Shown here: one piece after another, positions 1 through 32,558 of the stretch
Numbering within the stretch: position 1 is the stretch's first letter
Layout: each line of letters starts with the position of its first letter
Source of the DNA: Pseudomonadota bacterium
GTDB taxonomy: Bacteria > Pseudomonadota > Gammaproteobacteria > Burkholderiales > Thiobacillaceae
Reading direction: 5' to 3'
Assembly (NCBI GenBank): GCA_030684775.1
Contig: JAUXXW010000059.1
Coordinates: forward strand, 1-32,558
DNA length: 32,558 nucleotides
Made by a program: the position numbers and the translations under genes
The notes under the pieces: model-generated
What the model was told of the DNA's origin: nothing
The model's database searches: none
Seen by the model: the letters and a program-made list of their open reading frames with translations, nothing else

Positions 1-101
1 GCGGAAGGCGCGATGAAGCCGCTTTTCCCATTCGGCGGAAGGCGCTATCGCTTTTCCGCTACGCGGGCTTTTTCAGTATTGACGCCGGATGCGCTGCGCA
101 T
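1..101. repeat. REP-like palindromic repeats upstream of serA
   Basis: Two imperfect copies of a short unit are seen: GCGGAAGGCGC at 1-11 and 35-45, each followed by GCTTTTCC (21-28 and 50-57). The second copy folds on itself (GCGGAA at 35-40 pairs with TTCCGC at 54-59) and is followed by a T-rich run at 69-73. A separate perfect dyad, ATGCGC-T-GCGCAT, lies at 89-101. The structure resembles bacterial REP/BIME intergenic elements and could also end transcription from an upstream gene outside the window. The left limit is cut by the window. Confidence 0.5.
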
Positions 102-138
102 TCGCCCCAAACTTGTTTATTGAACGAGGTTCGACCCC

Positions 139-1317
139 ATGGCCAAGACCCAGAAAATTCTTACCCTCAATGCCATTTCCAAGCGCGGACTCGCCCGCCT
201 GCCGCAAACCTATACGGTGGGCAACGACAGCGCCGAACCGGATGCCATTCTGGTGCGCTCCCAGGTGATGCACGAGATGCCCATCGCGGACTCGGTCCTG
301 GCTATCGGCCGCGCCGGCGCGGGCACCAACAATATCCCGGTGAAGGCGATGAGCACGCGTGGCGTGGTGGTGTTCAACGCCCCCGGGGCGAACGCCAACG
401 CGGTGAAGGAACTGGTCATCGCCGGCATGTTGATCGGCGCGCGCAATCTGTTCCCGGCGATCAACTTCGTCGCCGGCCTGCAAGGTGACGACGAATCCCT
501 GCACAAGCAGGTGGAAGCCGGCAAGAAACACTTTGTCGGCCATGAACTGCCGGGCCGCACCCTGGGCGTTATCGGCCTCGGCGCGATCGGCTCGCTGGTG
601 GCGGATGCCGCCATCCGCCTGGGCATGAACGTCATCGGTTTCGATCCGGAAATCACCGTCGATGCTGCCTGGCGCCTGCCGGCCCAGGTGAAGAAAGCCG
701 CGTCCGTGGACGATCTGGTCAAGCATTCCGATTTCATCAGCCTGCACACTCCGCTGGTGCCCGCCACCAAGGATCTGATCAACGCCGACCGGGTGAAGCT
801 GATGAAGAAGGGCTGCGTGCTGCTCAACTTCGCGCGCGACGGCATCGTCAATGAAGAGGCCGTGCTGGCCGGTCTCACCGACAACAAGATGCTGGCCTAT
901 GTGTGCGACTTTCCCAGCAACCTGCTGCGAACCCACCCGCGTTTCGTGGCCTTGCCGCATCTGGGCGCCTCCACCGAGGAAGCGGAAGAGAACTGCGCCA
1001 TCATGGTGGCGGAACAGGTTTCCGATTACCTGGACAACGGCAACATTCTCAATTCGGTGAACTTTCCCAATGTGTCGATGCCGCGCGAATCGGGTTTCCG
1101 CCTGGCCATCGCCAACACCAACGTGCCCAACATGCTGGGGCAGATTTCCACGACGTTGGCCGGCGCCGGACTCAACATTCACAACATGGTGAACAAGTCC
1201 AAGGGCGACATCGCTTTTACCCTGGTGGATGTGGACAGCGCCCCCGTGGCGAGTGTCATCGCCCAGCTTGCGGCGATTGAAGGGGTGCTGCGCGTACGCT
1301 ATTTGCCCTCCGAGTAA
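139..1317 (+). CDS. serA: D-3-phosphoglycerate dehydrogenase
   Basis: Oxidises 3-phosphoglycerate to 3-phosphohydroxypyruvate with NAD+, the first committed step of serine synthesis; cytoplasmic. The 392-aa product is the shorter SerA type. The NAD-binding Rossmann motif GLGAIGSLVADAAIRLG lies near residue 147, the substrate/catalytic Arg is in NFARDGIVNEE, and the catalytic His is in LPHLGASTEEAEEN. A C-terminal ACT domain (about residues 320-390, starting ANTNVPNMLGQIS) is the usual site for serine feedback. The ATG at 139 follows GAGG at 126-129. It is first in a co-directional operon with pheA 18 bp downstream. The coupling of serine and aromatic genes is usual in betaproteobacteria. Confidence 0.96.
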   Translation: MAKTQKILTLNAISKRGLARLPQTYTVGNDSAEPDAILVRSQVMHEMPIADSVLAIGRAGAGTNNIPVKAMSTRGVVVFNAPGANANAVKELVIAGMLIGARNLFPAINFVAGLQGDDESLHKQVEAGKKHFVGHELPGRTLGVIGLGAIGSLVADAAIRLGMNVIGFDPEITVDAAWRLPAQVKKAASVDDLVKHSDFISLHTPLVPATKDLINADRVKLMKKGCVLLNFARDGIVNEEAVLAGLTDNKMLAYVCDFPSNLLRTHPRFVALPHLGASTEEAEENCAIMVAEQVSDYLDNGNILNSVNFPNVSMPRESGFRLAIANTNVPNMLGQISTTLAGAGLNIHNMVNKSKGDIAFTLVDVDSAPVASVIAQLAAIEGVLRVRYLPSE

Positions 1318-1335
1318 CTCAACCAGAACAACGCC

Positions 1336-2397
1336 ATGAACGAGCAACTCACACCCCTGCGGGACCGCATCGACAGCATCGACGAAGAAGTACTGCGACT
1401 GCTCAACGAGCGCGCGCGTCTGGCGCAGGAGATCGGCCATATCAAGAATGGCCCCATCTACCGTGCCGAACGGGAAGCCCAGGTGGTGCGCCGCCTGCAG
1501 GCAGCGAATGAAGGCCCGCTACCGGCGGAGTCGATTTCCGTGTTGTACAAGGAAATCATGTCCGCCTGTCGCGCCCTGGAACAGCCGCTGTCCGTGGCTT
1601 ATCTGGGGCCGCAGGGCACTTTCTCGGAAGCGGCGGCGGTCAAGCATTTCGGCCATGCGGTGACGGGTGTGCCCTGTGCCGACATCGACGCGGCTTTTCG
1701 CGCCGTCGAGCGTGGCGCGGCCAGCTTCAGCGTGGCGCCGGTGGAAAACTCCACCGAGGGTGCAGTCAACCGCACCCTGGATCTCCTGTTGAGCAGTCCG
1801 CTGAAAATCTGTGGCGAAGTGAAGCTGCGCATCCGCCAACATTTGATGCGCAGCGTCGAGGGCATGCGGGGTATCGAGGTGGTCTATTCCCATGCCCAGT
1901 CCCTGGGGCAGTGCCACGAATGGCTGGGGCAGAACCTGTACGGGGTCAAGACCATACGCACCACCAGCAACGCCGAAGCGGCCCGTCTGGCGGCGGAAAA
2001 TCCCAACGCGGCAGCCATCGCCGGTGAACTGGCGGCGGAACACTACGACCTGAAAATCATCGCCCGCGATATAGAGGACGAGCCCAACAACACCACCCGT
2101 TTCCTGGTACTGGGCAACGAAGATGCCGCCCCCTCCGGGCGTGACAAGACCTCGCTGGTGCTGTCCGCCAAGAATCGCCCCGGCTCTCTGCTGGAGTTGC
2201 TTGCTCCCCTGGCCGGCCACAACATCGGCCTGACCAAGCTGGAATCGCGCCCGGCCCGCAAGGGCTCCTGGGATTACGTGTTCTACATGGACATTGACGG
2301 CCATCGTACCGACAGCAACATCCAGAACGCCCTGCATGCCGTGGAAGAACAGTGCACTTTCCTCAAAGTGCTTGGTTCCTACCCGGCCGCCGTCTGA
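1336..2397 (+). CDS. pheA: Bifunctional chorismate mutase / prephenate dehydratase
   Basis: Converts chorismate to prephenate and then to phenylpyruvate, the route to phenylalanine. The 353-aa protein has three parts in order. Residues about 1-85 form an AroQ-type chorismate mutase (LRDRIDSIDEEVLRLLNERA, a long helix with Arg residues). Residues about 87-265 form prephenate dehydratase, with YLGPQGTFSEAA, PVENSTEGAV and the signature NNTTRFLVLG. Residues about 275-350 form an ACT domain with the phenylalanine-binding GSLLELL and LESRP motifs, so feedback by phenylalanine is likely. Shine-Dalgarno complementarity before the ATG is poor, consistent with reading from the serA transcript. Confidence 0.96.
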   Translation: MNEQLTPLRDRIDSIDEEVLRLLNERARLAQEIGHIKNGPIYRAEREAQVVRRLQAANEGPLPAESISVLYKEIMSACRALEQPLSVAYLGPQGTFSEAAAVKHFGHAVTGVPCADIDAAFRAVERGAASFSVAPVENSTEGAVNRTLDLLLSSPLKICGEVKLRIRQHLMRSVEGMRGIEVVYSHAQSLGQCHEWLGQNLYGVKTIRTTSNAEAARLAAENPNAAAIAGELAAEHYDLKIIARDIEDEPNNTTRFLVLGNEDAAPSGRDKTSLVLSAKNRPGSLLELLAPLAGHNIGLTKLESRPARKGSWDYVFYMDIDGHRTDSNIQNALHAVEEQCTFLKVLGSYPAAV

Positions 2398-2414
2398 CCT
2401 TCCGGAAAGTCTTC

Positions 2415-3530
2415 ATGTATCTGTGTGACCTCGCACCCGCGCATATCCGTGCCATCGCCCCGTATCAGCCGGGTAAACCGATCTCAGAACTGGCCCGGGA
2501 AATGGGCCTGGCCGAGGGTGACATCGTCAAACTGGCTTCCAACGAAAACCCGCTGGGCATCAGCCCCAAGGCGCGCGCCGCGATTGCCGAGTGCCTGGAT
2601 GACCTGGCCCTGTACCCGGACGGCAATGGTTATGCGCTGAAAGCGGCCATCGCTGCCCGGCTTGGCGTCGGCCTGGACGCCATCGTTCTCGGCAACGGCT
2701 CCAACGACGTGCTGGAATTGGTGGCGCGCGCGCTGCTGGGGCCGGGCACTTCGGCGGTGTATTCCGAGCACGCTTTCGCGGTCTATCCCCTCGCCACTCA
2801 GGCGACCGGAGCGGTGGGTATTTCAGTACCGGCGCGCGCCTACGGCCACGACCTCGCCGCCATGCGCGATGCCATCCGTGACGACACCCGCGTGGTGTTC
2901 ATCGCCAATCCCAACAATCCCACCGGTACGCTGCTCGGCGCGGAAGAACTGCATGGTTTTCTGGCCTCGTTGCCGGCCCAGGTGGCGGTGGTGCTCGACG
3001 AAGCCTATGGCGAGTTTCTCGATGAAGATTTGCGCGCGCCTTCGGTCGACTGGCTGGCCGAGTTCCCCAATCTCATCCTCACCCGCACCTTTTCCAAAGC
3101 CTACGGCCTGGCCGGATTGCGCGTCGGCTACGCCCTGGCGCACCCCGAGGTGGCGGATCTGCTCAACCGTGTGCGGCAACCGTTCAACGTGAATAGCTTG
3201 GCCCTGGCCGGTGCCGTGGCGGCACTCGGCGACAGCGAGTTCATTGCCCACTCGAAGGCGGTCAACGATGCCGGCATGGCGCAACTGCTGGCGGGCTGTG
3301 CGCGCCTGGGGTTGAAGCACATCCCCTCCTACGGCAACTTCGTCTGCATTGATGTAGGAGGGGACGCAGATGCAGCCATGCAGGTGTATCAGGCCCTTTT
3401 ACGCAAAGGCGTCATCGTCCGCCCGGTCGCCAACTACGGCCTACCCACCTTTTTGCGCGTGAGCATCGGCCTGCCCGAACAGAACGCGCGCTTCCTGGCC
3501 GTCTTGGCTGAAGTTCTGGAGCAAGCATGA
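2415..3530 (+). CDS. hisC: Histidinol-phosphate / aromatic aminotransferase (HisC family)
   Basis: A fold-type I PLP aminotransferase of 371 aa. Seen: KLASNENPLG, the NPNNPTGT loop, DEAYGEF, and the PLP lysine K228 in TFSKAYGLAG. The open frame extends upstream to 2352 inside pheA, but the family N-terminus (PYQPGKPISELARE) and GGAAAG at 2404-2409 favour ATG 2415. It sits between pheA and tyrA, and its stop overlaps the tyrA start (ATGA). In this position HisC paralogues commonly transaminate phenylpyruvate and 4-hydroxyphenylpyruvate, so the real role may be the last step of Phe/Tyr synthesis rather than histidine. That role is inferred from context; the symbol reflects family only. Confidence 0.92.
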   Translation: MYLCDLAPAHIRAIAPYQPGKPISELAREMGLAEGDIVKLASNENPLGISPKARAAIAECLDDLALYPDGNGYALKAAIAARLGVGLDAIVLGNGSNDVLELVARALLGPGTSAVYSEHAFAVYPLATQATGAVGISVPARAYGHDLAAMRDAIRDDTRVVFIANPNNPTGTLLGAEELHGFLASLPAQVAVVLDEAYGEFLDEDLRAPSVDWLAEFPNLILTRTFSKAYGLAGLRVGYALAHPEVADLLNRVRQPFNVNSLALAGAVAALGDSEFIAHSKAVNDAGMAQLLAGCARLGLKHIPSYGNFVCIDVGGDADAAMQVYQALLRKGVIVRPVANYGLPTFLRVSIGLPEQNARFLAVLAEVLEQA

Positions 3531-4396
3531 TCGAGCACCTGGTCATCATCGGCACCGGCCTGATCGGCGGCTCCTTTGCCCTGGCGCTGAAACGCAAAGG
3601 TTTGGTCGAGCGTGTCACCGGGGTCGGGCGTGGTCGCGCCAATCTCGAACATGCCTTGAAGCTGGGCGTCATCGACGCCATCGGCGAGAGTGTGGCGGAG
3701 GCGGTCAAAGACGCCGACCTGGTGTTTGCCGCGATTCCCGTGGGCGGCATGCCCGCCCTGTTCCGGGAACTGGCCGATAGCCTGCCGCCCGGCGCCCTCT
3801 TGACGGACGCCGGCAGCACCAAGGTCGATGTGATCGCCGCCGCGCGCGCCGCCCTGGGTGGCAAGATCGGCCAGTTCATCCCCGGCCACCCCATCGCCGG
3901 CGCGGAAACCAACGGTGCCGGCGCCGCGCACGCGCATCTGTTCGAGGGCAAGCCGGTCATCCTCACCCCCCTGCCGGAAAACCGGGAGGCAGACGTGGCG
4001 CGGGTGGAGAGCCTGTGGCAGGCCTGCACCGCCCGGGTCGCGCGCATGTCGGAAATCGACCATGACCGCGTCTTCGCGGCGGTCAGCCATCTGCCGCATC
4101 TCGCCGCCTTCGCCCTGATGGAAGAACTGGCCGACCGCCCGGATGCCGACATCTTTTTCAGTTTCGCCGGCACCGGTTTTCGCGATTTCACCCGCATCGC
4201 CGGCAGCCATCCGGAAATGTGGCGCGATATCGCCCTCGCCAACCGCGACGCCCTGCTCGGCGAGCTGGGTACCTATATCGACAAACTCGAAGCCATCCGC
4301 GACATGATCGAAGCGCGCGACGGGCAGGCGCTGGAAGACCTGTTTGCCCGCGCCCGCCAGGCCCGCACCAACTGGATCAAAGGGAAAAAAACATGA
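3527..4396 (+). CDS. tyrA: Prephenate dehydrogenase
   Basis: Oxidative decarboxylation of prephenate (or arogenate) in tyrosine synthesis. The 289-aa product has an N-terminal dinucleotide fold with GTGLIGGS at residues 9-16. It then has [11 protein letters not shown] and [13 protein letters not shown], whose histidines belong to the substrate pocket, and a helical C-terminal dimerisation half. No ACT or chorismate mutase domain is attached, so this is the monofunctional form. The start overlaps the hisC stop by 4 bp, and its own stop overlaps the aroA start by 4 bp, indicating translational coupling on both sides. NAD versus NADP preference cannot be told from inspection. Confidence 0.95.
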
Positions 4397-5775
4397 GCGA
4401 CTTCATACGAATAAGCGACTTCATCGACCTGTCGCCACTTTCCGGCGCTCGCGGCACGGTGCGCCTGCCCGGCTCGAAAAGCATTTCCAACCGCATTCTT
4501 CTCCTCTCCGCCCTGGCTTCGGGAACCACCCACGTCAAAGGCCTGCTCGACTCCGACGACACCCGCGTCATGCTCGACGCTTTGCATCGCCTGGGCGTGA
4601 ACTGGAAAAGACTTGAGGGCGACGACCACCGCGTGGACGGCGTCGGCGGCGCCTTCCCGATCAAGTACGCCAACCTGTTTCTCGGCAACGCCGGTACCGC
4701 GTTTCGTTCCCTCACCGCCGCCTGCGCCATGAGCGGCGGCGACTACACCCTTTCCGGCGTGCCGCGCATGCATGAGCGCCCCATCGGCGATCTGGTCGAG
4801 GCGCTACGCCAGGCCGGCGCCCGGATCGACTACACGGAAAACGACGGCTTCCCGCCGCTGCACATCCGACCTCCAATCGCCCCGGAGGGGCGCTCGACGC
4901 TCCCCTCGCCCGCGGGCGGGAGAGGGGCTGGGGGTGAGGGGGCCGAGATTGCAGTCAAAGGCAATGTCTCCAGCCAGTACCTCACCGGCCTGCTGCTGTC
5001 CGCGCCTCTGCTCGGCCGCGAAGTCACGGTCGTGGTGGAAGGCGAACTGATCTCCAAGCCCTACGTCGAGATCACCCTCAACCTGATGCAGCGTTACGGC
5101 ATCGAAGTGAAGCGCGAAGGCTGGCAACGCTTCACCGTCCCCGCCGCCACCTACCAGAGCCCGGGCGAAATCGAAGTGGAAGGCGACGCCTCCTCGGCCT
5201 CCTACTTCCTCGCCGCCGGTGCCATCGGCCACGGCCCGGTGCGCGTGGAGGGGGTGGGGCGCAACAGCATCCAGGGCGATGTCCGTTTCGCCGAAGCCCT
5301 GGCGCGCATGGGCGCGGAAGTGGGGTTTGGCCGAGATGACGCAACATCGTGGATCGAATGCCGCCTCGGCTGCGCCGACAAACTCCACGCCATCGACCTC
5401 GACTGCAACCACATCCCCGACGCCGCCATGACGCTGGCCATCCTCGCCCTGTTCGCCAACGGCACCACCACGTTGACGAACATCGCCTCCTGGCGGGTCA
5501 AGGAAACCGATCGCATCACCGCCATGGCCACCGAATTGCGCAAACTCGGCGCCAAGGTGGAGGAGGGCGCCGACTTCATCAAGATCACGCCCCCGACCAA
5601 GCTGATACCCAACGCCCAAATCGACACCTACGACGACCACCGCATGGCCATGTGTTTCTCCCTGGTCGCCCTCGGCGGCGTCCCCATCCGCATCAACGAC
5701 CCCAAGTGCGTGAACAAGACCTTCCCGGAGTATTTCGAGAAGTTCGCGGCAATCACCCACGCGGCGAGTTGCTGA
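4393..5775 (+). CDS. aroA: 3-phosphoshikimate 1-carboxyvinyltransferase (EPSP synthase)
   Basis: Transfers enolpyruvyl from PEP to shikimate-3-phosphate, sixth step of the shikimate pathway. The frame is open from 4219, but ATG 4393 begins the family N-terminus and overlaps the tyrA stop as ATGA. Motifs seen: [18 protein letters not shown] (substrate binding), [27 protein letters not shown], and DDHRMAMCF near the C-terminus. At 460 aa it is longer than the about 430 aa usual for the family. The excess is a Pro/Gly-rich linker at residues about 160-184, encoded by a palindromic repeat, placed between FPPLHIR and the [11 protein letters not shown] strand. The motifs remain intact on both sides, so the enzyme is probably functional. 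Confidence 0.95.
4901..4942. repeat. GC-rich palindromic repeat inserted in frame in aroA
   Basis: The segment contains CCCGCGGGCGGGAGAGGGG followed by CTGGGGGTGAGGGGG. It is the same family as the elements in the DUF748 gene at 26791 and 27257. It encodes a linker including [14 protein letters not shown] inside EPSP synthase. The exact ends of the insertion cannot be fixed without an uninterrupted relative. Confidence 0.72.
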
Positions 5776-5796
5776 CGCACTGACGCCGCCCACAGG

Positions 5797-8700
5797 ATGC
5801 AAGGCCAACTCTTTTCCTCCGACTTCCTGCTGCGCGGCATTCAGGAGACGGAAGCCTGGCGCGCGGTGAACGAGGCCGATCTGGACGGCTTCATCGCGCG
5901 GCTGCGCGCGCATTACGCCCCCTTCGCGGCCGATTCCACCCTCAACGAAGCGCAGACCGAAGATGAACTGATCGAGCCGGTGATCGATCTCCTCGGCTGG
6001 GATGACGCCTGGATTTCTCAGGTCAACCTGTCGACGACCGGGCGCGAGGATGTGCCGGATTTCCTGCTGTTCGCGGAACCCGCCGCCAAGGATCGCGCCT
6101 TGTCCGAGAAGGCGGACGATGCCCGCGCCCGTCATGGCGTAGCCCTGCTGGAAGCCAAACGCTGGCTGCGCCAACTCGACCGGGGCGAGGAGGGTTCCAT
6201 AGGCAACCGCAAGCGCCGAGACTTCGGCGCGCCTTCCTCGCAGATGTTGCGTTACCTCTCGCGCGCCGACGTCATGAGCGACCGCGCGGTGAAGTGGGGC
6301 ATCCTCACCAACGGCGCGATCTGGCGGCTGTACTGGCAGGATGCCCGCTCGCGCGCCGAGGAGTTTTTCGAAATCGACCTGGCCGGCCTGCTTGGCGTAC
6401 CCGGCGTGCAGCCGGAAATCGACCACTACGAGACCCGCCACGGCCTCAAGCTGTTCTGGCTGATCTTCGGGCGCAACGCCTTCAACCCCCAGGCCTGGGA
6501 CAGCCAGCGCCGCACCTTCCACGGCATCGCCCTGGCCGAGGCGCGCCTGTATGAAGAAACCGTATCCAGCCAGTTGGGCGGCCGCGTCTTCACCGAGGTA
6601 TTTCCCAACCTGTGCGCCGCCCTCGCCACGGCGGATCTGGAAGCGCGCAAGCATCCCAAAGGCGGCTACACCGACGATTACCTGGAGGAACTGCGCGAAG
6701 CCGCCCTGGTGTTGCTCTACCGCCTGCTGTTCGTGCTCTACGCGGAAGACCGCCGCCTGCTGCCGGTCATGGATGCCCGTTACGCGCCCTACAGCCTGAC
6801 CGACCTGCGCGACGTGATCGCCGTCGCGCGGGATACCGGCAAGGTGTTGTCCAACCGGGTCACCAACTACTGGGCGGTGCTGGACAACCTGTTCACCCTG
6901 ATCGCCGAAGGCGACGACACCCTGGGCATGCCCGCCTACAACGGCGGCCTGTTCGAGCGCGCCCGCTCCTTCCTGCTGGCCCGCGCCAAGTTGCCGGATG
7001 CCAAACTGGCGCTGGTGATCGATGCGCTGTCGCGCCGGGTCGAGGACATCCTCAAGCCGCGCATCAACTACCGCGACTTGTCTGTGGCGCATCTGGGCGG
7101 CATCTATGAACGCCTGCTGGAATACCGGCTGGAAGAAATCCGTGTCGAAGAAGATCGCTTCGAAGGCATCAAGGCCAGCAGCACGCTGACCGTGAGCAAG
7201 TCCGGTTTCGCGCGCAAGGGCTCCGGCAGTTATTACACCCATGACGCCCTGGTCCGCCTGATCCTGGACGAGACGGTGGGCAGGCTCACCGCCGAACATC
7301 AGCAGGCTTTCGACGTCCTGTTCAAGAAATACCGCAAGAAAGCCCAGCTCAAGCCCTACGAATGGGATGCCCTGGAAGCGGCCGATCCGGCCAGCCGTTT
7401 CCTCTCCCTGCAAATCTGCGATCCGGCGATGGGTAGCGGCCACTTCCTGGTCGCCCTGGTGGACTGGCTGGCCGACCGTGTTCTGGAGGCCGCCCAATCC
7501 AGCGCCATCGCCGTCAACGACTGCGGCTTCGCCGCCCATATGGTCGAACAGGGGCGGCCCTGGGCCTCGCCGGTGGCCGCGCGCATCGCCGACATTCGCC
7601 GCCGCATCCTGACTGCGGCCCAGGAACATGGCTGGACGGTCGACCTGCGCCAGCTCGATGATCGTCACATCGTCCGCCGCATGATCCTGAAACGCGTGGT
7701 GTACGGCGTCGACAAGAACGTCATGGCGGTCGAACTCGCCAAAGTCGGCTTGTGGCTGCACACCTTTACGGTCGGCGCGCCCTTGTCTTTCCTCGACCAC
7801 CATTTGCAATGCGGCGACTCCCTGCACGGCGAACGCCTGGAAACGGTGCGCGCGGGCATCCAGTCGCTCGGCTCTTTGTTCCAGGAAGGCGAAATGGCGC
7901 GGATCGAAATCGCCGCGCGCAGCCTGGAATCCGTGGCCGAACTCACCGACACCAGTGTGGCCGAGGCGCATGAATCGAAACGCCTGGCCGATGAAGCCAA
8001 TCGCCAGATTGCGCCGCTTCACGCCCTGCTCGGTTTCTGGCGCGGCCTGCGCTGGATCGTGCCGGGGTGGCCCGGCACCAAGCTGGACAAGATCACGGAT
8101 GCGACCACCCGCCTGGCCCTGGCCGAGCTGTTCTCCGACCGCCACAATCTGGTCGGCGTCGCGGCCAACGGCCGTATCAGCGGACGCGGTGACAGTATTG
8201 CCGCCGCCAATGAACTCCTGGCGCGGCTGGCCCAGCTTTCCCGGCGGGAACACTTCTTTCATTGGCAAACCGCTTTCCCGACGGTCTGGAAAAACGGCGT
8301 GGGCGGTTTTGACGCGGTGATCGGCAATCCGCCCTGGGACCGCATCAAGCTCCAGCAAGTCGAATGGTTCGCCGAACGCAAACCCGAAATCGCCCTGCAG
8401 GCCCGCGCTGCCGACCGCAAGGCGCTGATCGAGCTGGAACGGAAACGCAACACCCCGCTCTGGCGCGAATACCTTCTCGCCGGCGACGCGGCGGAAGCCG
8501 GCGCCAGGGTGGTGCGTGAATGCGGCGACTACCCGCTCCTGTCCAGCGGCGACATCAATCTCTACAGCCTGTTCGTGGAACGCGCGCAAGCACTGGCGCG
8601 GCCGGGCGGCATCGTCGGCCTGCTCACCCCCTCCGGCATCGCGGCGGACAAAGGCGCCTCCGCGTTCTTTCGCACCTTGACCGCGCCGGATGTAGCGCCG

Positions 8701-10032
8701 GCTTCCAGCCGGCTCTTTGAAGACGCCGGCAAGGATGCCGGCGCTACAGGCTGCCGTCTGGCCGCGCTCTACGACTTCGAGAACAGGAAGGGTTTTTTCC
8801 CGGATGTCGATTCGCGCTTCAAATTCTGCGCCCTGGTGTTCGGCGGTGAGTGGCGCCGTTTCGCGCAAAGCCAGTGCGCCTTCTATCTGCATGACGTGGC
8901 GGATTTGACCGACCCGGAACGCGCGTTGACGTTGAGTGGCGAAGACTTCGCCCTGGTCAACCCCAACACCGGCGCCGCGCCCATCTTCCGCCGCCGCCGC
9001 GACGCCGAGATCACCATGCGGATCTACCGAAACCATCCGGTGCTGGTGAACCGCGCGCGGGGCACGGAACAACGCGCCTGGCCCGTGCGCTATGTACGCA
9101 TGTTCGACATGACCAACGACTCCGGCCTGTTTTTAACGCGCGCCGAGTTGGAAAAGCAGGGATTTACACCGACGGCCCTGAATCGCTGGGTGAAAGACGG
9201 CAAGGAGGCGGTGCCGCTCTACGAGGGCAAGATGGTGCAACGCTACGATCATCGCGCCGCCGACGTGGTGATCAACGCCGCCAACCTGCACCGCGCCGCG
9301 CAACAGGAAACGATACAGGAGGCGGTGAAGGAGCAGCCGGATCGGTATCCGATGCCGCAGTACTGGGTGCGGCGGGATGCCATCGAAAGCTACGAATTGC
9401 CCTCGGCCGTGCTGGCGTTCAAAGATGTCACCGCGCCAACCAATGTCCGCACCATGATCGCGGCAATGGTGCCGGCTACCGCTTTCGGCAACACCCTGCC
9501 GTTTTTGGTGCTTCCTCCTCTGGATGCGGTACTGCTGTCCGCCAACCTGAACAGCTTTGCCTTCGATTTCCTCGCGCGCCAGAAAGTGCAAGGGCAGCAC
9601 CTCAACTGGTACATCCTCGAACAACTCCCCGTCATCGCCCCCGCCACCTACGAACAAACACTCGGCGGCGTGCAACTCGCCGACTTCATCCGTGGCGAAG
9701 TCCTGGCCCTGTCTTACACCGCCCATGATCTGGCGCCCTTCGCCCGCGACCTGGGTTACGTGGATGAAAACGGCGACGTCAAGCCGCCCTTCAAATGGAA
9801 CCCGGAAAAACGCGCCCAACGCATGGCCCGCCTCGACGCGCTGTTCATGCACCTCTACGGCCTCGACGCGGATGCCGCCGAGTACATCCTCTCCACCTTC
9901 CCCATCGTGCGTGAACAGGACAAGAAGGCTTATGGCAGTTACCGTACCCGCGACCTGATCCTGGGCTATCTGGCGCGGATCGAGGCGGGGGAAGCGGGGG
10001 TTTTTCAGAGCACTGCGCCAGAATCCGCGTGA
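5797..10032 (+). CDS. Type IIG-like restriction-modification fusion protein (nuclease + N6-adenine methyltransferase)
   Basis: A 1411-aa protein likely to cut and modify DNA at one recognition site. The N-terminal part shows a PD-(D/E)xK pattern: VPDF with D88, then LLEAK with E119 and K121. The central part is a gamma-class adenine methyltransferase: GSGSYYTHDALVRLI, the SAM motif CDPAMGSGHFL (residues 541-551) and the catalytic NPPW at 844-847. LYDFENRKGFFPDVDSRF follows, and the C-terminal about 350 residues (AFKDVTAPTN..., QHLNWYILEQLPVI) resemble the target-recognition region of Eco57I-like enzymes. No helicase motif is seen. ATG 5797 lies 21 bp after aroA with a weak ribosome site. A 58-bp palindromic repeat is embedded at 8691-8748. 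The recognition sequence and activity are unknown. Confidence 0.85.
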   Translation: MQGQLFSSDFLLRGIQETEAWRAVNEADLDGFIARLRAHYAPFAADSTLNEAQTEDELIEPVIDLLGWDDAWISQVNLSTTGREDVPDFLLFAEPAAKDRALSEKADDARARHGVALLEAKRWLRQLDRGEEGSIGNRKRRDFGAPSSQMLRYLSRADVMSDRAVKWGILTNGAIWRLYWQDARSRAEEFFEIDLAGLLGVPGVQPEIDHYETRHGLKLFWLIFGRNAFNPQAWDSQRRTFHGIALAEARLYEETVSSQLGGRVFTEVFPNLCAALATADLEARKHPKGGYTDDYLEELREAALVLLYRLLFVLYAEDRRLLPVMDARYAPYSLTDLRDVIAVARDTGKVLSNRVTNYWAVLDNLFTLIAEGDDTLGMPAYNGGLFERARSFLLARAKLPDAKLALVIDALSRRVEDILKPRINYRDLSVAHLGGIYERLLEYRLEEIRVEEDRFEGIKASSTLTVSKSGFARKGSGSYYTHDALVRLILDETVGRLTAEHQQAFDVLFKKYRKKAQLKPYEWDALEAADPASRFLSLQICDPAMGSGHFLVALVDWLADRVLEAAQSSAIAVNDCGFAAHMVEQGRPWASPVAARIADIRRRILTAAQEHGWTVDLRQLDDRHIVRRMILKRVVYGVDKNVMAVELAKVGLWLHTFTVGAPLSFLDHHLQCGDSLHGERLETVRAGIQSLGSLFQEGEMARIEIAARSLESVAELTDTSVAEAHESKRLADEANRQIAPLHALLGFWRGLRWIVPGWPGTKLDKITDATTRLALAELFSDRHNLVGVAANGRISGRGDSIAAANELLARLAQLSRREHFFHWQTAFPTVWKNGVGGFDAVIGNPPWDRIKLQQVEWFAERKPEIALQARAADRKALIELERKRNTPLWREYLLAGDAAEAGARVVRECGDYPLLSSGDINLYSLFVERAQALARPGGIVGLLTPSGIAADKGASAFFRTLTAPDVAPASSRLFEDAGKDAGATGCRLAALYDFENRKGFFPDVDSRFKFCALVFGGEWRRFAQSQCAFYLHDVADLTDPERALTLSGEDFALVNPNTGAAPIFRRRRDAEITMRIYRNHPVLVNRARGTEQRAWPVRYVRMFDMTNDSGLFLTRAELEKQGFTPTALNRWVKDGKEAVPLYEGKMVQRYDHRAADVVINAANLHRAAQQETIQEAVKEQPDRYPMPQYWVRRDAIESYELPSAVLAFKDVTAPTNVRTMIAAMVPATAFGNTLPFLVLPPLDAVLLSANLNSFAFDFLARQKVQGQHLNWYILEQLPVIAPATYEQTLGGVQLADFIRGEVLALSYTAHDLAPFARDLGYVDENGDVKPPFKWNPEKRAQRMARLDALFMHLYGLDADAAEYILSTFPIVREQDKKAYGSYRTRDLILGYLARIEAGEAGVFQSTAPESA
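8691..8748. repeat. GTAGCGCCGGC palindromic repeat inside the restriction gene
   Basis: Perfect 12-bp terminal inverted repeats, TGTAGCGCCGGC (8691-8702) and GCCGGCGCTACA (8737-8748), enclose two further GCCGGC motifs. It encodes about 20 residues (VAPASSRLFEDAGKDAGATG) between FRTLTAP and CRLAALYDFENRKG, where a linker is not expected from the family. The element is unrelated in sequence to the repeats in aroA and the DUF748 gene. The core length (58) is not a multiple of three, so extra bases must have been gained or lost for the frame to survive. Confidence 0.72.
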
Positions 10033-10895
10033 CCCGGGAAACACTGCGCATCTATGTCGACGAGGCGGGAGATTCCACCTTGTTCGCCAACCGCCGCCGC
10101 GCCATCGTCGGCACGGAAGGCTGCTCGCGTTACTTCATCCTCGGCAAGCTGGAGGTGGACGACCCGGCCGGCCTGGGGCAGCGCCTTGAGACCTTGCGCC
10201 GGCAACTTGTCGACAGCCCCTACTTCGGCGGTGTGCCCTCGTTCGACCCCGCGCGCGGCAAGACTGCGGTCGCTTTTCATGCCAAGGACGATTTGGCCGA
10301 AGTGCGCTATGAGGTTTTCAAGTTGCTGGCGGCGGAAGGGGGCGCCTTGCGTTTCCATGCGGTGGTCTGCGACAAGGCTCGCATCCTTGAGGATGTCTTG
10401 CGGCGCAATGAGCTGGAGCCGGGCTATCGCTATCAACATAACGAGTTGTACGACGGCTTGATGCGCTCCCTGTTCGGCAATTTTCACCGTCTGGCGGATG
10501 CTTATGACGTCTGCGTGGCGCGCCGGGGGCAAAGCGATCGCAATGAGGCACTGCGTACCGCCATCGACCATGCCGAACGTGATTTCATGGCGAAATATGG
10601 TTTTGCGCGTGGCGCCAGGGATGACTGGCGGATTCACGTTTCCACCCCGAAAAGCGAGGCCTGCCTGCAAGCGGTGGATTATTTCCTGTGGGCGGTACAG
10701 CGCTTCTATGAACCTCGGCTGGACAACGCGTCCGGCGTTTCAAAACAGGATGAGCGCTTTCTGAAAGTGGTCTGGGCGCAGGTGGGTGAAATCCACGACC
10801 TGCACTTTGGCCCCGCGCGCGGCACCTTTTTCAACGCGCAACATCCGTTGTCGCTGGAGTACCGTTTCGGGGAGCAGAAAAGGAAAAAGCCGTGA
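10029..10895 (+). CDS. DUF3800 domain protein, restriction-cassette partner
   Basis: A 288-aa protein beginning with a GTG that overlaps the methyltransferase stop (GTGA), so the two are almost certainly co-translated. YVDEAGD at residues 9-15 and the late SEACLQAVDYFLWAVQRF block (about residue 210) match the DUF3800 family, whose acidic residues are thought to form an RNase H-like site. This family recurs next to restriction and other defence or mobile genes. A role as an accessory nuclease of the preceding enzyme is inferred from coupling only. No signal peptide or membrane segment is visible. It is the last gene of the cassette that interrupts aroA-cmk. Confidence 0.78.
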   Translation: MTRETLRIYVDEAGDSTLFANRRRAIVGTEGCSRYFILGKLEVDDPAGLGQRLETLRRQLVDSPYFGGVPSFDPARGKTAVAFHAKDDLAEVRYEVFKLLAAEGGALRFHAVVCDKARILEDVLRRNELEPGYRYQHNELYDGLMRSLFGNFHRLADAYDVCVARRGQSDRNEALRTAIDHAERDFMAKYGFARGARDDWRIHVSTPKSEACLQAVDYFLWAVQRFYEPRLDNASGVSKQDERFLKVVWAQVGEIHDLHFGPARGTFFNAQHPLSLEYRFGEQKRKKP

Positions 10896-10959
10896 GTATA
10901 GGAACCCCGAAGGTTCACACGGCGCGGGGCCGAGTTTCGCTCACAGCTTCAGGGCGAAC

Positions 10960-10976
10960 TTACACGGCATGTGTAA
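10960..10976. promoter_or_regulatory. Operator-like dyad upstream of cmk
   Basis: TTACAC-GGCAT-GTGTAA is a perfect 6-bp dyad with a 5-bp centre, ending 33 bp before the cmk start. It could be a repressor site or a small RNA hairpin. No clear -35/-10 pair was recognised in the 114-bp gap (10896-11009), although cmk probably needs its own promoter here. Confidence 0.3.
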
Positions 10977-11009
10977 CACCTGTAAAGAACCAACAAGAGA
11001 AGTCCAGAG

Positions 11010-11702
11010 ATGTCAGTTAGCCATAGCGAATCAAGCAACATCATCCCCGTCATCGCCATCGACGGCCCCTCCGCTTCCGGCAAGGGCACGGTGGCGGCCC
11101 TGGTGGCGCGCGAACTGGGTTTTCATTATCTCGACAGCGGCGCGATCTACCGCGTCACCGCTTACGCCGCGCAACAAGCGGGTGTTGCGCTGGAGGATGA
11201 GCCGGGGTTGGTCGAACTGGCGCACAAGATCGCGCTGCGTTTCGACGGCGTCGAGGTGTATCTGAACGGCGCCGCCGTGGGCGATGTGGTTCGCACCGAG
11301 GAGGCGGGCCGCGCGGCTTCGCGCATCGCGGCTTTGCCGGCCTTGCGCGCGGCGCTTCTGCAACGCCAGCGCGACTTTCGCCAGGCGCCGGGACTGGTGA
11401 CCGACGGGCGCGATATGGGCTCGGTGGTTTTCCCTGATGCGACGGTGAAAATCTTCCTCACCGCGAGTGCCGAAGAACGCGCGCAAAGACGCTATAAGCA
11501 GTTGATTGACAAAGGTTTCGATGCTAACCTCGCCGCCCTGTTGCAGGACCTGAAGGAACGAGACGCGCGTGATGCCGCTCGCTCCGCGGCACCCTTGCAG
11601 CAGACGGCGGATGCCGTGTTGCTCGATACCACGAGCCTGACCATCCAAGATGCGGTGGCGCGGGTGCTCCAGTGGTTTCGGGCGGCAAAGACAACGCTGT
11701 AA
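11010..11702 (+). CDS. cmk: Cytidylate kinase
   Basis: Phosphorylates CMP and dCMP with ATP, supplying CDP/dCDP; cytoplasmic. The 230-aa product has the P-loop GPSASGKGT at residues 19-27, the CMP-binding segment [12 protein letters not shown], and [14 protein letters not shown], typical of the family. Its length matches the usual about 225 aa. ATG 11010 is preceded by AAGAGAAG (10995-11002). In related genomes cmk directly follows aroA; here the restriction/DUF3800 cassette lies between them. A strong hairpin follows the stop codon before rpsA. Confidence 0.95.
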
Positions 11703-11707
11703 CTCCC

Positions 11708-11734
11708 CCGAAAGGCTGAGTCCTTTCGGTTTTT
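11708..11734 (+). terminator. Intrinsic terminator or attenuator between cmk and rpsA
   Basis: CCGAAAGG (11708-11715), loop CTGAGT, CCTTTCGG (11722-11729), then TTTTT: a perfect 8-bp stem with a T-tract, starting 5 bp after the cmk stop. The start codon of rpsA is only 45 bp further on, so it may act as a partial terminator or attenuator. Confidence 0.75.
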
Positions 11735-11745
11735 CATTTACCCCC

Positions 11746-11765
11746 ACCGTGGCGACACGGTTTTC
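11746..11765 (+). promoter_or_regulatory. Second hairpin in the rpsA leader
   Basis: ACCGTG (11746-11751), loop GCGA (a GNRA tetraloop), CACGGT (11756-11761), running into TTTTC. It ends 17 bp before the rpsA ATG. Ribosomal protein S1 is known in E. coli to repress its own translation through structured leader RNA, so this is a candidate for similar control. Confidence 0.4.
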
Positions 11766-11778
11766 TTCAGGTTTCTCA

Positions 11779-13491
11779 ATGTCCACTGCTTCCACCCAAC
11801 CCGCCATGGATTCCATGGAATCGTTTGCCGCCATGTTCGAGGAAAGCATCTCCAAACAGGAGATGCGCCATGGTGAGATCATCACCGCCGAGGTCGTCGC
11901 CATCGACGACAACTTCGTCACCGTCAACGCCGGCCTCAAGTCCGAAAGCCTGATTCCCGTCGAGGAATTCAAGGATGACCGCGGTGGCCTGGAAGTGAAT
12001 GTGGGCGATTTCGTGCAGGTCGCCATCGAATCCATCGAAGACGGTTTCGGCGCCACCAAGCTGTCGCGTGATCGCGCCCGCCGTCTCGCCGCCTGGCTGG
12101 ATCTGGAAGCGGCAATGGAAGAAGGCCGCATCGTCAAGGGCCTGGTCAACGGCAAGGTCAAGGGTGGCCTCACCGTCATGTGCAACGGCATCCGCGCCTT
12201 CCTGCCCGGTTCCCTGGTGGATGTGCGTCCGGTCAAGGACACCACGCCCTACGAGAACAAGGAATCCGAGTTCAAGGTCATCAAGCTGGATCGCAAGCGC
12301 AACAACGTCGTGGTGTCGCGCAAGGCCGTGCTGGAAGCCAGCATGGGCGCCGAGCGCGAAAGCCTGCTGGCCAACCTGAAGGAAGGCGCGACGGTCAAGG
12401 GCATCGTCAAGAACATCACCGAATACGGTGCGTTCGTGGATCTGGGCGGCATCGACGGTCTGCTGCACATCACCGATCTGGCCTGGCGCCGGGTCAAGCA
12501 CCCGACCGAAGTGGTCAACGTCGGCGACGAAGTCAGCGCCATGGTGCTCAAGTTCGACCAGGACAAGAACCGCGTCTCCCTGGGCCTGAAGCAGCTTGGC
12601 GAAGATCCTTGGGTCGGCCTTTCCCGCCGTTACCCCACCGGCACCCGCATGTTCGGCAAGGTGGCCAACCTCACCGACTATGGCTGTTTCGTGGAAATCG
12701 AGCCGGGCATCGAAGGCCTGGTGCACGTCTCCGAAATGGACTGGACCAACAAGAACGTCAACCCCTCCAAAGTCGTTGCCCTGGGCGACGAAGTGGAAGT
12801 CATGGTCCTGGAAATCGACGAAGACCGTCGCCGCATCTCGCTGGGCATGAAGCAGTGCAAAGCCAACCCCTGGGATGATTTCGCCGCCACCTTCAAGAAA
12901 GGCGACAAAGTCAGCGGCCAGATCAAGTCCATCACCGACTTCGGCATCTTTATCGGCCTGCCCGGCGGTATCGACGGCCTGGTGCACCTGTCCGACCTGT
13001 CCTGGAACCTTACCGGTGAAGAAGCCCTGCGCAACTATCGCAAGGGTGAGGAAGTGGAAGCCTCCGTGCTGGCCATCGATGTGGAGAAAGAGCGTATCTC
13101 CCTGGGCGTCAAGCAGATGGAGAACGACCCCTTCAACGCCTATGTGGCGGTCCACGACAAGGGCAGCATCGTCACCGGCACGGTGAAGAGCATGGACGCC
13201 AAGGGCGCCGTGATTCTGCTGGACGGCGAAGTGGAAGGTTATCTGCGTGCTTCCGAAGTGGCGCGTGATCGGGTCGAAGACATCCGCACCCACCTGAAGG
13301 ACGACGAGACGGTGGAAACCGTGATCATCAACATCGATCGCAAGAACCGTCAGATCAACCTGTCGATCAAGGCCCGCGATGCCGCGGAGCAATCCGAAGC
13401 CCTGCGCAAGCTGGCTTCCGAGCATTCCAGCGGCACCACCAACCTCGGTGCGCTGCTGAAAGCCAAGCTCGATAACAAGGTCGGCGAATGA
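11779..13491 (+). CDS. rpsA: 30S ribosomal protein S1
   Basis: Binds mRNA on the small subunit and helps initiation on structured or weak-Shine-Dalgarno messages. The open frame starts at 11650 inside cmk, but ATG 11779 gives MSTAS...[12 protein letters not shown], the normal start, for a 570-aa protein. Six S1 (OB-fold) repeats can be followed, roughly residues 28-95, 115-180, 200-268, 285-355, 372-442 and 459-528. They carry repeated signatures such as [38 protein letters not shown] and [19 protein letters not shown]. The first two repeats are the more divergent ribosome-binding ones, as usual. It is followed at once by ihfB. Confidence 0.97.
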
Positions 13492-13505
13492 TAGAAATAG
13501 GCGCA

Positions 13506-13790
13506 ATGACCAAGTCGGAGCTCATCGCCCGGCTGGCGGAGCGCCATCCTCATCTGGTGGCGGCGGATGCCGAGCTTGCCGTCAAAACCATCATCGATGC
13601 CATGGTCAACAGCCTGGTGGAAGGTGAACGGATCGAGATCCGCGGTTTTGGCAGCTTCAGCCTCAACTTCCGTCCCCCCCGGTTGGGGCGCAACCCCAAG
13701 ACCGGTGACAAGGTCCAGGTAGCGGGCAAGTATGTGCCGCACTTCAAGGCGGGCAAGGAATTGCGCGACCGTGTGGACTTCAAGGATTAG
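13506..13790 (+). CDS. ihfB: Integration host factor subunit beta
   Basis: DNA-bending nucleoid protein; acts as a heterodimer with IHF-alpha in recombination, replication and transcription. The 94-aa product starts [14 protein letters not shown] and has [10 protein letters not shown] with the intercalating proline arm ([12 protein letters not shown]) and [12 protein letters not shown]. An in-frame ATG at 13488 would add six residues (MIEIGA) and overlaps the rpsA stop as ATGA with AAGG upstream. I prefer 13506 because MTKSELI is the conserved family start, but translation may begin at either. The rpsA-ihfB pair is a conserved proteobacterial arrangement. Confidence 0.95.
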
Positions 13791-13811
13791 CTTCCGGCTT
13801 TTCCGAATCAG

Positions 13812-13839
13812 GGCGCCGCTTCATGCGGCGCCTTTTTTT
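13812..13839 (+). terminator. Rho-independent terminator after ihfB
   Basis: GGCGCCGC (13812-13819), loop TTCAT, GCGGCGCC (13825-13832), followed by seven T. The stem is perfect and GC-rich. It ends the rpsA-ihfB transcript before lapA. Confidence 0.93.
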
Positions 13840-13843
13840 ATGG

Positions 13844-13870
13844 TTGGCGTTCGGGGCCTGCCGCTACAAT
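13844..13870 (+). promoter_or_regulatory. Candidate sigma-70 promoter for lapAB-pyrF
   Basis: TTGGCG (13844-13849) and TACAAT (13865-13870) are separated by 15 bp, shorter than ideal. The position directly after the ihfB terminator and 28 bp before the lapA start supports the call. Confidence 0.42.
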
Positions 13871-13898
13871 TGCGGCCTTTCTCCCACCGGCAGAGGCC

Positions 13899-14162
13899 AT
13901 GCGCTACTTGGCACTGTTTTTCAAGATAATTCTGTTCGTGTTCCTGCTCGGCTTCGCGGTCAAGAACAGTGATGTCGTCACGCTGCGCTATTTCTTCGGC
14001 TATGAGTGGCAAACCTCCCTTGCCCTGGTGATCCTGGTGTCTTTCGCCATCGGCTTGCTGGTCGGCCTGCTGGCCTGTTCCTGGCGCCTGCTGCGAAACC
14101 ATCGTGAATTGCGCCAGTTGCGTCGCGTCGCGCAATCCGCCGACCATTCCAAGCCGGAGTAA
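13899..14162 (+). CDS. lapA: Lipopolysaccharide assembly protein A domain protein (DUF1049)
   Basis: An 87-aa inner-membrane protein with two hydrophobic segments: FFKIILFVFLLGFAV near residues 7-21 and LALVILVSFAIGLLVGLLA near 41-59. The C-terminal tail is basic (LLRNHRELRQLRR). VKNSDVVTLRYFFG between the segments is typical of LapA. In E. coli LapA works with LapB in control of LPS synthesis at the inner membrane. The ATG at 13899 has AGAGG only 2 bp before it. The lapB start follows 4 bp after the stop, so the two are coupled. Confidence 0.92.
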   Translation: MRYLALFFKIILFVFLLGFAVKNSDVVTLRYFFGYEWQTSLALVILVSFAIGLLVGLLACSWRLLRNHRELRQLRRVAQSADHSKPE

Positions 14163-14166
14163 GTCG

Positions 14167-15336
14167 TTGGAAATCGAAGCCTGGCATCTCCTGGTCATCC
14201 CCCTGTTTTTCTCGCTCGGCTGGCTGGCCGCGCGGGTCGATATCCGCCATGTCATGCAGGAATCGCGCGCCGTGCCGCGTTCCTATTTCAAGGGCCTCAA
14301 TTACCTGCTGAACGAGCAGCCGGACCAGGCCATCGAGGCTTTCCTGGAAGTGGCCCGTCTCGATCCCGATACCCTGGAACTGCACTTCGCCCTGGGCGCC
14401 CTGTTCCGTCGCCGCGGTGAACTCGATCGCGCCATCCGCATTCACCAGAGCCTGGTCGACCGCGCCGATCTCGCGCAGGACCAACGCATGAAGGCCTTGT
14501 ACGGACTGGGCGAGGATTTCCTCAAGGCCGGCTTGCTGGATCGCGCGGAAGAAGTATTCCGGCGCCTGGAAACCGGCGTGCATGCGCTAGACGCGTTGCG
14601 CCACCTGTTGGAAATCCAGGTGCTGACCAAGGATTGGACACAGGCCATCGTCACCGCGCGTCGCCTGGAAAAACTCGGTTGCCTGTCGCAGAGCGCGAGC
14701 ACCGCGCACTACTACTGCGAACTGGCCGCCGCCGCCATGCGGCGCGGGGAAACCGATAACGCGCGCACGCAACTGGAACAGGCGTTGAAAGAGAACCGCC
14801 GCTCCGCGCGCGCCATCCTGCAGATGGGCGACTTCGAAGCCCAGGCCGGCCAGGATGAAGCCGCCATCGCCGCCTGGCGGCGCATCGAGGACATCAACCC
14901 GGCCTTTCTGCCCATTGCCGCCGATCGACTGGTTCAGGCCTATGGCCGCCTCGATCGATATGAACAAGCGGTTCGCCTGTTGCGGGGTTATCTCGAACAA
15001 CGCCCCAGCCCGGATTTGTTGCATCTCCTGTTTCAGACCGTGGCCGCGCGCCAGGGTTGGGAGGCGGCGCGCGCGCTGGCGGCAAGTGAATTGAAAAAGC
15101 ATCCCAGCCTGCGCGCCCTCGACGATTACCTGCAAGCCAGCAACGCCTTGCAGTCGGAGGACGAGGATGGGCGGGTGGAATACCGACTGGCCCAGGACCT
15201 GGTTCACGCCCAAGTGAGCCAGGTAGCCCACTACCAGTGCGGCGAATGTGGTTTCAAGGCGCGCCAGTTCTTCTGGCAGTGCCCGGCCTGCGCGCGCTGG
15301 GAAAGCATCTCACCGGAAAGGTTGGAACATGAGTGA
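14167..15336 (+). CDS. lapB: Lipopolysaccharide assembly protein B (TPR, rubredoxin-type zinc)
   Basis: Membrane-anchored regulator that links LPS transport to FtsH-dependent turnover of LpxC in E. coli. The frame is open from 14104 within lapA, but TTG 14167 gives [19 protein letters not shown], the expected membrane anchor. It has GGAG at 14156-14159 and yields 389 aa, the length of E. coli LapB. TPR motifs fill the middle (for example [20 protein letters not shown] and [19 protein letters not shown]). The C-terminus is a rubredoxin-like zinc site, [13 protein letters not shown] then WQCPACARW. The end overlaps pyrF by 8 bp. Confidence 0.95.
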
Positions 15337-16021
15337 TGCCAAAGTCATCGTCGCCCTGGACTACCCGCGGGCCGACCAGGCACGCGCCTTCGTCGACCGG
15401 GTGCGGCCCGAGTTGTGCCGGCTCAAGGTCGGTAAGGAGTTGTTCGTGGCGGCCGGCCCCGCCTTTGTCGAGGAGTTGGTGGCGCGCGGTTTCGCGGTTT
15501 TTCTCGACCTGAAGTTTCACGACATCCCCAACACCGTGGCGCAGGCCTGCAAGGCGGCCGCACGTCTGGGCGTGTGGATGATGAATGTGCACGCAAGCGG
15601 TGGCCCGCGCATGATGCGGGCGGCGCGAGAGGCGCTGGAAGGTTTCCCGGAACGGCCCAGATTGATCGCCGTGACCGTGCTCACCAGCATGGGTGAAGAG
15701 GAATTGCGCGCTACCGGCGTCGAAGCCGTCGCCGGCCAGCAGGTGTTGTTGCTGGCCTCGCTGGCGCATGACAGCGGCATGGATGGCGTGGTGTGTTCGG
15801 CACAGGAAGCCCCCCTGCTGCGTTCCAGCCTCGGCGCCGAGTTTCTCCTGGTGACACCCGGTATCCGCCCCGTCGGCAGCGAAGCCGGCGACCAGACCCG
15901 CATCCTCACCCCCGCCCAGGCCATCCAGGCCGGTTCGGATTACCTGGTCATCGGCCGACCCATTACCCAGGCCGCCGACCCCTTGGCCGCGCTGGAAACC
16001 ATCGCGCGGGAAATCGCGTAA
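15329..16021 (+). CDS. pyrF: Orotidine-5'-phosphate decarboxylase
   Basis: Converts OMP to UMP, last step of de novo UMP synthesis. The 230-aa TIM-barrel protein has VIVALDYP at the start, the catalytic [10 protein letters not shown] (D60, K62, D65), GVVCSAQEA and VTPGIRP for phosphate binding, and [12 protein letters not shown] near the end. The open frame extends to 15248 inside lapB; ATG 15329 matches the family start and overlaps the lapB stop by 8 bp. The lapAB-pyrF grouping is widely conserved in proteobacteria. Confidence 0.96.
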
Positions 16022-16043
16022 CCCTCCGAGAGACTAAACACCC

Positions 16044-17210
16044 ATGAAAATCGCCATCGCCGGCACCGGCTACGTTGGTCTCTCCAACGCCATCCTGTTG
16101 GCGCAGCATAACGAAGTGGTCGCGCTCGACATCGTTCCCGAGAAGATCGAGATGCTCAACCGCAAGGTTTCGCCCATCGTCGACAGCGAAATCGAGGACT
16201 ACCTGGCCCACAAATCACTCAATTTCCGCGCCACGCTGGACAAGCAGGATGCCTATCTCGGGGCCGATTTCGTCATCATCGCCACCCCCACCGACTACGA
16301 CACCGAGACCAACTACTTCAACACCCGCACGGTCGAAGCGGTCATCCAGGACGTCAAGGCGATCAACCCGAAAGCGGTGATGATCCTCAAATCCACCGTC
16401 CCGGTCGGCTACACCGCCAAGCTGAAGGCGCAGTACAACTGCGAAAACCTCATCTTCTCGCCCGAATTCCTGCGTGAAGGCAAGGCGCTCTACGACAACC
16501 TCCACCCCTCGCGCATCATCATCGGCGAGTGTTCCGAGCGCGCGGAAACCTTCGCCAATCTGCTGCGGCAAGGCGCCATCAAGCGGGACATCCCGGTGCT
16601 GTTCACCGATTCCACCGAAGCCGAGGCGGTCAAACTCTTCTCCAATACCTACCTCGCCATGCGCGTGGCCTATTTCAACGAACTCGACACCTACGCCGCC
16701 ACCCACGGCCTCGACACCAAACACATCATCCAGGGCGTCAGCCTCGACCCGCGCATCGGCGACCACTACAACAACCCCTCGTTCGGCTACGGCGGCTACT
16801 GCCTGCCCAAGGACACCAAGCAGTTGCTGGCCAACTACCAGGACGTGCCGCAGAACCTGATGCGCGCCATCGTCGACTCCAACACCACCCGCAAGGACTT
16901 CGTCGCCGACAGCATCCTCAAGCGCAAACCGAAAATTGTTGGCGTGCATCGCCTGATCATGAAGAGCGGCTCGGACAATTTCCGCGCCTCCAGCATCCAG
17001 GGCATCATGAAGCGGATCAAGGCCAAGGGCATCGAAGTCATCGTCTACGAGCCGGTGCTTTCGGCGCCCGAGTTCTTCCACTCCCGCGTCGTCAATGATC
17101 TGGCCGAATTCAAGCGGCAATCGGATGTCATCGTCGCCAACCGCATCACCGACGATCTGCTCGATGTGGTGGACAAGGTCTACAGCCGGGATCTGTTCGG
17201 GAAGGATTGA
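16044..17210 (+). CDS. ugd: UDP-glucose 6-dehydrogenase
   Basis: Oxidises UDP-glucose twice with NAD+ to UDP-glucuronate, a precursor for capsule, exopolysaccharide or lipid A modification. At 388 aa it equals E. coli Ugd in length. Seen: the NAD motif [41 protein letters not shown], and the catalytic cysteine C253 in [13 protein letters not shown]. It starts 22 bp after pyrF and probably continues the lapAB-pyrF transcript. No other polysaccharide gene is next to it here, so its end product cannot be told. The repeat at 17224 follows. Confidence 0.96.
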
Positions 17211-17223
17211 GGCGCGAGGGGAC

Positions 17224-17295
17224 GTAGGTTGGGCAAAGCGCAGCGTGCCCAACATTGACCGGGTTGTTGGGCACGCTGCGCTTTGCCCAACCTAC
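17224..17295. repeat. Perfect 30-bp inverted repeat, copy 1 (ugd-cysM gap)
   Basis: Arms at 17224-17253 and 17266-17295 are exact reverse complements (starting GTAGGTTGGGCAAAGCGC), with a 12-bp centre. The arms are identical to those of the copy at 25692-25766, but the centres differ. The RNA would form a very stable hairpin without a T-tract. The second arm ends 27 bp before the cysM start. Confidence 0.95.
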
Positions 17296-17322
17296 ATTTC
17301 TACCTGCTACCGACTACCCGCC

Positions 17323-18210
17323 ATGTACAAAACCATTGAAGACTTCGTCGGCAACACGCCTCTGGTTCGCCTGAAAAAACTGCCGGGGGAAACCTCCAAC
17401 GTCGTGCTGGTCAAGCTGGAAGGCAACAACCCGGCGGGTTCCGTGAAAGACCGCCCGGCCTTGTCCATGATCGTCCGCGCCGAGGCGCGCGGCGAGATCA
17501 AACCCGGCGATACCCTGATCGAGGCCACCAGCGGCAACACCGGCATCGCCCTGGCAATGGCCGCCGCGATCAAGGGCTACCGGATGATTCTTATCATGCC
17601 TGAGCACCTCTCCATCGAACGCCGCCAGTCGATGCGCGCCTATGGCGCCGACCTGGTACTGGTGAGCAAGGCGGCCGGCATGGAAGGCGCGCGCGACCTG
17701 GCGGAACAGATGCAGCGGGAAGGCAAAGGGAAAATCCTCGACCAGTTCTCCAACCCGGATAACCCCATCGCCCATTACGAAGGCACCGGCCCGGAAATCT
17801 GGCGCGATACGGAAGGGCGCATCACCCATTTCGTCTCCAGCATGGGCACCACCGGCACCATCATGGGTTGCTCGCGCTACCTCAAGGAACAGAACCCGGC
17901 CATCCAGATCGTCGGCGTGCAGCCGGAGGAGGGCGCGCAAATCCCAGGCATCCGCAAATGGCCGGTCGAATATGTGCCCGCCATCTGCGATTACGAACGG
18001 GTGGACCGCATGATGTATGTCGGCCAGATGGCCGCGGAAGAAACCACCCGCCGCCTGGCGAGCGAGGAGGGCATCTTTGCCGGCATCTCCTCCGGCGGCG
18101 CGCTCCACGCGGCCTTGCAACTGTCGAAGGAAGTGGAAAACGCGGTCATCGTTTCCATCGTCTGCGACCGCGGCGACCGTTATCTCTCAACCGGGGTATT
18201 CCCGGCTTGA
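17323..18210 (+). CDS. cysM: Cysteine synthase B (O-acetylserine sulfhydrylase)
   Basis: PLP enzyme making cysteine from O-acetylserine and sulfide or thiosulfate. The 295-aa product has GNTPLVRL, the PLP lysine K42 in NPAGSVKDRPA, the TSGNTGIALA phosphate loop, SSMGTTGTIMG and GISSGGALHAAL. KLEGNNPAGSVKDRPA and the shorter length favour CysM over CysK. The frame is open from 17095 within ugd; ATG 17323 starts the conserved domain (MYKTIEDFVGNTPL) and lies after the hairpin repeat. No convincing Shine-Dalgarno was seen. Confidence 0.94.
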   Translation: MYKTIEDFVGNTPLVRLKKLPGETSNVVLVKLEGNNPAGSVKDRPALSMIVRAEARGEIKPGDTLIEATSGNTGIALAMAAAIKGYRMILIMPEHLSIERRQSMRAYGADLVLVSKAAGMEGARDLAEQMQREGKGKILDQFSNPDNPIAHYEGTGPEIWRDTEGRITHFVSSMGTTGTIMGCSRYLKEQNPAIQIVGVQPEEGAQIPGIRKWPVEYVPAICDYERVDRMMYVGQMAAEETTRRLASEEGIFAGISSGGALHAALQLSKEVENAVIVSIVCDRGDRYLSTGVFPA

Positions 18211-18249
18211 TGTGCCGGCGGTGTGTGCCTCGCCGCGCTCAGCCCATCG

Positions 18250-18449
18250 TGGGTTTCCCGGCCTTTGATCTCCAGCCCCGGCACCCGGCGAATTTGTTGC
18301 TGTTGTGGGTCACCAGGATCATGTCGCGTGCCTTGGCCGGCGATCAGCACGTCGTGGAGGTTGATGGGCATGTCCTTCGCGGCCGGCCGGGCGCGGATGG
18401 CGCCGGCCTCGCGGCCGAACTCCAGAACCTCGAATCGCAGGGCATTCAC
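18250..18449 (-). pseudogene. vapC: Decayed 3' part of a vapC PIN-domain toxin gene
   Basis: Reading the minus strand, LRFEVLEFGREAGAIRA, MPINLHDVLIAGQ, then (one base out of frame) ARDMILVTHNSNKFA, then back in frame RVPGLEIKG line up with the last half of VapC toxins of the MvpA/FitB kind, where DxxIAGxARxxxxxLVTxNxxEFxRVxGL is expected. Two compensating single-base frameshifts and a short internal loss are visible. The N-terminal half with the first catalytic Asp is absent. The remnant lies between cysM and the chaperone operon, pointing the same way as that operon. A matching vapB fragment is at the far side (24110-24214). Confidence 0.72.
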
Positions 18450-18485
18450 CAGCCCACAGCCAGAAAATCACCGTAGGCGGTCGCG

Positions 18486-18743
18486 TCAGCGGCACTCGTG
18501 ACTCGCGATCTTGCGCAGCATGGGTGCCAACGCCTCGGCCAACGCGCCGCGCTTCAGGGCCAGCGAATTGTCGACGTGGGCCTGGGCCAACTTCGGGTTG
18601 CCATCGGCCCAGGCCCGGATGGCGAGTCGGACCAGGTTTTCGGCGCGCGACTCGACAGACAACACCAGACCGAGATCACAGCCGCAGCGTGGGCAGAGCG
18701 CGCTTTCATTCAGGCGGCCGCGGCAAGATGGACAGCGTTCCAC
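18486..18743 (-). CDS. Small zinc-ribbon protein, last gene of chaperone operon
   Basis: An 85-aa protein starting with GTG 2 bp after the Hsp70 stop, so translationally coupled. Two CxxC pairs (C4/C7 in ERCPSC, C17/C20 in LCPRCGC) predict a zinc ribbon. The rest is helical (LVRLAIRAWADGNPKLAQAHVDNSLAL), resembling a single TPR-like helical pair. I do not recognise a named family. Its place in the operon suggests a small adaptor for the Hsp70 machine, possibly a client- or nucleic-acid-binding module; this is inference only. Confidence 0.72.
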   Translation of the reverse strand: MERCPSCRGRLNESALCPRCGCDLGLVLSVESRAENLVRLAIRAWADGNPKLAQAHVDNSLALKRGALAEALAPMLRKIASHECR

Positions 18744-18745
18744 GC

Positions 18746-20512
18746 TCAGGTTTCCAGGTAGTAGAGCAGGTCGGCGAGGCTGTCCATGGCCAATTTCAGG
18801 GCTTCATCCCCTTGCGCGAGGGCATCCTTGACGGCTTCGATGCCGTTCACCAGGTCTTCGCCGTCTTCCGCGCCGGCCGTCCCCAGCAGTCGTTCCGCTT
18901 TTTCCACCAGGGCCAGGGCCTCCACCCGCAGGCGACGGTGTTCGGCGCTGTCGCCAGCCTTGCCGCCTGGCGTTGAGGGTGTCTCGCCGAACAGGGTGCG
19001 TACGCGTTCGCGGGCGGCGTCGATCTGGTCGGTTTCCTGGCGCGCCAGGGCGTTGGCGATGGTGATGGAGCGTTCCAGGCCGGTTTCCTTTTCGCGCGTG
19101 GTGACGTGGAGGATGCCATCGAGGTCGAGCGAGAAGCTGGTGACGATGCGGCTGCCGGCGGGGGCGTCGGCGCGCAGGCCGTCGATGGTGAACTGGCCGA
19201 TTTCGACGTTGTTGAGCGCGTCGCGATCTTCGCCTTGATAAACGCCGACATCGATTCGTGCCTGGCCATCGTAGGCGGTGTAAAACACCTCGCTCTTGGA
19301 GACGGGGATAGGGGTGTTCTTGCGGATCAGGGGGATGAAACAGTAGTTGTATTCTTCGCCGTCCAACATGCCGATGGCGGAGGTGCCGAAGGTGTAGGGG
19401 GTGACATCGACCAGCACCCTGGAGGTCTGGTCGCCATTGATGACGCCGGCCTGGATGGCCGCGCCCATGGCCACGCACAGATCGGGATTCAACTCGCCGC
19501 GCGGCGCCAGGCCCAGCGACTCCTCCAGGCGGCGCGCCACCAGTGGCGTGCGGGTGGCGCCGCCGACCAGGAGGATTTCGTCGATGTCGGACACGGTCAG
19601 ATGCGCGCCGGCGAGGGCGATATGGGTGGCGTCCAGTGTTTCGGCGATGTAGGGCTCGATCATCGCTTCGTAGTCGTCGCGCGAGAGTTCCACCGCCAGG
19701 TGGACCGGCTCGCCCTGATGCTGGAGCAGGTATTCCTCGGCGAGCATGGCGTAGGGGCGGTCGGACAGCGTGATCTTGGCGGCCTCGGCGGCGCGTTGCA
19801 GGCGCGCCAGGGCGATGCCGGACTGGCGCGCGGCATCGGCCACCTCGGCGCCGTGGCGCGCCTGGAGATGGTCGAGGGCGAAATCGACGATACGCTGGTC
19901 GAAGTCATCACCGCCCAGATGGTTGTTGCCGTGGCTGGCGAGCACTTCCACCACGTCGCCTTCCAGGTTGACCACGGACACGTCGAAGGTGCCGCCGCCG
20001 AGGTCGTACACCAGCGCCCGGCGCGCGCCCTGGTGTCCGGTTTCGTAGGCCAGCGCGGCGGCGGTGGGTTCGTTGATGATGCGCACCACCTCCAGCCCGG
20101 CGATTTCACCGGCTTCGCGGGTCGCCTGGCGCTGCGCGTCGGAGAAATAGGCGGGCACGGTAATGACCGCCTTGTTCACCGGCTGTCCCAGGTGGTTCTC
20201 GGCGATCTGCTTGAGCCGGCGCAGGATCAGGGCGGAGATTTCCTGCGGGCTGTAGTCCTTGTCGCCCAGGCTGACGCGGGTGGCTTCGCCCATGCGCCGC
20301 TTGATCGAGCGCACCGTGCGTTCCGGGCGCAGCACATATTGGTTGCGGGCGGCTTCGCCGATCAGCAGGGCGCCGTCGTCGGCCAGGCCGACCATCGAGG
20401 GCAGGATGCGCACCCCTTCGGAGATGGCGATGACTTCCACGCGTCCGTCGCGCACCACGGCGACTTCGGAGTTGGTGGTACCCAGATCGATACCGACAAT
20501 AATTTCACTCAT
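18746..20512 (-). CDS. Hsp70-family chaperone (DnaK/HscC-like)
   Basis: ATP-driven chaperone of 588 aa, shorter than DnaK (about 640). The nucleotide-binding domain is complete: GIDLGTTNSEVAVV (residues 7-20), INEPTAAALAYE (146-157), VYDLGGGTFDVSVV (168-181), LGGDDFDQ and ILLVGGATRTPLV (313-325). The linker RVLVDVTPYTFG and a substrate-binding beta domain follow (about 370-490, with IPLIRKNTPIP and DLDGILHVTTREKETG). The C-terminal lid is short. ATG 20512 lies 5 bp after the grpE-like stop with AAGGA upstream. It is probably not the housekeeping DnaK, because the gene set around it is a dedicated module with divergent co-chaperones. Confidence 0.92.
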   Translation of the reverse strand: MSEIIVGIDLGTTNSEVAVVRDGRVEVIAISEGVRILPSMVGLADDGALLIGEAARNQYVLRPERTVRSIKRRMGEATRVSLGDKDYSPQEISALILRRLKQIAENHLGQPVNKAVITVPAYFSDAQRQATREAGEIAGLEVVRIINEPTAAALAYETGHQGARRALVYDLGGGTFDVSVVNLEGDVVEVLASHGNNHLGGDDFDQRIVDFALDHLQARHGAEVADAARQSGIALARLQRAAEAAKITLSDRPYAMLAEEYLLQHQGEPVHLAVELSRDDYEAMIEPYIAETLDATHIALAGAHLTVSDIDEILLVGGATRTPLVARRLEESLGLAPRGELNPDLCVAMGAAIQAGVINGDQTSRVLVDVTPYTFGTSAIGMLDGEEYNYCFIPLIRKNTPIPVSKSEVFYTAYDGQARIDVGVYQGEDRDALNNVEIGQFTIDGLRADAPAGSRIVTSFSLDLDGILHVTTREKETGLERSITIANALARQETDQIDAARERVRTLFGETPSTPGGKAGDSAEHRRLRVEALALVEKAERLLGTAGAEDGEDLVNGIEAVKDALAQGDEALKLAMDSLADLLYYLET

Positions 20513-20517
20513 GTTTG

Positions 20518-21183
20518 CTAGTCCTTCTTGTTGACGATGACTTCGGCGGCGCGCAGCAGCTCGCCGTGCTGGTAATAACCGCGCAGTACCTCGCGCAGCA
20601 CCTGGCCGTCGGGCTGGCCGGGCACCGCTGCGACGCCCACCGCGCGCATCCGATGCGGATCGAGTCGCTGGCCGATGGCTTGCAGCGGACGCACCTGGTG
20701 TCCGTCCAGCAATTCATCCACACGCCGCAGCGTGAGGCTCTGGCCTTGCGCCAGGCTGTCGGCGAAGCGGGACTCGGCCGGGGCCAACCGCGCCAAGAAG
20801 CCGGGACGGTGCGCGGCGCCGGCATCCACGCCCGCCGCCAAGCGATCGCGCAGGTCGAGCAGGCCCAGCAGCAGGCCGCGTTCGGCTTGGCGCTTGCCCG
20901 CGGCGGCTTGTTCGCGCGCCCGTTCCAGCTCCCGATTCAGGCGTTCGTTCTGTTCGCGCAGGACTTCGCCAAACTGGCGCATTTCTTCGAGCATGGCCTT
21001 GAACTGACGCGACTCCAGGCGGATTTCGTTCTTCAGCGCGGCCATTTCGGCCAGCAGGCTGTGCAGATCGACCGGGGTGTCGCCGGTCTCCGTGTCGCTT
21101 TCCTCGACATCGTTTTCCACGCACTCGTCGAGGTAGGCGCGGAATTCCTCGATCAGGCTTTCCTTTTGGGCGGGGTCGAGCAT
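20518..21183 (-). CDS. GrpE-like nucleotide exchange factor
   Basis: A 221-aa GrpE-family protein, predicted exchange factor for the Hsp70 encoded next. Residues about 38-98 form a long charged coiled coil (LLAEMAALKNEIRLESRQFK, EVLREQNERLNRELERAR). The C-terminal beta domain has QRLDPHRMRAVG and VLREVLRGYYQHGELLRAAEVIVN, close to the GrpE signature. Two starts are possible: GTG 21186 (GTGA overlap with the J-protein stop) and ATG 21183 (1-bp overlap); I prefer the ATG. The N-terminus carries an acidic stretch (VEESDTETGD). Confidence 0.85.
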   Translation of the reverse strand: MLDPAQKESLIEEFRAYLDECVENDVEESDTETGDTPVDLHSLLAEMAALKNEIRLESRQFKAMLEEMRQFGEVLREQNERLNRELERAREQAAAGKRQAERGLLLGLLDLRDRLAAGVDAGAAHRPGFLARLAPAESRFADSLAQGQSLTLRRVDELLDGHQVRPLQAIGQRLDPHRMRAVGVAAVPGQPDGQVLREVLRGYYQHGELLRAAEVIVNKKD

Positions 21184-21476
21184 CACGGTTTTTCACCCAA
21201 CACCCGGCGCAGCCGTTGCTCCGATGGACGGCGCGGTTGGAAGACGGCGCCGAGCGCGTCCAGCACGTCTTCCGGCGTTGGTGCCGTGGTGTCGAACAGG
21301 GCGTGGGAGAGGCGCGCCTGGGCGTCGGCGATGGCCTCAAAGGCGGCGCGCAACTGCTCGAAGCGGTGCCGGTCACGCTCGGGTGGGCAAGCGCGTATTG
21401 CCGCCAGATAGGCGAGGCGGATGGTTTCGTCGTCGGCGGTGGCGGGTACACCGAGGAGGCGGTAGGGGTCAGTCAT
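21183..21476 (-). CDS. Mini J-domain protein lacking the HPD motif
   Basis: A 97-aa protein consisting of little more than a J-like domain: DPYRLLGVPATADDETIRLAY (helices I-II) and RFEQLRAAFEAIADAQARLSHALFD (helix III and after). At the position of the HPD tripeptide needed to stimulate Hsp70 ATPase it has CPPERD (residues 30-35). The longer open frame starts at 21539 inside the TPR gene; ATG 21476 is chosen because it starts the J-like domain and overlaps the TPR stop by 8 bp. It sits between the TPR gene and grpE in a coupled operon. It may be a J-like scaffold rather than an ATPase activator, or may use a variant motif. Confidence 0.78.
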   Translation of the reverse strand: MTDPYRLLGVPATADDETIRLAYLAAIRACPPERDRHRFEQLRAAFEAIADAQARLSHALFDTTAPTPEDVLDALGAVFQPRRPSEQRLRRVLGEKP

Positions 21477-23940
21477 CGAACAGGTTTCTCTGGTTAATAT
21501 CCGAAGGTTTGCGTGGGGCCGGCGCCTGGATGTCGTCAAGTCGCGCCTGTTGCGCCATCAATTCGACCAGGGCGCGGGCGAACTCCTTGTTGTTTCCACC
21601 CAGTTCCTTGCGCAGGGCATCGAACATCTTCTTGCCCATCGCCTGGCGCGCCATGCTGAACAGCGCCTCCTCGCCACCCATGCGCAACAGCATCTCGAAC
21701 ATCGCGCCCGGATCGTCATCCGCCAGCCCGCCGACGAAGTCGTAGTCATCCTCCGGGTAGAACCTGTCTGGCTCGATTGGATGGAGCAGATCCTGGATGC
21801 GCTGGAAGGTGCGCCGATCGCCTTGAGCGAGGGCTGCCTCGGCGGCATCTTCGAGGTTGTATCGCATACGCTCAGGCATGTTGTAGGGCATGTCGGCGTA
21901 TTGAGCCATGGCCTTGAAATAGACGAAGAGGGGTTGTCGCGGCCAATGTTTCAGCGCGGCATCGGCATAGAGACGCAGCAGTTCCTTTTCCTTGCGGCGC
22001 AGCCAGGCTTCGCAAATCAGGCGCTGCTCGGCCTCGGCATAGCGGCCGCTCGCCGCTCGCCTGAGCGCCGGGCGCAGGGGATGCAAAGCGGTGCGCAAGG
22101 CATTGCCGCGCAAAGTCGTGTCCATCTCGCGCGCGGCTTCGAGCGCTCGGGCCAGGGCGGCCACCGCAGCGGGGGCGGGCGTGGCGGTCAGATCGACCTT
22201 CCCTCGCGCCAGCAGGACGGCCGCATCGAGTCCCAGCCGGCCCGCTTCCAGGGCCAGATGAAAGCCGCCCAGCAAGGCACCCCCCAGGTCGGCGACCGCG
22301 TCACGGATCGCGCCGTCGGCGCTCGCCGGGTCGTCACTGGCGAGGGCGCGCAGCAGATTCAGCGTCGCGCCATCTTCCGAACCGCGCAGCCATTCCGCCG
22401 CCGCCTCCAGTTCCTTGCGCGCCGACGGGTGGTTTTTCGCCTTGATCTGCTTGCGCGCGTGGGAGAAATGGGCCTGGCCGATCAGCCGTCGCACCTTGGG
22501 GTTGATCGGGTCGAGTTCCAGCACCCGCTTGGCCAGCCCCACGGCTTTCTTGAAGGCTTTTCCGGCGAGCGCCACCCGCACCGCTTCGAGCAAAAGCTCG
22601 GCATCCTTGGGGAAACGCGGCAACGCCTGGTCGAGGCGGGCGCGCGCCTGCTGGAGCGCACCCACGTGGCGAAGCTCGGCGATCAGCCGTAACTGGGTGT
22701 CGCGTTGATCGGGATCGAGATCGACACTGCGCTCCATGCAAACGATGTCGTCCGGATACAGCGCGCCGGCCTCCTCCAGGGGCGCCAGATCCATCACTGA
22801 CAGGCGCCGCCAGATCAGCGCCGCCTGCCGCTTCTTTTCAGGATCGCCGCCCAGCAATTCGGCCATGCGCTGCCAGTGAGGCATGGCCAGGCCGCGATCG
22901 CCATGCGCCTCCGCAGTCAGGGCGGCGAGGTGTGATAGTTCCACCTCCGGCAAGGTGCCAAGTACGTCGGCATGGAACTTCAGCCGATTCGACGCATGGG
23001 GCAGTAATCGCCGGCAGACATTCGCCGCCAGCCCATCGGGCAGCGCGCGCCGATGACGCGCGAGCAGATCGAAAAACTGCCCGGGGTTGGGCTGGTCGCC
23101 TAATTTGGCGAGCTCCAGCAGCAGGGGACGCAGGGGGTCTGGGCAACCTTTGAGATCCAGCACCAGTTGCCGGCCGTTCTCGTCGAGATCGCGCAATGCC
23201 GTCAGCCAACGGCCGGCGGGCAAGGCCGCGCAGCGCAATGCCGCGGCCAGCCGCTCGAATGGGCCGTCAACCGGCAGCCGGGCAATCACCTCGGTTGCCT
23301 CCGTTGCCTCAGCCGCCGCGGAATCCGTTGTCAGCAGCGCCAGCGCCTTGAGCAGCGGTTTCAAATCGCGATACGGCGAACGAAACGGAATCGCCTGAAG
23401 GCATACACCCAGCGCGGCCAAATCACCTTGGCCGTATGCCTGCAACGCAGCCAGCGCGGCCGGCCGATGGCGCAGCAATGCGCTGTCGGCGGGCAGGTCG
23501 GGGAGTTGCGTGTCTGACGGCAAGGTCAGCAGCGTGGCGGCGAGGCGAGTTTCCAGTTCGGCGCGCGCCGCTTCGGGCAGGGAGGGATCGGCCAGCAGCC
23601 GCACCGCCTCGCCCCGCTCTCCCGCCTGCATCAGCCAGGTCAGGTAAGGCCCTTCGACGAGCGGCTTGCCGCATAGCTGCTGGCGGTTACGCCACAACAC
23701 CAGCGCTTCCTTGAGCATGCCCTTGGCGGCCAGACTGTGGGCGCGACCGGCGTAACACGCGGCCAAGCCATCGACCCAGACGGGCCGTCGCTCACGCTTG
23801 AGCAGTTCCTTGTAGAGCTCGATCGCCTCCTTGTGCCGAGACAGGGCCAATTCCGCCTCGGCCCGCTCGGCCAACGCGGCGCTGTCCATGTCATGGGGTG
23901 ACGGCGGTTTTTTCGGGTTGGCTTTGGCCTTGCGTGACAT
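21469..23940 (-). CDS. Large TPR-repeat protein, first gene of chaperone operon
   Basis: An 823-aa, mostly helical cytoplasmic protein with no signal peptide or membrane segment. The N-terminus is basic (SRKAKANPKKPPSP). TPR-like pairs are visible at residues about 20-90 (AEAELALSRHKEAIELYKEL, AAKGMLKEALVLWRNRQQLC) and about 420-520 (ALQQARARLDQALPRFPKDA, AFKKAVGLAKRVLELDPINP). The C-terminal 150 residues are distinct and conserved-looking (FVYFKAMAQYADMPYNMPER, DDYDFVGGLADDDPGAMFEM) and end in NQRNLFDD. I do not recognise a named family. Leading a J/GrpE/Hsp70 operon, it may be the client adaptor or the client itself. Start: ATG 23940. Confidence 0.82.
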   Translation of the reverse strand: MSRKAKANPKKPPSPHDMDSAALAERAEAELALSRHKEAIELYKELLKRERRPVWVDGLAACYAGRAHSLAAKGMLKEALVLWRNRQQLCGKPLVEGPYLTWLMQAGERGEAVRLLADPSLPEAARAELETRLAATLLTLPSDTQLPDLPADSALLRHRPAALAALQAYGQGDLAALGVCLQAIPFRSPYRDLKPLLKALALLTTDSAAAEATEATEVIARLPVDGPFERLAAALRCAALPAGRWLTALRDLDENGRQLVLDLKGCPDPLRPLLLELAKLGDQPNPGQFFDLLARHRRALPDGLAANVCRRLLPHASNRLKFHADVLGTLPEVELSHLAALTAEAHGDRGLAMPHWQRMAELLGGDPEKKRQAALIWRRLSVMDLAPLEEAGALYPDDIVCMERSVDLDPDQRDTQLRLIAELRHVGALQQARARLDQALPRFPKDAELLLEAVRVALAGKAFKKAVGLAKRVLELDPINPKVRRLIGQAHFSHARKQIKAKNHPSARKELEAAAEWLRGSEDGATLNLLRALASDDPASADGAIRDAVADLGGALLGGFHLALEAGRLGLDAAVLLARGKVDLTATPAPAAVAALARALEAAREMDTTLRGNALRTALHPLRPALRRAASGRYAEAEQRLICEAWLRRKEKELLRLYADAALKHWPRQPLFVYFKAMAQYADMPYNMPERMRYNLEDAAEAALAQGDRRTFQRIQDLLHPIEPDRFYPEDDYDFVGGLADDDPGAMFEMLLRMGGEEALFSMARQAMGKKMFDALRKELGGNNKEFARALVELMAQQARLDDIQAPAPRKPSDINQRNLFDD

Positions 23941-24109
23941 GGAAATTCCAACGTGAGGTTTCGAGTATCAAGTGGCGGGCCAGAGCAACCGCCTGTCCAC
24001 CTGCGGCACCATGCCGCCATCAGGATGGGGAGGTCGGTCTGGATGGCGGCCTGTTCGAGGGCGGCAAGGATAACTTCCAAAATGAGGAAGGGGCAATTCG
24101 ACATGGCCA

Positions 24110-24214
24110 ATTGCCGTGGCGGCGGATGCGCACTTCCTGCTCCTCGAAACGGAATTCCTTGAGCAAACGCACCGCCTGCGAACGGCCGGACCAGAAAATC
24201 CTTGCGCTATTCAC
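24110..24214 (-). pseudogene. vapB: 5' fragment of a vapB antitoxin gene
   Basis: From GTG 24214 the minus strand reads NSARIFWSGRSQAVRLLKEF then RFEEQEVRIRRHGN. This is the swapped-hairpin (AbrB/MazE-like) DNA-binding N-terminus of VapB antitoxins (ARIFxSGRSQAVRLPKEFRF, IRRxGN). After 35 codons the similarity stops. The expected AVILEP strand and the toxin-binding tail are missing, and the frame continues into unrelated sequence. It lies directly upstream of the chaperone operon in the same orientation. The 3' part of a vapC gene lies just downstream of the operon. Confidence 0.78.
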
Positions 24215-24376
24215 GGTGTTCTCCACGTGAGACGAGGAAAAGATAGGGCAAAGAGATCGGTCTCCGTTCCGGGTTCGCTGACAAGGGCAAGCCAGGCACG
24301 AACCCGTTGCCCCGCCGGTCGATGCCATGATGGGTTTCGCTATCGTCCACCCCCTCCCATGGGCTGCCGTGAGTTA

Positions 24377-24404
24377 TTGAGCAGTTGCTGTGCTGCGACA
24401 TAAT
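24377..24404 (+). promoter_or_regulatory. Candidate sigma-70 promoter for the SpmAB-like gene
   Basis: TTGAGC (24377-24382), 16-bp spacer, CATAAT (24399-24404); reading ATAATG instead gives 17 bp. The -10 lies 41 bp before the ATG at 24446. Confidence 0.5.
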
Positions 24405-24445
24405 GCGGGCCCTTCCCGCGTCAATATCTGAACAACGGCCATGCC

Positions 24446-25672
24446 ATGCTGAACGCCCTCTGGATCGGATTTTTCCTGACCGCCTTCGGCGCCGCCGTGA
24501 TGCAGTTTCTCGGCGGCGATCAGGCTATTTTCGCGACGGTGATGAAGGCCTCCTTCGATGCCGCCAAGATCGCTTTCGAGGTGGCGCTGGGGCTGACCGG
24601 GGTGATGTGCTTGTGGCTGGGGGTGATGAAGATCGGCGAGCGGGCCGGTTTTCTCGCGCTGCTCGGGCGCTGGCTGGCGCCGCTGTTCACGCGCCTGTTT
24701 CCCGATGTGCCGCGCGGGCATCCGGCGCTGGGCTCGGTCACCATGAACATGGCGGCCAACATCCTGGGCCTCGATAACGCGGCCACCCCTATCGGCCTCA
24801 AGGCCATGCGCGAGTTGCACGAATTGAACCCGGACAAGGAAACGGCCAGCGACGCGCAGATCCTGTTTCTGGTGCTCAACGCCTCGTCGGTGACCCTGCT
24901 GCCGGTGACCATCTTCACCTACCGGGCGCAGATGGGCGCGGCGGACCCCACGGATGTGTTCATCCCGATTCTGATGGCCACCTATTGCTCCACGCTGGTC
25001 GGGTTTTTCTTCGTGGCGACGCTGCAGCGCATCCGCCTGGATGCCGTGGTGCTGGCCTGGATGGGGGGGCTGACCGCGGTGGTGGGCGGCCTGGCCTGGT
25101 ACTTCGCGCAGTTGCCCACCGCCGTGATGACCGCGCAGTCGTCGCTGTTGAGCAATTTCCTGCTGCTGGCGCTGATCGTGATCTTCCTCATCGGCGCGCT
25201 GGTAAAGAAGGTGAATGCTTACGAGGCCTTCATCGAGGGCGCGAAAGAGGGCTTCAATACGGCGGTGACCATCATTCCCTATCTGGTGGCGATGTTGGTG
25301 GCCATTGCCATGCTGCGCGCCAGCGGGGCGTTGCCGGCCTTCGTCGAGGCAGTGCGCGCCGGCGTGGTGATGCTGGGATTCGATGCCGCCTGGGTGGAGG
25401 GCCTGCCGACCATGCTGATGAAGCCCCTGTCCGGTTCCGGGGCGCGGGCGATGATGGTGGAAACCATGCAGGCCTCCGGCGCGGATTCCTTCGCCGGGCG
25501 TCTGTCCAGCATCGTCCAGGGCAGTACCGAGACGACCTTTTATGTCTTGGCGGTGTATTTCGGCGCGGTCGGTATCAAGCGCGTGCGCCACGCCGTGGCC
25601 GCCGGCCTGATGGCGGACCTGGGCGGATTCGTCGCGGCGGTGTTCGCGGCCTATCTGTTTTTCGGCGGATAA
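24446..25672 (+). CDS. SpmA-SpmB fusion membrane protein (nucleoside recognition/Gate domains)
   Basis: A 408-aa polytopic inner-membrane protein with two Gate (nucleoside recognition) halves. The SpmA-like half (about 1-190) has SVTMNMAANILGLDNAATPI and GLKAMREL. The SpmB-like half (about 230-408) has VNAYEAFIEGAKEGFNTAVT, MKPLSGSGARAMMVETM and LSSIVQGSTETTFYVLAVYF. In Bacillus the two are separate proteins for spore core dehydration; fused forms occur widely in non-sporulating Gram-negatives, where the substrate is unknown. It is expected to move a small solute. It stands alone after its own promoter and before a hairpin repeat. Confidence 0.9.
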   Translation: MLNALWIGFFLTAFGAAVMQFLGGDQAIFATVMKASFDAAKIAFEVALGLTGVMCLWLGVMKIGERAGFLALLGRWLAPLFTRLFPDVPRGHPALGSVTMNMAANILGLDNAATPIGLKAMRELHELNPDKETASDAQILFLVLNASSVTLLPVTIFTYRAQMGAADPTDVFIPILMATYCSTLVGFFFVATLQRIRLDAVVLAWMGGLTAVVGGLAWYFAQLPTAVMTAQSSLLSNFLLLALIVIFLIGALVKKVNAYEAFIEGAKEGFNTAVTIIPYLVAMLVAIAMLRASGALPAFVEAVRAGVVMLGFDAAWVEGLPTMLMKPLSGSGARAMMVETMQASGADSFAGRLSSIVQGSTETTFYVLAVYFGAVGIKRVRHAVAAGLMADLGGFVAAVFAAYLFFGG

Positions 25673-25691
25673 ACCGCCTACGGTTAGCAGC

Positions 25692-25766
25692 GTAGGTTGG
25701 GCAAAGCGCAGCGTGCCCAACTTGCGACGGTGGATTGTTGGGCACGCTGCGCTTTGCCCAACCTAC
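25692..25766. repeat. Perfect 30-bp inverted repeat, copy 2
   Basis: Arms at 25692-25721 and 25737-25766 are exact reverse complements and identical to those at 17224-17295; the centre is 15 bp and unrelated. The second arm ends 1 bp before the AAAGGAG ribosome site (25768-25774) of the next gene, so the RNA hairpin would abut it. Confidence 0.95.
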
Positions 25767-25781
25767 GAAAGGAGATGAAGC

Positions 25782-28700
25782 ATGTTGACCCGCCTGCGTT
25801 CCCTGCTTCTGAAAACCCCCATCAAGATCGCCCTCGGCGTGATTGCGGCCTGGTTCCTGTTCGCCTGGTTCGGCTTCGAGCCGTTAGTGAAATGGGCGGT
25901 GCCGAAATACATCGCCGACAAGAGCCGACACACGCTCAGCCTGCAAGTCGCGAAGTTCGATCCGCTACGGCTGTCCATCGACCTGAAAGGCCTGAAACTG
26001 GCTGAGCCGGACGGTAAACCGTTGCTGGCATTTGATGAACTGTTCGTCGATTTTGCTGCCGCCAGCCTGTTCGACTGGGCTTACACCTTCGACACCATCC
26101 GCCTGGTGGCGCCGAAAGCGCATGTGGAGCTGCGCGCCGATGGCAGCCTCAACTGGACCGCGCTGATCGAGGCGCTGAAAAGCAAGGACGAGGAAGAAGA
26201 CCCGCCGCTGCCGCGCCTGCTGATTCGCCAGATCGCTCTGGAGAAAGGCCGCGTCGAGTTCTCGGATCGGAAAGTGAACTTCGAAACTGCGCTGAACCCG
26301 CTCGACCTGACCCTGAGCGACCTCTCCACCCTGCCCGACGACAAGGGTGCCTACACCCTGGCCGCCTCCACGCGCCTGGGCGCGCGCATCCGCTGGAAGG
26401 GCGATGTGACGCTGAAACCCCTCACGGCCAGTGGCGAACTGGGTATCGACAAGGTGACGCTGGCCAACTATTGGCCCTATCTGGCCGGCAAGCTGAACAT
26501 GGCCCCGCCGGAGGGTGTCGCCGGCCTGACGCTGAATTACCGGATGGGTTATGCCGACAAGCGCTTGTCATTGCTGCTGGACAAGCTGGGACTCAAGCTC
26601 GAAGGTCTGGCATTGCGCGGCGACAAGGCCGAGCGGGACGCCATCGCCCTGGACCAGGTGGCGCTCACTGGTGGGCGCTTCGACCTGGAAAAACGGCAAC
26701 TCGACATCGGCGAAATCGCGCTGTCCGGTGGCAAGGTGGATCTACGGCGCGACAGGGCGGGGCGGCTGGAGGTGATGGATTGGTTCAAGCGCCCCTCCCC
26801 ACCCGCAGGAGAGGGAAATGGGGTGGTTTCAGCAAAGGCTGTCGCCAAGTCGAACCCGACTTCCCTCACCCCCTCCCCCGGGGGGGGAGGGGAGGCATGG
26901 CGCATCAACCTCGCCAAATTCTCACTCAACGGCCTCGGCATCCACGTCAACGATGCCGGTTTCGCTACCCCGCTCGATGCCGAAATCGGCAATCTCCAGG
27001 TGGGTTTCACGGCCCACGCCGAAGCCGGTGGAGCAAAGACCCAGGCGGTGCTGGACGAACTCGCCGTGGCGGTTTCCGGCATTCGTCTGGCTTCCGGCAA
27101 GACGCCGTTGCTTGTGCTCGGTGGACTCCAACTGGAACAAGGGAGGCTCGACCTGGGGGCGCGCGAAGCGCATGTCGGCCGGGTGGCGCTGGCGAATGGC
27201 AAGGTGGAGCTGCGGCGTGATGCCAAGGGGCGTATCGCCGTGCTGGAGGCCTTGCGCCCTCTCCCGCGAGCGGGAGAGGGCCGGGGTGAGGGGGCAAGCA
27301 ATCCTGCCCATGCTGGCAATACCCCTCACCCCCAGCCCCGCCCGCGGGAGAGGGGAGTCGAAGTGTCGCCCGAGCCGGCCTGGCGCTATCGCGTGGATCA
27401 GGTCGGCCTGGCCGGCTTCCAGATCGCCGTGCGCGATGAAACCGTGCGGCCCGCCGGTGGCCTCACCCTGCAAGGCATCGAGGCAACGCTGCGCGGCATC
27501 AGCGAAAACCTGAAAACGCCGCTGCCGGTGAATCTCGCGTTCCGGGTCAAGGAAGGTGGTCGCTTCCAGGCCTCCGGCAAGGTCATTCCCGCCCGCTTGC
27601 GCGCCGACATCAAGCTGAAACTAGACGGCCTCGCTCTGGCGCCCGCGCAACCCTGGCTGAGCCAGGCGGCGAATCTGCAACTGGCTTCCGGGCGTGCCGC
27701 CGCGCGGGGGCGGGTCAAATTCGACGGCAAGGCCGCGGCGGACAAGCAGGTCAGCTTCAAGGGAGGCTTCACGGTCGATGATCTTCTACTCAAGGAAAGC
27801 GAAACCGGCGACCGCTTCCTGGCCTGGAAACGCCTGACCAGCGACACGGTCAGCGCCACGCCCGGCGGTCTGTATATCGACGAAATCAAGCTCGACAGCC
27901 TGGGCGCCAAGCTGGTTATCTATCAGGACAAAACGGTCAATCTGAAGAAGATTCTTCGGACGGCGGAAGTCGGCAAGGATGTCACTGGTACGCCACCCGT
28001 GGCGCCGGCATCCCCCGATTTCCGCCTCAACATCGACAGCGTGCGGGTCGAGCACGGCGAAGTCGACTTCGCTGATTATTCTTTGCGCCTGCCGTTCGGC
28101 ACCCGCATTCACGACTTCAAAGGCGCCCTCAACGGCATTTCCAGCCAACCCGGCACAGCGGCGGAACTGGAACTGGACGGGCGCGTGGACGAGTACGGCC
28201 TGGCGCGCGTGGTGGGGCGGATCGAGCTGTTCGATCCCGCCGCCTTCATGGACATCAAGACCGTGTTCCGTAACGTCGAGATGGCCAACCTCACGCCCTA
28301 TACCGCCACCTTCGCGGGCTACAAGATCGCCTCCGGCAAGCTCTCGCTGGACCTGGAATACAAGATCAAGCAGCGTGAATTGCGGGGCGAGAACCAGATC
28401 GTGATGGACAAGCTCACCCTGGGCGAGCGCCTGGAAGGCCCCGACATCAAGCACCTGCCGCTGGAACTGGCCATCGCCATCCTGCGGGACCCGGACGGCA
28501 AGATCGACCTCGGCCTGCCGGTTTCCGGCAGCCTGGACGATCCGCAATTCAGCTACGGCCGCATCATCGGCAAGGCCATCGGCAACATTCTCACCAAGAT
28601 CGTCACGGCGCCGTTCCGGGCGCTCGCCCGCCTGTTCGGCGGCGACGGCGAGAAACTGGAGCAGATCGCCTTCGAAGCCGGCGAACAAGGTCTTACGCCG

Positions 28701-29318
28701 CCGGAAAAGGAAAAATTCAATCAGATCACGCAGATACTCGCCAAGCGCCCCGGCCTGGGGCTCACCGTGCATGGCGCCTGGTCCGCCGAAATCGACCGTC
28801 CGGTGATGAAGGAGCGGCAACTGCGCCGTGCCGTGGCCGAGAAGATGGGCGTGAAGTTGGCGCCGGATGAAGATGCCGGCCCCATTTCCACGGCCAATCC
28901 CAAGGCCCAAAGCGCGCTGGAAGCCCTCTACGCCGTTCGCTTCGGCGAAGCGGATTGGAAGGTGCTTCAAGCCAGATGGCAACAGGCCAACCCCGAGAAG
29001 AAACAGGGCGCGGGCAAGATGCTGTCGCGCCTGAACGGCCAGATCAAGCCGGAACAGCCGCTCGGTGAAGAGGCGCTATCCGCCCTCAAGGGGAGCGATC
29101 TTCACGCCTTGCTCTACGGCCGCCTGCTGGACCAGGAGACGGTCAGTGACGAGACCCTGAAGCAATTGGCCGAGCAGCGGGCGCAAGCCATCGTCGCTGG
29201 CCTCGCCGCCGCCGGCGCCCCACCCGAACGCATCCAGACGGCCGCGACCGAGCCCTTCCAGGGCGAGGGGAAAGAAGTGCCGGCGAAACTCGAATTGGGG
29301 GTGGCGGGGAAGCACTGA
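25782..29318 (+). CDS. DUF748 (AsmA-like) envelope protein
   Basis: A 1178-aa protein anchored by one N-terminal membrane helix (IKIALGVIAAWFLFAWFGF, about residues 14-32). The rest should lie in the periplasm as a long beta-rich AsmA/VPS13-like body, a family linked to phospholipid traffic between membranes. Typical DUF748 text is seen early (AKFDPLRLSIDLKGLKL, FDELFVDFAAASLFDWAYTF) and late (FRNVEMANLTPYTATFAGYK, LGLPVSGSLDDPQFSYGRII). The C-terminal 200 residues are helical and charged. AAAGGAG at 25768 supports ATG 25782. Two palindromic repeats inside the gene add Pro/Gly/Arg-rich linkers at residues about 337-372 and 492-525 without breaking the frame. Confidence 0.9.
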   Translation: MLTRLRSLLLKTPIKIALGVIAAWFLFAWFGFEPLVKWAVPKYIADKSRHTLSLQVAKFDPLRLSIDLKGLKLAEPDGKPLLAFDELFVDFAAASLFDWAYTFDTIRLVAPKAHVELRADGSLNWTALIEALKSKDEEEDPPLPRLLIRQIALEKGRVEFSDRKVNFETALNPLDLTLSDLSTLPDDKGAYTLAASTRLGARIRWKGDVTLKPLTASGELGIDKVTLANYWPYLAGKLNMAPPEGVAGLTLNYRMGYADKRLSLLLDKLGLKLEGLALRGDKAERDAIALDQVALTGGRFDLEKRQLDIGEIALSGGKVDLRRDRAGRLEVMDWFKRPSPPAGEGNGVVSAKAVAKSNPTSLTPSPGGGGEAWRINLAKFSLNGLGIHVNDAGFATPLDAEIGNLQVGFTAHAEAGGAKTQAVLDELAVAVSGIRLASGKTPLLVLGGLQLEQGRLDLGAREAHVGRVALANGKVELRRDAKGRIAVLEALRPLPRAGEGRGEGASNPAHAGNTPHPQPRPRERGVEVSPEPAWRYRVDQVGLAGFQIAVRDETVRPAGGLTLQGIEATLRGISENLKTPLPVNLAFRVKEGGRFQASGKVIPARLRADIKLKLDGLALAPAQPWLSQAANLQLASGRAAARGRVKFDGKAAADKQVSFKGGFTVDDLLLKESETGDRFLAWKRLTSDTVSATPGGLYIDEIKLDSLGAKLVIYQDKTVNLKKILRTAEVGKDVTGTPPVAPASPDFRLNIDSVRVEHGEVDFADYSLRLPFGTRIHDFKGALNGISSQPGTAAELELDGRVDEYGLARVVGRIELFDPAAFMDIKTVFRNVEMANLTPYTATFAGYKIASGKLSLDLEYKIKQRELRGENQIVMDKLTLGERLEGPDIKHLPLELAIAILRDPDGKIDLGLPVSGSLDDPQFSYGRIIGKAIGNILTKIVTAPFRALARLFGGDGEKLEQIAFEAGEQGLTPPEKEKFNQITQILAKRPGLGLTVHGAWSAEIDRPVMKERQLRRAVAEKMGVKLAPDEDAGPISTANPKAQSALEALYAVRFGEADWKVLQARWQQANPEKKQGAGKMLSRLNGQIKPEQPLGEEALSALKGSDLHALLYGRLLDQETVSDETLKQLAEQRAQAIVAGLAAAGAPPERIQTAATEPFQGEGKEVPAKLELGVAGKH
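26791..26895. repeat. GC-rich palindromic repeat in the DUF748 gene, first site
   Basis: A CCCCTCCCC...GGAGAGGG half and a CCCTCACCCCCTCCCCC...GGGGAGGGGAGG half flank a 35-bp centre. It encodes PSPPAGEGNGVVS...LTPSPGGGGE between EVMDWFKR and WRINLAKFSL, which would otherwise join naturally. It is related to the elements at 4901 and 27257. Confidence 0.72.
27257..27356. repeat. GC-rich palindromic repeat in the DUF748 gene, second site
   Basis: Left half CCCTCTCCCGCGAGCGGGAG followed by AGGGCCGGGGTGAGGGG; right half CCCCTCACCCCCAGCCCCG followed by CCCGCGGGAGAGGGG. The two halves are inverted with respect to each other. It encodes PLPRAGEGRGEGASN...HPQPRPRERGVE between VLEALR and the WRYRVDQVGLAGF strand. 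Confidence 0.78.
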
Positions 29319-29489
29319 GGCACCTGCGGCATTCGGGTCGTCGCGGCCACGAGGTCTCTGAGACGCAGGTCGGCCCGGTAGAATTTCGGCGGATCAGCCA
29401 TGCGGCGATGGTATGGTTTACGCGATCCCCGATGCCTCTGCCCACTACCGCCACCCGCCGGGGGAAACCCGGTGCACGAGAGACTACTC

Positions 29490-31442
29490 ATGTACGAACA
29501 AGCGTCCCATTCGTTGTTGAATGACATCCTGGCCGAGTTGAAACCCGAGGCCGGCAATGTACGGCTACGCCACTTCTACACCCGCCTCGGGGCGAACTTT
29601 TACGCGATCCATTCTCTGTTCCATCTGCTCTACGGCGACCGCTCCGATTTCAAGGAGCAGATGGCCAGCCTGGTCGAGAAGCTTGCGCAGCGCTACATCG
29701 AACGGGCGCCGGGCCTGCGCAAGTCCGATCTGGCGCGGGAAAAGGACTACAACTGGTTCCTCAACCAGAAGTGGGTCGGCATGGCGCTGTACTGCGATCG
29801 TTTCGCCGATGACCTGAAGGGCTTGCGCGCGCACCTGCCTTATCTGCAGGATCTGGGCGTCAACATGGTGCACGTCATGCCCGTGCTCGACTGCCCTCCG
29901 GACAATAGCGATGGCGGCTACGCGGTGCGCGATTTCAAGCGGATCGACGCCCGTTTCGGCACTACGGAGGATGCCGCGGCGCTGGCCGCCACGCTGAAGA
30001 AGCGCGACATGCTGCTGGTCCTCGATATCGTGGTCAACCACACCTCGGACGAGCACGAGTGGGCGCGACGAGCGCGCAAGGGCGAGAAGAAATACCAGGA
30101 TTACTACTTCGTCTTCGACGACCGCGAGATTCCGGACATCTACGAAGAGACCATGCCGGAGATTTTTCCGGCCACCGCGCCAGGCAACTTCACCTGGGAC
30201 GGGGAAATGGGCAAGTGGGTGATGACGGTGTTCAACAACTTCCAATGGGATCTGAACTATCGCAACCCGGCGGTGCTGATCGAGATGATCGACATCATCC
30301 TGTTCTGGGCGAACCAGGGCGCGGACATCCTGCGCCTGGACGCGGTGGCTTTCCTGTGGAAGAAGATGGGCAGCGTCTGCCAGAACGAGCGTGAGGCGCA
30401 TCTGTTGCTGCAATTGATGAAGGATTGTTGCCAGGTGACCGCGCCGGGCGTGTTGTTCATCGCCGAGGCCATTGTCGCGCCCAGTGAAATCGCCAAATAC
30501 TTCGGCGAGGACGCGATCAACGCCAAGGAATGCGAGATCGCCTACAACGCCACGTTCATGGCCCTGCTCTGGGATGCGGTTGCGACGAAAAATGCGGTCT
30601 TGCTCGGCCAGGGCATCAAAAGCCTGCCCAACAAGCTGGAACGGGCAACCTGGCTCAATTACGTGCGCTGCCACGACGACATCGGCCTTGGTTTTGACGA
30701 CAACGATATCCGTCTGTCCGGCTATGACCCGGCCCAGCACCGTCGTTTTCTGATCGATTACTACACTGGCCGGTTTCCCGGATCGATTGCCCGCGGACTG
30801 CCGTTCGGCGAGAACCCGAAAACCGGCGACGCCCGCATCTCCGGTTCCCTGGCCTCGCTGGTCGGGCTTGAGTCCGCGCTGGAAAGCGGGAATGAAGCGG
30901 CCATCGACGCCGCGATCAATACCATCGTGCTGCTGCACAGCATGATTCTCTCGTTCGGCGGGATACCGCTGCTCTACTACGGTGACGCGATCGGCACGCT
31001 CAATAGCCTGGAATACCTCGCCGACCCCGCCAAGGCCGCCGACAACCGCTGGATGCATCGTTCGCATTTCGACTGGAGCAAGGCGGAAAAGCGCCATCAG
31101 ACCGGCACGGTGGAAAACCGCATTTTCAGCGCCCTGAAGAAGATGATCGCGCTACGCAAGGAGATCACGGCGTTCGCGGACTTCGACAACCGCCAATTGC
31201 TGGCGATGAATGCCCCCCACCTGTTGGTCTTTTCCCGTACCGATCCGCAAAACAGCCGCAATCGGGTACTGGTGGTCGGCAACTTCAACGACGCGGAGCA
31301 GACGCTTGCGATCAGCGCGTTAAGGCCGCACGGTTTTTTCCAACAGGGCGCCATGAAAGACCTCTGTTCGGGCGAACGCATCACGGTTGAAAACGATGCG
31401 GTCGTCCTGTCCCCGCTGTCCTGTTATTGGCTCACCGACTGA
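29490..31442 (+). CDS. Amylosucrase (GH13 subfamily 4)
   Basis: Builds an alpha-1,4-glucan from sucrose, releasing fructose; may also hydrolyse or isomerise sucrose. The 650-aa protein matches the amylosucrase length and plan, with an N-terminal helical domain (RLRHFYTRLGANFYAIHSLF) before the TIM barrel. Catalytic residues: nucleophile D284 in DILRLDAVAFLWKKMG, acid/base E326 in LFIAEAIVAP, and D396 in YVRCHDDIG. The 42-residue spacing of the first two equals that of Neisseria amylosucrase as I recall it. FNNFQWDLNYRNP and GIPLLYYGDAIGTLN are also typical. ATG 29490 follows GAGAG at 29478-29482; an in-frame GTG at 29472 is less likely. No signal peptide is seen, and no sucrose transport or synthesis gene is adjacent. 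Confidence 0.9.
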   Translation: MYEQASHSLLNDILAELKPEAGNVRLRHFYTRLGANFYAIHSLFHLLYGDRSDFKEQMASLVEKLAQRYIERAPGLRKSDLAREKDYNWFLNQKWVGMALYCDRFADDLKGLRAHLPYLQDLGVNMVHVMPVLDCPPDNSDGGYAVRDFKRIDARFGTTEDAAALAATLKKRDMLLVLDIVVNHTSDEHEWARRARKGEKKYQDYYFVFDDREIPDIYEETMPEIFPATAPGNFTWDGEMGKWVMTVFNNFQWDLNYRNPAVLIEMIDIILFWANQGADILRLDAVAFLWKKMGSVCQNEREAHLLLQLMKDCCQVTAPGVLFIAEAIVAPSEIAKYFGEDAINAKECEIAYNATFMALLWDAVATKNAVLLGQGIKSLPNKLERATWLNYVRCHDDIGLGFDDNDIRLSGYDPAQHRRFLIDYYTGRFPGSIARGLPFGENPKTGDARISGSLASLVGLESALESGNEAAIDAAINTIVLLHSMILSFGGIPLLYYGDAIGTLNSLEYLADPAKAADNRWMHRSHFDWSKAEKRHQTGTVENRIFSALKKMIALRKEITAFADFDNRQLLAMNAPHLLVFSRTDPQNSRNRVLVVGNFNDAEQTLAISALRPHGFFQQGAMKDLCSGERITVENDAVVLSPLSCYWLTD

Positions 31443-31521
31443 CGGGTGAAGACGTGCTTCAGCCGGCCTTTGGCGATGACGCCGCGCGCCCATGCCCTCG
31501 GCGCTGGAGGGGAGTTTTCAC

Positions 31522-32025
31522 TTGAAAGTGATTGATCATGACAACTGCTTGCTGGCGGACCTGGCTGGAAAGAGCCAGGCCGCGGATGCCCGAGCGTGGC
31601 GTGAGGCGTTCCTCTCCATCCGTCTCGACCCCGCCGTCCACGGGGAAGTGGCCCGAATGTTCGAGGCGGCGCGTGGCGGCATGCTTTACGGGTATTTTTT
31701 TCAACCGCTCATGGCGATGGGCGTGGAGCAGTGCTACCGCGTCCTGGAACGAGGCGCCAGAGCGCGTTGTGTCCAGGCGGGGCTGCCGGTGGACTGTGCC
31801 GACAGCCAGGGTAAACAGCATCCCCTTTCTTTCGGCCATAACCTGCGCGCCCTCGCCAAACTGGGTTTGATCCCCGATTCAGACCTGAAACGCTGGCGGC
31901 AAGCGCGTGAATTGCGTGATTGGAGCGCGGCACCCGAGCACCAGGACGCCATCACGCTGGACCACGGCGTGACCGCCTTGTCGCGCGCGGCGGAATTGCT
32001 GGGGAGGTTGTTCCGGGCCCCCTAA
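31522..32025 (+). CDS. Hypothetical helical protein, HEPN-like features
   Basis: A 167-aa predicted helical protein of unknown function. GYFFQPLMAMGVEQCYRVLERGARARC (in two pieces: GYFFQPLMAMGVEQCYRVLE and RGARARC), FGHNLRALAKLGLIPD and RELRDWSAAPEH then AAELLGRLF recall small proteins with HEPN-like folds, where an R-x4-6-H motif is expected near the last helices; the match is weak. Start choice: TTG 31522 follows a strong GGAGGGGAG (31507-31514 region). An in-frame ATG at 31492 would add ten residues but has no good ribosome site. It lies 79 bp after the amylosucrase and may share its transcript. Confidence 0.6.
   Translation: MKVIDHDNCLLADLAGKSQAADARAWREAFLSIRLDPAVHGEVARMFEAARGGMLYGYFFQPLMAMGVEQCYRVLERGARARCVQAGLPVDCADSQGKQHPLSFGHNLRALAKLGLIPDSDLKRWRQARELRDWSAAPEHQDAITLDHGVTALSRAAELLGRLFRAP

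Positions 32026-32558
<533 letters not shown>

Follow-up and report, generated by a model that had tools for sequence, protein, structure and literature searches.

Within the window, by which we mean the whole 32,558-nucleotide stretch of DNA analysed, five minus-strand genes encode a TPR protein, a J-like protein, a GrpE, an Hsp70 and a zinc-ribbon protein, and their ORFs lie where the original prediction had placed them (Table 1). The J-like gene overlaps the TPR gene by 8 bp, and the GrpE gene overlaps the J gene by 4 bp when started at GTG or by 1 bp when started at the ATG at 21183. Gaps of 5 bp and 2 bp separate the GrpE gene from the Hsp70 gene and the Hsp70 gene from the zinc-ribbon gene. 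The set had been described as a complete Hsp70 cycle, which is correct for gene content, although the J protein lacks the HPD motif. None of the window's five operon proteins has a long hydrophobic stretch. We place the encoded machine in the cytosol with somewhat better than even confidence, a judgement made jointly with the whole of the interpretation given below.

Table 1. Genes and sequence features of the five-gene operon, in positions of the window.
Feature	Position	Strand	Basis
TPR scaffold protein (putative scaffold), 823 aa	21469..23940	-	ORF; TPR_19 Pfam 3.5e-06; all-helical solenoid with disordered C-terminal tail (AlphaFold2)
J-like protein, 97 aa, J domain and C-terminal tail	21183..21476	-	DnaJ Pfam 8.1e-07
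GrpE-like nucleotide exchange factor (putative), 222 aa from GTG	20518..21186	-	GrpE Pfam 8.6e-19
Operon-type Hsp70, 588 aa	18746..20512	-	HSP70 Pfam 4.5e-143; own clade
Zinc-ribbon and TPR-like mini protein, 85 aa	18486..18743	-	AlphaFold2; CxxC...CxxC
C-terminal peptide QRNLF (TPR protein residues 817-821, followed by DD)	21478..21492	-	relaxed beta-clamp-binding-like motif
PPE in place of HPD (J-like protein residues 31-33)	21378..21386	-	alignment to DnaJ, DjlB and DjlC
GrpE-signature loop of Hsp70 (about DnaK 289-298), retained	19691..19720	-	loop length compared with HscA and HscC
Hsp70 C-terminal end SLADLLYYLET, conserved	18749..18781	-	similar end in homologues
Four cysteines of the zinc ribbon (residues 4, 7, 17 and 20)	18684..18734	-	invariant columns in 60 sequences

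By profile, the J-like protein has a J-domain fold (PF00226, 29.5 bits; cut-off 27.8), and it is 38% identical to E. coli DjlC over 47 aa. The GrpE domain is recognised over residues 48-220 (PF01025, 68.2 bits; cut-off 25.8), with a profile match to a solved GrpE at 3.1e-15. AlphaFold2 models the TPR protein with a mean pLDDT of 90.0, falling below 50 in the tail (residues 805-823), and the 85-aa protein with a mean pLDDT of 92.2. Zinc-ribbon Pfam matches of the latter are below threshold; the CxxC...CxxC pattern is present in 66/66 homologues, and Foldseek returned weak overlays on the TPR domains of HOP, Sgt2 and Hip, none with E <= 0.001. As modelled, this fifth protein is a zinc ribbon joined to TPR-like helices.

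Among the best 80 loci taken from a genome-wide scan, the order TPR-J-GrpE-Hsp70-Zn was found automatically in 62 and by hand in 2 more; among the others, contig ends truncate 13 and 3 are true exceptions. Conservation of the order in 64 of the best 80 loci shows that the operon is real beyond chance, and in the same loci the TPR and zinc-ribbon genes accompany the operon Hsp70. The five-gene order is spread over the Pseudomonadota and recurs on a Nostoc plasmid. Cultured environmental species that carry the operon include Polaromonas glacialis, Variovorax paradoxus ISL-79, Thiocapsa roseopersicina and Halomonas ventosae. The cyanobacterial plasmid copies (one in Nostoc, three in Acaryochloris) were reached only in searches with the Hsp70 and the Nostoc proteins. 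The labels Phycisphaerales and Polarisedimenticolaceae of two bins are doubtful, and these bins were set aside as non-proteobacterial members: the operon Hsp70 of one (L110) lies beside that of Sedimenticola, the DnaKs of both fall among proteobacterial ones, and the bins resemble Pseudomonadota. A mobile origin was dropped as well. The window's GrpE had no match with E up to 1e-5 among 50,697 phage and 72,556 plasmid records, and a search of IMG/VR with a GrpE profile gave no true relative. All 12 operon-bearing genomes examined encode a separate DnaK-level Hsp70. The claim that the operon stands away from housekeeping chaperone genes does not hold generally; in two sister genomes it lies ~1.3 kb and ~5 kb from the housekeeping grpE-dnaK.

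In trees that included DnaK, HscA and HscC, the operon Hsp70s form their own clade outside all three (99/99, 19 rows). This clade and the HscC clade (100/100, 5 rows) are sisters with 100/100 support, and two placements without that sisterhood were weakly rejected (AU p 0.047 and 0.031). Thus, the operon clade is probably sister to HscC and not nested within it. One tree contained 35 of the 69 operon rows and the other 18 of the 69 plus Nostoc; the 69 are the window's protein and 68 of the 75 operon Hsp70s found. The operon Hsp70 misses the NCBIfam cut-offs for DnaK (533.7 vs 648 and 521.5 vs 822.55 bits) and HscA (405.9 vs 708.55 bits), no isc gene was found among the window genes scanned, and identity to DnaK of the same genus is ~41%. 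Its catalytic, J-contact and linker residues are invariant (K70, T199, P143, R151, R167, N170 and D393, each in 69/69). The loop corresponding to DnaK 289-298, described as a GrpE signature in a section of the review PMC8215388, has 10-11 residues in 69/69 operon Hsp70s, compared with 3 in E. coli HscA and 4 in HscC. As in HscC, all 69 carry the lobe-I deletion of the nucleotide-binding domain (DnaK 76-101), which according to the same section of PMC8215388 is present in many non-proteobacterial DnaKs too. The L1,2 insertion in the substrate-binding domain (DnaK 404-414 stretch) is 19 residues long in 69/69 (16 in HscC, 11 in DnaK), and a YYLE-type C-terminal end replaces the acidic tail of DnaK in 63 of the 67 complete sequences.

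The tail of the TPR protein resembles, in many lineages, the short peptides that bind the DNA polymerase sliding clamp, the motifs being defined in part of the review PMC11139829. Two sets of proteins were scored: (i) those from the 80 loci, 76 in number, minus L080 and L086 (<700 aa) and plus that of the window, giving 75; and (ii) those of the 29 loci of a phylum search minus L205 (contig end), giving 28. At least two genomes are represented in both sets (L113/L177 and L116/L178 have identical tails), and the union holds ~101 proteins with ~56 motifs. A relaxed clamp-like C-terminal motif, whose pentapeptide pattern was defined after the tails had been inspected, occurs in 36/75 and 21/28; the 36 include one doubtful match (L077) that lies within a helix-like stretch and is probably due to chance. 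In controls it occurs in 4/1190 flanking frames (mechanical ORFs >150 aa, many of them not genes), in 2 of the 355 of these frames that are conserved between loci, and in 0/297 other operon proteins. The strict motif (terminal Q-phi-x-[LM]-[FL] or Q-phi-x-[LM]-x-[FL]) occurs in 10/75 and 17/28 TPR proteins, compared with 3/1190, 1/355 and 2/297 in the same controls. Both published forms are represented, the hexapeptide type by tails such as QLEMDL, QLELDL and QLTLDF. The window's QRNLF fits only the relaxed pattern because position 2 is Arg; most pentapeptide tails from betaproteobacterial loci, the window's among them, have a non-aliphatic residue there. On the Hsp70 tree the pentapeptide trait requires 11 changes, and supported branches force 8 of these. 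From these tail sequences we infer that the TPR protein may bind the clamp. A basic, DNA-binding-like signature was also considered for the tails and rejected as too weak (mean K+R 0.158 vs 0.135 in the body).

Genomes that lack the dedicated Hsp70 show which parts of the system can persist alone. We analysed 18 of 26 other genomes, chosen non-randomly: 12 without GrpE beside the TPR gene, two carrying an additional TPR locus, and four of the remainder. Operon-type Hsp70 is present in 6/18, and there the J domain beside the TPR protein retains its motif. Of the other 12, eight have a deleted J domain and four a J domain that lost the motif, the J tail being kept; these 12 come from two genera and therefore may represent two events, and 6 of them are 65-84% complete. 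The clamp-like tail is kept in 11/12 and is thus not just a dock for the dedicated Hsp70. The TPR protein had been proposed to be either adaptor or client; since it persists with the J tail where the Hsp70 is missing, it leans towards adaptor or scaffold. One genome (G767) has a second TPR locus with the J tail only, despite an operon-type Hsp70 in the same genome.

We therefore favour, at somewhat better than even confidence, a dedicated cytosolic Hsp70 machine inherited as one five-gene unit, in which a TPR/J scaffold, probably tethered to the clamp, recruits a GrpE-driven Hsp70. That the machine is dedicated, as the original prediction suggested, is supported by the recurring gene order, the separate DnaK in 12/12 genomes and the Hsp70 clade of its own. 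Inheritance as a unit is in keeping with the correlation of 0.86 between Hsp70 and TPR distances over 62 loci, which is uncorrected for species phylogeny. The TPR solenoid would be the scaffold and would bind the C-terminal tail of the J protein, whose J domain would recruit the Hsp70 by way of a conserved acidic residue and its partner on the Hsp70, Arg167. The operon GrpE would reset the Hsp70 as a putative nucleotide exchange factor, and the small zinc-ribbon/TPR protein may dock on the conserved Hsp70 C-terminal end. In many lineages the TPR tail would tether the assembly to the sliding clamp, and the clients would therefore probably be replication or repair proteins bound to the clamp. 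Where the clamp-like tail is absent, another part of the TPR protein may find the target. A fuller picture, in which we place slightly less than even confidence, is of an unnamed system, Pseudomonadota-wide and on cyanobacterial plasmids, whose clamp-held TPR/J scaffold and own HscC-sister Hsp70 and GrpE remodel proteins at forks or repair sites with a J domain changed from HPD to PPE, the scaffold outliving the Hsp70 in some lineages with J reduced to its tail.

There are four other possibilities. The machine may be dedicated and use a TPR/J adaptor while the tail docks a different partner, such as the J tail, a protease or another scaffold. We regard this as unlikely, though more probable than the other three. 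The motif is absent from 39/75 proteins of the first set and 7/28 of the second, including those of Thiocapsa, Competibacteraceae and Thiomargarita, and from both cyanobacterial tails examined (Nostoc, by eye, and one of the three Acaryochloris). The mostly non-aliphatic position 2 of betaproteobacterial pentapeptide tails, the window's included, and recurrent neighbours that are not replication genes also favour another dock. However, the tails QLEMDL, QLELDL and QLTLDF match the second published clamp motif, and the motif outlasts the dedicated Hsp70 in 11/12 genomes.

Alternatively, the TPR protein could be a client or structural product that the Hsp70 set folds or assembles, which we consider improbable. 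It is encoded by the first gene, overlapping that for J, and TPR and Hsp70 distances correlate at 0.86 (62 loci; kinship of species ignored). Against this, the protein persists with the J tail alone where operon-type Hsp70 is absent, it is predicted to be an ordinary, well-folded solenoid, and a private GrpE serving one client would be unusual.

About equally improbable is a blocking role for the J protein, which would act on the Hsp70 as a pseudo-J of the kind discussed for Pam16 and make the operon an off-switch or a holding complex. Among 77 aligned J proteins none has HPD; the motif is mostly PPE, with PPD, SPE, PAE and APD as variants and never HPE, so that the first position is never His (77/77). 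In the portion of the review PMC13254874 that treats this motif, HPD replacements abolish stimulation and only the HPE of DjlB/DjlC seems tolerated. Loss of HPD could mean that the operon J domain fails to stimulate the ATPase at all. However, the third motif residue is acidic in 77/77 and its partner Arg167 is present in 69/69, and the loss or decay of the J domain beside the TPR protein where the dedicated Hsp70 is missing fits active use.

A spare stress chaperone set with no special client, for which the presence of every part of the DnaK-J-GrpE cycle and the proximity to housekeeping grpE-dnaK in two sister genomes would speak, is very improbable given the specific ~800-aa TPR protein and zinc-ribbon/TPR protein that accompany the operon Hsp70, the HPD-less J domain, the separate Hsp70 clade and the sporadic distribution (5/23 genomes of the genus).

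The genomic surroundings were searched for partners of the proposed clamp-tethered machine. Clustering of 2301 flanking frames from the 80 loci, in which only some clusters were annotated, gave no partner in >10 loci, and therefore no client is read from context; nor did these flanks contain a widely shared neighbour pointing to replication. The sole tight neighbour is an M16-type peptidase (by Pfam) in 7 loci, of which 4 bear the label Competibacteraceae or Contendobacter, a restriction that led us to reject it as a general partner. A frame that belongs to the endonuclease/exonuclease/phosphatase family and by eye resembles exonuclease III lies ~4-7 kb away in 7 loci and has no copy in the window. 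It was rejected as a partner and read as shared ancestry of the site, since 6/7 loci share a block with the same sugar-nucleotide gene (by eye). A heat-shock promoter was likewise rejected: an upstream alignment of seven loci, with the start codon uncertain in some, gave no common box beyond local similarity of the closest relatives. Four of the five operon proteins had no match to PADLOC anti-phage models; residues 20-100 of the GrpE matched PbeC weakly (E 0.0073), which does not place the operon among the anti-phage systems.

If the clamp tail is what it appears to be, this would, as far as we are aware, be the first Hsp70 machine stationed at the sliding clamp. Among the matches listed in open-licence literature we found no description of a clamp-bound Hsp70 system, nor of this gene set, for which the original prediction knew of no named system, and the main text of the clamp review PMC11139829 mentions neither "chaperone" nor "DnaK". 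Known clamp-binding proteins (Pol III alpha, Pol II, Pol IV, Hda and transposases) use a short terminal or disordered penta- or hexapeptide, which many of the TPR tails resemble in sequence; the window's tail deviates at position 2. The review PMC8215388, in the section on bacterial Hsp70s, recognises three types (DnaK, HscA and HscC) and cites Barriot et al. 2020 as the extensive survey of J proteins and Hsp70s in bacteria. The operon Hsp70s add a further well-supported clade beside these three, and because this clade has its own GrpE, it is relevant to the question of why GrpE was lost from HscA and HscC. An HPD-less J domain beside a functional-looking Hsp70, lost or decayed without that Hsp70, also makes the question of HPD-less J proteins directly testable.

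Among the closest known systems is HscC with DjlB/DjlC (E. coli ybeQ-hscC region), which shares a sister-clade Hsp70 with the lobe-I deletion and substrate-binding-domain insertion and a J domain of the same type with an acidic third motif residue, and which in E. coli has genes for helical-repeat (Sel1) proteins nearby. Unlike HscC, the operon Hsp70 keeps the GrpE loop and is encoded with its own GrpE, and the unit adds the 823-aa TPR protein and the zinc-ribbon/TPR protein. The 97-aa J protein differs from DjlB/DjlC in its PPE (not HPE) motif and has no membrane anchor, DjlB and DjlC having a hydrophobic C-terminal stretch of which the window's J protein has no long equivalent. DnaK-DnaJ-GrpE share the three-part cycle and the catalytic and interdomain residues, whereas the operon Hsp70 has a shorter C-terminal part with the YYLE-type end and no acidic tail, the J protein has no HPD, and the TPR and zinc-ribbon partners are extra. 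In Shewanella oneidensis, AtcJ is likewise a short operon-encoded J protein whose C-terminal extension binds a partner protein; its J domain is functional and works with the DnaK system, and the part of PMC6715715 describing AtcJ-AtcABC names no private Hsp70 or GrpE. HscA-HscB likewise pairs a dedicated Hsp70 with its own J protein in a single operon, but HscA has lost most of the GrpE loop and falls in a separate clade, and HscA-HscB is encoded separately in the window's genome.

Five minus-strand genes, joined by short overlaps and gaps and read by the original prediction as a dedicated Hsp70 operon, were borne out in the window. Pfam assigned DnaJ, GrpE, HSP70 and TPR_19 to the unit; the 85-aa protein gave zinc-ribbon matches below threshold only, and the Hsp70 scored under the cut-offs of both the NCBIfam DnaK and HscA models. 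A PADLOC scan of the unit returned a single weak match, for GrpE, and nothing else. All five proteins of the window lack the kind of long hydrophobic stretch present in DjlB and DjlC. Among the matches listed in open-licence literature, we found no published name for the unit.

The five-gene order recurs, as the original prediction had proposed to check. The TPR protein was found in 5/23 genomes of the genus (own genome included; a sixth match, E 2.8e-4 and 28% identity, was left out) and in 0/38 others of the family and order, and searching 300 genomes of the order with the one GrpE sequence (E up to 1e-10) returned the own genome only. The GrpE profile (E up to 1e-14) matched 10/369 genomes of the class, own included; six of the other nine carry the complete five-gene order, L036 and L041 are broken off at contig ends, and the ninth (L038) has J and GrpE with no Hsp70 in the next 3 kb. 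The TPR profile (E up to 1e-20) matched 27/398 genomes of the phylum, own included. A scan of GTDB genomes gave 226 GrpE relatives, of which the best 80 loci were kept (six being contigs already fetched). All five genes stand in order in 62 of these 80, inspection added two complete loci (L053 and L114, the latter with a 4.5-kb insertion), 13 break off at a contig end, and three are true exceptions: Hsp70 is missing nearby in L077 and L089, and L106 has GrpE alone.

Carriers among the best 80 include Massilia glaciei, Polaromonas glacialis, Variovorax paradoxus, Halomonas, Thiocapsa, Thiocystis and Ca. Thiomargarita. The complete unit, in unchanged order and with product names as its only annotation, is present on a Nostoc plasmid; the Acaryochloris plasmid pMB02 (L171) holds a damaged-looking copy, and two further Acaryochloris plasmids hold TPR, GrpE and Hsp70 relatives. 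In pMB02 two annotated genes share the GrpE stretch, and the Hsp70 is matched in three unannotated pieces; the plasmid's gene table is incomplete. The unit looks self-contained, because each flanking gene is shared by 10 of the 80 loci at most. Median pairwise identity across the 62 loci was 0.61 for Hsp70; the values for GrpE and J were both 0.41, with the zinc protein at 0.33 and TPR at 0.30. Between-gene distances, raw and with no correction for species phylogeny, correlated at 0.86 for Hsp70 with TPR and at a lowest value of 0.43 for J with the zinc protein, which fits co-inheritance.

Halomonas and its relatives contain two distinct operon lineages (L102 and L108 versus L070 and L090), hinting at horizontal transfer. 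The labels of two bins, L081 (Phycisphaerales) and L110 (Polarisedimenticolaceae), are doubtful; their DnaK genes, and the L110 operon Hsp70, group with Pseudomonadota. L081, L094, L101, L112, L114 and L120 (and L082) carry an exonuclease III-like frame some 4-6 kb upstream of the operon; it lies in a block common to six related-looking loci and probably reflects shared site ancestry.

By the tests made, the operon Hsp70 is not DnaK, HscA or HscC. With their own profile the operon Hsp70s scored 933-1093 bits, compared with 468-502 for proteobacterial DnaKs, 526-551 for four DnaKs from other phyla, 364 for E. coli HscC, 348-411 for four more HscCs and 317-365 for HscAs. The tree with DnaK, HscA and HscC, also suggested at the outset, placed them in a single clade (SH-aLRT 99; 99/99 once the Nostoc copy was included), sister to HscC (100/100), where the program warns of long branches meeting; two alternative placements were only weakly rejected (AU p 0.047 and 0.031). 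Ten residues (D8, T12, K70, E171, T199, P143, R151, R167, N170 and D393, DnaK numbering) are kept in 69/69. In the same 69/69, the GrpE-signature stretch (289-298) is 10-11 residues long, against only 3 and 4 in E. coli HscA and HscC; lobe-I segment 76-101 is absent, as in HscC but not HscA; D211 is absent, as in both; and the stretch 404-414, L1,2 judging by position, comprises 19 residues, against 16 in HscC and 11 in DnaK. The GrpE-signature, lobe-I and L1,2 features are named in excerpts of PMC8215388. Near the C-terminus, 63/67 operon Hsp70s have a conserved L.YYL-type sequence unlike DnaK tails, which would be a candidate dock for the zinc-ribbon/TPR protein.

The J protein resembles E. 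coli DjlC (38% over 47 aa), and the HPD tripeptide is found in 0/77 J proteins. Its position is occupied by PPE (53), PPD (14), SPE (7), PAE (2) or APD (1), and 77/77 retain an acidic third residue; the Nostoc copy and one Acaryochloris copy have PAH, with the acidic residue absent. The operon J protein is an unusual case, because among HPD replacements only the HPE of DjlB and DjlC seems tolerated, according to excerpts of PMC13254874. AlphaFold2 models gave an all-helical solenoid for the TPR protein (mean pLDDT 90.0, disordered tail 805-823) and, for the 85-aa protein, a zinc ribbon joined to three TPR-like helices (mean pLDDT 92.2); this second model can be superposed on the TPR domains of HOP, Sgt2 and Hip, with 0 matches at E <= 0.001. 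Because of this anatomy and the covariation, we suggest that a TPR/J scaffold would recruit a private, GrpE-driven Hsp70, the unit working in the manner of an Hsp70 machine that has its own co-chaperones.

We compared Hsp70 and J protein in 18 of the 26 other genomes from the phylum TPR-profile search. Six have the operon-type Hsp70 (711-829 bits) and keep [PS]P[ED] in the J domain of the full operon. The other 12 lack it, their best matches (296-389 bits) being at DnaK level; six of these assemblies are below 85% complete and six are 90-100% complete. In eight (genus g479) the gene after TPR is the J tail alone, 65-73 aa without a J domain, and in four (genus g504) the J domain is present with the motif lost, SK[AT] replacing [PS]P[ED]. 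The 12 losses may be two events only. The clamp-like tail of the TPR protein, a C-terminal peptide resembling beta-clamp-binding motifs, is kept in 11/12. Two genomes have a second TPR gene besides their full operon: G730 with a TPR-J pair whose J domain is present (G730:C26; no Hsp70 found in the 11 kb read), and G767 with a TPR accompanied by the J tail only (G767:C59). The latter is an exception to a strict J domain-Hsp70 rule, and one Hsp70 engine may serve two scaffolds in such genomes. Across the 18 genomes, G767 excepted, the J domain still goes with the operon Hsp70 and the J tail with the TPR protein.

The pattern Q-x-[SDNG]-[LM]-F, devised after the tails had been inspected, occurs in the last 14 residues of 34/76 TPR proteins versus 2/1190 flanking frames and 1/355 conserved ones (33/74 versus a shuffled mean of 0.035). 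On the Hsp70 tree this pentapeptide needs 11 changes, eight forced by supported branches. Two forms of the clamp-binding motif, Q-phi-x-[LM]-[FL] and Q-phi-x-[LM]-x-[FL], are described in excerpts of PMC11139829: Gln and the final hydrophobic position matter most, position 2 is tolerant, and adjacent acidic residues can help. A second TPR set, fetched later, had the first-kind pentapeptide in 0/28 and mostly hexapeptide ends (QLEMDL, QLAMDL, QLELDL, QLTLDF). The strict published motif matched 10/75 and 17/28 TPR proteins versus 3/1190 flanking frames and 2/297 other operon proteins; the relaxed motif matched 36/75 (L077 doubtful) and 21/28 versus 4/1190 and 0/297, and shuffles averaged 0.26 and 0.18. 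The window tail, QRNLF-DD, fits the relaxed form only, and 39/75 and 7/28 TPR proteins have no clamp-like motif. Judged from this short motif, the sliding clamp is the probable location of the TPR/J scaffold in many lineages.

That the operon Hsp70 might be the only DnaK, contrary to the original prediction, does not hold in relatives, because 12/12 operon-bearing genomes have, besides the operon gene, an HSP70 match of at least 862.9 bits (DnaK level). In G016 and G010, of the same genus, grpE is followed by a DnaK 41% identical to the operon Hsp70, and distances of about 1.3 kb and about 5 kb separate these genes from the operon. The own assembly (3.85 Mb, 227 contigs, 96.4% complete; the window is an entire contig) has Hsp70-family matches in three places: HscA, adjoining HscB on contig C59; the window gene; and a short match on C120, within a 363-aa frame, that is probably MreB. 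Housekeeping dnaK was not found among its 227 contigs and most likely falls in an assembly gap, because the frame of housekeeping grpE runs to within about 106 bases of the point where contig C122 ends, with DnaJ placed on C119. The site of the operon varies within the genus, since it is near grpE-dnaK in two sister genomes and beside cysM in the window.

Coordinates of the unit and of neighbouring features
Feature	Sequence	Position	Strand	Context
Five-gene unit	window	18486..23940	minus	beside cysM
1411-aa Eco57I-type / type IIG-like restriction-methylation protein and DUF3800 protein	window	5797-10895		between aroA and cytidylate kinase
Short repeat	window	~17220-17304		
Short repeat	window	~25690-25767		
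Short repeat	L018	55-137		
Short repeat	L020	3112-3179		
Operon with housekeeping grpE-dnaK	L017	4713-14486		sister genome
Operon with housekeeping grpE-dnaK	L018	4378-17845		sister genome

The restriction-methylation and DUF3800 genes of the window lie in an otherwise housekeeping cluster. The short repeat, which in frame reads VGWAKRSVPN or GTLRFAQPT, flanks the operon region at a distance on both sides and occurs, in both orientations, on other contigs of the own genome and in sister genomes.
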